Source: Cystobacter fuscus
GTDB lineage: Bacteria > Myxococcota > Myxococcia > Myxococcales > Myxococcaceae
Length of the DNA stretch: 64,000 bases
NCBI RefSeq assembly: GCF_002305875.1
Contig: NZ_CP022098.1
Coordinates: 5,270,001-5,334,000, forward strand
Direction: 5' to 3'
Position 1 is the first letter of the stretch, and every line of letters begins with the position of its first letter. Below the pieces are notes generated by a model. It saw only the letters and a list, made by a program, of their open reading frames with translations. It searched no databases and had not been told where the DNA came from. Positions 1-64,000 of the stretch are shown piece after piece. The position numbers were made by a program, and so were the translations under genes.

Positions 1-691
1 ACGCCGCGCCCACTCCCGCCGCGAAGGCCGGCCGCGCGCCCACCTCCCGCGCCCAGGCCGCCGTCACCGCCGCGCCCAGCACCGCGAAGGGCAGTTGCGA
101 GCTGTCATCCAGCCGGTTGTCCAGGGGGAAGATGCAGTTCCACGCCGCCAGCAGCTCGATGTTCTTCGGGTGGCTCTGCGTCCAGGGCACCGAGGTGTCG
201 ATCCAGTCCAACGAGCCCATCTGGATGGCATACGCGGTGATGGGCACGTGGTACCAGACGGGATCCCACATCCAGGACCTGTAGAGCCACACCAGCAGCC
301 CCGCGAAGAGCAGCACGACCAGGGCGACTCCCGTGGTGAGCACGACGGGCTCGCGCTCGCGCACGGCCTCGCGCAGCAGCCGGAAGGGAGCGCCCAGGTC
401 CGAGCGGGCGAGGGCCCACGTCCGCTCAGGCCCCAGGTGCCGCGAGGCCGCGACCGCCGCGATCGCGAACCCCACGGGCGCCAGCGCTCCGAGCCACACG
501 GGCCGCAACGCTCCCACGAGCCCCAGCGCCTGCATGGGCACGAGGAGCAGCGCGGGGGCCACGAGCAGGGTGGCGATGAGCCGGTGGAGGACACCGCGAT
601 CCGGGTAGAGCGCCGCCGCCACCCAGAAGGCCGCGCCCAGGCACATCGCCGTTTCGACCATCCAGACGAGCCATCCCACGAGGGCCCCCAC
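1..691 (-). CDS. GT-C type membrane glycosyltransferase (3' end outside window)
   Basis: The reading frame enters on the minus strand 9 bases after the menB stop and runs off the left edge, so only about 230 N-terminal residues are visible. They contain several hydrophobic segments (residues about 1-25, 30-75 and 120-140) followed by a luminal-looking stretch with WYHVP and the sequence DWIDTSVPWTQSHPKN. An acidic/aromatic motif such as D-x-WYHxP after the second or third membrane helix is typical of polytopic GT-C (lipid-linked sugar) transferases. The gene probably adds a sugar from a polyprenyl carrier outside the inner membrane; substrate unknown. Start is uncertain: GTG at 691 gives a better first helix than ATG at 661, and neither has a clear ribosome site. 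Close spacing suggests co-transcription with menB. Confidence 0.6.
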   Translation of the reverse strand, partial: MGALVGWLVWMVETAMCLGAAFWVAAALYPDRGVLHRLIATLLVAPALLLVPMQALGLVGALRPVWLGALAPVGFAIAAVAASRHLGPERTWALARSDLGAPFRLLREAVREREPVVLTTGVALVVLLFAGLLVWLYRSWMWDPVWYHVPITAYAIQMGSLDWIDTSVPWTQSHPKNIELLAAWNCIFPLDNRLDDSSQLPFAVLGAAVTAAWAREVGARPAFAAGVGAA

Positions 692-699
692 GCCAGTCG

Positions 700-1599
<900 letters not shown>

Positions 1600-1635
1600 G
1601 GGCGTGTCACTCCTGGCCAGAGGTCGCGGCGGACC

Positions 1636-2133
1636 CTACCGCTCCCGGTGCTCGCGCCGCCAGTGTTCCACCCGCGCCACCTGCTCGAGATCCCTCGGTG
1701 TGCCGCGTTCCCGCTTGAGCGCGAGCAGGGTGTCCAGGTCCATCACTGGCAGGCCCTGGTGCATCCGAGCCCCGGACACCAGGGCGCCGGTCTCCAGGGT
1801 GTCGTGCTCGTAGGTGCCATCGAGCACCAGGGGGCCCTTGCTCGCCCGGACATAGTACTTCCCACGTAGGGTCTCGAGATCGAGGGGGACGCCCACGGGC
1901 TCGTTCCACACGGCCAGGGCCCAGCCGTCCTCCACGAGGAGCGCCGCCCACCGCTGGAGGTTGTCGGCGGAGGGCTCGAGGAGGAGATCGCAGTCGGGCA
2001 CGGGCTCGCCCCCGAGCGCGTCCATGAGCAGGCGCAGCGCGAAGGAGCCGGTGAGGGCGGAGCGCACCCCGCGCGACTGGAGCCGGTGCAGCAGCTCCAG
2101 GTAGGCGAGGTGCTCGGAGGGCAGGGCGCTCAT
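1636..2133 (-). CDS. Nucleotidyltransferase-like protein
   Basis: A 165-residue cytoplasmic protein. Near the N terminus it shows LTGSFALRLL followed by PDCDLLLEP: a G-S helix start and a D-x-D, the layout of the small nucleotidyltransferase fold (MNT/AbiEii type and kin). The C-terminal VMDLDTLLALKRERGTPRDLEQV also fits those proteins. Its ATG overlaps the stop of the radical SAM gene by four bases (ATGA), so the two are translationally coupled and probably act together. The substrate cannot be read from the sequence. The DxD makes catalysis possible, but a non-catalytic role is not excluded. Confidence 0.6.
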   Translation of the reverse strand: MSALPSEHLAYLELLHRLQSRGVRSALTGSFALRLLMDALGGEPVPDCDLLLEPSADNLQRWAALLVEDGWALAVWNEPVGVPLDLETLRGKYYVRASKGPLVLDGTYEHDTLETGALVSGARMHQGLPVMDLDTLLALKRERGTPRDLEQVARVEHWRREHRER

Positions 2134-3194
2134 GCGGTGCGCAGCAGCACCTCGCGCTCCGGATCCCAGTCCGCGCAGAGGTTGCCATTGGCGTGGAAGA
2201 CGAACTTGTGGATGACGCCCGAGTGGTGCCGGGCCTTCATGTCCTGGTAGTCCGAGGCCTCGAAGGTCACCGAGCACTGGCCGCGCCAGCGCAGGCGCGC
2301 GTTCCAGTAGTAGTAGCCCTGGGTGACTTCCACCGGCTCGAAGTCCGAGCCGGGCCCATCCGGCAGCAGCGGCTCGAGCAGGGACTCGATGGGCACCCGG
2401 TCGCGCTCGATGGTGCGCCAGGTGGTGTTGGGCTGGTAGAGCCCATGCAGCCGGGAGAACTCGCGGAACACCACGTCCGTCACGCCCAGCCGCTCCACCG
2501 CCCAGCGCAGGTAGTCCACCACGTCCGCGGGGGTGGCCACGCCCGTGCGCTGCACGATGCACACGAGCCGCACGGGCACCTGGCCGCGTGCCACGCGCAC
2601 CGCCTCCTCGAACACCTCCTGCCGCGCCACGGGCTGGCCCGGGCGGAAGCGCATGATGGCGTCGTTGCGCGGGGCGTCGGGGTGGTGCCGGGAGATCTCC
2701 ACGCGTGTCAGGCCGTAGCGCGCCAGCCGGGGCAGCAACACTCCGCCCGACGTCTCCGCGCACAGCCCGGCCGCGTTGGAATAGAGGACCTTTTCCTCCA
2801 CGAGCCCCGCGGGGTGGCGCTCGTGGGCCTCCAGCACGTCGAGCACCCCCAGCAACCACTCCGGCGCGTCCGTGGACTCGAGCCCGGACAGGGAGATGCC
2901 CAGGGGCAGGCCCTGGAGCGCGGCGAGCGCCCGGGCGAGCCCCTCCTGGTAGCGAGGGCCCGGTCGCAGGGAAGCCGAAAGCCGCCCGGAGCCGTGGGGC
3001 CGCAGCGTCTCCGAGCAGAAGACACAGCGGGCCGAGCATGGCCGGGCCGACGCGAAGGGGGTGAACGTCACCGGGAGTGCCACGGGCCAGAGCCTGCCCT
3101 CGAGCACGTGCGCCCGGAGCTGCTCGGGGGGCGGCACCTTGCGGCGCACGGGCAGCGCGGCGAGGGTAGGTGGGAGGACGGCGGGCACGGGCAT
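2130..3194 (-). CDS. Radical SAM protein
   Basis: A 354-residue protein with the iron-sulfur motif CSARCVFC at residues 53-60 (C-x3-C-x2-C), which binds the 4Fe-4S cluster that cleaves S-adenosylmethionine. Further along come the barrel strand GISLSGLESTDAPEWLLGVLD, a strand ending VEISRHHPDAPRNDAIMR, and a C-terminal WNARLRWRGQCSVTFEASDY and HANGNLCADWDP. The end resembles the final domain of small GTP-cyclohydrolase-like or peptide-modifying radical SAM enzymes, but I do not recognise the exact subfamily. It is coupled to the following nucleotidyltransferase-like gene by a four-base overlap. Its 5' flank is one arm of a tandem duplication. Start ATG at 3194 has no clear ribosome site. Confidence 0.8.
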   Translation of the reverse strand: MPVPAVLPPTLAALPVRRKVPPPEQLRAHVLEGRLWPVALPVTFTPFASARPCSARCVFCSETLRPHGSGRLSASLRPGPRYQEGLARALAALQGLPLGISLSGLESTDAPEWLLGVLDVLEAHERHPAGLVEEKVLYSNAAGLCAETSGGVLLPRLARYGLTRVEISRHHPDAPRNDAIMRFRPGQPVARQEVFEEAVRVARGQVPVRLVCIVQRTGVATPADVVDYLRWAVERLGVTDVVFREFSRLHGLYQPNTTWRTIERDRVPIESLLEPLLPDGPGSDFEPVEVTQGYYYWNARLRWRGQCSVTFEASDYQDMKARHHSGVIHKFVFHANGNLCADWDPEREVLLRTA

Positions 3195-3302
3195 GAGGAG
3201 CGCCCGACTCTATAACGCGACACGTCCCCCTCCGGATGCTCTCGAAGGGGTGGGCGTCTGTCGACCGGACTGGCCGCCGGAGTCTCGCTCCGGTGTCCGG
3301 GG
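3190..3302. repeat. Direct repeat copy A (terminator region, degenerate)
   Basis: About 110 bp that matches 3531-3640 with a few substitutions and a two-base length difference. It includes the start codon region of the radical SAM gene, the string CTCTATAACGCGACACG, and a decayed version of the GC-rich hairpin that is perfect in copy B. On the minus strand it lies between a TonB-receptor gene fragment and the radical SAM gene. Confidence 0.85.
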
Positions 3303-3304
3303 GC

Positions 3305-3393
3305 CTGACACGCGCGTTGACCACGAGGGTGTTCGGCAGGCGGAACTCGGAGATTTGCGTGGGATCGTTGGGCGTGCCCGACGTGGTGCCCAC
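3305..3393 (-). pseudogene. Fragment of the TonB-dependent receptor 3' end
   Basis: These 89 bases match 3837-3925 inside the intact receptor gene with three mismatches by my count. The translated remnant keeps GTTSGTPNDPTQISEFRLP and LVVNARV from the receptor's last barrel strands, then loses frame. It sits directly beside repeat copy A in the same order as in the intact locus, so it is a leftover of a tandem duplication that has lost about 185 bases between the fragment and the terminator. The stretch 3394-3530 shows nothing I recognise. Confidence 0.85.
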
Positions 3394-3530
3394 CACTTCG
3401 TGTCTGTCTATTGAGCGAACATCGCAGTGAATGGCTTGCATTGTGGGCGGCGGCGATGGCGTGGGCCGGCCACGTCGATGGAACTCTACCGCTCGCGAGT
3501 CCAGACACCCACTCCCTGGAGCGAGGCATT

Positions 3531-3640
3531 GGCATGAGGAGCGCCCGGCTCTATAACGCGACACGCCCCCCTCCGGATGCTCTCGGAGGGGGGCGTCTGT
3601 CGACCGGACGGGCCACCGGAGTCCTGCTCCGGCGCCCGGC
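3531..3640. repeat. Direct repeat copy B (intact terminator region)
   Basis: The better-preserved copy of the repeat described at 3190-3302. It lies just after the receptor stop codon (minus strand) and ends in a duplicated ATG followed by a few codons that resemble the start of the radical SAM gene (MPMPR against MPVPA) before sequence similarity ends. Confidence 0.85.
3563..3596 (-). terminator. Hairpin terminator candidate after the TonB receptor
   Basis: A perfect 13-bp inverted repeat (ACGCCCCCCTCCG and its complement) around an 8-base loop, about 55 bases past the receptor stop codon. There is no T-run behind it, so termination would be by the strong stem alone or with Rho. A second smaller stem (CCGGAG/CTCCGG) lies at about 3616-3632. 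Confidence 0.6.
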
Positions 3641-3649
3641 GGCTGGTGA

Positions 3650-6466
3650 CTAGTACTGGTAGCGCAGGCCGAGCTGCACGCGCAGCGGCTGCTGGCGCGC
3701 GGACACCTGGCCGAAGTTGTTCACCGCACCCGTGCCGTCCAGGGCCACGAGGCCGGTGCCGCTGCCGAGGTTGAGCACGTTGAACGCGTCGGCGATGAGC
3801 GTGAACTTCTGGCCGGTCAGCTCCGAGAAGTCATAGCTGACACGTGCGTTGACCACGAGGGTGTCCGGCAGGCGGAACTCGGAGATCTGCGTGGGATCGT
3901 TGGGCGTGCCCGACGTGGTGCCCACGGGCGAGCGCAGGATGTTGCCGGTCAGGGCGAGGTTGCCCGTGTTGTAGCCCTTGATGAGCGGCGTCCCCGAGGC
4001 GAAGGTGAAGCCCGGTCCGATGCTCAGACCCTTCCAGGTGTAGGAACCCTGGAACTTGATCTGGTGCCGCGTGTCACCCAGCGCATAGCCCGTGAAGAAC
4101 TGACGCTGGCGCGGGTTGAAGAACTGGCTGTAGTCCGTCACCTGGCCCATGGAGTCGATGCCCGGACCGTAGCGGTAGGACAGCGTGTAGGCCGCGTAGA
4201 ACTCCAGCTCGGGCGTCGGACGACCATCCAGGATGAAGTCCACGCTCTGGTACTTGATCCAGTTCTCGTCCGGACGGGTGAACTTGTAGATGGTGGTGGG
4301 CTCTCCGTTGACGTAGTCGATGACGCGCGAGCCCGTCGGATCCCAGACCTGGTTGACCTCGACGGCATCCCAGATGTTGGACAGCTGCTTGTAGGTGTAC
4401 TCGACCGACAGGCCGGTGTTCTTGGCGATCTGACGGCGCAGGCTGACCAGGATTTCGTCCGAGTGCGGCGCCGTGTGGTTCTTGGGGTCCACCAGGGTGG
4501 CGCCGGGACCACCGGACGACGAGTCATAGACGAACGTCTTGGAGTCGGGATCGTAGACGTAATAGTTGGTGGTGGCGGCGGGGCTGGCGTTGGCCGCGCC
4601 GAGCAGCGACAGGGTCTCGTTGGAGCGACCGTAGAAGGCCGAGAAGATGGTCTTCGAGTCGCGCGTGAGATCGAGCACCGCGCCCAGGCGGGGACCGAAG
4701 CCCACGAGCTGGCCGGCCACGCGGCCCGAGGCGTCCTTGGTCACGCCGTGGTCGAAGCGCAGACCGGGCATGATGGTGATCCAGTCCACCGGCTTCCAGC
4801 GATCCTGCACGTAGAGGCCGTAGCCCATGCCGCGCTCGATCGTGTTGTAGTCGGGGGTCGTGTAGTAGTAGTCGCAGCCGACGCCCGTCTCGAGGTCGTT
4901 GCACAGACCGGCCTCGCCCGCGGGACCGCCCGAGTCGACGTAGTAGCGTCCGCCGGGCATCCTGTAGCTGTAGCGGCGCTGGATGATGCGGCCCTGGAAG
5001 CCGGCCTGGGCCTCGTGGCGCTGACCGAACAGGGTCGTGCGATGCGCCACGGACAGGTCCGTGCTCAGCGTGTAGCGCGCGTCCGCGCTATCCGTGCCGT
5101 AGTTGTACCAATACGTGTTGTCGGTGGTGTTGCGGTGCCGGGGACGATCGGGATCGTACGTGAGGTCCGCATTGCCGTAGGCGTCCCGGATGGCGTCCAG
5201 GTTGAATCCGCCGTAGATGCCCTGGGGCCCGGAGGCGATGGTGTTCGTCTGGGCACCGACCATGGCCTTGTAGGTCGTCTCGGCCGTGGGGAAGTATTCC
5301 CACGTGAGGTTACCGAGCCATCCGCCCTGGGACTGGTAGCGGGCGGCGAACGGCATCTCCCGGTTGGCGGTGACTCCGCTGAAGTCGGCGAAGGCGATGG
5401 TGGTGGGGTCGGTCAGGCCGGACAGGGTGACGCGGCTGCGCGGGCCCGGGGCCCACGTGAGCTTGCCGCGCAAGTAGTGACCGACGTACTCGCGGTTGGG
5501 CGCCTGGAGGTTGAGCGGCGGGCCCGCGGGGGAGGAAGCCTGGGCGTTGCTGTACTGGTAGGACAGCGCGAACCAGAGCTTCTCCTTGAGGATGGGGCCA
5601 CTGACGTTGACGTTGCCCTGGTAGCTCTGGGTGGGCGGGCGGACGGTGACGTTGAAGGGCTTGTAGCCCTCGTACAGGTTGGCGCCGAACTGCGACGGCA
5701 GCGACAGGCTGTAGTGGTTGCCGTAGAGCGAGCCGTCGATGTGGAACTCATCCGAGCCCTGGGCCGAGATGAGGTTGATGACGCCGCCCATGGCGTTGTA
5801 CTGCGCCTCCATACCGCCGGTGATGATGGAGAAGGAGGAGATGGAGTCGAAGTTGATGTTGGCCGAGAAGGTGTTGGTCACCGGGTCGGTGATGTCCAGG
5901 CCGTCCACCAGGTAGCGGTTCATGATGGAGCTGGCGCCGCGGACGTCCGGGTTGCCGCCGCCGCTCACACCGGCCACCTGCTGGGTCACGTTCTGGTAGC
6001 TGCGGCCCGAGGCGATCTTGGACTGGCCCGTCGCGGAGAGGACGGCGCCGGACTGGGTGGACTCGGGACGGGTTCCGGGCGACTCGTACTCGACGACGAT
6101 GTTCTCCTCGGCGTCGGACTCCACGTTCCACGTCACGTTCAACGGGCTCGTCTCACCCTGGCGAACCACGAGCTTGCGGGTGATGGGCTTGATGCCCTCG
6201 AGCTCGAACTGGACGAGGTACTCACCGGGAGGCAGGTCGGTGGCGAGGAAGTAGCCATCCGGGGCGGTGGCGAGCGTCTTGGCGCCGCCGATGAGGGCGG
6301 GAGAGGTGAGGGTGATTTTGGCGCCGGGCAGGGGGGCCTGGGTGCCCGCCTCGCGCAGCCGGCCGTCGATACGGCCGGTGAGGACGTCCGCGCCGAACGC
6401 CGCGCCGGAGCCGCCGAGGGACAGCGCGAGCGCGAGATGCAACCACTTGTTGTTCCTGGATTTCAT
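3650..6466 (-). CDS. TonB-dependent receptor, Oar-like
   Basis: A 938-residue outer-membrane protein. A signal peptide (residues 1 to about 26) is followed by a carboxypeptidase-regulatory-like beta-sandwich (about 28-110, with GEYLVQFELEGI), a plug domain (about 135-235, with NPDVRGASSIMNRYLVDGLDI) and a long beta barrel ending LGLRYQY. The final aromatic residue fits the usual barrel-assembly signal. This layout is that of the Oar/SusC-like receptors common in myxobacteria, which import or export larger substrates using TonB energy; no substrate can be inferred. It follows a lipoprotein gene by 24 bases, so the two form an operon and probably a surface complex. A fragment of its 3' end is duplicated at 3305-3393. 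Confidence 0.9.
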   Translation of the reverse strand: MKSRNNKWLHLALALSLGGSGAAFGADVLTGRIDGRLREAGTQAPLPGAKITLTSPALIGGAKTLATAPDGYFLATDLPPGEYLVQFELEGIKPITRKLVVRQGETSPLNVTWNVESDAEENIVVEYESPGTRPESTQSGAVLSATGQSKIASGRSYQNVTQQVAGVSGGGNPDVRGASSIMNRYLVDGLDITDPVTNTFSANINFDSISSFSIITGGMEAQYNAMGGVINLISAQGSDEFHIDGSLYGNHYSLSLPSQFGANLYEGYKPFNVTVRPPTQSYQGNVNVSGPILKEKLWFALSYQYSNAQASSPAGPPLNLQAPNREYVGHYLRGKLTWAPGPRSRVTLSGLTDPTTIAFADFSGVTANREMPFAARYQSQGGWLGNLTWEYFPTAETTYKAMVGAQTNTIASGPQGIYGGFNLDAIRDAYGNADLTYDPDRPRHRNTTDNTYWYNYGTDSADARYTLSTDLSVAHRTTLFGQRHEAQAGFQGRIIQRRYSYRMPGGRYYVDSGGPAGEAGLCNDLETGVGCDYYYTTPDYNTIERGMGYGLYVQDRWKPVDWITIMPGLRFDHGVTKDASGRVAGQLVGFGPRLGAVLDLTRDSKTIFSAFYGRSNETLSLLGAANASPAATTNYYVYDPDSKTFVYDSSSGGPGATLVDPKNHTAPHSDEILVSLRRQIAKNTGLSVEYTYKQLSNIWDAVEVNQVWDPTGSRVIDYVNGEPTTIYKFTRPDENWIKYQSVDFILDGRPTPELEFYAAYTLSYRYGPGIDSMGQVTDYSQFFNPRQRQFFTGYALGDTRHQIKFQGSYTWKGLSIGPGFTFASGTPLIKGYNTGNLALTGNILRSPVGTTSGTPNDPTQISEFRLPDTLVVNARVSYDFSELTGQKFTLIADAFNVLNLGSGTGLVALDGTGAVNNFGQVSARQQPLRVQLGLRYQY

Positions 6467-6490
6467 GGGTGTTTGTCTTCCGGGCTCGCG

Positions 6491-7573
6491 CTATTCGAGT
6501 TGCAGGCAATAGACGTAGGGGTCACCAGCGGGGGATTTGTTCCCATAGGCGCGGGTCGGGGGCTGGACGGTGGCGCCGTACAGGGTTTCGATTTCCGCGG
6601 CGCTCTTGGGCAGCTGGGCCGCGGTGAGCGGACCGCCCGCGTCATAGGTGACGACCTCGCACACGGGCGAGTAACCCGCCTCGCCACGCCGGGCCGTGAG
6701 CACGTCATAGCCCTGGCCGACGGTCACGGCGCGGTTGGTGGTCCCCACCGTCACCGGGGAGCGGGGGTAGTACACCCGCTGCGTCCCCAGCCTGCCGTCC
6801 GCCGCCTTGGGCACCTCTCCACCGTCGAGGTAGGCCAGGAGGTACTGGTTGTACCAACCCCACTTCTGGAGGCCGACGCCGGTGCTGTTGTTGGCGTTCT
6901 CACCCACGTGGTAGACGGCCGCGCCCGGCTCGATGATGGCGAAGGCGAGGAGGGTGCCGTCGGAAACACCCACCTGCTTGCCCGTGACGGGCGCGGGAGC
7001 GGTGAGATTGAGGTCCACCTGCTGACCGGCGCGCTTGACGAGGGCGGGCTCGCTCTTGATGGCCTGGCAGCTGGCGCTCTTGGAGGTTACCGGCACGCGC
7101 GAGACGAGGGGCACGTAGCTCCAGTTGGCGGGCTCGGCGCCCGCGGCATACGAGGCGCTCGGCAGCGCGCTGAAGATGACGCCCTGCTGGGACAAGTCGA
7201 CCGCGTCGCGGACGGCATCGAACTCATAGCCCGCGGGCGCCGTGCAGCCGTCGAACACGTAGGCGTTGGGCTTGGGCGCGGCGGTGGAGCTCGCCGCGGC
7301 CAATGGATTGGTGGCCGAGAGCTGAGTGGGGGAGAACGGGAATATGAAATGCTCGGTCGCCGTTCCCTCCACGTAGGCGCGAGCGGCCGTGAAGCGGCCA
7401 GCGCCCGCGAGCTGTCGGTTGCCACCGGTGCCCAGGTACTGAGGCGGAAAGTTTATCGGGTCGACCGGACCCGCGTTGAACTCGTCACCTTCCCACCGCT
7501 CATAAGGATTGCAACCGCCCAGCCCCATCAGGGCGAGCGAGAGCGGGATCACCATCCGCTGCACTCTCATCAA
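6491..7573 (-). CDS. Lipoprotein paired with the TonB receptor
   Basis: A 360-residue protein with a signal peptide ending in the lipobox LGGC (cysteine 21), so it is lipidated. The mature part has no domain I recognise. It has six further cysteines at most, spread through the chain, which could form disulfides outside the cytoplasm. It is transcribed just ahead of the TonB-dependent receptor gene. Such gene pairs (an unknown lipoprotein before an Oar-like receptor) usually mean a partner that caps the receptor or helps in substrate capture, but this is inference from position. The 350-base region in front of it contains two hairpins and probably its promoter. Confidence 0.75.
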   Translation of the reverse strand: MMRVQRMVIPLSLALMGLGGCNPYERWEGDEFNAGPVDPINFPPQYLGTGGNRQLAGAGRFTAARAYVEGTATEHFIFPFSPTQLSATNPLAAASSTAAPKPNAYVFDGCTAPAGYEFDAVRDAVDLSQQGVIFSALPSASYAAGAEPANWSYVPLVSRVPVTSKSASCQAIKSEPALVKRAGQQVDLNLTAPAPVTGKQVGVSDGTLLAFAIIEPGAAVYHVGENANNSTGVGLQKWGWYNQYLLAYLDGGEVPKAADGRLGTQRVYYPRSPVTVGTTNRAVTVGQGYDVLTARRGEAGYSPVCEVVTYDAGGPLTAAQLPKSAAEIETLYGATVQPPTRAYGNKSPAGDPYVYCLQLE

Positions 7574-7921
7574 CAGCCTCCCGTCACGAAGGGTCGGCGT
7601 GAGCGCGCACGCACGACGGCCCTGTCCGTCCCCTCGCGAGCTATCTCAACTGGCTTTGCTTGGTTTTCCGGACCACCCCTCCGGCGGTCCGGTGGACCCC
7701 AATTACTTGGAGTCCACTCCCGATTGGAACGGGAGTGCGACATTGGATTGATACAGGAGCGTTATCCCACTTGTAAAGGTGGATGGCCGACAAAAACCGA
7801 CGAGGCCCCTTGCGGGCCCGAAGTCCCGTTCCTGGACGCTACCGCGTGACAGGAACAGTCGAGGATTTCACCTGGGTAGTGGTGTCCTGGTCTACCCAGT
7901 GGACCCCGACGAGAGCCCAGC
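7574..7921. other. Intergenic region with two perfect hairpins
   Basis: No gene is visible in these 348 bases. Two inverted repeats stand out: 7668-7674 with 7686-7692 (CCGGACC/GGTCCGG) and 7715-7722 with 7730-7737 (CACTCCCG/CGGGAGTG, 7-base loop). Both lie in the leader of the lipoprotein-receptor operon on the minus strand, so they may be operator or leader-RNA structures. A third repeat, CTGGGTAG/CTACCCAG, lies at about 7874-7901, near the end of the TPR gene. Confidence 0.5.
7790..7824 (-). terminator. Possible terminator of the TPR gene
   Basis: Read on the minus strand, a short GC stem (GGCCC with GGGCC, five-base loop) is followed a few bases later by TTTTT. It lies about 100 bases past the stop of the long TPR gene. 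The stem is short, so this is a moderate call. Confidence 0.4.
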
Positions 7922-10900
7922 TCACGGCAGGGACAGGCCGAGCCGCTGGCGCAGGCGCAGGAAGTCGTCGCCGAGCACGTAGGAGAGCAATTGCTGCAGA
8001 TCGGCGCGCTCGCGCAGGGCCTGGAGCAGCGGCTCGGTGTGGTCCAGGCGCGAGTTGGCGAAGTTCGGATCCTCCTTGAGCACGAGCGAGAGGCCCACCG
8101 ACACGTCTCCGCACAGGAGCGCGCCCGCGCGGTCCGCCGACAGTGCGAGGCCCTCGAGAATGGGCGTCAGCTCCACCTTGGATTGGGGACCCAGCTCCAG
8201 CGCGGCCGGCTCCAGCGCCTTGAGTGCCTTGCGCGAGTAGGCGCGGCGGTACTGCTTCACCAGCTCCTCGTTGTTGCGCCCCAGCGCCGTGAACTGCGGG
8301 GCGAAGATGCGCACCGAGTTGCCGAACAGATCCAGGGTCTCGCCGCGCGACAGCTTGGAGAGCACCGCCGTCTTGTTGAAGAGGCCCATCACCGTGCGGC
8401 CGATGAGGAACTTCTGCTCGCGGGCGTTGAAGCGGCGCACCACGTCCTGGCCCACGCACACCGCGAGCGGCTCTCCCGTCTCCAGGGCGAGCAGTCCGCG
8501 GCGCGACTGGTACACCTCGAACTCCTCCACGCCGAACACCTGCGCCACGGCGCGCACGGCCTTGAACACGGCGTGCTCGGGCTTGAGCTTGTCGTCCTTG
8601 CGGTTGACGCCCAGCAGCTCGAACTGTGGCGGGTGCAGCTTGCCGAGCTGATCTCCCACGGCCCGGAGCACCTCGAGCAGGGGCCCGCGCGCGGACGGGT
8701 GGGTGAGCGCCGTGTCGAGATCCGCCACGCTCAGCCGCTCCTGCGTCTCCAGGGGCAGGCGGTTGCGCATCTCCGTGTAGAAGACCGCCTCCGCCTCGTT
8801 CGTCGCCCGCAGGAAGTGCAGCACCGACGCGGCGCAGAAGGCCTTGTCGTTCTGCTTGAGGCCCTCCCACAGCCGGAAGAGCGCGTGCAGGCTCTCCACG
8901 CGCGTGGGCTCCAGGCGCAAGAGCTGCCGGTGCTCCTCGATGGCGAGCTGCGCCGACGCCGCGTCGCGCATGTACAGGTTGGCGAGCGCCGCGCGCGCCG
9001 CGATGTTGCCCGGCTCGGTCTCCACGATCTGTCGGTAGAGCGTCACCGCGCGCGCGGGCTCGCTCAGGGGTCCCGCGCTCAGGTCGGCCACCTTCAGCCG
9101 CAGCGTGACCGCGCGCTTGCTGTCCCCCGCGCCCTGCGCCTGAGTGGACTGGGTCTCCAGCATCTGCGACAGCTCCGGCAGCTTGCCGGCGCGCTCGTAC
9201 AGCGTCGCCAGCCGGTCCACGAGCGTCATGTCCCCCGGGCTCAGGTCCAGTGCCTGGCGGTAGAGCACGGAGGCCGTGGCGAGATCCCCCAACCCCTGCT
9301 CATGCACCTGCGCGAGCGTCACCGTGTGGCGCGCGCGGTCGGCCACCGGCAGCTCCAGCTCCAACAGCCGTTGCAGGCAGTCCATCGTCCCCGTCCAGTT
9401 GCGCACCTGGAGGAAGAGCGTCGACAGGCGCTCGAGCACCTCGACGTTGTGCGGCAGGGCCTCGCGCGCGGCGTGCAGGTGCACGGCGGCATGGCTCGGC
9501 TCGGCCAGGTGATCCTGATACAGCGCGCCCAGCGTGAGGTGCATCCTCGCCACGAGCGCGGGATCTCCTCCGAGCTCGACGCGCTGGGTGAGCGTGGCGG
9601 CGGCCTCACCGTAGCGCCGGTCCTCCAGCAACAGGTGCGCGCGCAGCTCCAGGGCCTCCGGGAGCGTGGGCCGCAGGGACAGGGTGCGCTCGAGCAGCGC
9701 CACGGCACGTGCCCGGTCTCCCACGCCCGTCAGGTACGTCTTCGCCGCGTGGAGCAGGGCATCGGCGGCCGCGTCCGTGTCGCCCTGGGCCAGCCGCGCC
9801 TCGGCGCGCCGCTCCTGCATCAGCGCCAGATCTCCCGCGCCGCCCCTCGCCGCCAGCAGCTCCTCCAGACCGGCGGTCGCCGTCGCGTCCAGGGGATCGC
9901 GCTCGAGCGCCTTGCGGTACAGGGAGATGGCGCCGTCCGCGTCCTGGAGGGCCCCCGCGGCGAGCCGGGCCGCGGAGATGAAGGACTCGATGGCACCGCG
10001 GGGATCGCGGCTGGCGTTCGCCTCGCTCTCCAGCAACACCCGGGCGGAGGCCGCGTCGCCCCGGCGGGCCAGCACGCGCCGCAGACCCTGAAGCGCGGGC
10101 AGACACTGCGGCTGCAACTGCAACACCGCGCGGTAGGCCTGCTCGGCGCGCAGCGGGTTGTTCAGCTTGCCCTCGTCCAGGTCCGCGCAGCGCAGCATCA
10201 ACTGCACGCGCTCCATCTCGTCCGTCACCACCTGGAGCCGGCGCAGGTACAGCTCGGACAGGCCGGCCGCGTCACCCGCCTGGCGCAGGGCGCGCTCCAG
10301 GCCGAAGGTGAGCCGCACGTCGCGGGGATTGGTCGCCACCGCCTGCCGCAGCGCCTCGAGGTCCACCCCCTTGTCCAGGTCCGCCGCGGCGTTCACCCGC
10401 AGCGCGAGCCCCAGCCTCGGGTCCTTCACCAGCTCGGACAGGCGCAGGCGCAGCTCACCGCGGCGCGCCCGGTCTCCCGCGCGGATGCGCTCGAGCGTCT
10501 TGAGGGCGGACAGGTGGCCGGGCTCCAGCGCGAGCACCGCCTCGCAGCACTGGGCCGCGCGCGCCGGCTCCTGGAAGTGATCCAGGTAGAGCCGCGCGAG
10601 CTTCATGTACGCGGACACCTTGGCGCCCGCCGTCTGGCCCATCTGCGTCTCGCGATCCAGCAGCGCCACCAGCTCCTTCACGTCCTCGTCCGCGAGGAAG
10701 AGCCGCTCCAGGGCACGCAGGGTGGCGGTGTGGCCCGGGGCGAGGCGCAGCACTTCCTGGAACACCTCGATGGCCATGTCCGGCCGCTTGAGCTGATCCT
10801 CCCAGATGGTGGCCGCGTGGTAGAGCGCGTTGGCGCGCTCCATGGGATCCGTGCGGTTGGCGGCCTCCGAGCGCAGCACCTCGATGAGGCTCTCCCACGC

Positions 10901-12991
10901 GCCCTTGGCCTTGTAGAGCCGCGCGAGCGCGCGCAGCGCCGGGAAGTGGCTGGGGGCCAGCGTGAGCACCTCCTGGTAGGAGGCGACGGCCTGACTCTCG
11001 TCCTTGAGGCGGTGCTCGTACAGCTCGCCAATCTTGTGGATGAGCGCCGCGGCCGCGTCCGGGTTGGTGGAGAACTCCGCCTCGGTGCGGTACATGCGGA
11101 TGAGCTGCTCCCACTTGCCCTCCTGCGCGTACAGCCGCCCGAGCGCCTTGAGCGCCGGCAGGTACGAGGGCATCAGCGTGAGCACGCGCTCATAGGCGGC
11201 GATGGCGCCGGGGCGATCCTTCAGGTGCTCGTCGAGGATCTCCGCGTTGCGGTGGTAGAGCGCGAGCACCTGCTTGGTGTCTCCCACCAGCGACGCCTCC
11301 AGCTCCTGGTTGCGCAACAGCTCCGGGAAGTTCCCCGCGCGCTCCAGCAGCCGCGACAGGTTGCGCACGCTGGGCAGATGATCCGGCGCCAGGTCGAGGA
11401 TGCGCCGCATGCACTCGATGGCGTGCGCCAGGTCGTTGAGCCGCTCCTCGTGGATGACAGCCACCTTGTTGAGCGTGTCGATGATCTGCTCGCGGTCCTG
11501 GGTCTGCAGCAGATCCTGCTCGTACATGGCCACGAGATCGGCGAAGCGGCCCTGGCGCTCGTAGAGGCCGATGAGGGCCTTCTGGGCGGGGAAGTAGCCC
11601 GGCTGGACCTGGAGGCAGGCGGTGTAGCGTTGGATGGCCTCCTCCTGCCGGTTGAGCCGCTCCTCCATCACCTCGGCCGCCTTGTACATGCGCGCGGCCT
11701 TCTCGCGGGGCTCCTGGGTGGCGGCGGCCTCGGCGTCGAAGACGGAGACGAGCCCCTCCCAGTTGCGGGTGCGGAAGAAGAGCTTGCCCAGGCCCGCGAG
11801 CGCCGCGGCATGGCCGGGGATGCGCGCGAGGATGGCCTGGTAGCGGGCGATGGCGTCCGCGTCGCGCTTGAGGTCCTCCTCGTACAGCGCCGCCAGCCGC
11901 AGGTTGATGGCCACCAGCTCGCTCTCGTCGCCGATGCAGCCCACCCACGCGAGCAGCACGTCCGCCAGCTCCTCGAAGCGGTGGCGCGTCTCGTAGATGT
12001 TGGCCAGCGCCGAGAGGATGAGCGACTCGTTGGGGCTCACGCGCCGCGCGTCGAGCAGCGCCGCGAGCGCCTCCTCCTTGCGCCCCAGCCGCTCGTACAT
12101 CTTGCACAGCTGCAGCCAGGCGGGCGCGCCCTGGGGCCCGAGCACCTCGGCCTCGGCGGTGAGCACCTCGAGCAGCTCCTCGGCGCGGCCCTCGCGCACG
12201 GCCACGCGCTTGAGGGCGTTGAGCAGCAGGGGATCCGCGCTGTCCAGCCGGAAGGCCTCGCGGAAGCACGCGGCGGCTTCTCCGGTGCGCTTGAGGCGCT
12301 CGTCGAGCACCAGGCCCGCGGCGGTGAGGTAGTGGGCGCGCAGCGCGGGCGTCTCCAGCGCGGCGGCCAGCAGCCGGTACACCTCCACGAGCGCGGAGTG
12401 GTCATTGCGCGCGGCGTAGAGCGCCTCGAGCTGGGTGAGCAGCGCCGGATCCCGCGGCTTGAGCTCCAGACACTGGGCGAAGGCGGTACGGGCCTCCTCC
12501 GCGCGCCCCAGCCGCTCCTCGAGCAGGCTGCCCTTCTCGAAGAAGAGGGCGGCGCGCTCGGAGGGCTCCTCGGTGGCGTTCAGCTCCGCCTCGAGCAGCT
12601 GCACGGCCATCTGCCAGTTGCCCACGTCGGCGAAGAGGCGGCGCGCGGCGCGGATGTTGGAGAGGAAGCGCGGGGCGATCCGGTAGGCCTGGTTGTAGGC
12701 CATGGCCGCGTTGCGGGGATTCTTGAGCGGGTCCTCCCAGAGCCGGCCCATCTCGTGGAAGAGCAGGGCGGCCTGGGGCTCGGTGCCGAGCGCCCGCGCC
12801 TCGCGCTCCAGGCTGGCGATGCGCTCCCGGGCGTCCTGCTCGGGGCTGGAGGCGGCGGACGGCAGTGCGCCCAGGTGGGAAGCGAGGGCCTCGGAGACGG
12901 CAGGGCGGGAGGGGGCCTGCACGGTGGGGATCGCGGAAGCACCCGTGGTGCTCCAGGTGGGCGACCTCGGCAGTTCGTTGCGCTCGCTCAT
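7922..12991 (-). CDS. Giant tetratricopeptide-repeat protein
   Basis: A protein of 1,689 residues built almost wholly of helical repeats of about 34-40 residues. Recurrent patterns such as AIxxYxxxLxLxPxxxxALxxLxxLYxxxGxWxxLxxxY mark them as TPRs from about residue 60 to 1,400. The last 300 residues lack clear repeats and include a region around FNAREQKFLIGRTVMGLFNKTAVLSKLSRGE that I do not recognise. No signal peptide or membrane segment is seen, so it is probably a cytoplasmic scaffold. I chose the ATG at 12991 because GGAGAGGG stands just before it; the frame is open about 29 codons further. It is a single gene, transcribed away from the lipoprotein gene at 13214. Confidence 0.8.
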   Translation of the reverse strand: MSERNELPRSPTWSTTGASAIPTVQAPSRPAVSEALASHLGALPSAASSPEQDARERIASLEREARALGTEPQAALLFHEMGRLWEDPLKNPRNAAMAYNQAYRIAPRFLSNIRAARRLFADVGNWQMAVQLLEAELNATEEPSERAALFFEKGSLLEERLGRAEEARTAFAQCLELKPRDPALLTQLEALYAARNDHSALVEVYRLLAAALETPALRAHYLTAAGLVLDERLKRTGEAAACFREAFRLDSADPLLLNALKRVAVREGRAEELLEVLTAEAEVLGPQGAPAWLQLCKMYERLGRKEEALAALLDARRVSPNESLILSALANIYETRHRFEELADVLLAWVGCIGDESELVAINLRLAALYEEDLKRDADAIARYQAILARIPGHAAALAGLGKLFFRTRNWEGLVSVFDAEAAATQEPREKAARMYKAAEVMEERLNRQEEAIQRYTACLQVQPGYFPAQKALIGLYERQGRFADLVAMYEQDLLQTQDREQIIDTLNKVAVIHEERLNDLAHAIECMRRILDLAPDHLPSVRNLSRLLERAGNFPELLRNQELEASLVGDTKQVLALYHRNAEILDEHLKDRPGAIAAYERVLTLMPSYLPALKALGRLYAQEGKWEQLIRMYRTEAEFSTNPDAAAALIHKIGELYEHRLKDESQAVASYQEVLTLAPSHFPALRALARLYKAKGAWESLIEVLRSEAANRTDPMERANALYHAATIWEDQLKRPDMAIEVFQEVLRLAPGHTATLRALERLFLADEDVKELVALLDRETQMGQTAGAKVSAYMKLARLYLDHFQEPARAAQCCEAVLALEPGHLSALKTLERIRAGDRARRGELRLRLSELVKDPRLGLALRVNAAADLDKGVDLEALRQAVATNPRDVRLTFGLERALRQAGDAAGLSELYLRRLQVVTDEMERVQLMLRCADLDEGKLNNPLRAEQAYRAVLQLQPQCLPALQGLRRVLARRGDAASARVLLESEANASRDPRGAIESFISAARLAAGALQDADGAISLYRKALERDPLDATATAGLEELLAARGGAGDLALMQERRAEARLAQGDTDAAADALLHAAKTYLTGVGDRARAVALLERTLSLRPTLPEALELRAHLLLEDRRYGEAAATLTQRVELGGDPALVARMHLTLGALYQDHLAEPSHAAVHLHAAREALPHNVEVLERLSTLFLQVRNWTGTMDCLQRLLELELPVADRARHTVTLAQVHEQGLGDLATASVLYRQALDLSPGDMTLVDRLATLYERAGKLPELSQMLETQSTQAQGAGDSKRAVTLRLKVADLSAGPLSEPARAVTLYRQIVETEPGNIAARAALANLYMRDAASAQLAIEEHRQLLRLEPTRVESLHALFRLWEGLKQNDKAFCAASVLHFLRATNEAEAVFYTEMRNRLPLETQERLSVADLDTALTHPSARGPLLEVLRAVGDQLGKLHPPQFELLGVNRKDDKLKPEHAVFKAVRAVAQVFGVEEFEVYQSRRGLLALETGEPLAVCVGQDVVRRFNAREQKFLIGRTVMGLFNKTAVLSKLSRGETLDLFGNSVRIFAPQFTALGRNNEELVKQYRRAYSRKALKALEPAALELGPQSKVELTPILEGLALSADRAGALLCGDVSVGLSLVLKEDPNFANSRLDHTEPLLQALRERADLQQLLSYVLGDDFLRLRQRLGLSLP

Positions 12992-13213
12992 GGGAAAGCC
13001 CTCTCCGACAGGGAAGAAGCGTGGCCGATGGGCTACGGGCCGGCGGGGGTCGTACCATGTGCTTGCCAACCCCCTCAAGTTCCCGACTTTCTTGGGGTTT
13101 CACTCGTCGTCTGACTGCTCGCCGGGTGGCCTGGCACGGCGCGCGGAGCCTCCGGGTGGAAGCCGTGTAGAGGGGAGCCGGAGCGCTGAAACCCCTCGAC
13201 TCGGAGCGGAAAC

Positions 13214-13783
13214 ATGACTCGGAAGTGGTTGCTGCTGTGGGTGTCCCTCGCGTGTGGCGCGTGTGCCCGGTCCTCCCCGGCCCAGCACCCTGGCGGCGAG
13301 GCACCTCCGGGCATGGCGTTCACGTCCTCACTCGCCGTGTTGCTGGAGCACCGGGAGGAGCTGGCGTTGACGCCGTCCCAGGTGGAGCGCTTCGAGCAGC
13401 TCGACTTCACCCTGCGCGAGAAGAACGCCGTGCTCCAACACGCGCTCGAGTCCTTGCGCGTCCAGGCCAGGAAGAACAACCGGCCCTGGCATGGGGGCTA
13501 CCAGGGCGGAGGGAGCCATGACGTCCACGGTGGCAAGGGCGGCTCCATGAGTGGGCCCGCGGACGAGGACCAGCAGAAGCTGCGGCGGCGCGAGCGGTTG
13601 GAGCGCATGGAGGCCACGCTGCGCGCGATGCAGGACAATGACTCGCAAGCCTACCTCGCGGCGGAGGGGCTGATGACCGACGCGCAGAAACCCCGGGCCC
13701 GGGAGCTTTTCTCCCAGGAGCGAGAGAAGCTGCTCAAGCAGCTCGACGCCATGCATTACCAGATACGCAAGGGCGACTACTGA
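13214..13783 (+). CDS. Spy/CpxP-like periplasmic protein, probable lipoprotein
   Basis: A 189-residue exported protein. The N terminus (MTRKWLLLWVSLACGAC) is a signal peptide rich in cysteine; C14 or C17 could be lipidated, although neither is a textbook lipobox. Residues about 50-90 contain LTPSQVERFEQLDFTLREKN, the LTxxQ pattern of the Spy/CpxP/ZraP periplasmic chaperones and metal sensors, and the rest is charged helix with a glycine/histidine-rich loop (about 98-115) that could bind metal. It would act in the periplasm as a chaperone or stress sensor. It is transcribed divergently from the TPR gene. Confidence 0.6.
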   Translation: MTRKWLLLWVSLACGACARSSPAQHPGGEAPPGMAFTSSLAVLLEHREELALTPSQVERFEQLDFTLREKNAVLQHALESLRVQARKNNRPWHGGYQGGGSHDVHGGKGGSMSGPADEDQQKLRRRERLERMEATLRAMQDNDSQAYLAAEGLMTDAQKPRARELFSQEREKLLKQLDAMHYQIRKGDY

Positions 13784-13994
13784 TGAAGTCGGCAGGCGTC
13801 GGTGTTCTTCGGGAGTAACCTTCACGACATCGGTGAAGGCGGATGTCCCGAGAGCTGATCCAGACAAAATGTCGGTCTCCCCATGCCTGCTCCGGACATC
13901 CCGGCACGAGCAGGGTGTTTTCCGGCCTCCGTGGACCGAGGGCTGGGACACGGCATGTCGGTTGCTTGAGGTGTCCTGGCAGGAGGGAGCCGCC

Positions 13995-15230
13995 GTGAAA
14001 CTCGAAGCCGTCATCCGGCTCGCCCGTGAGCAGGGGGCGAGCGACATCCACCTCGAGGGTGACCTGCCCCTGGCGCTCCGGGTGCGCGGAGCACTGCGGC
14101 TCGTCGGGGATGCGATCCCGGCCGCGACGCTCCTCGCGATGGCTCGCGAGCTCATCGGCGACTCGGATTGGTCCGAGTTCCTCGCGCGCGGCTCCCATGA
14201 TGAGTCGCGCACGGTGGAGGGGCAGCGCTGCCGCATCAACCTCCTGCGCAGCGCTCGAGGCGTGGGCTTCGCCATCCGCCTGCTGTCCTCCTCCCAGGCC
14301 ACGTTGAAGAAGCTCAACCTCCATCCCGAACTGCGCCGCCTCGTCGAGTCGCCCCACGGCCTCGTCCTGGTGTGTGGTCCCACTGGCGTGGGCAAGACGT
14401 CCACGCTCGCGGCGCTGCTGCAGGAAATCAACCTCCACGAGGCCCGGCACATCATCACCGTGGAAAGCCCCATCGAGTACGCCCTGGTGCCGCGCCAGTC
14501 CTTCATCCGCCAGCGCGAGGTGGGTCGGGACACGCCGTCCTTCGCCCAGGCGCTCGTGGATGCACTCCGGGAGGATCCAGACGTCCTCATGGTCGGGGAG
14601 ATGCGCGAGCCGGAGGTGATGCGGCTGACATTGAACGCGGCGGAGACGGGGCACCTGGTGCTCGCGACGGTGCACTCCGCGAGCACCAGCGAGGCGCTCC
14701 AGCGCGTGGTGTCCGCTTTCCCCCCGGAGATCCAGGGCGCGGTGTGCAACCAGCTCGCGGACTGCCTCGTCGGTGTGGTGTGCCAGCGATTGCGCTACCG
14801 TCCGGACCTGGGCATCCGTATCCCCGAGTGCGAGGTGCTCATGGCCAGCACCCAGGTGAAGAGCCTCGTGCGTCAGGGCTTCTTCTACAAGCTGCCCTCG
14901 GCCATCGAGACGGGCGGCGCCGACGGCTCCTGGACGTTCACGCGCTATGGGGAGTGGCTGGGCCGCAAGACGGATTGGCACCTGCCTTCCGCCGCGGAGG
15001 ACGCGCCCTCCGAGCCTCCCGCCGCGCCCGTTCCGCGGCTCTCCGTGCCGCCTCCGGCCCGGCCCGAGCCCCTCCCACGGCCACCCGCGTCCAGGCCGAA
15101 GCGCGCCACGCGGGAGGCCACCCCGTCTTCCCCTCCAGCGGAGGAGGGCGTCTTCGTCATCCAGGAGGAGAAGGACCTGACGGACATCCTCCGGGAGCTC
15201 GAGCGCGGGGGCACGGGAAGCGAGGAGTAG
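13995..15230 (+). CDS. PilT-family secretion/retraction ATPase with C-terminal tail
   Basis: A 411-residue hexameric ATPase of the PilT/GspE family. The Walker A GPTGVGKT lies at residues 128-135, the aspartate box HIITVESPIEY follows, the Walker B region is DPDVLMVGEMREPEV, and the histidine box is AETGHLVLATVHSAS. N-terminal residues (AREQGASDIHLE) match PilT. PilT proteins drive type IV pilus retraction. After the core, about 75 residues form a proline-rich linker and an end helix DLTDILRELERG not found in ordinary PilT. The GTG start was chosen because AGGAGGG lies 7 bases before it, whereas an upstream ATG gives a poor N terminus. No pil gene is adjacent, so it may be an extra retraction ATPase. 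Confidence 0.85.
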   Translation: MKLEAVIRLAREQGASDIHLEGDLPLALRVRGALRLVGDAIPAATLLAMARELIGDSDWSEFLARGSHDESRTVEGQRCRINLLRSARGVGFAIRLLSSSQATLKKLNLHPELRRLVESPHGLVLVCGPTGVGKTSTLAALLQEINLHEARHIITVESPIEYALVPRQSFIRQREVGRDTPSFAQALVDALREDPDVLMVGEMREPEVMRLTLNAAETGHLVLATVHSASTSEALQRVVSAFPPEIQGAVCNQLADCLVGVVCQRLRYRPDLGIRIPECEVLMASTQVKSLVRQGFFYKLPSAIETGGADGSWTFTRYGEWLGRKTDWHLPSAAEDAPSEPPAAPVPRLSVPPPARPEPLPRPPASRPKRATREATPSSPPAEEGVFVIQEEKDLTDILRELERGGTGSEE

Positions 15231-15262
15231 ACCCGCGTGGGGGGCCTGGCTCAGGATGCCCC

Positions 15263-16499
<1,237 letters not shown>

Positions 16500-16733
16500 G
16501 CCCGCGAGGACCCGTCGAACAGGATCTGGAGATGGAGGGCATGACCGGCATCGACCTCGCGGGGGTCCAGACCGGGCGAGGGAGCGGCCTGGCGATGGAA
16601 CACGGCCCTGGGTGGGTTGCCTCGGGGTGAAGTCCGTGCGGCCCACGGTCATCCAGGGTAGGGAAGGAGCCAGGGAAGTGCGTCACCGCCTCGAGTGCTC
16701 CCTGCGGTAGGATCCCGTCTCTCCCATCCCGGC

Positions 16734-19700
16734 ATGAACATTCCAGGCTACACCCTTCGAGGGGCTTTCAGGTCCACGGGCACCAACCGGCTCTTCCACG
16801 CGGTGAGCGATGCCGATGGCACGTCCCTCATCCTCAAGACGCCCCTGTCTTCCGGGCCGGATCCGCAGGCGATCGAGCGCTACCGGCGTGAGTTCGACAT
16901 CCTCCAGAGGCTGCGCGACGTGCGCGGCGTCTCGCGGGCACTGGGCTGCGAGGTGCTCCAGGAGCGTCCGGTGCTCCTCTTCGAGGCGGTGGAGGGCGAG
17001 CCCCTGTCCGCGCTCGTCGGCCGCCCCTTCGAGCTACTCCGGGCCCTGGAGCTGGCCCTCTCCCTGGTGTCCACCCTGGCGGAGGTCCACCGCCACGGCG
17101 TCATCCACAAGGATCTCAAGCCCGCGAACATCGTCGTCACCCCGTCCGGGGACACCTGCCTCGTCGACTTCGGCGTCGCCACCTTCCAGCTCGTCGAGCA
17201 CGTGGAGGCCGCTCCCGCCACGCTCATCGAGGGCACCCTGGCGTACATGTCTCCGGAGCAGACCGGGCGCATGAACCGCGCGGTGGACCACCGCGCCGAT
17301 TTCTACTCGCTGGGCGTCACCCTCTATGAAGTGCTCACGGGCAGCCGCCCCTTCCAGGGTCGTGACGCGCTCGAGTGGTTCCATGCCCACATGGCCCAGG
17401 CGCCCCAGCCCCCGCTGGAGCGCGTGCCGGAGCTGCCTCCCGTCCTGTCCGCCATCGTCCTCAAGCTCATGGCCAAGGTCGCCGAGGAGCGCTATCAGAG
17501 CGCCGAGGGGCTCGCGGCGGACCTCGCGCGGTGCCGCGAGCAGCTCCTGCGCGGCGTGCACGAGGACTTTCCCCTGGGCGAGCACGACCACCCCTCGCAC
17601 TTCCAGCTCCCCCAGCGCCTCTACGGGCGCGGCTCCGAGGCCGCCGCCCTGCTCCAGGGTTTCGAGCGCGTGGCCCAGGGTGGGCGGCCCGAGCTGTTCC
17701 TCGTCCGGGGCTACTCCGGCATCGGCAAGTCCGCCGTGGTGCACGAGCTGCACCGGCCCGTGGTGCGCCAGCGCGGCTTCTTCCTCAGCGGCAAGTTCGA
17801 TCAGCTCCAGCGCGACATCCCCTACGTCACCCTGGCCCAGGCCATCCGCGGCCTGACGCAACAACTGCTCGCGAGCACCGACGAGGAGCTCGCGCGCTGG
17901 GGCGCGCGGCTCAACGAGGCCTGGGAGGGCCAGGGCCAGGTGCTCGTGGACGTGGTGCCCCAGCTCGAGCTCGTCGCCGGCAAGCAGCCCTCCGTCGGCG
18001 AGCTGCCCCCCGCCGAGGCCCGGCACCGCTTCCAGCTCGTCCTGCGCAAGTTCCTCGGCGTGTTCGCCACGCCCGAGCACCCCCTCGTCCTCTTCCTGGA
18101 TGACTTGCAGTGGGCGGACCTGGCCAGCCTCCAGCTGCTCCATCACCTGCTCACCCACCCGGAGACACCGCCGGTGCTGCTCATCGGCGCCTACCGGGAC
18201 AACGAGGTGGACGCCTCGCACCTGCTGGCGCAGACGGTGGACGGATTGCGCGCGGCCGGGGCGCGGATGACCGAGCTGCACCTCGAGCCGTTGACCCTCG
18301 AGGAGGTGCGGCGCTTCGTCGCGGACGCGCTGCCGGGCGCGGGGGACGAGGTGCTCGAGTCGCTGCCGGTGCTGGCGCTCGAGAAGACCGGCGGCAATCC
18401 CTTCTTCCTGCAGCAGTTCCTGCTGACGCTCCACCAGGACGGGCTCCTCGTCCGTCTGCCCAAGGGCCCGTGGCGTTGGGACGCCGCCGCCAGCCGCGCC
18501 CGGGGCTACTCCGACAACGTCGTCGACTTCATGGCCGGCAAGCTGCGCCAGCTTCCCCTGGGCACACAGCACCTGCTGCGGCTCGCGGCGTGCGTGGGCA
18601 ACTCCTTCTCCCTGGAGCTGCTTCGCCTCATCTCCCACATGGAGGAGTCCTCCGAGGTGTCTCGGGGCCTGGAGCCCGCGCTCCAGGAGGGCATGCTGAT
18701 GCGGACCGGGCCGGGCGAGCAGTTCCGCTTCCTTCACGATCGCATCCAACAGGCGGCCCAGGCCCTCATCCCCGAGCCACAGCGCAAGGCCGTGCACCTG
18801 CGCATCGGCCGCCTGCTGCTCGAGCGCCTGCCGCCCGAGACGGTCCAGGATCAGCTCTTCGACATCGTGAGCCACCTGAACGCCGGGATGGAGCTGATCG
18901 ACGAGCCGGCGGAGCGCCTGCGACTGGCGCGGCTGAACGCCAAGGCGGGACGCAACGCCAAGGCCACCACCGCGTTCCGCTCGGCCGCGACCTACCTCGC
19001 CACGGCCTACCGGTTGATTCCGGGGGATCCCTGGGAGGTGGAGCCCGCGCTGACCTTCCGGATCCAGCTCGATCGGGCCACCTGTGAGTTCATGAGCGGC
19101 AAGGCCTCCGAGGCCCGCCGCCTGGTGGAGGAGCTGCTGCCCCGGGTCCGGACGCGCACGGACACCGCGGCCGTCTACCGTCTGAAGAGCAGCATCCATG
19201 TGGCCGCCAGTGAGATCTCCGCGGCCCTCGTCTGTCTGGTGGAGTGCCTCACCCAGATGGGCATCCCCATGTCCGCGAGCCCCTCGTGGGATGAGGTCCT
19301 GGCGGCCAACGAGGAGGTCTGGGCGCTGATGGAAGGGCGGTCCATCGAGAGCCTGCTCGAGCTGCCTCGCATGACGGACCCGGACATCGAGGCGGCGATG
19401 AGCGTGCTGGGCGCCATGTTCGCGCCCGCGTACTTCACCAACACCAAACTGCTCATCGTCAACCTGTGCCGGATGGTCTGCCTGAGCATCCACCACGGGC
19501 TCAATGGTTCGGCCGCGCAGGGCTATGGCTGGTACGGCCTGGTGCTGGGCTCCATCTTCAAGCGCTACCAGGAGGGCCATGCCTTCGGACAGCTCGCCGG
19601 GGCCATCGTCGAGCGGCATGAGATCTCCACCGTTCGCGGCAAGATCCTCTACATCCAGGGCACCCTCAGCGACTGGACCGAGCCCCTCGGCAACTCCCTG

Positions 19701-22010
19701 GAGCTCATGCGCAGGGGCTTCCATCACGCGCTCCAGGCGAGTGATCTCCTGATCGCGAGCTACTGCTGCAACCACATCGTCGCGGTGCGGCTCATGCTGG
19801 GGCACCACCTGGAAGAGGTGGACCAGGAGTCGGTCATCCGTCTGGCCTTCGTGCGCAAGGCGAGCTTCCCGGACGTGCAATCCGTCGTGCATCACCTCCA
19901 GCGCTACGTGCGGCAGTTGCGCGGCGTCTCCCCGTTCGGCTCGCTGACGGGGGAGGACTTCGACGAGGCCACCTTCGAGGCCGGGCTGACGCCCGCGCGC
20001 ATGAGCACCATGCGCTGCTGGTACTGGAGCTTCAAGATGCAGGCGCGCTTCCTCGCGGGCGCCTGGGCCGAGGCGCTCGAGGCGGGCAACCGGGCCGCCG
20101 AGCTGGCCTGGGCGTCGTTCTGTCAGATCCAGGTCCTCGACTTCCACCTCTTCCATGCCCTGAGCCTGGCGGCCTGCCACGCGAAGATGACTCCGGAGCA
20201 GCGCTCGAGGGCGAAGCAGACCCTGCTCCAACACCATCAACAGCTCGCCGAGTGGGCCGCCAACCAGCCCGCGACGTTCCGGGCCCCGGAGCGGATGGTC
20301 TTCGCGGAGCTGGCCCGCATCGAGGACCGGGAGGGCGAGGCCCTGCGCGCCTATGAGGAGGCGCACGACTCCGCGCGCGCTCTCGGCTTCATCCAGCATG
20401 TCGCCCTGGCGTGCGAGCTCGCCGCCCGCTTCTGGTACGAGCGGAAGCTGAAGACGCTCGGGGACTCCTACGCGCGCCAGGCCCGGGACGCCTGGTCGCG
20501 CTGGGGCGCCCACGGCAAGGTCCAGCACCTGGAGGCCCAGTGGCCCCACCTGGCTTCCTCGCCGGCGGCCACCGAGCGCGCCGCGGAGACGGATTCCACG
20601 AAGATCGACGCGCTCACCGTGGTCAAGGCCCAGCAGGCCGTCTCGGGGGAGATCGTCCTCGAGCGCCTGGCGGCCACGTTGTTGCGAGCGGCCATCGAGA
20701 ATGCCGGAGCCCAGCGCGGCGCCCTGTTGCTGCCGCATGGCGACAAGCTCTCGGTGGTCTCCATGGTGGGCTCGTCCCCCGAGGACTCCGCCGCCGGAGC
20801 GGACGAGTCCCGGCTGCCCTGGAGCCTCATCGCGTATACCCGGCGTACCCGCGAGCACGTGCTCATCGGGGATGTCTCACATCCCCATCCCTTCTCGTCG
20901 GATCCCTGGCTCGAGCGAGGTGGGGCCCGCTCGGTGCTGTGCCTGCCCTTGTTGCGCCAGGAGGCGTTCCGCGGCGCGCTGTATCTGGAGAACGGGCTGG
21001 CCACCAATGCCTTCACGCCCTCGCGGCTGGCGCTGCTCGGGCACCTGGCCTCCCAGGCCGCCATCTCCATCGAGAACGCCCGGCTCTACGCCGAGGTCCA
21101 GCGGGCGGAGGCCGCGCTGCGCGCCGCCAATGACGAGCTGGAGAAGCGAGTGGAGGAGCGCACGCACGAGCTGAAGCAGGCCCAGGCGCGGCTGGTGGGC
21201 GCCGCGCGCGCGGTGGGCATGGCGGAGGTGGCCGCCAACGTGCTGCACAACGTGGGCAACGTGCTCACCAGCGCCGTCGTCAACCTGCAGAGCATGACCG
21301 AGACGGTGAATGTCTCGCGCATGGGCCGGCTCAAGCAGATCTCCACCTTGCTCGATGAGCACCAGGGGGACCTGGCGGACTTCCTCACCCGGGATCCGCG
21401 TGGCCTGCAACTGCCGGCCTACTTCTCCGCGCTGGGCAACGAGCTGCTGCGCGAGCAGAAAACGCTCCAGGACAGCATGGGCGCCATGAGCAAGCATTTG
21501 GATCACATCCGGGTCATCGTCCAGGTGCAGCAGTCCTACTCCCACGGCACCCTGCTCACCGAGGAGTGTGAGCTGTCCCAGCTCGTCGACGACGCGCTGA
21601 GCATCCAGTTGCCCTCGCTGCAGCACCACGGGGTTTCCGTCACCCAGGAGCTCGTCAGGCTTCCCCGGGTGAGGCTGGACAAGCACAAGGTGTTGCAGAT
21701 CCTCGTCAACCTCATCAGCAACGCCAAGAACGCCATGGACGGTCTGCCCGAGGGGCGGCGGCACCTGCGCGTGCGGCTCTGGGCCCAGGACGACCGGGCC
21801 TGCATCCAGGTGGTGGACACCGGCATGGGCTTCACGCCGGAGATTCGCGAGCGGCTCTTCTCCCAGGGCTTCACCACGCGTGAGGGAGGACACGGCCTGG
21901 GCCTGCATTCCAGCGCCCTGGCGGCGAAGCTGTTGGGGGGTCGGCTCACCCTCGAGAGCGAGGGGCCCGGCCTGGGCGCCACGGCCACCCTGGAACTGCC
22001 CCTGGGGTGA
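16734..22010 (+). CDS. Hybrid Ser/Thr kinase - ATPase - GAF - histidine kinase
   Basis: A 1,758-residue signalling protein. The N-terminal kinase domain (about 5-270) has VIHKDLKPAN with the catalytic aspartate near residue 126, DFG at about 145 and SPEQTGRMN. A PknK-like ATPase follows (Walker A YSGIGKSAV near 328-335, Walker B LFLDDLQWAD near 452), then TPR-like helices, a GAF domain (about 1295-1455), a coiled coil and a histidine kinase end (HNVGNVLTS near 1503, N box NLISNAKNAM near 1660, VVDTGMGF, GGHGLGLHSS). Similar fusions are common in myxobacteria and cyanobacteria. It probably integrates several inputs into phosphorylation output; the partner is unknown. ATG at 16734 is chosen because the kinase fold starts there. 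Confidence 0.85.
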   Translation: MNIPGYTLRGAFRSTGTNRLFHAVSDADGTSLILKTPLSSGPDPQAIERYRREFDILQRLRDVRGVSRALGCEVLQERPVLLFEAVEGEPLSALVGRPFELLRALELALSLVSTLAEVHRHGVIHKDLKPANIVVTPSGDTCLVDFGVATFQLVEHVEAAPATLIEGTLAYMSPEQTGRMNRAVDHRADFYSLGVTLYEVLTGSRPFQGRDALEWFHAHMAQAPQPPLERVPELPPVLSAIVLKLMAKVAEERYQSAEGLAADLARCREQLLRGVHEDFPLGEHDHPSHFQLPQRLYGRGSEAAALLQGFERVAQGGRPELFLVRGYSGIGKSAVVHELHRPVVRQRGFFLSGKFDQLQRDIPYVTLAQAIRGLTQQLLASTDEELARWGARLNEAWEGQGQVLVDVVPQLELVAGKQPSVGELPPAEARHRFQLVLRKFLGVFATPEHPLVLFLDDLQWADLASLQLLHHLLTHPETPPVLLIGAYRDNEVDASHLLAQTVDGLRAAGARMTELHLEPLTLEEVRRFVADALPGAGDEVLESLPVLALEKTGGNPFFLQQFLLTLHQDGLLVRLPKGPWRWDAAASRARGYSDNVVDFMAGKLRQLPLGTQHLLRLAACVGNSFSLELLRLISHMEESSEVSRGLEPALQEGMLMRTGPGEQFRFLHDRIQQAAQALIPEPQRKAVHLRIGRLLLERLPPETVQDQLFDIVSHLNAGMELIDEPAERLRLARLNAKAGRNAKATTAFRSAATYLATAYRLIPGDPWEVEPALTFRIQLDRATCEFMSGKASEARRLVEELLPRVRTRTDTAAVYRLKSSIHVAASEISAALVCLVECLTQMGIPMSASPSWDEVLAANEEVWALMEGRSIESLLELPRMTDPDIEAAMSVLGAMFAPAYFTNTKLLIVNLCRMVCLSIHHGLNGSAAQGYGWYGLVLGSIFKRYQEGHAFGQLAGAIVERHEISTVRGKILYIQGTLSDWTEPLGNSLELMRRGFHHALQASDLLIASYCCNHIVAVRLMLGHHLEEVDQESVIRLAFVRKASFPDVQSVVHHLQRYVRQLRGVSPFGSLTGEDFDEATFEAGLTPARMSTMRCWYWSFKMQARFLAGAWAEALEAGNRAAELAWASFCQIQVLDFHLFHALSLAACHAKMTPEQRSRAKQTLLQHHQQLAEWAANQPATFRAPERMVFAELARIEDREGEALRAYEEAHDSARALGFIQHVALACELAARFWYERKLKTLGDSYARQARDAWSRWGAHGKVQHLEAQWPHLASSPAATERAAETDSTKIDALTVVKAQQAVSGEIVLERLAATLLRAAIENAGAQRGALLLPHGDKLSVVSMVGSSPEDSAAGADESRLPWSLIAYTRRTREHVLIGDVSHPHPFSSDPWLERGGARSVLCLPLLRQEAFRGALYLENGLATNAFTPSRLALLGHLASQAAISIENARLYAEVQRAEAALRAANDELEKRVEERTHELKQAQARLVGAARAVGMAEVAANVLHNVGNVLTSAVVNLQSMTETVNVSRMGRLKQISTLLDEHQGDLADFLTRDPRGLQLPAYFSALGNELLREQKTLQDSMGAMSKHLDHIRVIVQVQQSYSHGTLLTEECELSQLVDDALSIQLPSLQHHGVSVTQELVRLPRVRLDKHKVLQILVNLISNAKNAMDGLPEGRRHLRVRLWAQDDRACIQVVDTGMGFTPEIRERLFSQGFTTREGGHGLGLHSSALAAKLLGGRLTLESEGPGLGATATLELPLG

Positions 22011-22033
22011 TGGGGGGCTACATGCCGGAGGAA

Positions 22034-23035
22034 CTACCCGTCACCCGGGAGCGGCAGGTGGTCGCGGAAGATGGCCACGATCACCTTCCCCTTCGAAGCG
22101 GTAACGGGCGGGTGGATGTGGGCACGGTTGACATGGCCCTCAAACTTGTAGTGCCACTCGCAGTAGAGCGTCTGTCCCCCGAGTTCCCGCTCCCTGGCTC
22201 TTCGGCATACCCCGTCGGCACGGACGTTGGGTTTCTCGGGTGCAACATCGAATGCCCAGTGGATGAACCGCTGCTGGATGAGTTGGTTCGTAACCGGTCT
22301 GCGCTCCTTGTCGCCTGGGACGGGCTCTTCGGGCGAAAGCCGACCGGTCTCGTCGGTGAAGACCCATGCCCCATGGTCGTCGAGCACAGCGAGGAAATGG
22401 TGGAGGGATTGCCTGATGCGCGCATAGCCTCCTTCGAAGTGGCCGAGCTCGCTCCATACCCCCTTTAAAAACATCAGGACGGGGAATGCGTGTGGAGCGA
22501 GTGCTTCCAGCCCGGCCTCGTCCACATGCTCGACTTCCAGGGTGTCACGAAAGAAGGCGCGATGGGACGGTTCGTCCACGACGAAGTGGATTCGCTCCTT
22601 GGCTCCAGCAACGATCACCTCGCACGGACCACTCCAAGTTCCCGGTAGGGGGAGGCATGCGGTGGCCTGGCGCCTTCCCACCCGTGCGTGCACGAGCGCG
22701 GCAGAGGGTGACAGGACGTCGCTGCCTGCGATGTTCACGTCGATGGCGGGCCAGGCCATCTCTTCGTCCCAGTACTGCATCATGTTGAGATGACCAACCA
22801 CCCGCTGGCTCACCTCGAATGGAAGGTTCAATGGCGAATCCTGGTTCCACAAAAGGTCATTCAGCGTGTATGCGCCAAAGACCTGTTGCTGGAGCAGTTC
22901 TCTGCTCGCCAGGTAGGGTTCCTCCCGCTCGTAGGCGATGTCCAGCCGATCCAGGAGTTGCTCGATTCGCTCGATGTATGTCTCCCGGTTCTTTCCATCC
23001 CAAGCCCAGCTTGACTCCTCCAAGACGAAGCGCAT
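22034..23035 (-). CDS. Unrecognised third gene of a DUF262/ATPase operon
   Basis: A 333-residue protein with no signal peptide or membrane segment. I do not recognise the fold. The C-terminal half has TNQLIQQRFIHWAFD, then the cluster EWHYKFEGHVNRAHIHPP and KVIVAIFRDHLPL, where several histidines and acidic residues lie close together; they could form a metal or catalytic site. The gene starts 3 bases after the ATPase stop and is the last gene of the operon. By analogy with multi-gene defence systems it may be the effector, but this is a guess from position. Confidence 0.5.
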   Translation of the reverse strand: MRFVLEESSWAWDGKNRETYIERIEQLLDRLDIAYEREEPYLASRELLQQQVFGAYTLNDLLWNQDSPLNLPFEVSQRVVGHLNMMQYWDEEMAWPAIDVNIAGSDVLSPSAALVHARVGRRQATACLPLPGTWSGPCEVIVAGAKERIHFVVDEPSHRAFFRDTLEVEHVDEAGLEALAPHAFPVLMFLKGVWSELGHFEGGYARIRQSLHHFLAVLDDHGAWVFTDETGRLSPEEPVPGDKERRPVTNQLIQQRFIHWAFDVAPEKPNVRADGVCRRARERELGGQTLYCEWHYKFEGHVNRAHIHPPVTASKGKVIVAIFRDHLPLPGDG

Positions 23036-23038
23036 CGG

Positions 23039-24157
23039 CTACCTCGGGGGACTGCGTCGCACCCGTGCCAGTGCGGCTACATCGAGTTGGTACTGGTCGA
23101 AGAACTTGCGCGGCCAGTCACTCAAGCCACCAGCAGGCGTGAATCGGAGGGTGGAGCGCTCCGGCTGACCACCGGCCTGCATGTCGAAGAAGTGGACGAG
23201 TGCCTGGTCTGCTCCCAAGAGCTGGTGTTCTCCGATGGCGCGGCGGATGCCATTGAGTACATGGTCGCTGTGCGTCTCCACCAGCACCTGGACTCCGTCT
23301 CTCGCCAGGGTAGCCAGGAAGGTGCCCATGCGGGACTGGCCCGCTGGGTGCAGGTGGGCCTCGGGGTTCTCGACGATCAACAACCCGCCCGCAGGTGTGA
23401 ACAGCCCGGCCAGTACAATGGGAAGGCTGTAGCTCACGCCGAAGCCCATGTTGGGCGCGCGCACCCAATCGCCGCCTGGAGTGCGAAAGCGCAGTGCGGT
23501 GACAGAAGTGTTGGGGAACCAGTCTGTGTTGATTTCAGTAGGGCGGGCGATGTCAGACAGCCAGGCCTCGACCTGGTACTTGAGGAAGGCATCGACGTCT
23601 CCATGCCGCTCGGGGTGCATCCGGCCTGGCGAGACCTTTTCCTTCAATCCATGGAGGGCCAGCACCTGGGCACAGAATTCGCCCCGGACGCCGACACTCA
23701 AATCGTCTGCGGGCCTGGCGCTGGCGCCCAGGACATCCCGCGGGCCGAGTCGTTCGGCGCAGAGGTAGGTGAATGCCCGGTGGGGGCCGCCCAAGGCTTG
23801 AGGCACCTGTTTTGGGGGATCTTTGATGGGCAGGTGGAGAAGTGTCTCGTCGCGTGCATCCAGAAGGAAGCGGACCTCCGTCCCGTCATCCATGAGCATG
23901 GAGAGCACGATTTCCGAGGTATCGACAGCCGTGTGGAGGTTGAGCACGTCCTGTGCGCTGCCCAACTCCAGGCCGAAGGGCCCATTGAGTGGCACGGTGC
24001 GCGCTCCAGGGGTGCTGGCCTCTCGGGCCAGGAGCAGGGCCTGGATGACCGTGGTTTTTCCTGCCCCGTTCAATCCGGTGAGGACCGTGAGGGGAGCCAG
24101 GTCAAGCGAGCAGGAGGCAAATCGCTTGAACCCGGTGATCTGGAGTGTCGTGATCAT
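23039..24157 (-). CDS. DUF3696-type AAA/ABC-like ATPase
   Basis: A 372-residue ATPase of the RecF/SMC-like overlapping group. Walker A is GLNGAGKTT (residues 28-36), with the leading ITGFKRF typical of the head domain. The signature-like and Walker B region is GGLLIVENPEAHLHP, where asparagine follows the glutamate, and HSDHVLNGIRRAI is the switch/H-loop region. The C-terminal end RKFFDQYQLDVAALA is that of DUF3696 proteins. It lies between a DUF262 gene and an unknown gene with a four-base overlap and a 3-base gap. It probably senses or gates nuclease activity on foreign nucleic acid. Confidence 0.8.
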   Translation of the reverse strand: MITTLQITGFKRFASCSLDLAPLTVLTGLNGAGKTTVIQALLLAREASTPGARTVPLNGPFGLELGSAQDVLNLHTAVDTSEIVLSMLMDDGTEVRFLLDARDETLLHLPIKDPPKQVPQALGGPHRAFTYLCAERLGPRDVLGASARPADDLSVGVRGEFCAQVLALHGLKEKVSPGRMHPERHGDVDAFLKYQVEAWLSDIARPTEINTDWFPNTSVTALRFRTPGGDWVRAPNMGFGVSYSLPIVLAGLFTPAGGLLIVENPEAHLHPAGQSRMGTFLATLARDGVQVLVETHSDHVLNGIRRAIGEHQLLGADQALVHFFDMQAGGQPERSTLRFTPAGGLSDWPRKFFDQYQLDVAALARVRRSPPR

Positions 24158-25323
24158 CCGGCGGCCTTCTTGAGGATATCGCGTGCCACCTGGAAGCGGA
24201 GCTTGACCTTGGAGATGTCGCCAGTCCCCTGGCTGACCGCAGCATTGTAGTCGTAGTCCCCCATCCGCTTGCGCGCGGCCTTGATGATGGCTTCCTGGTT
24301 CGGCTTGAGCTGTTCGGGCTCGTAATCGGCCAGCGCGACCGCCCAGCTCTCGAACAGGGCTCGGTTGATGGGGCCGCGTCGGGTTGCCCCGAGGCGGTAC
24401 TTGCGGAATGCGGTGTTGCCAAACACCGCATTCGCGGTACGCATCGCACGATCGAAGTCCGCGGAGAGCTGGGTGATGGCATCCTCGGAAAGGTTCTGTC
24501 CAGAGGGATGGACACCGTCCACCCGGCGAGTGAAATCGAGCAGGAAGGAGTCCAGGCTGTTGAACTCGCGGTAGTCGTTCAGGTTCAGCAGGGAGCGGAA
24601 GGCGCAGAACCGGAGGACTACCTCCCGATCAGCCATGCGCCGCTCATGGCTGAATGCCTCATCCGTCGCCTTGTGGAAGGAGGGCAGGGCTGTCAGCGCC
24701 TTGAGCAAGTCGCGTGAGCGCTTCCGGCTCATGCAATGCCGGATTTCCTGGGCGGTGAGCGGACTGCCTCCTGTGTTGATTCGCCGGAAGACATCGAACT
24801 TGACGTCATCAGGCGTCTGCGGCTCGATGACGTTGACGAAGATTTGCGTTTGATGAAAGCGCCGTCGCAGGACCACATCGAGGTCGTTGAAGGTCTGCCC
24901 CTCCAGGTGCTTGAGGTACTCGAGATCCGAGAGGGCTTCTCCACCGGTGGCGAAGCGGTTGATGGTGGTGAGGCGCTGCACGCCATCGACCACCTGCATC
25001 GCTCCTTGAAAGTCTTGGTTGAAGTAGAACGCAGGTAGCGGGATGCCCAAGAGCACGGACTCGATCAGCCGCGACCTTTGGGCCGGCTTCCAGACGTAGA
25101 GGCGCTGGAAGTCTGGCGCCAGGTCGATGTCGCCGTCCTTGATCATGTCCGCCACCTGACGGAGGGAGAAGGGTTTCGTGCTGATCCGGATCCTGGAAGG
25201 ATCCCACGGCTTTGTCTCCGATGGCCTCTCCCCGACGTCCTCCACCTCGACATCCGTGGCGTCGTTCTCGAAGAACTCCTGCTTGGGCTCCTCAGGGTTC
25301 TCCTGCGGCTTCTCATCGGCCAT
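24154..25323 (-). CDS. DUF262-domain (GmrS-like) protein
   Basis: A 389-residue protein with the DUF262 fold of the ParB/Srx-like superfamily. Key marks are DFQRLYVWKPAQRSRLIES (about 71-89), the DGVQR motif (113-117) and FRRINTGGSPLT (about 179-190). DUF262 is the NTP-sensing/hydrolysing half of GmrSD, BrxU and similar anti-phage proteins; here no nuclease (DUF1524) domain is fused. It opens an operon whose next gene overlaps its stop by four bases. It begins with an acidic, disordered segment (residues 1-40). Confidence 0.8.
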   Translation of the reverse strand: MADEKPQENPEEPKQEFFENDATDVEVEDVGERPSETKPWDPSRIRISTKPFSLRQVADMIKDGDIDLAPDFQRLYVWKPAQRSRLIESVLLGIPLPAFYFNQDFQGAMQVVDGVQRLTTINRFATGGEALSDLEYLKHLEGQTFNDLDVVLRRRFHQTQIFVNVIEPQTPDDVKFDVFRRINTGGSPLTAQEIRHCMSRKRSRDLLKALTALPSFHKATDEAFSHERRMADREVVLRFCAFRSLLNLNDYREFNSLDSFLLDFTRRVDGVHPSGQNLSEDAITQLSADFDRAMRTANAVFGNTAFRKYRLGATRRGPINRALFESWAVALADYEPEQLKPNQEAIIKAARKRMGDYDYNAAVSQGTGDISKVKLRFQVARDILKKAAG

Positions 25324-25503
25324 GGGGTCCTCTCTCTCTTCGTGCGCTTCGCGACCGGTGGAGATAACAGCGCCGACTACACCTTGTCGACCTCCAGGCG
25401 ACAGCGCTGCCCGCCATCAGGTCTGCTCGCGGCATGCGCCCCCAGCTCATGGCATGAATGACGAGCAGAAGGTGCAGGCCGTCCGTGCTCCACTGAATAC
25501 TCC

Positions 25504-27324
25504 TCAGCCCTCCTCGTGGATGAGCCAGATGTTGCGCGTGGCGACGTCGGGCCGCTTGGACAGATCCACGATGCGCTGACCCGGGGCGAAGGGTCGGTTG
25601 AAGGGGTAGCCCCACTCGCCCGAGGTCTCCGTCTCCTGGGCCTCGCCGGTGACGGTCACCTGGAAGCGGAAGAGCATGCCCTCGCGCCTGCCCCGGGGCA
25701 GCAGCAGGTGCGCGGGCCAGCCTCGCTCCCGCACCACGGACGCCAGGCGGGACGGACGGAAGATGACCGCGCGCTCCGAGGGCCGCAGCGTATGGACGAA
25801 GCCATCCATCTCCATCCACATCCGACGCTCGTCCACGAAGGGCTCGGCCACCAGGTGGATGCGCACCGTCACCCGCTGCTCGCGCGGCAGCAGGTTCTCC
25901 ATCCGCAGGAAGTAGGAGAAGGGCTCGTGCTCCAGCCGCGGCTTGAGCACCTCCGAGCCATCCGGCAGCCGCAACGGGCGCTGCGCCAGGTGGGTGTGCA
26001 GCACGTGCGTGGTCATCGGGAAGGAGGGGGGCCTCCCGTCCCAGTGCTCGCCGCCGAACTGCTCCTCGCCCCAGCGCTGCCCGTCGAAGTCCGGCGAGCC
26101 CAGCCCGGGCACGTCCTTGTCCAGACACAGCAGCAGGTCCGGGCTCTGGTGCATGGGCGCCGGACCCTCGGTCATCCACGCGCGCATCCGCACCGGGGTC
26201 TGCTCGGACAGGTCGTGCGGAGCCTCGTGCGTGCTCCGCCAGGTGTCGAGGATGTCGTCCACGTGGCGGTGCCAGCGGTAGAAGAGCGGATCCCTCGCCG
26301 CCGTGGCCGGAGCGGCCAGGACGCCGGGCAGGCCACTCTTGTCCCTCGGCGAGCGCAGACAGGCCAGGAGGAGCTGTCCCATGTGGTGGTACGAGCCATG
26401 GGGACCGAGCGGGTCACGCCAGGCCTCGCCATCGAGGGACGCGGGCGTGGACTCGACCGTATGGGCGAGCTGCTCCACGCTGTCGATGTCGATGGGCGTG
26501 TCCCCATGCCACATCAGTCCCGAGGAGGCCGCGGCGCAGAGCCGATCCCTCCGGGTGGCATGATCCTCGACGCCATAGCCGGGCACTCCCTGGAGGCTCA
26601 GCCCGGGAGGGCGGGGCGCGAAGCCGGGCAGGCGGGAGTCATAGGCCTCGTTGAGGGGCGCCGTGAAGTCCTGCAGGGGCGCCGTGCGGGGCATGCCGAA
26701 CGACAGGCGCTCCGTGTCGTAACGGGCGAGCAACTGCTGGTGCGTGTGCCAGAACGCCTCCGCGTGCCGCTCGGGGAGCACGCGCCGGGAGGGTTGCGTG
26801 GGGTCCGGATGGCCGGCGGCCGGGTACCGCATCCGCCAGGTCTCCACGGCCTCGTTGAGTCCGGCGTCCTCGCGGAAGTAGTCCAACCACACCTCCGCGC
26901 CCGGGACGCCCGGCGAGCCCTTGCGGGGCGGCATCGTCCTGCGCGAGGGCAGCACGAGGTGGGGGGCGCGCTCGTGCAGCGGGGGCACGGTGAGCTCGCG
27001 GCCCTCGGGGTGGTGGGCGAGGAAGAGGCGCAGCGCGTACCGCACCCACTCGGGGTCTCCCCGCCGCGCGCCCTCGTTCGCCGCGTCCAGCACCGCCGCG
27101 AGTCCCGCCTCGCCGGGCCGGGCATTGGCCAGCGCCATGAAGTGGGCGGCCGTGGACAGCGCCTGCTCCAGGTGCGCGGGCAGCGAGGGCAGGAAGCGAT
27201 GCTCGGGAGAGGGCGGCGCGAAGAGCGACAGGCCTCCCTCGGGTGTCCGGGGGAGCGCGTGGGCCTCCGGCTCCCGGCTCGACAGCAACTCCCTCAGCCG
27301 GGTGTTCAGCTCCTCGCGGCTCAC
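25504..27324 (-). CDS. Hemocyanin/hexamerin-like protein (type-3 copper fold, ligands partly lost)
   Basis: A 606-residue protein that reads like an arthropod hemocyanin or phenoloxidase over three regions: a helical N-terminal domain; the copper domain with YFREDAGLN (149-157), [15 protein letters not shown] (194-208) and [13 protein letters not shown] (345-357); and an Ig-like C-terminal domain with [14 protein letters not shown] (464-477), MDGFVHTL and WGYPFNRP (571-578). Compared from memory with the consensus, only H195, H313 and H352 of six copper histidines remain; V160, R164 and Q317 stand at the other three places. It may therefore be copper-free, like hexamerins. No signal peptide is visible. 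It begins with GTG overlapping the YebC stop (GTGA). Confidence 0.75.
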
Positions 27325-28022
27325 TTGAGACCGACGTAGATGTTCTGCACGTCGTCGTCCTCGTCCATGGCCTCCAGGAACGACTCGACCTCGGCGCGCT
27401 GCTCGCCCTCCAGGTGCACCGGATTCTTGGCGATCCAGGCGAGGTTCTGCGCGCTCACCGTCCAGCCCAGGCCCGTGAGGGCGCGGCTCACCGCGTCCAG
27501 ATCCGTGGGCGCGGTGAGAAAGCGCGTGGCGCCCTCGTCTCCGGGCTCCAGCTCCTGCGCGCCCGCCTCGATGGCGGCCGCCTCGGCGTCGGCGCCTCCT
27601 TCCGGAGGCGCGGCCTCGATGACGCCCAGCCGGTTGAAGTCCCACGACACCGCGCCCGTGGTGGCGATCTGCCCCTTGCGGAAGAGCACCCGGATGTTGG
27701 TGGCGGTGCGGTTCTTGTTGTCGGTGAGGCACTCGACGATCACCGGCACCTGGTGGGGCGCGAAGCCCTCGTAGGTGACGAGCTCGTAGTTCACCGGCTC
27801 GTCCAACAGGCCCGCGCCCTTCTTGATGGCGCGATCCAGCGTGTCGCGCGGCATCGAGGCCTTCTTGGCCTGCTCGACGGCCAGACGCAGCCGGGGATTG
27901 GAGCCCACCTCGGGCCCACCGGCCTTCGCGGCGATGATGAGTTCCTTGACCAGCTTGGTGAACAGCCGGCCCTTCGCGGCCGCGTGCTCCGTGCGGCCCT
28001 TGTGCTTCCACTGAGCGCCCAT
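27321..28022 (-). CDS. YebC/PmpR family protein
   Basis: A 233-residue cytoplasmic protein of the YebC/TACO1 family, with the N-terminal MGAQWKHKG, the [28 protein letters not shown] block and [14 protein letters not shown]. Members act as transcription regulators and as factors that help ribosomes pass polyproline stretches. This one carries an acidic insertion (about 140-165) and ends [13 protein letters not shown]. Its stop overlaps the GTG start of a hemocyanin-like gene, so the two are made together. Confidence 0.9.
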
Positions 28023-28107
28023 GACAGGCGCTCCTACCTCCCGGGACGCGCCGGTTCAATATGGAACCGAGCGCTTTGTCCTGGGCCACGCGGGAGGAGC
28101 GTGCCTC

Positions 28108-30261
28108 TCAGGGCAGGGGCCGGCCGGTGGAGGCCTGGGCCATGCGCACCGCGCGCTCCATCAGCTCCTGCTGGGCCCAGCGCTTCTCGCCTTCCGGGGG
28201 ACGGCGCAGCCAGGCGCCATCGGCCTGGAGCACCCAGGCATGGGTGTTCTCGGCGAGGCAGCGGTCGAGGATGTCGCGCACCTGGGCGACGAGGGTGGGG
28301 TCCTCCACGGGGGTGAGGGCCTCGACGCGGTGGTCGAGGTTGCGCGGCATGAGGTCGGCCGAGCCGATGTAGCAGCGCGTCTCGCCGCCGCGCTCGAAGA
28401 GATAGACGCGCGAGTGCTCCAGGAAGCGGCCGAGCGTGGAGACGACGCGGATGTTCTCCGAGACGCCGGGCACCTGGGGGCGCAGGCAGCAGATGCCGCG
28501 GATGTTGAGCTCCACCTTCACGCCGGCGCGCGAGGCGTCGTAGAGCGCACGGATCATCACCGGATCCACCAGCGCGTTCATCTTCAACAGGATGCGCGCG
28601 GGGTTCTCCGGGGTGTGCTGGGCGATGGTGCGGCGGACTTCCTCAAGCAGGCCCTCGCGCATGTTGACGGGGGCCACGAGCAGCTTGCGGAAGGACTTGG
28701 GGCGGGCGAAGCCGGTGAGGAAGTTGAAGAGGTCGGCCACGTCGGCGCCGATGTCCGGGTCCGTGGTGAACAGGCCCAGGTCGGTGTAGAGCCGGGCCGT
28801 CTTGGAGTTGTAGTTGCCGGTGCCCACGTGCACGTAGTGGCGCACCTTCTCGCCCTCGCGGCGCACGATGAGGATGGCCTTGGCGTGCGTCTTGAGGCCG
28901 GGAATGCCGTAGACGACGTGCACCCCGGCCTCTTCCAGCGCGAGTGCCCAGCGGATGTTGGTGCGCTCGTCGAAGCGTGCCTTGAGCTCCACCATGCACA
29001 CCGCCTGCTTGCCGCGCTCGGTGGCGCGGATGAGCGCGGGCACCAGCGGCGACTTGTCCGAGGTGCGGTACACCGTCTGCTTGATGGCGAGCACGTCCGG
29101 ATCCTCCACCGCCTCGGTGACGAAGCGTTCCACCGAGGTGGTGAAGGACTCATAGGGGTGGTGGACGAGCAGGGCGCCGCGGCGCATGGCGGTCATCACC
29201 GGGGTGACCTCGCCGTCGTCCTCCGACTGCAACCGGGGCTGGGTGACCGGCGTCCACGGCGGATCCCTCAGCTCGGCGAAGCCGGGCGTGGAGACGATCG
29301 CCATCAGGTCCGACAGGTCCAACAGGCCCCGCTCCTCGTAGAGATGCTGGGGCTCCAGCGACAGCGCATCCATGAGGGGCTCGAGCAGCTTGGGGTTCAT
29401 CCCCGCCTGCACCTCCAGGCGGATGACGTCGCCGAAGCGGCGCTGGCGCAGCTCGGTCTGCACCGCCACGAGCAGATCCTCGGCGTCCTCGGACACGGTG
29501 TAGTCCGCGTCCCGGGTGACGCGGAACAGGCCCTGATCCAACACCTCCATGCCCGGGAACAGGGCCCCGAGGTGGTGGGCGATGACCTCCTCGAGCGGCA
29601 CGAAGGACGTGCCGCCCTTGAGGGGCACGAAGCGCGAGAGCAGCTCCTTGGGCACCTTCACCCGCGCCACGTTCTCCGTGTCCGTCACCGGATCGCGCAG
29701 CAGCACCGCCAGGCTCAACGACAGGTTGGAGATGTAGGGGAAGTGCCGCCCGAGGCCGATGGCCAGCGGGGTGAGCACGGGGAAGATCTGCTCGCGGAAG
29801 CGCTGCTCCATCTGGGCGCGCCCCTCCGCGTCCAGCTCCTTCATGGAGTGGATGCGGATGCCCTTCTCCGCCAGCGCGGGGCGCAGTTGGCGCTCAAAGC
29901 AGTCCGCGTGACGATTGCCCTGTTCGAGGATGCGCTCGTGCATCTTGCCGAGCGTCTCGCCCGGGGTGGCGCCATCGGGCACGAGCCGGGCGACGCGGTT
30001 GCTCAGCTGCTCGTGCAACCGCGCCACGCGGATCATGAAGAATTCGTCGAGGTTGCGCGCGTAGATGGCGCAGAACTTCACGCGCTCCAGCAGGGGAACC
30101 GAGGGATCCTCGGCGAGCTGGAGCACGCGGTTGTTGAAGGCGAGCCAGGACAGCTCGCGGTTGAAGAACAGGCTGCCGTCCGACACGTCCGTGCCGGGGG
30201 GGATGACGTCGCGCTCGGCGGTCTTGCTGGAGGTGCTCTTGCTGGATGCGCGCTTGGGCAT
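28108..30261 (-). CDS. ppk1: Polyphosphate kinase 1
   Basis: A 717-residue enzyme that reversibly polymerises the gamma-phosphate of ATP into polyphosphate, at the inner face of the membrane. The N terminus after about 25 polar residues shows LFFNRELSWLAFNNRVL, a hallmark of Ppk1. The autophosphorylated histidine corresponds to H459 in PGLKTHAKAI, with GTGNYN shortly after and VKVELNIRGICCLRPQVPG in the C-terminal domain. It is transcribed alone, without the exopolyphosphatase gene usual in other phyla. Polyphosphate serves stress survival and motility in many bacteria; the role here is inferred from the family. Confidence 0.95.
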   Translation of the reverse strand: MPKRASSKSTSSKTAERDVIPPGTDVSDGSLFFNRELSWLAFNNRVLQLAEDPSVPLLERVKFCAIYARNLDEFFMIRVARLHEQLSNRVARLVPDGATPGETLGKMHERILEQGNRHADCFERQLRPALAEKGIRIHSMKELDAEGRAQMEQRFREQIFPVLTPLAIGLGRHFPYISNLSLSLAVLLRDPVTDTENVARVKVPKELLSRFVPLKGGTSFVPLEEVIAHHLGALFPGMEVLDQGLFRVTRDADYTVSEDAEDLLVAVQTELRQRRFGDVIRLEVQAGMNPKLLEPLMDALSLEPQHLYEERGLLDLSDLMAIVSTPGFAELRDPPWTPVTQPRLQSEDDGEVTPVMTAMRRGALLVHHPYESFTTSVERFVTEAVEDPDVLAIKQTVYRTSDKSPLVPALIRATERGKQAVCMVELKARFDERTNIRWALALEEAGVHVVYGIPGLKTHAKAILIVRREGEKVRHYVHVGTGNYNSKTARLYTDLGLFTTDPDIGADVADLFNFLTGFARPKSFRKLLVAPVNMREGLLEEVRRTIAQHTPENPARILLKMNALVDPVMIRALYDASRAGVKVELNIRGICCLRPQVPGVSENIRVVSTLGRFLEHSRVYLFERGGETRCYIGSADLMPRNLDHRVEALTPVEDPTLVAQVRDILDRCLAENTHAWVLQADGAWLRRPPEGEKRWAQQELMERAVRMAQASTGRPLP

Positions 30262-30339
30262 GTTGCGCTCTCTAGGTGAGACCGCGCGGTCTAGCAGAGC
30301 GTCACGGCGGGATTTGTGAACTTTGAAGCCGGGCGCTGT

Positions 30340-30927
30340 CTAGGAGCCAACGAGCCGCGAGGCGTGCCGCGGCTGGGGGTGCACGGCCACCTCGTACTGG
30401 TTGCCCTGGGCGTCCTGGCGGATGACGGCCCAGCCCTGGCGGGGGGGCGTGCCCCGGGCCTCGACCTGGAAGGAGCGCCGGGTGGCGCGCGTGCTCAGGA
30501 GCCGCCCCAGACACTCGGCATGGCTCTGGAGGGGGAGGATGCACAGGTCGAAGCGGTTGCCGAACTCGTCCTCACGCACCAGCGCCCAGCCATCCAGCGG
30601 CAGGGGGTGCTGCATGTCCACGCGCCAGCGCACGTGCCGCGGGGCGAGGCCCAGGTGCGCGAGCGCGTGGTCCACCTCGACATGGTCCATCCACAGGGTC
30701 GCCTCGCCCTCTTCCCCGGCGGCGTGGATGGGCAGCTCGATGAACAGCTCCAGGCCACACTCACAGGTGGACTCCCACCGGTAGCGGGGCCCGAGCCCAT
30801 CGCCCTCCTCCTCGTGCACGAGCGGGCGTCCCAACCGCTGCTCGAGTGTGACACGCGACACGCTCAGGGTGCAGGCGCGCTTCTGCGTCGTCAGGGCCAC
30901 GGGGCGGCGGATCGGGAGCGGCTTCAT
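30340..30927 (-). CDS. Hypothetical protein with an internal duplication
   Basis: A 195-residue cytoplasmic protein that I do not recognise. Residues 113-143 and 165-195 repeat one pattern, GWA-x2-R-x-D-x2-GN-x-(F/Y)-x6-P, so the C-terminal half is a tandem duplicate. The N-terminal half contains CECGLELFIELP, a C-x-C that could hold metal. A strong ribosome site (AAAGGAG) is six bases before the ATG, so it is likely expressed. The gene is downstream of a 680-base gap and upstream of ppk1 on the same strand. Confidence 0.7.
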   Translation of the reverse strand: MKPLPIRRPVALTTQKRACTLSVSRVTLEQRLGRPLVHEEEGDGLGPRYRWESTCECGLELFIELPIHAAGEEGEATLWMDHVEVDHALAHLGLAPRHVRWRVDMQHPLPLDGWALVREDEFGNRFDLCILPLQSHAECLGRLLSTRATRRSFQVEARGTPPRQGWAVIRQDAQGNQYEVAVHPQPRHASRLVGS

Positions 30928-31001
30928 GGATTTCTCCTTTTTCGGGGTAGAGAAATCTAGTGCTCATGCACGGAGCGGCCAGGGGGGCAGGCGTGCTTCG
31001 T

Positions 31002-31440
31002 TCATTCAGTCACGCCCTGACGAGGGATTGTGTCCGTTGCTGGAAAGGCGTCTTGGACCCCGGGGCCAGACGCGTCCACGGAGTGGGGCGGACGGGCTCT
31101 GGCGGGGGCGAGGGTGGGTGTCCGGCGCCGGAAGTGGGGGCGTCGGGCATCTCGTGGAGGCTCAGCGGGGGTAGGGTCGTAGCCTCCCGCCTGGAGCGCC
31201 CAGCCCGAGCCCAGCACTGTCGCGGAGAAGTCCGCGTGGGTCATCCCCGGGTTCCTGGGGAGCTGGAGCCATTCATCGGTGGCCGGGTCGTACGTCGCGA
31301 GCGTCCAGTCATCGGAGAACCTGTAGTTGTTGTCCACGATCGCCAGGACCAGGCCCGAGCTCAACTCGCCATCGTCGCGGACGACATGGACAACCAACCC
31401 ATCATCACCAGGGATGGGATTTGGAACTTCATGGGGTGTT
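31002..31440 (-). pseudogene. Kelch-repeat remnant
   Basis: In the minus frame near 31180-31440 the translation contains DDWTLATYDPATDEWLQLP, then ADFSATVLGSGWALQAGG, a good single kelch blade. It is bounded on both sides by sequence that does not look coded: no start codon with a ribosome site is seen, and the end turns into proline/arginine-rich noise. A short fragment of a decayed kelch protein is the simplest reading; the rest of 30928-31613 shows nothing I recognise. Confidence 0.4.
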
Positions 31441-31613
31441 TTTCCTTGGTCAATGAACCCACCCGGAGTCGGTGGGTCCCGAGCAGGGTACGACGGGGGA
31501 GTCACAAGGCGAAGGGCCGGCAAGTGTTCTGAATAAGGCGAAGGAGGTCGCGTCGGAGCACGCACGACATGGGCTGCCCACTCGCGGGCGGCGTCGGCAC
31601 GAGGGATTACGCA

Positions 31614-32951
31614 ATGCATCGCAAGAGAAGTCATGGGGGGTTGCATCTGCTGGGTACGGCGGCCGCGCTGGTGGCCGCGCTGGTCACCGGGGAGGGCCGG
31701 GCGCAGGAACAGGAGTTGCGACCCCGGCAGGAGCGGGAGCAGGAGTGGCAACAGTCCCCCTGGTCCTACGCCCTGAGCGAGAGCCCCCCGCTGCGCTTCA
31801 ACGAGTCCTCCCGCTTCAACGTGCTCGCCACGCGCAACCCGGGCTACCCGCGCGCCGAGGGTGAGCGGATGGTGCTCGTGCCCGAGAACCGCTCGGGCGC
31901 CGCGGGCGCGATCTTCCTGAACAACCAGCCGGTGCAGGCGCCCTTCGCGGTGCAGTTCGATTTCAACACCTACAATCGCAAGGGAGGCGGCCCCTGGGAC
32001 ACCGGAGACGGGCTGGTGTTGATGTTTGGCCGACGGCCGCTGTCGCGCCGGGACGTGCTGCCCACGGGCAGTGGCCGCGCCTTCGTGACGGATGGCTCGG
32101 GCTATGGCGTGCACGTGGCGCTCTACGGGGAGGAGCGCGGGTTGATCCTCACGGACGGCACGGGGCGCGCGCTGGCCACCCGGCGCAACCCCGCCGTCTA
32201 TACCCATGATCGCTGGGCGACGCTGCGCGTCGAGGTGGAGCGCGACGGCATCCGCGTCTACCTGGATGGGGCCTTGCAGATCGACTGGCGTGGCCAGGTG
32301 AACTCGTCCTTCACGGGCCTGGGCATCGGGGCCGCGACGGGGGACGCCAACGCGTTGCATGCCATCCGCGACCTGCGCCTGGCGCTCCAGCCCCGCTCCC
32401 CGCCGCGTCCTCCCGGGCCTCCTCCGCCGCTGCCGCCGGACTCCTCTCCGGACGGCAACCTGCTGATCAACGGAGACTTCGAGCAGCCCGCGCTGCGGCG
32501 GGGCAGCTTCCAGAGCATGGGTGAGCTGCCGGGATGGAGGCGCGCGGCCGGACGCACCATCGAGTTGCAGAACAACGTGGCGGGCAGCGCCGCCCAGGGC
32601 GCTCAGCTCGTGGAGCTGGATGGCCAGGACAACACCACGCTCCTCCAGGATGTCTCCACGCGCCCGGGAGCCGAGTACGAGCTGCGGTTGGCGTTCTCCG
32701 CCCGTCCGGGGACGGATGCGCGGGACAATGGCCTGGAGGTGCTGTGGAACGGAGAGGTGCTCACGCGCCTGGAGGCCAGCGGCCAGAAGTTGTCGGACAC
32801 CGCCTGGACGTACGTGGTGCTGAGGGTCCGGGCGGACGGCCCCAGCTCGCGCGTGGAGCTGAGGGACGTGGGCCGCTCCACGGGCTCGGGCACGTACGTG
32901 GATGACGTGTCGTTGCGGCAGGTCTCGGGCGGCCGGGGCCCCCGGCGCTGA
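31614..32951 (+). CDS. Secreted L-type lectin-like and DUF642-like protein
   Basis: A 445-residue exported protein. A signal peptide ends near residue 30 (GRA-QEQ). Residues about 55-260 form a concanavalin-like sandwich with FAVQFDFNTYNRKGGGPWDTGDGLVL and YGVHVALYGEE, similar to the L-type lectin/LamG group. A proline-rich linker (about 262-285, with PPRPPGPPPPLPP) leads to a second sandwich (about 287-440) with NLLINGDFEQP and LVELDGQDNTTLLQDVST, the DUF642/galactose-binding type. It would bind glycans outside the cell. The ATG was chosen because it gives the signal peptide; the frame is open 15 codons further upstream. Confidence 0.7.
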   Translation: MHRKRSHGGLHLLGTAAALVAALVTGEGRAQEQELRPRQEREQEWQQSPWSYALSESPPLRFNESSRFNVLATRNPGYPRAEGERMVLVPENRSGAAGAIFLNNQPVQAPFAVQFDFNTYNRKGGGPWDTGDGLVLMFGRRPLSRRDVLPTGSGRAFVTDGSGYGVHVALYGEERGLILTDGTGRALATRRNPAVYTHDRWATLRVEVERDGIRVYLDGALQIDWRGQVNSSFTGLGIGAATGDANALHAIRDLRLALQPRSPPRPPGPPPPLPPDSSPDGNLLINGDFEQPALRRGSFQSMGELPGWRRAAGRTIELQNNVAGSAAQGAQLVELDGQDNTTLLQDVSTRPGAEYELRLAFSARPGTDARDNGLEVLWNGEVLTRLEASGQKLSDTAWTYVVLRVRADGPSSRVELRDVGRSTGSGTYVDDVSLRQVSGGRGPRR

Positions 32952-32971
32952 GCCCTCCGGCTTTCCGGCGG

Positions 32972-33000
32972 CGAAGGGGCGTTCACTAGTCGCCCCTTCG
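32972..33000 (+). terminator. Hairpin terminator
   Basis: A perfect 10-bp inverted repeat (CGAAGGGGCG and its complement) around a 9-base loop, about 20 bases after the lectin gene stop. There is no T-run. Confidence 0.6.
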
Positions 33001-33075
33001 CCCGGGAATGATCCCGGTCTCCTCGGATTCTGGCGTGGACTGGATCGCCACGTCTCATTTCCAAGAGGAGACTTC

Positions 33076-33960
33076 ATGAAGATCGGGTTCATCGGACTGG
33101 GTGCAATGGGCAGTGCCATGGCGGGCCATTTGTTGAAGGCCGGCCATGCCCTCACGGTGTGGAACCGCTCGCCGGACAAGGCGGCGCCCTTCGTCGAGGC
33201 GGGTGCTCGCCGGGCCGCGTCACCGGCGGAGGCGGCGGCGGGGGCCGAGGTGGTCATCTCCTCGCTCGCGGATGACGCGGCGGTGGAGCAGGTGGTGCTC
33301 GGGGAGGAGGGGCTCGCGCGGGGGCTGGGCGCCGGGGCGGTCCACGTGGGCACCAGCACCATCTCCCCCAAGCTCTCCGAGCGGCTGGCGGACGCGCACG
33401 CGAAGAAGGGACAGGGCTACGTGGCGGCTCCGGTGTTGGGGCGGCCCCCCGCAGCGGCCCAGGGCAAGTTGTTCGTGATGGCGGCGGGGGAGGCTGGAGC
33501 GGTGGCCTCCGCGCGCCCGGTGCTGGAGGGACTGGGGCAGCGCCTCTTCGTGGTGGGGGAGACGCCGCCCCAGGCTCATCTGCTCAAGCTGTGCTGCAAC
33601 TTCCTCATCTTCTCCACCATCGAGCAGCTCGGCGAGGTCTTCGCCCTGACGGAGAAGGGTGGCCTGGACAGGGCCCGGGTGTTCGAGGTGCTGACCGAGA
33701 GCTTCTTCTCGGCGCCCGTGCACAAGAACTACGGCCGGTTGATCCTCGAGCGCGCCTACGGCCCCCAGGGGGTTCCGGTGACGCTGGCGGCGAAGGACAC
33801 GCGGCTGATGCTCGAGGCGGGGGAGGCGCTGTCCGTTCCGCTCCCGTTGGCCTCCCTGGTGCGCGACCGGTGGCTCGCGGCCCGCGCCCGGGGCGAGCAG
33901 GACCTGGACTTCGCCGTGCTCGCCCGGCAGATCGCCCAGGAGGCGGGACTCAAGGAGTGA
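33076..33960 (+). CDS. Beta-hydroxyacid dehydrogenase (NAD(P)-dependent)
   Basis: A 294-residue cytoplasmic oxidoreductase of the 3-hydroxyisobutyrate/GLYR family. The Rossmann loop GLGAMG spans residues 7-12, the substrate loop is GTSTIS (92-97), and the catalytic lysine is K171 in HLLKLCCN, with N175. The family substrate loop APVSGG reads APVLGRPP here, as in the branch that includes glyoxylate/succinic-semialdehyde reductases. The strand-two arginine (NRS) suggests NADP preference. AGAGGAG lies before the ATG. The last 11 bases overlap the end of a gene on the other strand. Confidence 0.85.
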   Translation: MKIGFIGLGAMGSAMAGHLLKAGHALTVWNRSPDKAAPFVEAGARRAASPAEAAAGAEVVISSLADDAAVEQVVLGEEGLARGLGAGAVHVGTSTISPKLSERLADAHAKKGQGYVAAPVLGRPPAAAQGKLFVMAAGEAGAVASARPVLEGLGQRLFVVGETPPQAHLLKLCCNFLIFSTIEQLGEVFALTEKGGLDRARVFEVLTESFFSAPVHKNYGRLILERAYGPQGVPVTLAAKDTRLMLEAGEALSVPLPLASLVRDRWLAARARGEQDLDFAVLARQIAQEAGLKE

Positions 33961-35626
33961 CGGGGGCGGCGCGGGTCGGATCGAAGCGGGCCTCGCACTC
34001 GCGGATGCGCTCGTCGGTGAGGGGCTCGCGGCGGGGGGTCACCACGAACCGGCCTTCCTGGTAGCGCAGGTTGGGCTCGAAGCACTCGAAGTAGCCCGGA
34101 GGAGGCTGGCGATCATGGGCCATGGTCCGGCTCTCCCGCCTGTCGGCGCTCAAGGGCGTGCGCGCCACCACCCGGTCGTTGAGTCCGAGGTAGTCGAGGA
34201 TGACCACCTCGGGCAGCACCCAGGCGGGCACGCCGACGGTCTTCCAGACCAGCACGAGCCGCGTCATCGGATCTCCGAACTTCAACTCCTCGCCGACCTC
34301 GCGCGGGGGAAGGCCCTGCTGTTGCAACTCGTAGAGGACCTTGTGCTCCTGATGTCTCAGGCCCACCAGGTGGCGGATGAGCCAGGCCTGCTGCGCATCG
34401 AAGAGCCGGGCATAGGCCCGTGCTCCGGGGGGAAACGCGTCCGCTACTGGTTGAAAGAGCTTGTTGGTGCTCGCGCGGGTCGTCAGCTCGCGCGTGCGCG
34501 CGTAGTGGACCCAGGGCAGGGGCAGGCTCAGCAGCAGGAAGAGGCCTCCCACCGCCGCCGCGGTGCGCGCCGACAACTCCAGCCACGCGAGGAAGCCCAC
34601 GAAGGACACCCACAACGGCAGCACGAGGTGCGCGTAGACGCGGTACTCGAAGTGGTCCCCGCCGATGATGAGGGTGTAGTAGGCGAAGTGCGCCACGAGC
34701 ACCGCCACGACCGCGACCGCGCCGGGCCGCGCGCCCACCGCGCGCACGACGCGCCGCCCGCCCAGGCTCCGGAGGACGGCCACGGTGGCGGCGATGCCCA
34801 CCGCCAACCACACCCCCAGCGCGTATTCCAGGACGAACGACAGGGCATAGCGCAGACCACTCTCGGGCCAGGCCGCCACGTGCTTGGCGAAGTACGTGTT
34901 GGGGACCCACTCGCCATAGGTGGCATGGCGCCAGAGCAGGTGCGCGACATCGAGCAGCAGGGGCAGTCCGGCCAGCACCCAGCGGCCCCGAGGGGGCGTC
35001 CTCAGCAAGAAGCCCAGGGCGAGCAGCCCACTGGCCAGCACCATCAACTGCCCGTCCGGCCGGGTGAGCGCGGTGAGGGCCGCGGCGGTGCACGACACCG
35101 CGAGCGCGCGAGGCCCTCCGCCCCGGTCCAGCGCGAGCGTGGCCACGATCCAGAGCGTGGTGCAGAAGATGAAGAGGGACGTCTCCAGTCCGGAGCTCAT
35201 CCACGCGAGGAAGGTCCGGTTGGACAGCACGCCCACCAGGACCGCCACCGCGAGCGCGAAGCGGTGACGCTCGAGCGAGGGGGGCAGCGCCATGCGCCAC
35301 ACCCAGCGGAAGCCCAGCGCGAGCGTGCCGTAGGAAAGCAGCAGCGACACGGGGTTGGCGGCGTCGGGTGGCTCCACGCCCGTCAGCCGCCAGATGCCTT
35401 CGAGCAGCACCATCCAGAGGAAGTTGGAGTAGCCCTCCACGGGGCGGAACGGGGGCGGATTCCACGTATAGCCCCAGCCCCGCATGTGATTGCTGATGTA
35501 GCGGAAGGAGATGAACGCGTCGTCCGTGAGGAACCAGAACGTGCTCCACCCCACGTAGGCCGCCCCGGCGATCAGGACGAGGACCGCCAGGCGCGAAGGA
35601 CTCAGGTGTCGGAGGGAGCGCGTCAT
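33950..35626 (-). CDS. GT-C membrane glycosyltransferase, AftB-like
   Basis: A 558-residue inner-membrane protein with about nine hydrophobic helices. After the first helix comes FLTDDAFISFRYISNHMRGWGYTWNPP, where DD and the following PVEGYSNFLW match the acidic and VEGYTN motifs of the arabinofuranosyltransferase AftB group and related GT-C enzymes. A soluble C-terminal part (about 420-558) follows. It would transfer a sugar from a polyprenyl-phosphate donor on the periplasmic side. It overlaps the convergent dehydrogenase gene by 11 bases at its 3' end. Confidence 0.75.
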   Translation of the reverse strand: MTRSLRHLSPSRLAVLVLIAGAAYVGWSTFWFLTDDAFISFRYISNHMRGWGYTWNPPPFRPVEGYSNFLWMVLLEGIWRLTGVEPPDAANPVSLLLSYGTLALGFRWVWRMALPPSLERHRFALAVAVLVGVLSNRTFLAWMSSGLETSLFIFCTTLWIVATLALDRGGGPRALAVSCTAAALTALTRPDGQLMVLASGLLALGFLLRTPPRGRWVLAGLPLLLDVAHLLWRHATYGEWVPNTYFAKHVAAWPESGLRYALSFVLEYALGVWLAVGIAATVAVLRSLGGRRVVRAVGARPGAVAVVAVLVAHFAYYTLIIGGDHFEYRVYAHLVLPLWVSFVGFLAWLELSARTAAAVGGLFLLLSLPLPWVHYARTRELTTRASTNKLFQPVADAFPPGARAYARLFDAQQAWLIRHLVGLRHQEHKVLYELQQQGLPPREVGEELKFGDPMTRLVLVWKTVGVPAWVLPEVVILDYLGLNDRVVARTPLSADRRESRTMAHDRQPPPGYFECFEPNLRYQEGRFVVTPRREPLTDERIRECEARFDPTRAAPVTP

Positions 35627-35668
35627 GCCGTGGAAGGTCCGGAGATCGTCCTGGGCCGCGAGGGGTGG

Positions 35669-37195
35669 CTAGGCGGTGGCGTGACGCACGGTCTGCAGGA
35701 GCAGGCCCGAGTCGATGAGCTCGCAGACGGCCTCGATGTCGCGGTGGATCTCGCGATCCTTCTCCATGGTGGGCACGCGGCTGCGCACCAGCTCGTGCGC
35801 GGCGCGCGGGCCCCGGCCGGCCTTCACCGGCAGCCGATAGTCGAGCGCCTGGCTGGCCACGAGCAGCTCGATGGCGAGGCACGTCCGGGTGAAGTCCGCC
35901 ACCTGACGGCCCTTGAGCGCCGCGGTCATGCCCATGGACACGTGGTCCTCGCGGCCGGCGGAGGAGGGGATGGAGTCCACCGAGGCGGGGTGGCAGAGCA
36001 CGCGCGACTCGGCGACGAGCGCGGCACTCGTCACCTGGGCGATCATGAAGCCCGAGTTGAGGCCCGGGTTCTTGGCGAGGAAGGGGGGCAGGTTGGACAG
36101 GGCCGGGTTGACGAGCTGCTCCACGCGCCGCTCGCTGATGGAGGACAGCTGGGTGAGCGCCATGGCCGTCACGTCCATGGCGAGCGAGATGGGCTGGCCG
36201 TGGAAGTTGCCGCCCGAGATGATGCGGCCCGTGTCGACGAAGACGAGCGGGTTGTCCGTGGCGCTGTTGACCTCGACCTCGAGGATGCGCCGGCCGAAGG
36301 CGAGCCCCTCGCGCGCCGCGCCGTGCACCTGGGGCATGCAGCGCAGGGAGTAGGGGTCCTGCACCTTGCTACAGTTCACGTGCGTCTCCACCAGATCGCT
36401 GCCCGCGAGCAGCCGCAACAGGTGGGCGGCGACGGCCTTCTGGCCCTCGTGGGGGCGCACCTCCTGGATCTCCGGCAGGAAGGGCTTGTGGCTGCCGAGC
36501 AGGCCCTCGAGCGTCATGGAGCCGGCGATGTCGGCCACCAGGGCGAGCGACTCGGCGCGCAGTTGCAGGAGCGTGCCCACGGCGCACATGGCCTGGGTGC
36601 CATTGACGAGCGCCAGGCCCTCCTTGGCCTCGAGCACCACGGGCCTGAGGCCCGCGCGCTCCAGCGCCTGGCGGGCCGGCATCCGCTGTCCCTGGTAGAA
36701 GGCCTCGCCCTCGCCGATGAAGACGAGCGCCAGGTGCGCCAGCGGCGCCAGATCTCCCGAGGCGCCCACGCTGCCGCGCTCGGGCACCACCGGCACCACG
36801 TCCTGGTTGAGCATGTCCAGGGCGAGCTTCAGCGTCTCCAGGCGGATGCCGGAGAAGCCCTTGGCGAGCACGTTGCAGCGCAAGAGCAGCAGGGCGCGCG
36901 CCTCGGGCAGGGACATGGGCGTGCCCACGCCGGCGGCGTGCGAGAGGATGAGATTGCGCTGCAGCTCCGACAAGTCCTTCTTGTCGATGCGCACCTCGGC
37001 CAGGGTGCCAAAGCCGGTGTTGATGCCGTAGGCGGGCGCGTCTCCGGCGGCCACGCGCTCCACGAGATCACGCGAGGCCCGCACGCACGTTTCCGCCTCG
37101 GGGGAGAGTTCCACGGTCGCCTCGTTGCGGGCGACCTGGAGGATTTCCTCCAGGCGGAGGGTGTCTCCATCGATCAGAAGTCGGGGACGGTACAT
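35669..37195 (-). CDS. hutH: Histidine ammonia-lyase
   Basis: A 508-residue enzyme that removes ammonia from histidine to give urocanate, the first step of histidine use. The MIO cofactor triad A145-S146-G147 sits in [17 protein letters not shown]; the active-site tyrosine is in YGINTGFG (residue 56); later blocks are [11 protein letters not shown] and [12 protein letters not shown], which mark a histidine-specific lyase more than a phenylalanine one. The rest of the hut pathway is not in the window. It is divergent from lysC and may share a control region of 170 bases. Confidence 0.93.
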
Positions 37196-37297
37196 GTGAG
37201 CAGCTCCAAGGACTGTCGGGCGGCGGTGCCGCGCGAGGGGCGTTCCCTCTTATCTCAACCCGGGCGCGTGTGCAGCCCGTCCCCTCTCCGGGACCTT

Positions 37298-37326
37298 TTG
37301 ACAGCCCCGGGTCACCTCACTACGGT
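37298..37326 (+). promoter_or_regulatory. Sigma-70-like promoter for lysC
   Basis: TTGACA (37298-37303) is followed after 17 bases by TACGGT (37321-37326). It lies about 40 bases ahead of the aspartokinase GTG and would give a short leader containing the AGGAGG at 37351-37356. Confidence 0.6.
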
Positions 37327-37367
37327 GGCCGCTCCTTAGGTCTTAAGGTGAGGAGGAATCAGCCCAG

Positions 37368-38597
37368 GTGGCCTTGATCGTCCAGAAGTACGGCGGCACG
37401 TCCGTCGGCGACACAGAGCGAATGAAGAACGTGGCCCGCCGCTGCATCGCTGCCCAGGCGGCCGGGCACGACGTGGTGGTGGTGGTGTCCGCCATGTCGG
37501 GAGAGACGAACCGGTTGCTCAAGCTCGTCTCCCAGATCACCGACCGGCCCAACGAGCGCGAGCAGGACGTGGTCGTCGCCACCGGAGAGCAGGTCTCCAT
37601 CGGGCTCGTGGCGCTGGCCATCCAGGCCCAGGGCGCCCAGGCGACCAGCTTCCTGGGCCATCAGGTGCAGATCGTCACCGACAGCACCTTCGCCAAGGCG
37701 CGCATCAAACGCATCGAGGCGGAGCGCATCGTCGATGCGCTCAAGCAGAAGCACATCGTCGTGGTGGCCGGCTTCCAGGGCCAGGACGAGCAGGGCAACG
37801 TCACCACCCTGGGACGTGGCGGCTCGGACACCACGGCGGTGGCGCTGGCCGCAGCGCTCAAGGCGGACGCGTGTGAGATCTACACGGACGTGGATGGGGT
37901 CTACACGACGGATCCCAACGTGTGCCCCGCGGCGCGCAAGCTCGAGCGCATCTCCTACGAGGAAATGCTGGAGCTGGCGAGCCTGGGCGCCAAGGTGTTG
38001 CAGATCCGCTCGGTCGAGTTCGCGATGAAGTACAAGGTGCCGCTCTGGGTGAAGTCGTCCTTCTCGGACGATCCCGGCACGCTGGTGTGTGAGGAGGACA
38101 AGTCGATGGAGAACGTGGTTGTCAGCGGCATCGCCTACGAGAAGAACGAGGCGAAGCTCGCCATCAGTGGCGTGCCGGACATGCCGGGTGTGGCGGCGAA
38201 GATCTTCGGCACCCTGGACGCGCAGAACATCGTGGTGGACCTGATCGTCCAGACGGCCTCGCGCGATGGGAAGACGGACGTGTCCTTCACCGTGGGCAAG
38301 ACGGACCTGGTCAAGGCCCGCGAGGCCGTGGAGCAGGTGGCCCGGGAGATCAAGGCCGGCGGCGTGGAGACGGACAGCGACGTGGCCAAGATCTCCATCG
38401 TGGGCGTGGGCATGCGCAACCACTCGGGCGTGGCGGCGAAGATGTTCCAGGTGCTCTCGCAGGAGGGCATCAACATCCAGGTCATCTCCACGTCGGAGAT
38501 CAAGGTCTCCTGCCTCGTCCAGTCCAAGTACACCGAGCTGGCCGTGCGCGCGTTGCACACCGCGTTCGGTCTGGACAAGCCCACCACGGTGGGCTGA
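37368..38597 (+). CDS. lysC: Aspartokinase
   Basis: A 409-residue kinase that phosphorylates aspartate, the entry to lysine, threonine and methionine synthesis. The N terminus has [10 protein letters not shown], followed by [24 protein letters not shown] and [14 protein letters not shown] of the amino-acid kinase fold (to about 245). Two ACT domains fill the rest (about 265-330 and 345-405), with [15 protein letters not shown] and [16 protein letters not shown], where end-product feedback acts. The GTG start is set by AGGAGG 11 bases upstream. A ComEA-like gene follows 3 bases after the stop. Confidence 0.93.
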
Positions 38598-38600
38598 GGG

Positions 38601-38984
38601 GTGAACCGCACCGGCGCTCTCGCGGTGGCCGCGCTCGGGCTGTGGGGCCTGGGCGTGGTGGCGCGCGTGCGCGGGCCCTCCACCGAGCCCGCGCTGGACT
38701 GTGAGCCGGGTGAGGTGCGGGTGGTGGAGGGCATCGCCCGGTGCGGCACGGGCGAGCCGCCCTCCGCCCCGCAGCGCCTGCTGCTGGGCCAGAAGCTGGA
38801 TTTGAACCGGAGCTCCGAGGAGGACCTCGCCCGGGTGCCTGGCGTGGGAGCATCCCTGGCGCGCGAGCTGGTGCGGACGCGGGCGCGGCGGGGGCCGTTC
38901 TCCTCGTGGGACGAGGTGGCCTCCGTTCCCGGCGTGGGATCGGCCAGGCTGGCGACGCTCCGGGCGGCGACCGAGTTGCGGTAG
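38601..38984 (+). CDS. ComEA-like helix-hairpin-helix protein
   Basis: A 127-residue protein beginning with GTG. A hydrophobic N-terminal helix (about 5-23) anchors or exports it. The C-terminal half has LDLNRSSEEDLARVPGVGASLARELV and SVPGVGSARLATL, the paired helix-hairpin-helix of ComEA, which binds DNA during uptake. It could be a membrane DNA receptor, though the family also has other roles. It lies 3 bases after lysC, so is co-transcribed. Confidence 0.75.
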   Translation: MNRTGALAVAALGLWGLGVVARVRGPSTEPALDCEPGEVRVVEGIARCGTGEPPSAPQRLLLGQKLDLNRSSEEDLARVPGVGASLARELVRTRARRGPFSSWDEVASVPGVGSARLATLRAATELR

Positions 38985-39021
38985 GCGCCAGGGCCCCGAG
39001 GCGTGTGATAAAGCACGGAGC

Positions 39022-41179
39022 GTGGAGATCGCCTGCCCTCAGTGCTCGATGAAGTACGCGCTCGACCCCCGGTTGTTGCCGCCCGGGGGCGTTCCGGTGC
39101 AGTGCACTCGCTGCAGCCATGTCTTCATCGCGGGCGCCTCCGCTCCGGCGCCCGCCCCGGCTCCGAAGGCGCCTGGGGTTCCGGTGCGCGCGCCCAATCC
39201 CCTGAGCTCCACTCTGCTCTACGGCACGAATGCCGGGGGGTCGGAGGCCCCGGCCCCCACGACCACGCAGGCCTTTGGCGCCGTTCCCTCCGTTCCCCAG
39301 GTGCCGCAGATAGCTCCCGTGGCGCCCCGGGCCCCACCCGCTGCCCCGGTGGCGCCCTCGATCCAGAAGACACAGGCGTTTGGCGCCGTCCCCCAGGTGC
39401 CACCCGCCGCGAGGCCCGCCGCCCCGGCCACGAGGCCCGCTCCAGCCGCCACCAGGCCTCCTGGCCCGGCGGGCCGCCTTCCGCGCAAGCGGCCCCCGCT
39501 CCCCACACGACGCAGGTGTTTGGTTCGGTTCCTTCCCCCACCGACGTCGCCGCCCCGAAGCCCACCGGCAAGCCACCCGCCGCCACGGCGACGCCCTCCG
39601 CTCCGCCTCCCGGCTCCTCGGCCCCCGGCCCACGTCGGCCCGTCCCGTCACCGTGTCGCTGCCGGTGTCGCCCCAGGCCACCCCTCCAACGCGGGAAGAG
39701 GATCCCTTCGCCGCCCTGGAGGCGTCGGAGCCCTCCGCGTTCTCGCCGTTCGATGAGGCTCCCTCCGGGCCACCGCTCGCCCAGCCGCCCGGCATGACGC
39801 CTCGCGCCGCGGCGCCGGAGCGCCCCCTGCCGGAGCCCACGCCAGCACCCGTGTCTCCACCCGCGGCATTCGACGCTCCCCCTCCCTACGGCCACGAGCC
39901 TCGGATCGGAGTCGCGGCGACGACCCCCATCGAGCTGCCCGACGAGATCCTCGTCCAGTTGGATCGGCCCCTCTCGGAGTTGATGGGGGAGGAGGCGCCC
40001 GCCGAGGCGGCACCGCCCCCCGTGGGGCCCGCGCCCGCCTTGAGCAAGCCGCTCGAGCTGCCGCCCGAGTTGATGGATGCGCCCACCCCCTCCGCTCGTG
40101 ACCAGGGCCGGGGCAAGCGCCCGGCGAAGGGTGGCACGGGCCGGGGCCTGCTCATCGCGGCGGGCGTCCTCGTGCTCGCCCTGACGGCGTTCTTCATCTC
40201 GCGGGCCTGGCTTTCCAAGCCCGACGTCCTGCCGCACACGGTGCAGGCCGCCAGGGACGAGGCGGTGGCGAAGTTTCGCCGGGACGACACGGCCTCGAAG
40301 GAAGAAGCCCTCGCCGAGTTGAAGTCCCTGTCGGACAGGTATCCCCAGAGCGTCGAGCTGCTGGCGGAGATGGGCATCGCGCTCGCCATGCACCTGGATG
40401 ACACCCAGGTCCGCCTCACCACGCTCCAGGCCAAGGAGAAGCAGCTGAGCGAGCTCATCGATCGGCTCGTCTCGACCCAGACCCCCATCGACTGGCAGAG
40501 CCGTGCCAACACCCGCAAGGAGGAGCTGACCACGCTCCAGCGGCAGCGCTCCTCCCTGGAGGGGCGGAGCAAGGTGCTGGCGCAGGAAGCCGTGCAGGTC
40601 CTCAAGAACCTGGAGCTGGAGTCCGCGAAGGAGCCGCGCGAGGTGGCCCTGGCGCGTCTGCGGGCCCGGGCCCTGATGTCCGCCACGCTGGGGGTGGGCA
40701 ACACGCCCGCGTTGGCCGTGAAGCTGGCCCAGGCGGAACAGTTCGAGTGGAGTTCGCTGGTCATGGCCGAGTACGTCCTCCACCACGCCTCGGCCTCGCC
40801 CGCCGAGACCCGGGAGGCCGCCGCCGGGATGGAGAGCCTGCGGGCCCGCAACAGCACCTACCTGCGTGCCTACGTGCTCGGGGCGCGCATCGCCCTGCTG
40901 CGCCACGAGCCGGCCGCCGCGCGCGCGCTGCTCAACACCGTCATCACCCTCAACCCCAAGCACGAGCTGGCCCAGCAACTCCATGCCTACATCGAGGACC
41001 TGGAGCGCCAGGAGTTCGAGCCTCCCCCCTCCGTGAAGCCCCCGCCCGCGCCCGCGCCGGCTCCCACGCCGGCGCCCGTGCCCACGGATGAAACGGCGCC
41101 CACCGCTCCCTCGGACTCTCCCCCCGCGGAGGGGACGGCGCCCGGAGCGCCCTCGAACGCGACGTCCATCACGCCCTGA
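39022..41179 (+). pseudogene. Zinc-ribbon (MJ0042-type) membrane protein with two apparent frameshifts
   Basis: The GTG start gives MEIACPQCSMKYALDPRLLP and CTRC, an MJ0042 zinc ribbon, then a proline/alanine-rich part with TQAFGAVP repeats. Near 39450-39480 the continuation moves to another frame (HTTQVFGSVP), and near 39620-39640 it moves again to the frame that encodes RPVTVSLPVSPQATPPTREEDPF, a membrane helix (GLLIAAGVLVLALTAFF at about 40150) and a TPR-like/coiled-coil end. Both moves fit loss of one base. In this copy the protein could not be made whole unless the bases are sequencing errors. Intact, it would have a zinc ribbon in the cytoplasm and a periplasmic helical domain. Confidence 0.65.
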
Positions 41180-41357
41180 AGGGCGCCTCGCGCGCGGGGA
41201 GGGTGAAAAAAGTTCCGTCTTCGGGCCGTGCGTCGGGGGTCTTCTCGCCCGGGCTCCAGGGCAGGTGGCTGGGGCGGACGGCGGTACGTCCCTTGCTAGC
41301 CTGGTGTCTCCGAGCGGGACGCGCATGGACGCGATTCCCAGGTCGGAGGCACGGGTG

Positions 41358-42539
41358 ATGGCGGAGCTGGTCTTCTGGTGTGCCGCGGTGCTGCTGGTTC
41401 ACACCTACTTTTTCTACCCGCTGGTGTTGTTCGCGATGGATGGCGTGGCGCAGGTGGCGCACAACCTGCGCTACATGCGCTCGGGAGCGAACCAGCGCCG
41501 CGCGCAGCGGGTGGGCGTGCCGCCCCGGGTGAGCCTGGTGGTGGCGGCCTACAACGAGGCGAGCTGCATCCAGCAGAAGCTGGGCAACAGTCTGGCGTTG
41601 AACTACCCGGCCGAGCGCTTCGAGGTGCTGATCGGCTCGGATGGCTCGTCGGACGGGACGGACGAGCTGGTGCGCGCGTGCACCGACGAGCGGGTGCGGC
41701 TGTCGGCCGCGCCCCGGGGCGGCAAGACGTCGGTGTTGAACCGGTGCATTCCCCTGGCCGGGGGTGACATCGTGGTGCTCTCGGACGCGAACACGATGAT
41801 CGAGCCGGAGGCGATTCAACGCCTGGTGCGGCACTTCGAGGACCCCGAGGTGGGGGTGGTGTGCGGGCAGTTGCGGCTCTACAACCCGACGAAGGCCGAG
41901 TACGAGGAGAGCACGTACTGGACGTACGAGTCGCTCATCAAGTTCTACGAGGGCAAGCGCGGGGCGGTGATGGGGGCCAACGGTGGGCTGTACGCCATTC
42001 GCCGCTCGTTGTTCCAGCCCCTGCCGGCGTCGACGATCGTGGACGACTTCGTGATTCCGCTGCGCATCCTGGAGCAGGGCTACAAGGTCGTCTACGAGCC
42101 CGAGGCGGTGGCACACGAGGAGACGACGGAGGACTACGACAAGGAGTTCGGCCGCCGGGCGCGCATCGCGGCGGGCAACTTCCAGAGTCTGCGCATGGTG
42201 CCTCGGCTGCTCTCTCCGTTGGTGGGCTTCCCGGCGTTCGCCTTCTGGTCGCACAAGCTGCTGCGCTGGTGCGCGCCCGCGCTCATGGCCCTGGCATTCC
42301 TGGCGAACCTCTTCCTGGTGAACAGTATTTTCTACCGGTTCACGCTGATGGGGCAGGTGCTGTTCTACGGGCTGGCGCTGCTGGGGAAGACGGGGGCGCT
42401 CAAGGGCTCGGCGCGCCGGGTGGCGTCGGTGGCCTACTACTTCGTGACGATGAACCTGGCGATCGCGGTGGGCTTCTGGCGCTTCCTGCGCAACTCACAG
42501 CGCGCCGCCTGGGATCGCACGGCGCGCGTCTCGTCCTGA
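41358..42539 (+). CDS. GT2 family membrane glycosyltransferase
   Basis: A 393-residue enzyme. An N-terminal membrane helix (about 5-25) is followed by a GT-A domain with SLVVAAYNEA, GSDGSSDGTDE (D95), LSDANT (D143) and TIVDDFVIPLRI; GRRARIAAGN stands where QxxRW is found in processive synthases. Three helices end the protein. It probably makes or extends a surface polysaccharide using nucleotide sugars. The ATG at 41358 follows GGAGG by 8 bases and gives a sound first helix; ATG at 41325 is possible. Confidence 0.85.
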   Translation: MAELVFWCAAVLLVHTYFFYPLVLFAMDGVAQVAHNLRYMRSGANQRRAQRVGVPPRVSLVVAAYNEASCIQQKLGNSLALNYPAERFEVLIGSDGSSDGTDELVRACTDERVRLSAAPRGGKTSVLNRCIPLAGGDIVVLSDANTMIEPEAIQRLVRHFEDPEVGVVCGQLRLYNPTKAEYEESTYWTYESLIKFYEGKRGAVMGANGGLYAIRRSLFQPLPASTIVDDFVIPLRILEQGYKVVYEPEAVAHEETTEDYDKEFGRRARIAAGNFQSLRMVPRLLSPLVGFPAFAFWSHKLLRWCAPALMALAFLANLFLVNSIFYRFTLMGQVLFYGLALLGKTGALKGSARRVASVAYYFVTMNLAIAVGFWRFLRNSQRAAWDRTARVSS

Positions 42540-42581
42540 GTCCCTGGCCTCTCGAGGGCCTTGCCCTCGAGGGGGTCGGCT

Positions 42582-43373
42582 TCAGCGCCGGGCCACCGCC
42601 TCGGGGCGGGGCTCGGGCAGCACGGAGCCATACGCGGCGAAGAGCTGGCCGGTGAGCACCGGCGCCTTGCTGGCCCCTGGCACGCGCAGCATGTCATTGA
42701 GCACCGCTCCGGTGCGGGGATCCTTCTTGAGGTCGGGCCGGGCGAGGTTCATCCGGTAGCGCACCACGCCCCGCTTCACCCGGTGGATGACGACGACGGT
42801 GCCATTGGGCTCGACCTTGTCCACCAGGGCCACGTGGGTGAGCCCGTCGTTGCGCCGGCCATCCCGGTTGCGATCATAGGTCTCCCGGAAGAACACCAGG
42901 TCTCCTGGCCGCGGCGTGCCCTGGGTGTACACCCGGCCCTTGGCGCGCGCGTAGCGGTAGAAGGCGGTGACCCCGTTGTCTCCCTTCGCGGCGGCGCCGC
43001 GCAGCGACACCCCGGCCCGCGAGTGCACGGCCTCGACGAAGCCGGTGCAGTCCGCCGGCCAGGTGCGTCCGGACAGTTGGATCTTCGTGCGGCCCAGCAG
43101 TCCCCGGGCGGCGGCGAGCACCTTCTCGCGTGCATCGGGCGCGGGAGAGCGCCGCGGCTCGGGCGAGGCGGCGTCCCCGTCGCTGCTGGAGTCTCCGGAC
43201 GCGGTGGGAGCGGGAGCGGAGTCGACCCCATCGTTCGGAATGGGCCGGGGCGCCGCGGGGGGCGTCAGGGGGCTGTAGCGGTAGTTCGAGGCGAAGAGCC
43301 TTCCTCCGGGAGGACTGCCCGTGGCGCACCCCGTGCACACCAGCAGTCCCGCGAGCAGTACACCCAGCTTCAT
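42582..43373 (-). CDS. NlpC/P60-type peptidoglycan hydrolase lipoprotein
   Basis: A 263-residue exported protein. A signal peptide ends at C16 (CTGC; C13 is possible). A serine/proline-rich segment (about 20-80) precedes the catalytic domain. There C109 in PADCTGFVEAVH is the nucleophile, H180 in GLTHVALVD is the base and a third polar residue may be H197 in VVVIHRV. The order C-H-H fits NlpC/P60 or CHAP amidohydrolases that cut peptides of peptidoglycan. GGAGGTG lies before the ATG. Confidence 0.75.
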   Translation of the reverse strand: MKLGVLLAGLLVCTGCATGSPPGGRLFASNYRYSPLTPPAAPRPIPNDGVDSAPAPTASGDSSSDGDAASPEPRRSPAPDAREKVLAAARGLLGRTKIQLSGRTWPADCTGFVEAVHSRAGVSLRGAAAKGDNGVTAFYRYARAKGRVYTQGTPRPGDLVFFRETYDRNRDGRRNDGLTHVALVDKVEPNGTVVVIHRVKRGVVRYRMNLARPDLKKDPRTGAVLNDMLRVPGASKAPVLTGQLFAAYGSVLPEPRPEAVARR

Positions 43374-43507
43374 GTCGCCACCTCCCTGCATCAGGCCTCG
43401 GGGTGATGCTCGGGTGGAGCCGGGGTGTGGTCAAAAAAACCACCCAGTCGAGCGGACAGGGGCCGGTGTGTTTTTCGGGCCGGGGGTGGGGTGGTAATGC
43501 TGGGGGG

Positions 43508-45187
43508 ATGCGTGCGTTCCGAGCCCTGTGCCTGCTGTGGTTGCTGACTGGTTGTGGACTGCCCCGGGCCTACGAGCGGGCGCGCACCACGGACACGGTG
43601 GAGGCGTACCGCGAGTTCCTCCGGCAATACCCCGAGGGGGACGAGGCGGAAGCGGTGGAGGTGCGCATCGCGGAGCTGGAGTTCGAGGAGGCGAAGCGGC
43701 TGCACTCGGTGGTGGCCTACAAGCGCTTCATCGAGGCGCATCCGGAGGACTCGCACGTCCGGGCGGCGCGGGCGCTGCTGGAGGGACTGCGCTTCAACGC
43801 GGCCAGGGACGAGGGCACGGCGGCGGCGCTGCGCCAGTTCCTGGGGGATCACCCGGACGGGGCCCAGCGCGAGGAGGCGCAGCGGCTGTTGAAGGCGGCG
43901 GAGCTCCAGGAGGCGTCCTCGACGAGGGATCCGGCGCGCATGCGGGAGTACCTGCTGGAGGCGCCGGATGATCCCCGGCGGCTGGAGGTGGAGTCGCGCC
44001 TGGACGACGAGAGCTTCGCCCGGGCGGAGGGGGCGAGGGAATTGTTCGCCTACCTGCGCGACTTCCCGGCGGGGCGCTACCGGGAGCAGGCCAGGGTGAA
44101 GCTGCTGGGCCTGGAGATGGAGGGGCTGCTGTTCTCGGGGCTGTTGGAGGAGGCCCAGGCGCGTGTGGCGGCGCATCCGCTGGGCGCGAAGCTCGAGGAC
44201 TTCCCGGCGCGCCTGGCGCGGGCCCGGGCCGAGCGCGCGGTCCTGCTCCAGCCGGACGCCCTGATCCGCTCGGCCCAGGTGGAGCACTACCTGCGCTCCA
44301 TCGAGGACCTGAGCCGGGCGCTGGTGGCGCCGGATCCGATGGACCGCTGGCAGGCGGCGCAGGAGCTGGGACAGCACGTGTCGGTGAAGGTGTTGGAGCC
44401 GCTGCTGGAGGCGCTGCGCTCGGGGCGCAACCCCCTCATCCGGTGGCGGGCGCTGGAGAGCCTGGAGACGGTGCTGCGCGCCCTGCCGCGGCGGGTGGCG
44501 GAGTACGAGGTGGCGGTGCGGCTGGAGGCGCTGCGCGAGAAGGCGGGCAGCCCGGAGCTGTACCTGCGCACGGCGGTGTTGTTGGACCTGTCGGGGCGGG
44601 TGGGCGAGGCGGCGGCGGAGTACCAGCGGGCCTTCCTCCCGGAAGATCCGGATCCGGTGGTGTTGCGGCGGTGGATGGACCTGCGAGAGGCGCGGCACCA
44701 GGCGTTCTCGGCGGCGGTGGCGGCGCGGCAGCTCTCGCTGTGGGCCCTGCGCGTGGCGCGTGAGGAGAGCCTGTCGGCGGAGGGCGGAGTGCCGCAGGCG
44801 GCGGCGCGGCAGTTGTGCGCGGCGGCTCGCTTCGCGCGCATCGCGTCGGAGACGCTGGGCCGGGCGCGCGCGGCGAACACCGAGTTCCCCGAGGATCTGG
44901 AGGGCTTCGGGGTGACGGCGGCGGAGGCGCTCAAGCTGAGCGAGGCGCGGCTGGCGGACGCGGAGTTGCTGTTGCGCCAGCAGTCACCCGGGGCACGCAC
45001 CTGCGGAGACGACGCGGTGCGTGAGCGCCTGGAGAGCGCCGTCGCCGAGCGCCGCGCGGCGCTGCGTTCGGTGGGCACGCGGCTGCCGCGGCTGGCGCCG
45101 GTGCTGCTCGAGGCGGCGAGGGCGCGGGATCCCTCCGGGGACATCCGGGCCGAGGCCGAGCGGCTCCTGGCGCGGCCGACCCCCTGA
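43508..45187 (+). CDS. Lipoprotein with helical repeats
   Basis: A 559-residue protein with a signal peptide and the lipobox LTGC (C16). It is all helical: residues about 20-180 are tandem hairpins of the form AYREFLRQYPEGDEAEAV, AYKRFIEAHPEDSHV and ALRQFLGDHPDGAQ, like degenerate TPRs, and the middle (about 275-330) is HEAT-like (DRWQAAQELGQH, PLIRWRALESLE). Such repeats bind other proteins in the periplasm or at the outer membrane. No partner is evident; the Hsp70 homologue downstream is 125 bases away. Confidence 0.75.
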   Translation: MRAFRALCLLWLLTGCGLPRAYERARTTDTVEAYREFLRQYPEGDEAEAVEVRIAELEFEEAKRLHSVVAYKRFIEAHPEDSHVRAARALLEGLRFNAARDEGTAAALRQFLGDHPDGAQREEAQRLLKAAELQEASSTRDPARMREYLLEAPDDPRRLEVESRLDDESFARAEGARELFAYLRDFPAGRYREQARVKLLGLEMEGLLFSGLLEEAQARVAAHPLGAKLEDFPARLARARAERAVLLQPDALIRSAQVEHYLRSIEDLSRALVAPDPMDRWQAAQELGQHVSVKVLEPLLEALRSGRNPLIRWRALESLETVLRALPRRVAEYEVAVRLEALREKAGSPELYLRTAVLLDLSGRVGEAAAEYQRAFLPEDPDPVVLRRWMDLREARHQAFSAAVAARQLSLWALRVAREESLSAEGGVPQAAARQLCAAARFARIASETLGRARAANTEFPEDLEGFGVTAAEALKLSEARLADAELLLRQQSPGARTCGDDAVRERLESAVAERRAALRSVGTRLPRLAPVLLEAARARDPSGDIRAEAERLLARPTP

Positions 45188-45311
45188 GTCGCCCGGACGT
45201 ATCGCCGGGAGGTGACCGGTCGGGGTGGGTGGCCCTCTGTCGTCTGGCGGGAGCGGGGAGACGAGAAGTGCGCATGAGGGTGACTGTCGTGATACAGAGG
45301 GAAGCTCCACC

Positions 45312-46940
45312 ATGGCGGACAGACCTCGCATCATCGGGATAGATCTGGGCACGACCAACACCCTGGTCGCGTCCGTGAAGAACCGTGTCCCGAAGATCGT
45401 TCCCACGGATCGCGGCAACCTGGTGTTGCCCTCCGTGGTGGCGCTGTCGGCCAAGGGCGAGATGCTGGTGGGAGGCGTGGCCAAGGATCAGATGGTCACC
45501 AACCCGAAGAACACGCTCTACGGGACCAAGCGCCTCATCGGCCGCAAGTACGAGTCCAAGGTGGTGGAGGAGCTCAAGAGCTACTTCAAGTACGACATCG
45601 TCCCGGGGCCGGAGGGGGACGCGGCGGTGTCGCTGGGCGGAAAGGTGTACACGCTGCCCGAGGTCTCCAGCTTCATCCTCAAGCAGCTCAAGACGATCGC
45701 CGAGCAGTTCCTCGGAGGCCCCATCGACGAGGCGGTCATCTCCGTGCCGGCGTACTACACGGACAGCCAGCGCCAGGCGGTGAAGGAGGCGGGGCGGCTG
45801 GCGGGACTCAACGTCAAGCGCATCGTCAACGAGCCCACCGCGGCGGCGCTCGCCTACGGCTTCAACCGGGGGTTGGATCAGAAGATCCTCGTCTATGACC
45901 TGGGCGGAGGCACCTTCGACGTGTCGGTGCTGCACCTCACGGGCAACGTCTTCGAGGTGCTGGCCACCGGTGGAGACACCTTCCTGGGCGGAGTCGACTT
46001 CGACAACCGGGTGGTGGACTACGTGCTGGAGAAGGCGTGGGAGGAGAGCAAGATCGATCTCTCCACGAGCCCCATCGCCATGCAGCGCATCAAGAACGCG
46101 GCCGAGGCGGCGAAGATCGATCTGACGCTCATCCCCAACGTGGTCATCGACCTGCCCTTCCTCGAGGAGCGCAAGGGCAAGCCGGTGGACGTGCGCATCC
46201 CGCTCACGCGCGAGACGCTCAACGCGCTCACCATGGATCTGGTGGATCGCACCTTCGAGCTGTGTGACCGGGTGCTGAAGGAAAAGGGCATCGACCGCTC
46301 GCAGATCGACGAGGTCATCCTGGTGGGCGGACAGAGCCGGATGCCGCTGGTGCAACAGCGCATCCAGGAGCACTTCGGCAAGCCGCCGCGCAAGGGCGTG
46401 CACCCGGACGAGTGCGTGGCGCTGGGCGCGGCGCTGCTGGCCGAGTCGCTGGGCAGCCTCGACTCGGTGACGCTGCTGGACGCGGTGTCCATGCCCATCG
46501 GCTACGCGCTGCCCAACGGGCGCGTGCGGCGGGTCATCGACAAGAACACCATCATTCCGCTGGTGAAGAGCTTCCGGCTGCCGGCGCCGAGGGAGCCGGG
46601 GGCGCCCTTCATCGAGATGGACATCTTCCAGGGAGACAGTGATCTGGTGGTGGACAACGAGTACCTGGGCACCCTGAAGGTTCCCGCGGAAGCGGCGGGG
46701 CGGAAGATCGACTTCCGGCTCAACGAGGAGTGCCTGTTGCAGGTGGTGGTCGACGATCCGAGCGGTCCGCGGCGCATCGAACTGGCGACGCGGGACACGC
46801 CCGAGTTGCTCAAGAAGGAGTTGGCGCGCGTGGCACAGGAGAAGGCCGAGAAGGCCGAGAAGGCCGCGGCGACACCGTCCTCGCCTCAAGAGGGCAGTGG
46901 GCTGTTGTCCAGCATCAAGAGCATCTTCCGGAGAGGGTAG
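45312..46940 (+). CDS. Hsp70-family (DnaK-like) chaperone
   Basis: A 542-residue protein, about 100 residues shorter than DnaK. The ATPase domain is complete: [10 protein letters not shown] (11-20), the [11 protein letters not shown] block, [13 protein letters not shown] and [11 protein letters not shown]. The substrate domain follows, but the helical lid is reduced to a charged coiled stretch ([14 protein letters not shown]) and a glycine/arginine tail. Myxococcus has several such Hsp70 homologues, including SglK and StkA, that control social motility and exopolysaccharide; whether this is their orthologue cannot be read here. Two small genes follow. Confidence 0.88.
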
Positions 46941-46948
46941 CGGTCGGC

Positions 46949-47374
46949 ATGGCCACGTTCCCGTCGAAGGAGTGGTGTGAGGAAGCGGTGCGTTTGTTGA
47001 ACGCGGATCCCGAGCGCTCGCTCGCCGCCCGGGGGTGGCAGGGCGACATCGGGGTCATCGTCGACGCGGAGCCGGGCCGGCTGGCGCGCGCCTTCGTGGT
47101 GCACGTGGTGCCGCGCGGCACGCTCATCGAAACCCTGCGCGTGCTCGACGAGCCGGACGATCTGGACGAGCTGGATCCGGCCTACCTGGCGCGCGCGCCC
47201 TACACCGTGTGGAAGCAACTCCTGCAGGGCAGCCTGGATCCGGTGGAGGCGGTGCTGCGGCGGCGCATCTCGGTGAAGGGGGACCTGCAGCAGCTCATCG
47301 AGCGCCTGCGGTTCAAGGGGATCGCCGACCGGGTGCTCAGTGGGTTGAAGACCGAGTACCCGGACGAGCCGTAG
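46949..47374 (+). CDS. SCP2-like sterol-carrier domain protein
   Basis: A 141-residue protein whose pattern (IGVIVDAEPGRLARAFVVHV, WKQLLQGSLDPVEAVLRRRISVKGDL, then LIERLRF) fits the SCP2 lipid-binding fold, although hydrophobic pocket residues are hard to judge by eye. It starts 8 bases after the Hsp70 gene, so is co-transcribed, and precedes a small phasin-like gene. It may bind a lipid or acyl-CoA for the neighbouring proteins. Confidence 0.65.
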   Translation: MATFPSKEWCEEAVRLLNADPERSLAARGWQGDIGVIVDAEPGRLARAFVVHVVPRGTLIETLRVLDEPDDLDELDPAYLARAPYTVWKQLLQGSLDPVEAVLRRRISVKGDLQQLIERLRFKGIADRVLSGLKTEYPDEP

Positions 47375-47404
47375 ACGCGCGCTCGCGCGCCGGGAGGAGA
47401 GGCC

Positions 47405-47683
47405 ATGGGGATTCGCCAGAGATTGACGAAGCAGGCCCTGGGGGCGTCGCACAAGGCGATGGAGACGCTGCTGGCGGACGAGCAGCGGGCGCGCACGTTC
47501 GCCGCGGCGCTCGGCTCGATGCAGCGGGGCAAGCAGGCGCTGGACCGGGGCCAGGAGGAGTTGATGCACACGTTGAACTTCGCCACCCGGAGCGACTTCA
47601 AGGCCGTGGGCAAGGCGCTCGCGGGGCTCAAGCGTCGGCTGCGCGAGCTGGACGCGAAGCTGAGCGGACTGGCGGGAGAATAG
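47405..47683 (+). CDS. Small helical protein, phasin-like
   Basis: A 92-residue all-helical basic protein (MGIRQRLTKQALGASHKAME and later LAGLKRRLRELDAKL). GGAGGAG lies before the ATG. The helical pattern is like phasins that coat storage granules or polymer-related chaperone partners, but the resemblance is weak. It ends the Hsp70-SCP2 operon and is followed by tRNA genes. Confidence 0.6.
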   Translation: MGIRQRLTKQALGASHKAMETLLADEQRARTFAAALGSMQRGKQALDRGQEELMHTLNFATRSDFKAVGKALAGLKRRLRELDAKLSGLAGE

Positions 47684-47736
47684 GCGTTGACAGGTGGGGG
47701 TGGGGGGTGGCATCTAGCCCCCCGTCGCTTCGTCGG

Positions 47737-47808
47737 GGGCGCATAGCTCAGCGGTAGAGCACTGCCTTCACACGGCAGGGGTCCCAGGTTCGAATCCTGG
47801 TGCGCCCA
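47737..47808 (+). tRNA. tRNA-Val (CAC), copy 1
   Basis: A 72-base cloverleaf with a 7-bp acceptor stem (GGGCGCA/TGCGCCC), an anticodon stem CTGCC/GGCAG with CAC, and a T-arm with GGTTCGAATCC. No CCA is encoded. It reads the GUG codon. Confidence 0.95.
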
Positions 47809-47833
47809 CACCCACGAAGCCGGACATGCAGTC

Positions 47834-47905
47834 GGGCGCATAGCTCAGCGGTAGAGCACTGCCTTCACACGGCAGGGGTCCCAGGTTCGAATCCTGGTGC
47901 GCCCA
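47834..47905 (+). tRNA. tRNA-Val (CAC), copy 2
   Basis: Identical in sequence to the copy at 47737-47808, 25 bases downstream; a tandem duplicate. A strong hairpin terminator follows at 47913. Confidence 0.95.
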
Positions 47906-47912
47906 CACGACA

Positions 47913-47944
47913 GAGGCCGTGAGTCCCCAAGGGCTCACGGCCTC
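47913..47944 (+). terminator. Terminator after the tRNA-Val pair
   Basis: An 11-bp perfect stem (GAGGCCGTGAG and its complement) with a 10-base loop, followed by TTCGCTTT. It would end transcription of the tRNA genes. Confidence 0.8.
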
Positions 47945-48002
47945 TTCGCTTTGGGGGGGCCTGACGCCGCCCGTGCCGACCCGCCTCGCCTGATTGTCTT
48001 GT

Positions 48003-48063
48003 CTGGGTGTAGCTCAGCCTGGTGGAGCGCACGGTTCGGGTCCGTGAGGCCGCGGGTTCAAAT
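48003..48063 (+). pseudogene. Truncated tRNA-Pro (CGG) remnant
   Basis: Acceptor 5' strand CTGGGTG, D-arm, anticodon stem CACGG/CCGTG with loop TTCGGGT (anticodon CGG), variable region and the 5' side of the T-stem (GCGGG) with its loop TTCAAAT are all there. The 3' half of the T-stem (CCCGC expected) and the acceptor 3' strand (CACCCAG expected) are missing; GGGCTGG follows instead. It is broken exactly at the end of the T-loop, and the sequence then runs into a parvulin gene on the other strand. Confidence 0.75.
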
Positions 48064-48087
48064 GGGCTGGCACTTCAACGCCGTGGT

Positions 48088-49053
48088 TCAGGGCGTCCCG
48101 GTCCTCGCGGCGCTGGACGTGCTGATCGTCATCGCGCCGAGCACCTCCTCCTCGATCCGCACCGGCGTCTTCTGCTCGAGTTCCTCGATGAGTGCGTCCA
48201 TGGAGCGAGAGCGCCGTTCGGTGAGCAGCCGGTTCTCGATGCGAGTCTTCACCCCATCGAGGGGCTGGGTCACCCCCGCCTGCCGCCCGGTGAGTTGGAG
48301 CAGGTGGAAGCCCTGGTCAGTGGCCACCACCGTGCCCAGCTCCCCCACCGTCTTCAGTCCCGAGGCGACCTCCGCCACGAGCGGGCCCCACGCCTGGGTC
48401 AATTCCTCTCGGGTCTTGTAGCCCAGGTCTCCTCCCGCGTTCTTCGTGGAGGCGTCCGCCGACCAGGTCCGCACGGCCTTTTCGAAGGCTCCCGGCTGCT
48501 CCGTGGGGGGCTGGCGTTTGATCTCCGCCAACAGCTTGTTCGCCGTGGCCCGCGTCTCGTCACGCTTCGCGGAGCCCTCGGGAGCGGCGAGGAAGAGATG
48601 GCTGACGCGCACGCGCTCGGGCCTGACGAACTCGTCGTGGTGGGCGTCATAATACTGGCGCAACTCCTCGTCGGACACCTTGCCCACCGCGCCCTCCTGA
48701 TGCAGACGCAGCAGCTTCTGCACCATCACCTTCTCCAGGGTGGCGAGCACCTCGGGATCCTTGTCCAACCCTCGCCGCCGCGCCTCCTGGAGAAGCAGCT
48801 CGAAGCGGATCTCGTTGTCGAGCAGCTCCTTCTTCTTCTCCAGGCTGGTGTAGCGCGCCCGGATGAAGGGGGGTTGCTCCTCCAACTTCGTTTGCAAGGC
48901 CTGGGTGGTGATGGGGTGCTCACCCACGGTGGCGACGACGGGGCTGGTGTCTTTTGGGGTTCCCGGGGAATCACCGCGGCCACCACAGGCGGCCAGCGCG
49001 AAGGACAGGGAAGCGGCGAGGAGGGAACGGGACGGCGGGAGACGCGAACGCAT
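48088..49053 (-). CDS. Parvulin-type peptidyl-prolyl isomerase lipoprotein
   Basis: A 321-residue exported protein with the lipobox LAAC (C23). N-terminal SurA-like helices (about 40-165, with NEIRFELLLQEARRRGLDKDPEV) hold unfolded clients; the parvulin domain follows (about 170-285, with RVSHLFLAAPEGS and GGDLGY). Such proteins help outer-membrane and secreted proteins fold in the periplasm. The ATG at 49053 is chosen for its signal peptide; the frame is open about 60 codons further upstream. It is divergent from a second parvulin gene at 49226. Confidence 0.85.
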   Translation of the reverse strand: MRSRLPPSRSLLAASLSFALAACGGRGDSPGTPKDTSPVVATVGEHPITTQALQTKLEEQPPFIRARYTSLEKKKELLDNEIRFELLLQEARRRGLDKDPEVLATLEKVMVQKLLRLHQEGAVGKVSDEELRQYYDAHHDEFVRPERVRVSHLFLAAPEGSAKRDETRATANKLLAEIKRQPPTEQPGAFEKAVRTWSADASTKNAGGDLGYKTREELTQAWGPLVAEVASGLKTVGELGTVVATDQGFHLLQLTGRQAGVTQPLDGVKTRIENRLLTERRSRSMDALIEELEQKTPVRIEEEVLGAMTISTSSAARTGTP

Positions 49054-49193
49054 GCGCGCGCACCATACAGAATCTCTCCTCGAGGAGCGCGGGAAGGTCT
49101 CCTCGGCGCGGCGGCTGCCCGCCCTCTCGAAGAGTGTTGGACTTTTTACAGTAGGCTCCCCATGATGCGCTGCTGTTCTCAAGGGGTCACCAG

Positions 49194-49218
49194 TTTTTCC
49201 GGCGTCGGTCCGGAAAAA
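49194..49218. promoter_or_regulatory. Hairpin over the translation start region of the second parvulin gene
   Basis: Perfect 9-bp inverted repeat TTTTTCCGG/CCGGAAAAA with a 7-base loop, ending 7 bases before the ATG at 49226. The A-rich arm and following AAGAAG lie where a ribosome site should be. It is not followed by T-runs on either strand, so I do not call it a terminator. Confidence 0.5.
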
Positions 49219-49225
49219 AGAAGTC

Positions 49226-50092
49226 ATGCGACGCGTACGATGGTTGTTCGGGGTGGGGATTCTGTTGGTGGCCTGTTCGAAGCAGGATGCCCCCGCGGAG
49301 GGGGCGGACTCGTCGAGTCAGGTGGTTGGGACCTACGAGGGTGGAGTCATCACCGAGGCCGAGCTGATGGCCGAGGTGGCCCGCCTGCCCCCGCGTCTGC
49401 GCGAGCAGTTCGAGACCCCCGCCGGTCGCGGTGAGTTCATCCGGTCGATGATCGACAAACGGCTGCTGGCGCAGGAAGCGCGGCGGCGCGGCTTGCACGA
49501 GCGGCCCGACATCCAGCGGCAGGTGCGCGAGTTGGAGGAGCGGCTCTCCATCCAGGCCCTGATGGCCGAGGAAGAGAAGGCCGCGCCCCCCGTCTCCGAG
49601 GAGGCGCTTCGGGCGTACTACGACATGCACCAGACGGAACTGACCGAGCCGGAGCGGGTCCGGGTGGTGCGGGTGTTCGCGGCGGTGCCCGCTGGAGCCT
49701 CCGCTGCTCAGCGGACGAGCGCGCGGCAGAAGGCGGAGCAGTTCGCGCAGCGGCTGCGCAAGGGCGAGCCGGCGGCCAAGGTGGCCGCGGAAGGGGATGG
49801 CCCCGAGCGGTTGCGGGGAGGCGACGTGGGGCTGTTCGCCCTGGGTGATCGGGGAGAGCCTGCGATGGAGCAGGCGGCATTCGCCCTGAAGAAGCCGGGC
49901 GAGGTGAGTGCGGTGGTGGAAGAGTCCGGGGGCTACTCCGTGCTTCAGTTCGTGGAGCGCCGAGCGGCGCGCGTTCCGCCCTTCGAGGAGGTGCGTGCCT
50001 CCATCCAGGGCCGGCTGCAGCCGCAGATGAAGCGCAAGGTTTTCGAAGACGTGCTGTCTCGCCTGCGCAAGGCGGGGGGAAGCCAGCCGTGA
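49226..50092 (+). CDS. Parvulin-like lipoprotein foldase
   Basis: A 288-residue lipoprotein (lipobox LVAC, C17) with a SurA-type N-terminal helical part (SMIDKRLLAQEARRRGLHERPDIQ) and a parvulin-like domain (about 135-240, with RVRVVRVFAAVPAG and GDVGLFALGDRGE). Its stop nearly touches the following giant surface protein gene; a GTG in that frame overlaps the stop by four bases. A dedicated chaperone for that protein is plausible, by position only. It is divergent from the gene at 48088. Confidence 0.8.
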   Translation: MRRVRWLFGVGILLVACSKQDAPAEGADSSSQVVGTYEGGVITEAELMAEVARLPPRLREQFETPAGRGEFIRSMIDKRLLAQEARRRGLHERPDIQRQVRELEERLSIQALMAEEEKAAPPVSEEALRAYYDMHQTELTEPERVRVVRVFAAVPAGASAAQRTSARQKAEQFAQRLRKGEPAAKVAAEGDGPERLRGGDVGLFALGDRGEPAMEQAAFALKKPGEVSAVVEESGGYSVLQFVERRAARVPPFEEVRASIQGRLQPQMKRKVFEDVLSRLRKAGGSQP

Positions 50093-50133
50093 CAGCGTCA
50101 CCCGGCCGTGAAGACGTGTCCGTGGGAGGAGTC

Positions 50134-53100
50134 GTGGTTCGTTCGAGCCGTGTGGTGAGTGGGTTGCTCAGCCTCGCGCTGTGCCTGGGGATGCTGTTGT
50201 CTGGAGCAGCCCGCGCGGCGTCGCCCGTGATGGGGGCTCACCCCCTCGTTCCCATCCGGATCGGCGCGCAGTCCGTGGATCTCGGCTTCGAGGTGGACGG
50301 TGCGGCCTCCGAACTCGTGGTCAGCATCAAGGGCGAGTCCGCCAAGGTGGGCACCTTCGCTGAACTGACGGAGATCCCCGTCACCCGCGACCAGGCCGGG
50401 GCGTTTCCCTTCCACCTCCTCACTCCACTGACGAAGCCTTTTCCCGAGGATGGCATCCTCACCATCACCGCCTGGCCCGCGGTCGGCACCGGGACGCCTC
50501 GGCAGCCCCTGACGGTGACCTTCAACGCGAACCATCCGTCTCCCTCGTTCGGGGATTCTCCCGTGTCCGTCCAGGTGGGTCCCCAGCTCGCGGAGGCCCC
50601 CAGTGGCATCCTGGTCCAGGCATCGTTCGCGGGAGACGCGACGAGCGCGGAGCTGTCCTTGCTGGGCGCCTCGAGGCAGGAATTGCGCTCCGTCAATGGC
50701 AACCTCAGTGAGGCCGAATCCAAGGCGTTCGCGCTCACCCGACGCATGGTGGCCTACCCCCGCGCGGACGCTCCGGGCCGCGTGAGCTTCTTCGTTCCCC
50801 TCCAGGGCTCCTCCGCGCTGCCTCCCGATGGCGTGGTGGTCGTGGACGTGGCGTTGCGGGATGCCTTTGGCCGTACCGTGTACACCTCGACGGTCGAGTC
50901 CACGAGCAGCTCGGCCTTCGATGTGCTCACCGGGCTGGTGGCACCCTCCTCGGCGGTGCTGTTGTCGGAGGGCTTTGGACAGCGCGTCCAGCTGCTGGTG
51001 AAGGGGATCTTCTCCATCGCGGGTGAAGTGGACCTCTCTGGCGCCAACAAGGGCGTGACGTACACCTCCTCCAACGAGCAGGTGGTCGGCGTCACGGCCA
51101 GCGGAGAGGTCATCGCCCGATTCAATGGAGAGACGAAGATCAAGGTCTCCTACGGAGAGCTTTCCATTGAGGTCCCGGTCCTCGTCCAATCCAACGCCCA
51201 GCTCGAGGATCTCAGTCTCCAGCCGGCCACGGGCTCCCCGGTCATCACGCGTGTGGGGGGCGAGTTGCAGCTTCAGGTGCTGGGCACCTTGAGAGACCAG
51301 TCGGGCACTCGCACGGTGGATCTGACGGCGGGGTTGCCACCCGATGCGTGGAGCGTGGATGACTCCTCGGTTCTCTCCTTGCTTCCCCGTGGGCGGGTGA
51401 AGTCGCTCAAACGGGGCTTCCCCAAGGTGGTGATCTCCTACGGCGGTTTCACCAGTGTTCTGCAGGTGGAAGCCAAGGATGGTCCGCCGGAGATCCAGTT
51501 GCAGGTCCCCTCCTCGGTCATGGCGGGGCAGGCGTTCGAGGTCAAGGCTATCGCCAGCGATGACATCGGCGTGAAGCGGGTGGAGTTCTTCCTCAACAAC
51601 GTGCCCATCACCACGGACACGCAGGCGCCCTATACCTTCCAGCTCAGGGCGCCACCGGAGTCGGGGGCCACCGTGGTGTTGTCCGCCAAGGCCTATGACT
51701 ACGATGAAACCGACACGCTGCTCGGCAACTCCACGTCCACGCCCAACGTGACGGTGAAGGTCGTTGCGCGGCCCGGTCCCAGCCTCCGGGCCGTGGTCTT
51801 CGAGGCGCCTCAGCCGACAGCCCAACTCATCGAGGGACTGCCGCAGGTCATCCGGGTCACCAGCGGGGATTGGATGAGCGGCACCCTGTCCGCGCAGGAC
51901 TTCCAATCGGTCCGCTTTACGGTGGACAACGCGCTGTTGGGTACCGCGATGGCGCCCCGGATGGAAGCGCGGATCTTGAAGACCGACGAGGGTGAGAAGC
52001 GGATCTCCGTTCCCGTGTGGGAGGTCAGCTACACGCCGCCGCCCGGCTCCTCGGGCAACACCATGTCCATCCGCGCCGAAGGTGTGGATTCCTCGGGATT
52101 CATCACGCGCTCGCCGACCCTGCTCGTGCGTGTCGTCGGCAACACCAGTCCCCTCATCACGTTGCGCGAGCCCGTCCTGAATGCCCAGAACAGAGCGGAT
52201 GCCTCGCTCGGCGTCCCGTTCATGGTGCGCGGCACCCTCAGCGATGACGCCCTGCTCTTCGGCGCGGATGTCTCGCTCCTGGTGAACGGTGAGCAGGTGG
52301 CCGCGACCCACCTGGATGGGAAGGAGCTGTCGGGCTCCCCGGCGGGAGCGCTGCCTTTCGAGCTTGCATGGCTTCCCACGGGCCCGGCCAACCGGACGGT
52401 CAACATCGAGGTCGTGGCGAAGGACTACGCGGGCCTGATGTCCACGAAGAGCTTCACGGCGTACGTCATCGAGAACCGGGATCCCCATGTGGTCATCCTC
52501 ACTCCCGATGGGAAGCTGCCGGTGCTGGTGGACGGCGAGTTGCGGCTCACCGCGTCCGCGGATGATGACGATGTGGGTCCTCTCTCGGTGTCGTGGTGGG
52601 TCGATGGCATCCCCGTGGGCACGTCCAGCAGCCCGCCCTACGAGGTCTACACCCAGGCACCGAGCACCCCCAAGCGCATCACCATCAAGGCGATCGCGCG
52701 CGACGCCAACGGCAAATCAGGCAGCGCGGAGCGCATCGTCAATGTCGAGGCCGACAAACAGGCGCCCCGTGTTTCCATCCTGACTCCGGCGAATCACTCC
52801 AAGGTGGCCCGCACACAGCCGTTGCTGGTGACGGTGTCTGGCTCGGACGACGTCGGGGTGACGCGCATCGAGCTGGACACCAAGGGCGAGCGCAAGGGGA
52901 CTCTCGTCAGCGAGAAGATCTCCCGGAGTGGTGCCGATGGCTACCTCGCCCACTTCATCATCAAAGAGGAACTCTACCCCGATCCCGAAGAGAGCGATCA
53001 TCTCCTGCTGTTCGCTCGCGCCTACGACAAGGCGGGAAACTTCAAGCAGACGGACACGCACGTCGAGGTCTCCCTCGTCGCGGACGAACGTCCCACCGCG

Positions 53101-56100
53101 GAAATCCTCTCTCCGCTGGAGTCGGCCTCGGTGACCGAGGGCTCGAAGCTGGAGGTGCTCATCCAGGCGCGGGACGACGTGGGCGTCAAGAGCGTGACGC
53201 TCTCCGCCAGCTGCTCGGTGGGGACGTGGCACTCCACGCAGACGATCGTTGCTTCTCCCTACCGCGCCGAGCTGAGTCCGCAATGCGCGGCGGGGGAGTT
53301 GCTGCGCTTGAGCGTGACGGTGTCCGACTCCAACCAGACGAACGAAGCCCCCGTGGTGAGGACGGTGAAGATCGTCGAGGACTCGACGCCGCCGACGGTG
53401 GTCTTCCGCCAGCCCTACGCGGGCGCCCGGATCCTGGTGGGCAAGAAGTTGTCCAGGGTGTCACTCAAAGTGGCGGCCTCGGACAACATCGCCGTCACCC
53501 AGGTCGAGCTCTTCCGCGTCAAGGACAGTGGCCGGGAGCCCCTGCCTCCCCTGACGAAGACGTCCTCCTCGGGCCTCTATGACGAGTTCTCGCTGGACCT
53601 GGAGCTTCCGCCGGACCTGGCGAATCCGCCAGCCAACAACACCACCGGTCTCCCACTGTCCCTGGTCGCCGTCGCGGAGGACAAAGCGGGCTTGAGGCAG
53701 GAAGCCCGGCTCGACCTGCACGTGGTGAAGGACGAGGGGCCGAAGGTCAGGCTGGCCTTGCCGGCTCCGGGCACTCCATTCCGGGAGGGCGAGGACGTCA
53801 CCATCACCTTCACGGTGTCCGACGATGATGGCGTGGTCGCGGTGGCGGGTCTGTCCGGAGGACAGCCGGATGGCGAGTTGGTTGACAGGAATGATGGGAA
53901 GACGTTGGAGCAGCAGCGGCAGCAGCTCCGCGTGGTGCGCGCGCCCAAGCTGGAGCAGCCCGCGACGGTGGGCATCGTCGCCCTGGACACGGGGGGCAAC
54001 CAGGGAAGTGCCGAGGTGGTCATCAAGGTCCTTCCCGACGTGGAGGCCCCCAAGGCCGTCGTCGCGGCGCCCCTGGTGCCGCAGGGGGAGTTCATCTCGG
54101 TGAGCCCCGGGGGCTCATTGGGCGTGCGAGTGGACGTGGAGGACGACGTTCGCGTGACGCAGGTGGCGCTCTTCCTGGACCGGACCTGTACCAGCGCCGC
54201 CCCCTGCAACATCGCGGACGCGGTGAAGCGCCCGGATGGCAAGGGTCCCCTGTTGTTGTCCGTACAGGGCGAGAAGTTCCAGGAGGTTCGCGTCCCCAAT
54301 CCAGACGGGCCTGGAGACATCCTCGTCAGCCGCCGGTACGTGGCCACCTTCGGGGGCTCGCTGCAACTGCCGGCCTCGCTCGACAGGACCGTGAAGCACC
54401 ACTTCCTCGCCCAGGCCTGGGATGCGTCTGACAACGCCACCCCCACGAGCCCGGTCCAGTTCCAGCTCCAGGCACCCGAGGATTCGCCGCCCACGATATC
54501 CATGCAGCTGTTCGATGTCCCCAATTCGAACACGTGTGTCATTGGCTCGAAGATCAAGGTGGCGTTGAGTGCCTCGGACGATCACGAGGTGAAGGACATC
54601 TCGCTCAAGGTGGGGTCCGGTGCTCCGCGGAGCTGGGAGGTGAAAGACAAGCAGGTGAGCAAGACGGTGGTCGTTGATGTCGCCGAACCCTCGTCTCTTT
54701 CGCGCACCCTCACGTTCATCGCGGAGGCCAGGGACAATAACAACGCGAAGCGCACCGCGAGCCTCACCTGCAATCTGGTCGACGACGAGGCCCCGAAGGT
54801 TGAATGGGTCTCCGCCCCGACGCAGCTCATCGAGGAGCAACGCTACACCGCGACACTCAAGGTCCAGGATTACGGCGAGCTGAAGTCCGGCTGGCTCGTG
54901 TTGTCCTCCAAGCCATTGGAGTTCGTGCCGGGTGTGACCGACTCCTTCTCGATCTCCACCTCCGGCTCCTGGGAGGCCTCGACGTACACGGCGACATTCA
55001 GGCAGGGCCAGACACAGGCGCTCACGGTCTCCGCGCGGACGACGATTGATGCGCAAGGGGAGGGGAGGGGCACGGTCTTCTTCACGCCCCAGGTGCCTGC
55101 CCCGGCCAAGGCTCTTGATGCTTCTTCCGGCCACCTGTCCCTGGAGGTGCCGCGCACCAGCGGAAGCCTCAAGGTGACCTACCGCTATCGCTTCAAGCCA
55201 GGCCAAGAGAATTCAACTGATGCGGCCCTCAAGGCCTTCATCCAAAAGCTGACGCCCCTGCCTGGTGATGCGCCGGGTGGGTGGTACCTGGAGGACTTGA
55301 GCCAGCTCGATCCCTCGGCGGCGGTAGATCTTTCCTTTCCCGCGGCGTTCCTCGAAGTGGAGCAGGTGGACGTCGAGTTCCCGTCTGGCACGGGGGGGCA
55401 TACGCGGCTCCTGGCGGGACTGAGCGTACGCGATCCAGGTCAGCCGGACGCTCAGGTGCGGGTGCTCGCCCTGAACGAGCGCGTGGCGGTTCAGGTGGGT
55501 GATTTCCCTCTCGAATCGGGCTCCGCACAGAACAAGTCCTTCAGCACCAGCGCACCCATGGGGTGGGCGGGTTCCCTCTGGCTCACGGGGATCTTCGCGG
55601 ACGAAAACGCGATCACGCGAGACGAACAGCTCGTTTCGGTCTCGGCGGATCAGAAGCCTCCCGAGGTGGCCGTGAGCTCGCCGCTCGCGGGTTCGAAGGT
55701 GGTGGCGGGCATCCCCTTCGACGTCACCGTGAAGCTCGCGGACAACGTGAGCGTGGATCACCTGACGGTGACCGCCTACGTGAATGAACTGGCCGTGGCG
55801 ACCCGTGAGGTCATTCCCTTCCACGACACCCAGAAGAGCTTCCAGTTCACCCTGCCCGAGGCCTCGGCGACTCCCGCCGTGATCGAGGCGAAGGCGTGGG
55901 ATCGTTCTGGCAAGGTCACCACCAGCGCCATCTCGCTGAGGCTGCTCGAGGATGGCGCTCCGAGCATCGCGCTGACGTCACTGCGGTCTTCCCTGGAAGA
56001 CATCACCCGTGCCGAGCTGGCCACGGGATTCGTGCGCCTGCTGCAAGGCAGCAAGGCCACGCTGCGCTTCGATGCCTCGGACGACGTCGGCATCAAGGCC

Positions 56101-59100
56101 GTGCTCGTGAAGTACAAAAACAGTGTCCTCGTGAATGAAACGTTGACCTCGGCGCCGCGGACGTACTCCGGCAGTGTCGAGTTCACGCCGCCCATCGAAC
56201 AGGAGGGGACGCCCGGGGAGCTGGATGTGGCGGTGACGGACACGAACAATGTCACGACGACCCAGCTGCTCATCATCGAGTCGCGGCGTCCCTCCGCACC
56301 GCTGCTCGCGATCTCCGCCCCCTCGCCTGATGCCTACCTGGTGGAAGGCAGCATCCAGTTGCGCCTGGAGGCCGTGGCCACCGACGACACGCTCGTCGGC
56401 AGGATGACCTTCTTCATCAATGACCGCCCGGTGTTGACGGTCCTCGGGAATGAGGCCCGGGGTATCCCAGTCGGTCTGGTGGACGGCGTGCTCTCCGTGT
56501 CGGATCCGGCTGTCCGTCAGGCCATGGCGAGACTGAATGCCACGGCCCAGGACGCCTCTCGTTACAAGCTCTTCGGTGGCAAGGTGACGCTGCTTCCGGG
56601 CCTGGTCCATGTGGATTCCTCCCCCGAGGGCTCGTTCCTCCAGGTGCGCGCGGTGGCCAGGGATTCGGATGGCAACGAGTCCTCCAGCCTGCACCGCGTG
56701 CGGATTCAAGCGGACAACTCCCGGCCCCTGGCAGATGTGCTGCGGCCTGTCATTGGCGAAAACATCATCGAGAACACGCCCGTTCTCATCCAGGTGGACG
56801 CCTACGACAACGCCTTCGTGGAGGAGGTGGAGATCCGCGCGGGTGCCACCGCCGTGGAGGCGGAGCATGCGACGCCCTACAGGGTAGGTGGCTTTGATCC
56901 GCTGAACGCGGTGGAAGGCTCGGACTTCGCCATCCATGCGCCCGTGGTCTCCCATACCATCCTGGTTCCGAAGCTCGAGGAACTCCATGCGACGGAACAA
57001 AGCCCCTACTTCATCACGGTCCGGGCCCGTGATGCGTCTGGCTGGGGCCCGCCCTCCGTGCAGATGATCTACGTGGTGCGGGATCGGGAGCCGGCACTGC
57101 GCATCGAGTCACCGAGCAGCGGGGCCACGGCGGTCGCCAATCAACCGCTGGCGGTGCTGCTGTCCGCCGAGGACGATGTCGGTATCAACAGCGTCCAACT
57201 CTTCGCCTCCGTGAATGGCGACTCCTGGGACATGACGCTCAACCGGCCTCCGTATCAGTTCCTGCTCGAGAAGGAACGGATGAAGAAGGGCACGTTGAAG
57301 CTGTGGGCCAGGGCGGTCGACAGCATTGGCCACCCTGTCTCCAGCCAGGAGGTGTCCGTCACGGTGGGAGACGATGAGAAGCCGAACGTGGCGATCGCGG
57401 CGCCGACCGAGGGCACCACGCTCACGGAGGGTCGTGAATTCACGCTGCTCATCAACGCACACGACGACGTGAAGGTGGACTCCGTCCAGGTGAAGGTGGA
57501 GGGGGGCGTGAATGGACCGATGAACTTCGTCGGTACACAGTCGCCGTACTCCTTCCAGGTACCGCTGCCCTTCGGCTCGAGTGACAAGAATGCATCGTTG
57601 AAGGTCAGCGCGAAGGCACTGGACTCCTCGGGTCAGGCGTCGGCTGTCGCCGAGCGGACGTTCAGCGTGAAGAAGGACACGGAAGCGCCCACCGTGAAGT
57701 TCCTGTCGCCCGCCCGGGACTCGGGCGTCGTCGCGGGGCTCCGGCAGACCTTGGAGGTCGAGGCCCTGGACAACATCGGGGTGGCTGCTGTCCACATCAC
57801 CCTGCCAGAGACAATCACCACGCCGGACGGCTCGAAGCCGCGGGTGGAGACCCTGGCAACTCCGCCGTTCCGCATGTCCTATACCGTGCCCGCGGACAAG
57901 GCCGGGAAGCTCCTCACCTTCACGGCCGAGGCGGTCGACCTCAGCGGAAACAAGAGCGCGCCGGCTGTCGTCTCGGTCCATGCGGTCAAGGATGAGTCGC
58001 CGAGCGTTTCGCTGTCCCTTTCCTCCAAGAGCGATACCCTGGTGACGGGGATCGCGGACGATCTGTTCGCCGTGGCCACCGACGACGTGGCCGTGACCCA
58101 CGTCACCTTCCTCGCCGGAGTGAAGGACCAGCCGCTCGAGGAGGTGGGGCGGCGCTTCATCCAGCCGTACTACCACACGTTCATCGCGGACCCATCGATG
58201 GAGGGCAAGATCCTGGTCTTCGAGGCCCGGGCGACGGACTCCGCGGGTCATGAGTCGACGTCGTCGCGGCTCGAGGTGCAGGTGGTGGCCGATCAGCCGC
58301 CCACCGTGGAATTGCTGCAGCCCACCGCGGGCATGGTGTTCGTCGAGGGCTCGCGGCTGAATCTCGAGGCCAGGGCGTTCGATCCCGAGAACCACATCGA
58401 GTCCGTGACCTTCTTCGTGGACGACCGCAAGGTGGCGACGCTCACCGCCCCGGCGGGCATCCCGGGAGCTCCCAACGTCTATGCGGCCAGCTTCGTGCCA
58501 GGCGCGAGGGCCACTGGCGGCACGTTGCGCATCAAGGCGGTGGCACGCGACACGGCGCAGCATGAAATCTCCACGCCCGTCCTCGAGCTCCAGACCCAGG
58601 ACGACAAGGTGAAGCCCCTGGTCCAGCTGGTGGAGCCGCCCGAGCTGGATGTCGTGACCTGGGGTGAGCCGCTCGTCCTGGCCGCTAGCGCGGAGGACAA
58701 CGCCAGCGTGGGCGCGGTGAGCTTCCGCGTCGGGAACAACCCGGTGGGCACCACCTCGGTCTCGGTTCCCGGCCCCTCCAACCGGCCCCTCTATCGAATG
58801 GACTGGCTCGTGGATGGAAGGCCCGGCGACACGCTCCAGTTCAGCGCCTCGGCGCAGGACCTCTCCGGGAATGTGGGAACCACGGAGTCGCCGGTGACGG
58901 TGGAAGTGGGCATGCGGCCGGCGTTCGAGCCCTTCATCGCACTCAGCCAGGTGGAGGGGCAGGGGCCCCGCGTGGAGTCGTTGGCGTTCGGGGACAAGGA
59001 CGTCGTGTTGCTCGGCGGCACGAAGGGGGGCTTGAGGGTCCTGGAGTTCGCGAGACTCGATTCCTCCCAGCGCTCGGGCCTGGTGTCGCTCCACACGCGG

Positions 59101-62100
59101 CAATATCCCAATGGGGGGGGGGACATCGGCGTGCCGCTCGCGGCCACCTTCCACGAGCCCGCCCTGGCGCTCGTGACGACGCGAGAGCAGCTCATCTTCA
59201 ACCAGCAGAGCCGTCCGCCCGAGCTGCTCGTGCTGGACGTGAACAACGAGAATGACTCCAAGCTCGTGGGCCGCGTGGAGCTGCCGGGCCATGCGGGCCT
59301 GGATGTCGTGGCCAGTGGCAAGCTGGCGCTGGTGGCCACCGGCGACAACGGCGTGGCGATGGTGGATCTGAACTCGCCCAGGTCGCCCCGGTTCCTGTCC
59401 GCGGTGCCCGTGAACGGTGGGGCGTGGGGTCTGGCCGTGTCGTCCAACGTGCTGCTCGTGGCGAGTGGCACCGCGGGGCTGTCGCTGCGCGACCTGGATG
59501 ATCCGCGCATGGGTCAGCTCGGCTATGTGGCGCTGCCGGGGCTGGCCCGCTCGGTGTCCGTGGTGGGCTCGCGCGCCCTCGTCGCCTGTGAGGGCACGAG
59601 CGCCATGCTGGCGGTGGTGGACATCCGCAACCCGAGGTCGCCTCGCGTCGTGTCATTGCAGCCGAATGCCCCCGCGCGCAAGGATCTGCGGGCGACGGGT
59701 GTGCGGTCGCTGTCGGCGACGAGCAGCCTGGTGGTCGCGACGGCACAGCTCGTCGACCAGGATTCCCAGCCCGTGAAGGGCCTGCTGTCGCTGTCCAGCC
59801 GTCAGGGCGATCAGGTGAAGACCTTCGCCCGCGCCAACCTACCCGAGGCGCGAGAAGTCCTGATGGCCAAGGGCCAGGCCGTGGCGCTCTATGGCGACAC
59901 GGCGCTGGCCTCCTTCAGCCTGCCACGCTTCTCCGTGGTGGACGTATCTCCCGCCGATGGCGCCGAGCAGGTGGCGCTCCGTGGGGATGACGCGACGAAG
60001 GGTCCTCCCATCGTCGTGACGATGTCCGGCACTCCGCGCCTGGAGGCCTTCGCGGCCAATGCGGTGGTGCTGCGCATGGGGGATCCCCTGGTGGGTCCCG
60101 AGGTGCGGGCCACGCTCTCCGTCGTCGGTTCCACGCTCCGCGTGACGCCCGAGCAGCCGCTGCCCCCGACCACGGAGCTGATCCTCACCTTGAGCAAGGG
60201 CGTGTGTGATTCGACGACGCCGGAGCCGGAGTGTCTGCAGACGCCGTTCGTGTCGCGCTTCCGCACGCGCGCGGCCAACTCCGATGTTCCCTTCATCTCC
60301 GGGGTAGAGCCGACGACGGGTCCCGTGGATGGTGGCACGACGGTGACGTTGACGGGCCGCCACTTGGATCCCAATGCGCGCGTCTATTTCTCGGGCATCG
60401 AGGCCACGCGCGTCACCGTGGGTCCTCCTGATCCTGCTGATCCTTCGCTCAGCAGGCTGATCGCCGTCACACCCGCCCAGGTGGAGGGTCCGGCGCGCGT
60501 CACCGTGCTCAATCCCAATGGGCTCCAGGGCTCACTGCTGGGTGGCTTCGTCTATCTGCCCTTGCTGAAGGTGAACTTCGTCGTTCCGCCCACGGGTAGC
60601 GAGGGCGGAGGTGACGAGGTGGAGATCTCCGGCGCGGGCTTCGACAAGGACACTCGGGTCTCCTTCGTGTTCGACAACGACGACCATTGGGTGGGCGCTG
60701 ACGACACGGTGGTGTTGTCCTCGGGTCGGCTGCGGGTGAAGACCCCCCCGGGCCGGTTTGGCCCCGCGCACGTGCTCGTGAGCAACACCGATGGCAGCAA
60801 GACCTCGTTGGCCGAGGGCGCGTTCTTCTACTCCAACTTCGGCGTCACGGCCTCGCTGGGACGTTTCGTCCCCAAGGAGGCGGGCGAGGTCCGTCCTCCT
60901 GACATCCTGCCTCAGGGACAACCCGGTCAGGTCGTCCTCCAGAAGGTCGATGGGGACGGCGAGGGGAAGAAGTCCAAGACCTTCGCCTGGGTGCTCTCCA
61001 ATGCGAGCGTCGACACCCAAGCCAAGGACGCGCTGGAGCTGTTGCGCGACAGCGTCCAGGGCGCCGTGTCCATCGTGGACCTCTCGGGGGTGTCCGCGGT
61101 TCCGGTAACGCCGCCCACCGTGAAGAATGGTCTGTCGCTGCCCCCTCCCTACGAGCCCCGCGCGCTGGCGGTGCGTGATTCACTCGCCTACGTGGTGGCG
61201 GATGGCCCGTCGCTGCCGCATGTCGACGTGGCGGGAGAGGGAAGTCCCTCGCTGTTGGTGATGGATGCCTCCGCGGCGTCACCGCTGCTCGCCTATGCAG
61301 TGCCCTTCGAGGGAAGCGCCAGGGACATCGCGCTGGTGGATGATCTGGCCCTGGTCGCCGCGGGCAGTGGCGGCCTGGCCGTGTTCTCCCTGGCGGATCC
61401 CAAGCGGCCGCTGTTGCTCGAGCAATTCAAGAACTTCTCCGTGGAGCGGGTGTGGATCACCGGACACCATGCCGTCCTGTCGACCTCGTCCACGGCCACA
61501 CCTCAGCTCGTGCTGGACCTGACGAAGTGGCCCTTCCCCACGGAAGCCTCCATGACGGCGAGGCTGGGTGACCTCGCCCTTCATGGGGAGCATGGCATCG
61601 CCTCGAGGGGCGATGGCCAGACGATCTCCATCGTGGATGCGAATGGGGCCGTGAACCCCAAGCGGGTGGCGTCCATTCCCGCGCTGCTGGCCCAGTCCGA
61701 GTTCGTGGCGGCCGCCACGGGCCCTCAAGTCGCGGTCATGGGAGGCACCCAGTCCCTGTCCTCCGCCATCGCGCAGATCAACCTGGCGTCCGCGCCCAGG
61801 TCTCCGCTCGCGGTGAGCGCGGTGTCGCTCGCCCCGGCGGACGTGTTGAACGATGTCGCGATCGAGGGAGACCTGGTGGTGGCCGCGGTCGGCCAGTCCA
61901 AGCGCCTCTCCACGGATGCGTTGTCCGTCATCCGGTTGCCCTTCCCCGTGGTGGTGGGCAGCGTCCCCATGGCGGATGCGCGGGGTGTCGATCCGGCGGC
62001 GGCGCTCAAGATCAAGTTCAGCCGCCCGGTGATCGTCCCGGCCGCGGATGGACAGGGGGATCTGGGCTCGATCCAATTGTTGAAGCTGAACAGCAGCGCC

Positions 62101-64000
62101 GGTGAGCCGCAGGTCATCACCCTGTCTCCGGCGAAGGGCTCCGTGAGCGACGAGATCTCGGTGACCTTGGACGGCAGACTCCTGGCGTCCGACATGGGCT
62201 ACCGGCTGGCCGTCAATGGGTTGAAGGCGGCGGTGGAGATACCGGGCGAGCCCACCAAGGCCGGCGCGGTCATGGCGGGTCCGTTCAGCACCGAGTTCAA
62301 GACCGCGAAGGATTCCGTGGGCGCGTTCGTCGCCATGAACATCCAGTCGCTGAGCCCGCGCGAGGGTCCATCGTCCGGCGGCACCCGCGTGGTCATCTGC
62401 GGTACGGGCATTCCCCAGGATGTCGCGGTCTTCTTCGGCGGTGTTCCGGCTCAGAACGTGCAGGTCGAGAATACCCTGAGCGAGGGTTGTCAGTCCCGGG
62501 TGACGGTCAGTACGCCAGGGGGGGAGGGGGCGGCCACGCTGGAACTGCGCAATCCAAAGACGTTGGCGTCGGTCCGGCGCGTGGGCGCGTTCCTCTATCA
62601 CCAGCAGTTGACGCTGACCGCCATCACTCCCAACCGAGGGCCTTCCACGGGAGGCACGCGCGTGTTGTTGGAGGGCACGGGGTTTGTCTCCACGGGGCAG
62701 ACGAAGGTCCTCTTTGGGGCTGTTCCCGCGCTCCGGGTGCGAGTCCTGGGCACCAAGGTCATCGAGGCCTTCACGCCCAGCGGCTCACGCGGGGCCGTGG
62801 AAGTCACGGTGGTCAACCCGGATGGAGAGACAAGCAAGCTTTCGAAGGAAAAGGGCTTCACGTTCGAGCAGCCGACCAACTCCGCGGTGGCGATGAATGG
62901 AGAGATCAATGATCTGCTCGTGATTGGTGATTACGCCTATGTCTTGAGCAACGGATCCTTGCGGGTGCTCGACCTGTCGGGGTTCTACAGGAAGGGGAGC
63001 TTCGAGGGCACGCCCATCCCCCCTGAGCTGCGCGACGAGCTGGTCGATGAGGATCGCGATGGCCAGGATGATCGCCTGGTGGGTCAGGTGGGAATTCCGG
63101 GGCGGAGCTTCGCCCTGGCCTACTCGACCGAGAACTCGGATCGCCTCTACGTGGGCACCGGAACCTTGGACTCCAAGACCAACCGGTACACCGGCTCGAA
63201 CATCGTGGAGGTGGACATCGGAGATCCCTCCGCGCCGAAGATCTCTCGCTCGACGGTGGCGGGAAAGCCCGGGGCCATGTTCGCCCTGGACGTGCGGGGC
63301 GACAGGTTGCTGGGCGCCACAGGCGAAGCGGGACTGAGCAGCTTCGACGTCTCTCATGCGCCGTTCCCGACCCACGTGCTGAAGACCGGGAAGGCCGCCC
63401 ATGCCCTCGCGGTGCAGGACGCGCTGGCCGTCATGGGCACGAGCCACTGGGCCCTGGGCGATGTCTTCTCGGAGGGCGAGTTGCACTCCGTATCGGTGGA
63501 GGGGGCGCCGAGGCTCAAGCACATGGTGCCGATGGACGTGCAGCAGGTGCGCCTGCGCGATCATGTGGCCTATGTGGCGGCCGGTGCGAAGGGTCTGGCC
63601 ATCGTCAAGGTGGGCCCCTCGCCGGACTACGCGCTGAATGACCCTCTGTTCGTGCCACTGGGAAAGGAGAATTCGTTCTTCGCCTCGGACGTGCGTCTGG
63701 CGGGAGATCTCGCCTACGTGGCGGCGGGAGCCGCGGGTGTGGTCGTGGTGGACATCTCCGACATAGACCATCCGAAGGTGCTCCATTCCGTCCGGGGCGT
63801 TCGCGGAGGAGACGCGCGGCGCGTGGCGCTCGCGGGAAGTCGCCTGGTGACGGGTCGCCGCGGCAGCACGGGGCTGTGGTCCCTGGAGTTCGGTCCGCCC
63901 GCGGAGCTGACCGTGGTGTCCACCAGTGTCGCGCCCGGCGAGTACGTCCCGTTGGATCTGCCGGAGGTGGCGGTGTCGCTCTCCACCACGGTGACGCCCG
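50134..64000 (+). CDS. Giant secreted Ig/IPT/LVIVD-repeat protein (3' end outside window)
   Basis: The frame is open from here to the window end, at least 4,622 residues. A signal peptide (MVRSSRVVSGLLSLALCL... to GAARA) precedes a Big_2-like domain (about 270-350) and a long array of Ig-like modules of 90-110 residues (about 450-2920), each with DDVGV/DNIGV and a following V-x-LF strand. Then come LVIVD-like propellers (about 2930-3255, 3570-3940, 4250-4590), SbsA-like Ig units, and IPT/TIG domains (pairs at about 3386-3566 and 4070-4250). A surface adhesin or matrix protein is likely. The GTG at 50134 follows GGAGGA; GTG at 50089, overlapping the foldase stop, is an alternative. Confidence 0.85.
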   Translation, partial: MVRSSRVVSGLLSLALCLGMLLSGAARAASPVMGAHPLVPIRIGAQSVDLGFEVDGAASELVVSIKGESAKVGTFAELTEIPVTRDQAGAFPFHLLTPLTKPFPEDGILTITAWPAVGTGTPRQPLTVTFNANHPSPSFGDSPVSVQVGPQLAEAPSGILVQASFAGDATSAELSLLGASRQELRSVNGNLSEAESKAFALTRRMVAYPRADAPGRVSFFVPLQGSSALPPDGVVVVDVALRDAFGRTVYTSTVESTSSSAFDVLTGLVAPSSAVLLSEGFGQRVQLLVKGIFSIAGEVDLSGANKGVTYTSSNEQVVGVTASGEVIARFNGETKIKVSYGELSIEVPVLVQSNAQLEDLSLQPATGSPVITRVGGELQLQVLGTLRDQSGTRTVDLTAGLPPDAWSVDDSSVLSLLPRGRVKSLKRGFPKVVISYGGFTSVLQVEAKDGPPEIQLQVPSSVMAGQAFEVKAIASDDIGVKRVEFFLNNVPITTDTQAPYTFQLRAPPESGATVVLSAKAYDYDETDTLLGNSTSTPNVTVKVVARPGPSLRAVVFEAPQPTAQLIEGLPQVIRVTSGDWMSGTLSAQDFQSVRFTVDNALLGTAMAPRMEARILKTDEGEKRISVPVWEVSYTPPPGSSGNTMSIRAEGVDSSGFITRSPTLLVRVVGNTSPLITLREPVLNAQNRADASLGVPFMVRGTLSDDALLFGADVSLLVNGEQVAATHLDGKELSGSPAGALPFELAWLPTGPANRTVNIEVVAKDYAGLMSTKSFTAYVIENRDPHVVILTPDGKLPVLVDGELRLTASADDDDVGPLSVSWWVDGIPVGTSSSPPYEVYTQAPSTPKRITIKAIARDANGKSGSAERIVNVEADKQAPRVSILTPANHSKVARTQPLLVTVSGSDDVGVTRIELDTKGERKGTLVSEKISRSGADGYLAHFIIKEELYPDPEESDHLLLFARAYDKAGNFKQTDTHVEVSLVADERPTAEILSPLESASVTEGSKLEVLIQARDDVGVKSVTLSASCSVGTWHSTQTIVASPYRAELSPQCAAGELLRLSVTVSDSNQTNEAPVVRTVKIVEDSTPPTVVFRQPYAGARILVGKKLSRVSLKVAASDNIAVTQVELFRVKDSGREPLPPLTKTSSSGLYDEFSLDLELPPDLANPPANNTTGLPLSLVAVAEDKAGLRQEARLDLHVVKDEGPKVRLALPAPGTPFREGEDVTITFTVSDDDGVVAVAGLSGGQPDGELVDRNDGKTLEQQRQQLRVVRAPKLEQPATVGIVALDTGGNQGSAEVVIKVLPDVEAPKAVVAAPLVPQGEFISVSPGGSLGVRVDVEDDVRVTQVALFLDRTCTSAAPCNIADAVKRPDGKGPLLLSVQGEKFQEVRVPNPDGPGDILVSRRYVATFGGSLQLPASLDRTVKHHFLAQAWDASDNATPTSPVQFQLQAPEDSPPTISMQLFDVPNSNTCVIGSKIKVALSASDDHEVKDISLKVGSGAPRSWEVKDKQVSKTVVVDVAEPSSLSRTLTFIAEARDNNNAKRTASLTCNLVDDEAPKVEWVSAPTQLIEEQRYTATLKVQDYGELKSGWLVLSSKPLEFVPGVTDSFSISTSGSWEASTYTATFRQGQTQALTVSARTTIDAQGEGRGTVFFTPQVPAPAKALDASSGHLSLEVPRTSGSLKVTYRYRFKPGQENSTDAALKAFIQKLTPLPGDAPGGWYLEDLSQLDPSAAVDLSFPAAFLEVEQVDVEFPSGTGGHTRLLAGLSVRDPGQPDAQVRVLALNERVAVQVGDFPLESGSAQNKSFSTSAPMGWAGSLWLTGIFADENAITRDEQLVSVSADQKPPEVAVSSPLAGSKVVAGIPFDVTVKLADNVSVDHLTVTAYVNELAVATREVIPFHDTQKSFQFTLPEASATPAVIEAKAWDRSGKVTTSAISLRLLEDGAPSIALTSLRSSLEDITRAELATGFVRLLQGSKATLRFDASDDVGIKAVLVKYKNSVLVNETLTSAPRTYSGSVEFTPPIEQEGTPGELDVAVTDTNNVTTTQLLIIESRRPSAPLLAISAPSPDAYLVEGSIQLRLEAVATDDTLVGRMTFFINDRPVLTVLGNEARGIPVGLVDGVLSVSDPAVRQAMARLNATAQDASRYKLFGGKVTLLPGLVHVDSSPEGSFLQVRAVARDSDGNESSSLHRVRIQADNSRPLADVLRPVIGENIIENTPVLIQVDAYDNAFVEEVEIRAGATAVEAEHATPYRVGGFDPLNAVEGSDFAIHAPVVSHTILVPKLEELHATEQSPYFITVRARDASGWGPPSVQMIYVVRDREPALRIESPSSGATAVANQPLAVLLSAEDDVGINSVQLFASVNGDSWDMTLNRPPYQFLLEKERMKKGTLKLWARAVDSIGHPVSSQEVSVTVGDDEKPNVAIAAPTEGTTLTEGREFTLLINAHDDVKVDSVQVKVEGGVNGPMNFVGTQSPYSFQVPLPFGSSDKNASLKVSAKALDSSGQASAVAERTFSVKKDTEAPTVKFLSPARDSGVVAGLRQTLEVEALDNIGVAAVHITLPETITTPDGSKPRVETLATPPFRMSYTVPADKAGKLLTFTAEAVDLSGNKSAPAVVSVHAVKDESPSVSLSLSSKSDTLVTGIADDLFAVATDDVAVTHVTFLAGVKDQPLEEVGRRFIQPYYHTFIADPSMEGKILVFEARATDSAGHESTSSRLEVQVVADQPPTVELLQPTAGMVFVEGSRLNLEARAFDPENHIESVTFFVDDRKVATLTAPAGIPGAPNVYAASFVPGARATGGTLRIKAVARDTAQHEISTPVLELQTQDDKVKPLVQLVEPPELDVVTWGEPLVLAASAEDNASVGAVSFRVGNNPVGTTSVSVPGPSNRPLYRMDWLVDGRPGDTLQFSASAQDLSGNVGTTESPVTVEVGMRPAFEPFIALSQVEGQGPRVESLAFGDKDVVLLGGTKGGLRVLEFARLDSSQRSGLVSLHTRQYPNGGGDIGVPLAATFHEPALALVTTREQLIFNQQSRPPELLVLDVNNENDSKLVGRVELPGHAGLDVVASGKLALVATGDNGVAMVDLNSPRSPRFLSAVPVNGGAWGLAVSSNVLLVASGTAGLSLRDLDDPRMGQLGYVALPGLARSVSVVGSRALVACEGTSAMLAVVDIRNPRSPRVVSLQPNAPARKDLRATGVRSLSATSSLVVATAQLVDQDSQPVKGLLSLSSRQGDQVKTFARANLPEAREVLMAKGQAVALYGDTALASFSLPRFSVVDVSPADGAEQVALRGDDATKGPPIVVTMSGTPRLEAFAANAVVLRMGDPLVGPEVRATLSVVGSTLRVTPEQPLPPTTELILTLSKGVCDSTTPEPECLQTPFVSRFRTRAANSDVPFISGVEPTTGPVDGGTTVTLTGRHLDPNARVYFSGIEATRVTVGPPDPADPSLSRLIAVTPAQVEGPARVTVLNPNGLQGSLLGGFVYLPLLKVNFVVPPTGSEGGGDEVEISGAGFDKDTRVSFVFDNDDHWVGADDTVVLSSGRLRVKTPPGRFGPAHVLVSNTDGSKTSLAEGAFFYSNFGVTASLGRFVPKEAGEVRPPDILPQGQPGQVVLQKVDGDGEGKKSKTFAWVLSNASVDTQAKDALELLRDSVQGAVSIVDLSGVSAVPVTPPTVKNGLSLPPPYEPRALAVRDSLAYVVADGPSLPHVDVAGEGSPSLLVMDASAASPLLAYAVPFEGSARDIALVDDLALVAAGSGGLAVFSLADPKRPLLLEQFKNFSVERVWITGHHAVLSTSSTATPQLVLDLTKWPFPTEASMTARLGDLALHGEHGIASRGDGQTISIVDANGAVNPKRVASIPALLAQSEFVAAATGPQVAVMGGTQSLSSAIAQINLASAPRSPLAVSAVSLAPADVLNDVAIEGDLVVAAVGQSKRLSTDALSVIRLPFPVVVGSVPMADARGVDPAAALKIKFSRPVIVPAADGQGDLGSIQLLKLNSSAGEPQVITLSPAKGSVSDEISVTLDGRLLASDMGYRLAVNGLKAAVEIPGEPTKAGAVMAGPFSTEFKTAKDSVGAFVAMNIQSLSPREGPSSGGTRVVICGTGIPQDVAVFFGGVPAQNVQVENTLSEGCQSRVTVSTPGGEGAATLELRNPKTLASVRRVGAFLYHQQLTLTAITPNRGPSTGGTRVLLEGTGFVSTGQTKVLFGAVPALRVRVLGTKVIEAFTPSGSRGAVEVTVVNPDGETSKLSKEKGFTFEQPTNSAVAMNGEINDLLVIGDYAYVLSNGSLRVLDLSGFYRKGSFEGTPIPPELRDELVDEDRDGQDDRLVGQVGIPGRSFALAYSTENSDRLYVGTGTLDSKTNRYTGSNIVEVDIGDPSAPKISRSTVAGKPGAMFALDVRGDRLLGATGEAGLSSFDVSHAPFPTHVLKTGKAAHALAVQDALAVMGTSHWALGDVFSEGELHSVSVEGAPRLKHMVPMDVQQVRLRDHVAYVAAGAKGLAIVKVGPSPDYALNDPLFVPLGKENSFFASDVRLAGDLAYVAAGAAGVVVVDISDIDHPKVLHSVRGVRGGDARRVALAGSRLVTGRRGSTGLWSLEFGPPAELTVVSTSVAPGEYVPLDLPEVAVSLSTTVTP
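59113..59122 (+). repeat. G10 homopolymer in the giant gene
   Basis: Ten guanines in a row inside the coding frame, read as Asn-Gly-Gly-Gly-Asp with the flanking bases. A change of one base would break the frame about 2,990 residues into the protein, so slippage here would switch off the C-terminal propellers. Confidence 0.9.

Follow-up and report, generated by a model that had tools for sequence, protein, structure and literature searches.

The window, the whole 64,000-nucleotide stretch of the Cystobacter fuscus genome (one contig of 12,349,744 bases) analyzed here, carries on its minus strand a hemocyanin/prophenoloxidase (PPO)-family gene with an incomplete copper center, assigned by Pfam, Protein Data Bank (PDB), and fold matches. 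The open reading frame (ORF) at positions 25504 to 27324 begins with GTG, ends with TGA, and encodes 606 amino acids without an internal stop. Directly upstream on the same strand lies yebC (27321 to 28022; Pfam Transcrip_reg, 1.6e-44; TACO1_YebC_N, 2e-22; NF009044, 250 bits). The two genes share 4 bases (GTGA), where the hemocyanin start runs into the yebC stop, an overlap which suggests that they are translationally coupled. The nearest neighbors of the hemocyanin gene are ppk, yebC, and an Nsn system; the three Nsn genes, 180 bases downstream at 22034 to 25323 (minus strand), match PADLOC NsnC (3.4e-82), NsnB (8.2e-97), and NsnA (1.2e-120). This is an anti-phage system, known as Menshen, and nothing relevant to the Nsn names appeared among the literature matches listed. 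Farther along, a 1,771-residue ORF on the plus strand (16695 to 22010) has the look of a fusion between a serine/threonine kinase and a sensor histidine kinase.

Within the 606-residue protein, residues 144 to 358 match the Pfam profile Hemocyanin_M (1.8e-26; 93.4 bits against a cut-off of 20.8), and Hemocyanin_C is matched at 1.9e-11 (44.2 bits against 26.4). Both exceed the curated cut-offs, which places the protein in the arthropod hemocyanin/PPO superfamily. The Pfam Tyrosinase profile gives a weak match (3.1e-5) confined to the CuB half, the last third of that domain, and no match was found in NCBIfam, PADLOC, or PHROGs. Hemocyanin_N has no Pfam match at E ≤ 1. The predicted N-terminal helical domain (approximately residues 1 to 125; 26950 to 27324, minus strand) aligns instead with the N domain of L025, a bacterial relative described below, which in turn aligns to Limulus hemocyanin from residue 44 and also to PPO. 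Against the PDB, phmmer returned scorpion hemocyanin (3ixv, 5.2e-40), Limulus hemocyanin (5.5e-33), Anopheles PPO (4.1e-31), and the fungal enzyme AsqI (1.2e-19), with arylphorin (3gwj, 2.4e-7) as the best hexamerin. The first-pass annotation, made from the sequence alone, had proposed likeness to arthropod hemocyanin over three domains in a gene coupled to YebC; its coordinates are correct, and the strand, which it did not give, is minus. Membership in the family holds on the strength of the middle-domain and scorpion hemocyanin matches, as does the place behind yebC, whose identity is established by Pfam and NCBIfam; the three-domain likeness stands for the middle and C-terminal domains and, for the N-terminal domain, is supported indirectly, through L025 and the fold alignment.

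Structure prediction agrees with this placement. The AlphaFold2 model, built on a six-row alignment, is weak (pLDDT 65.6, pTM 0.73), and residues 291 to 343, which hold CuB1 and CuB2, fall below pLDDT 50; with the CuB region the very part that is poorly modeled, the pocket geometry is predicted only. When this weak model was searched with Foldseek, the first 46 rows were hemocyanins, PPOs, AsqI, and hexamerins (1oxy, 4.6e-26). VIA-align placed 23 superfamily entries at Z scores of 17.5 to 25.2 over 455 to 482 residues (PPO6, 25.2; Limulus, 24.7; AsqI, 22.8), in an alignment spanning residues 2 to 606 of the weak model, and the next row scored 6.7. A second model, of the L025 protein, is also weak (pLDDT 60.5). 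The overall hemocyanin fold can nevertheless be predicted safely, chiefly from sequence.

Distribution and the yebC neighborhood

Among 195 Myxococcota genomes, PF00372 was found in 11 (9 of the 149 of good quality; 3 of 90 genera), all of one family and including Archangium lansinium, A. violaceum, and an Archangium metagenome-assembled genome (MAG); it was found in none of 14 control genomes. The hemocyanin gene lies directly behind yebC in 10 of the 11, with the GTGA overlap in eight and an ATG 22 bases past the stop in two. The exception, G139, has yebC and the hemocyanin gene on different contigs. A YebC search matched 55 of the 58 genomes of the window's family, and at 10 of 30 loci around the best YebC matches (the window's included) the hemocyanin gene follows yebC; the other 20, G139 included, contain no trace of it by tblastn over approximately 1.5 kb on each side. 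Genes downstream of the hemocyanin gene vary among the myxobacterial genomes, and the Nsn genes have no matching called ORF in the other 10 loci (stretches of approximately 20 kb with rough ORF calls; only 2.7 kb downstream in L016). Because the genes downstream of it in the window match a separate Nsn system and have no counterpart among those calls, a functional unit of the hemocyanin gene with its downstream genes was rejected.

Other phyla were covered by one pattern scan. Run on genome contigs with the alignment of the family, it found members outside Myxococcota in a Pyrinomonadaceae MAG (41%) and a gp7 Acidobacteria MAG (34%), the latter carrying a second copy. Among 396 sampled genomes of Acidobacteriota, only this same gp7 genome has a family member. 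Two of 72,556 plasmid records contain one, both from Rhizobium indicum (29 to 30%); the gene is annotated "tyrosinase family protein" on one plasmid and as hypothetical pieces on the second (L031:4001-5667). No relative was found in 50,697 phage records at E 1e-3, and of 34 stretches of viral contigs that matched the pattern, none was confirmed as a relative. The question of bacterial spread, raised in the first-pass annotation, is answered in part: such proteins are rare in Myxococcota, in Acidobacteriota (the one sampled genome and one more), and on plasmids.

Copper ligands and six-histidine bacterial relatives

Ligand positions were called from an alignment with solved hemocyanins and four six-histidine bacterial relatives. 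In the Cystobacter protein they are occupied by V160, R164, and H195 (CuA) and by H313, Q317, and H352 (CuB), so that three of the six histidines of a functional hemocyanin or phenoloxidase are present. On the minus strand of the window, the former CuA1-CuA2 stretch from V160 to R164, both histidine in the four six-histidine relatives, lies at 26833 to 26847, the kept CuA3 residue H195 at 26740 to 26742, CuB1 H313 and the CuB2 position Q317 at 26374 to 26388, and the kept CuB3 residue H352 at 26269 to 26271. The first-pass annotation had named exactly these replaced and retained residues, and the alignment did not restore six histidines.

A further difference lies in the N-terminal domain, where S47 corresponds to Limulus F49, which we take to be the place-holder residue; the position was located by alignment to Limulus residues 44 to 49 through L025 and through stand-alone N-domain proteins, and it is phenylalanine in all four six-histidine bacterial relatives. 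Passages of a 2013 survey place a phenylalanine here in the beta-subclass of type-3 copper proteins and describe, as conserved across type-3 proteins, a phenylalanine four residues before each third ligand and an aspartate four after the last (PMC3658974). The Cystobacter protein keeps these as F191, F348, and D356. Since its three histidines are divided between the two sites and the place-holder phenylalanine is absent, a coupled dicopper center is not expected, and the protein is thus very probably redox-dead, carrying no O2 and oxidizing no phenols. Two near full-length tyrosinase domains are encoded elsewhere in the genome (G000:C1:6770926-6771534 and 11002077-11002856; 141.9 and 129 bits), so phenol oxidation need not depend on the hemocyanin gene.

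The complete ligand set is found in all four distinct non-myxobacterial relatives, three acidobacterial and one plasmid-borne in Rhizobium. For the Rhizobium protein, the match to Limulus hemocyanin reaches 4.8e-67 and covers the middle and C-terminal domains; the Pyrinomonadaceae protein matches scorpion hemocyanin at 1.2e-78. Animal contamination is unlikely, since two of the genes have bacterial-type neighbors on contigs measuring 469 and 177 kb and one is part of a complete plasmid; the contig that carries the L025 gene, next to one of MacB/FtsX type, measures only 4.3 kb. Among the literature matches listed, judged by title and abstract opening and drawn from a collection with few subscription papers, none described a bacterial hemocyanin of the beta type. 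The 2013 survey found only alpha-subclass proteins in the bacterial and archaeal genomes examined and traced the beta-subclass, which comprises arthropod hemocyanin and phenoloxidase, to an origin along the unikont stem (PMC3658974). That picture changes now that beta-type proteins with six histidines are seen on long contigs of bacteria and on a complete plasmid: either the beta-subclass predates eukaryotes or it crossed between domains.

Graded ligand loss under selection

A survey of ligand positions across the myxobacterial proteins, suggested in the first-pass annotation, revealed a graded loss. CuA1 is histidine in none of the 11 members (V, I, L, or Y instead), CuA2 in 3, and CuA3 in 8, whereas CuB1 and CuB3 are histidine in all 11 and CuB2 in 6 (Q in four, E in one). 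CuB is therefore complete in 6 of 11 members and reads H-Q-H or H-E-H in the other five; the four members from the window's genus lack the second CuB histidine in addition to the first CuA one. Five ligand histidines are left in L002 to L004, four in L006, three in the window's protein and five others, and two in L011. The place-holder phenylalanine is present in 6 of 11, with S, S, S, and A in the window's genus. Across 221 middle-domain columns, 22 vary at least as much as position 160, 7 as much as 164, and 63 as much as 195. H313 and H352 are invariant in the 11 members, but so are 105 of these 221 columns, and their invariance is accordingly weak evidence for a kept site. Over the whole alignment, 242 of 568 ungapped columns are invariant.

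A trivial explanation for the missing ligands could be that the gene is a relic or pseudogene. This was rejected, because all 11 myxobacterial reading frames are free of stops and dN/dS (Nei-Gojobori) is 0.15 to 0.30 in five close pairs: 0.20, 0.21, and 0.15 for the three pairs formed by the window's gene and its two nearest relatives, L007 and L008, and 0.27 and 0.30 in two others. In four wider pairs it is 0.34 to 0.52. For yebC, the same pairs in the same order gave 0.30, 0.37, and 0.45, then 0.14 and 0.11, and 0.08 to 0.19 in the wider four. Selection maintains the hemocyanin gene, though less tightly than yebC in six of nine pairs, and its higher values in the wider pairs leave room for part of the protein to be drifting. 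The C. fuscus protein is a complete, selectively maintained type-3 copper-fold protein of the beta-subclass.

To place it among its relatives, a tree was built from 508 columns and 18 rows, with three arthropod rows as the sole non-bacterial members; the rooting is an assumption, and in 6 of the 18 rows the residue composition departs from that of the alignment. The myxobacterial proteins group together in one clade (100/100), with the Pyrinomonadaceae protein as its neighbor (99/98), and branch among the acidobacterial rows; a single clade of the three acidobacterial rows is rejected (p-AU 0.0098). Two forks within the myxobacterial clade are unsettled. On this tree, CuA1 requires a minimum of one change and CuB2 a minimum of two. 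Since the closest relatives beyond the clade are proteins of other bacteria with six histidines, the copper ligands were lost inside bacteria, and the Cystobacter protein represents the branch of a bacterial hemocyanin/phenoloxidase family that is losing copper. An ancestral bacterial protein of the copper type probably lost first CuA and then part of CuB under purifying selection. In the simplest reading, one six-histidine gene entered the Cystobacter/Archangium lineage from Acidobacteriota, or was shared with them, and copper was lost afterward. We hold this account of the protein's anatomy and history with high confidence.

Candidate functions and known systems

The fold seems to have found a use after copper. 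We propose that the protein is a cytosolic, non-oxidative pseudo-phenoloxidase that is made together with YebC and retains the inter-helix pocket as a putative binding site. Cosynthesis would follow from its position behind yebC, and a cytosolic location is suggested by the lack of an obvious signal sequence, judged by eye. At the old CuB site it may hold a single Lewis-acid metal or no metal at all, with metal assistance in those members where CuB is whole, and the pocket may bind a small ligand or act on it non-oxidatively, as the fungal proteins AsqI and PngL do. Several considerations favor this reading: a dicopper center is not expected, two other tyrosinase domains are encoded in the genome, and AsqI and PngL/PenL, in the passages of PMC6053404 that describe them, offer a precedent. 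No substrate, partner, or pathway is visible, and the downstream genes differ among genomes; taken whole, we give this explanation a probability of about one-half. Its most specific element, AsqI/PngL-like handling of a ligand, is drawn by analogy and is more tentative, since the Cystobacter protein has no complete tri-histidine site.

A second reading, which we consider unlikely, dispenses with the pocket: the protein would be a pseudoenzyme that serves as a protein-binding scaffold or regulator, for example with YebC in translation or transcription. Its place directly behind yebC in 10 of 11 genomes, overlapping in eight, fits such a role, as does the marked variation of former CuA positions 160 and 164 in an alignment where so many columns are invariant. 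A partnership with YebC is harder to reconcile with the 20 of 30 YebC loci that have no hemocyanin trace nearby and with the separate contigs of G139.

It is also conceivable, but improbable, that one copper or zinc is still bound at H313/Q317/H352, or that H195 is used, and that the protein performs mononuclear redox chemistry. Three histidines do sit in canonical places, CuB is complete in 6 of 11 members, and H-Q-H and H-E-H ligand sets can bind metals. On the other hand, CuB2 changed at least twice on the tree and three members lack CuA3, so that H313 and H352 are the only ligands common to all 11.

The neighbors of the six-histidine genes raise a different possibility. In the gp7 genome, each of the two genes is directly followed by an N-domain-like and a caspase-like protein (L033:7281-8772 and L032:10985-12524). 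The small proteins, of 108 and 115 residues, match no Pfam family above cut-off; their likeness is to the N-terminal domain of hemocyanin, with matches of 4e-14 to 6e-8 to the L025 protein. The caspase-like proteins match PF00656 at 2.8e-10 and 2.7e-5 and are 39% identical to each other. TIR-domain and CHAT-domain proteins lie near the second acidobacterial copy (L032:6193-7251 and 13696-16635). A third N-domain-like small protein follows the Pyrinomonadaceae gene at the contig end; in the Cystobacter genome, where 150 of 238 initial candidates for a stand-alone N-domain protein were scored, nothing other than the hemocyanin gene came up. On the R. indicum conjugative plasmid, a subtilase (PF00082, 1.2e-27), an MBL protein, and the six-histidine gene stand in a row (L030:4267-9767) near genes annotated as kinase, phosphatase, and SduA-domain protein. 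The best PADLOC matches of the MBL protein are LmuA, RTasMBL, and Avs1a, and passages of PMC12799240 describe MBL-type pro-nucleases activated by trypsin-like proteases as well as caspase-nuclease loci. Relatives of the subtilase occur in 24 plasmid records; on the three other rhizobial plasmids examined among these, the subtilase-MBL pair has no annotated hemocyanin gene beside it, so the pair does not need that gene. Small hydrophobic KCPxC proteins lie directly upstream of two acidobacterial six-histidine genes (L025:1484-1906 and L033:10667-11008); one falls just short of the MerC cut-off (27.5 against 27.6 bits), the other matches no Pfam family, and they could possibly serve in metal supply.

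A protease gene near three of the four six-histidine relatives hints, at the level of gene order, at protease-gated phenoloxidase systems in bacteria. These might constitute a beta-subclass phenoloxidase branch of bacteria's own, acting as protease-gated effectors, with the myxobacterial protein as a disarmed, domesticated offshoot; we regard this as rather unlikely, although if true it would be the bacterial counterpart of the arthropod PPO cascade. The narrower proposal that the Cystobacter protein is a former conflict-system effector, captured, disarmed, and kept for immunity or regulation, draws on the caspase-like and subtilase-MBL neighbors of its relatives and on the Nsn defense system downstream. 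It is quite improbable, as the myxobacterial genes were found with none of their relatives' partners next to them and the Nsn genes found no match among the rough ORF calls of the other 10 loci. A storage role in the bacterium, truly analogous in function to that of insect hexamerins, is very improbable: copper ligands are lost in hexamerins too and myxobacteria form spores under starvation, but the gene sits behind yebC, occurs in so few Myxococcota, and encodes a protein whose composition, given below, falls short of either hexamerin class.

We return to the preferred pseudo-phenoloxidase reading and to its nearest known counterparts. The first-pass annotation had expected either a copper-free hexamerin or a fold put to new use, and the second alternative is the one that survives. 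Hexamerin descent is contradicted by the phmmer scores (hemocyanin 5.2e-40, arylphorin 2.4e-7), by the tree with its six-histidine bacterial relatives, and by composition: the protein contains 7.8% FYW and 2.6% Met, below both the aromatic-rich (>15%) and methionine-rich (4 to 11%) hexamerin classes as delimited in the relevant text of PMC2861669. Insect hexamerins belong to the same superfamily and have likewise lost copper ligands, but the loss was independent, a convergence between proteins far apart in sequence. PF00264 tyrosinases are members of the superfamily as well, although the Cystobacter protein matches only the last third of their domain.

With arthropod hemocyanin and PPO (PF00372 plus PF03723), the protein shares the whole-length fold (by the weak model), the middle and C-terminal domains, and F191, F348, and D356; it differs in being bacterial and in the replacement of the CuA1, CuA2, and CuB2 histidines and the place-holder phenylalanine. 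The C-terminal cysteine-bearing segments of the acidobacterial six-histidine proteins L025 and L026 are missing from it. An animal-type protein family, to which the blue oxygen carriers of crabs and spiders belong, thus also exists in bacteria, where it seems to have been repurposed. The Cystobacter/Archangium clade is a natural copper-loss series, with five, four, three, and two histidines left under continuing selection, in which the post-copper role of the hemocyanin fold could be tested in bacteria.

This copper loss parallels that of the hexamerins and of AsqI, the zinc cyclopenase of Aspergillus nidulans (5yy2). According to passages of PMC6053404, AsqI is a hemocyanin-like enzyme with zinc at site A and site B replaced, whereas in PngL/PenL it is site B, not site A, that is preserved. 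Like these fungal proteins, which use the fold non-oxidatively, the Cystobacter protein combines a hemocyanin-like fold with a partly kept dicopper center. Unlike them, it has neither site whole, and whereas AsqI sits in a fungal alkaloid cluster, the Cystobacter gene sits behind yebC.
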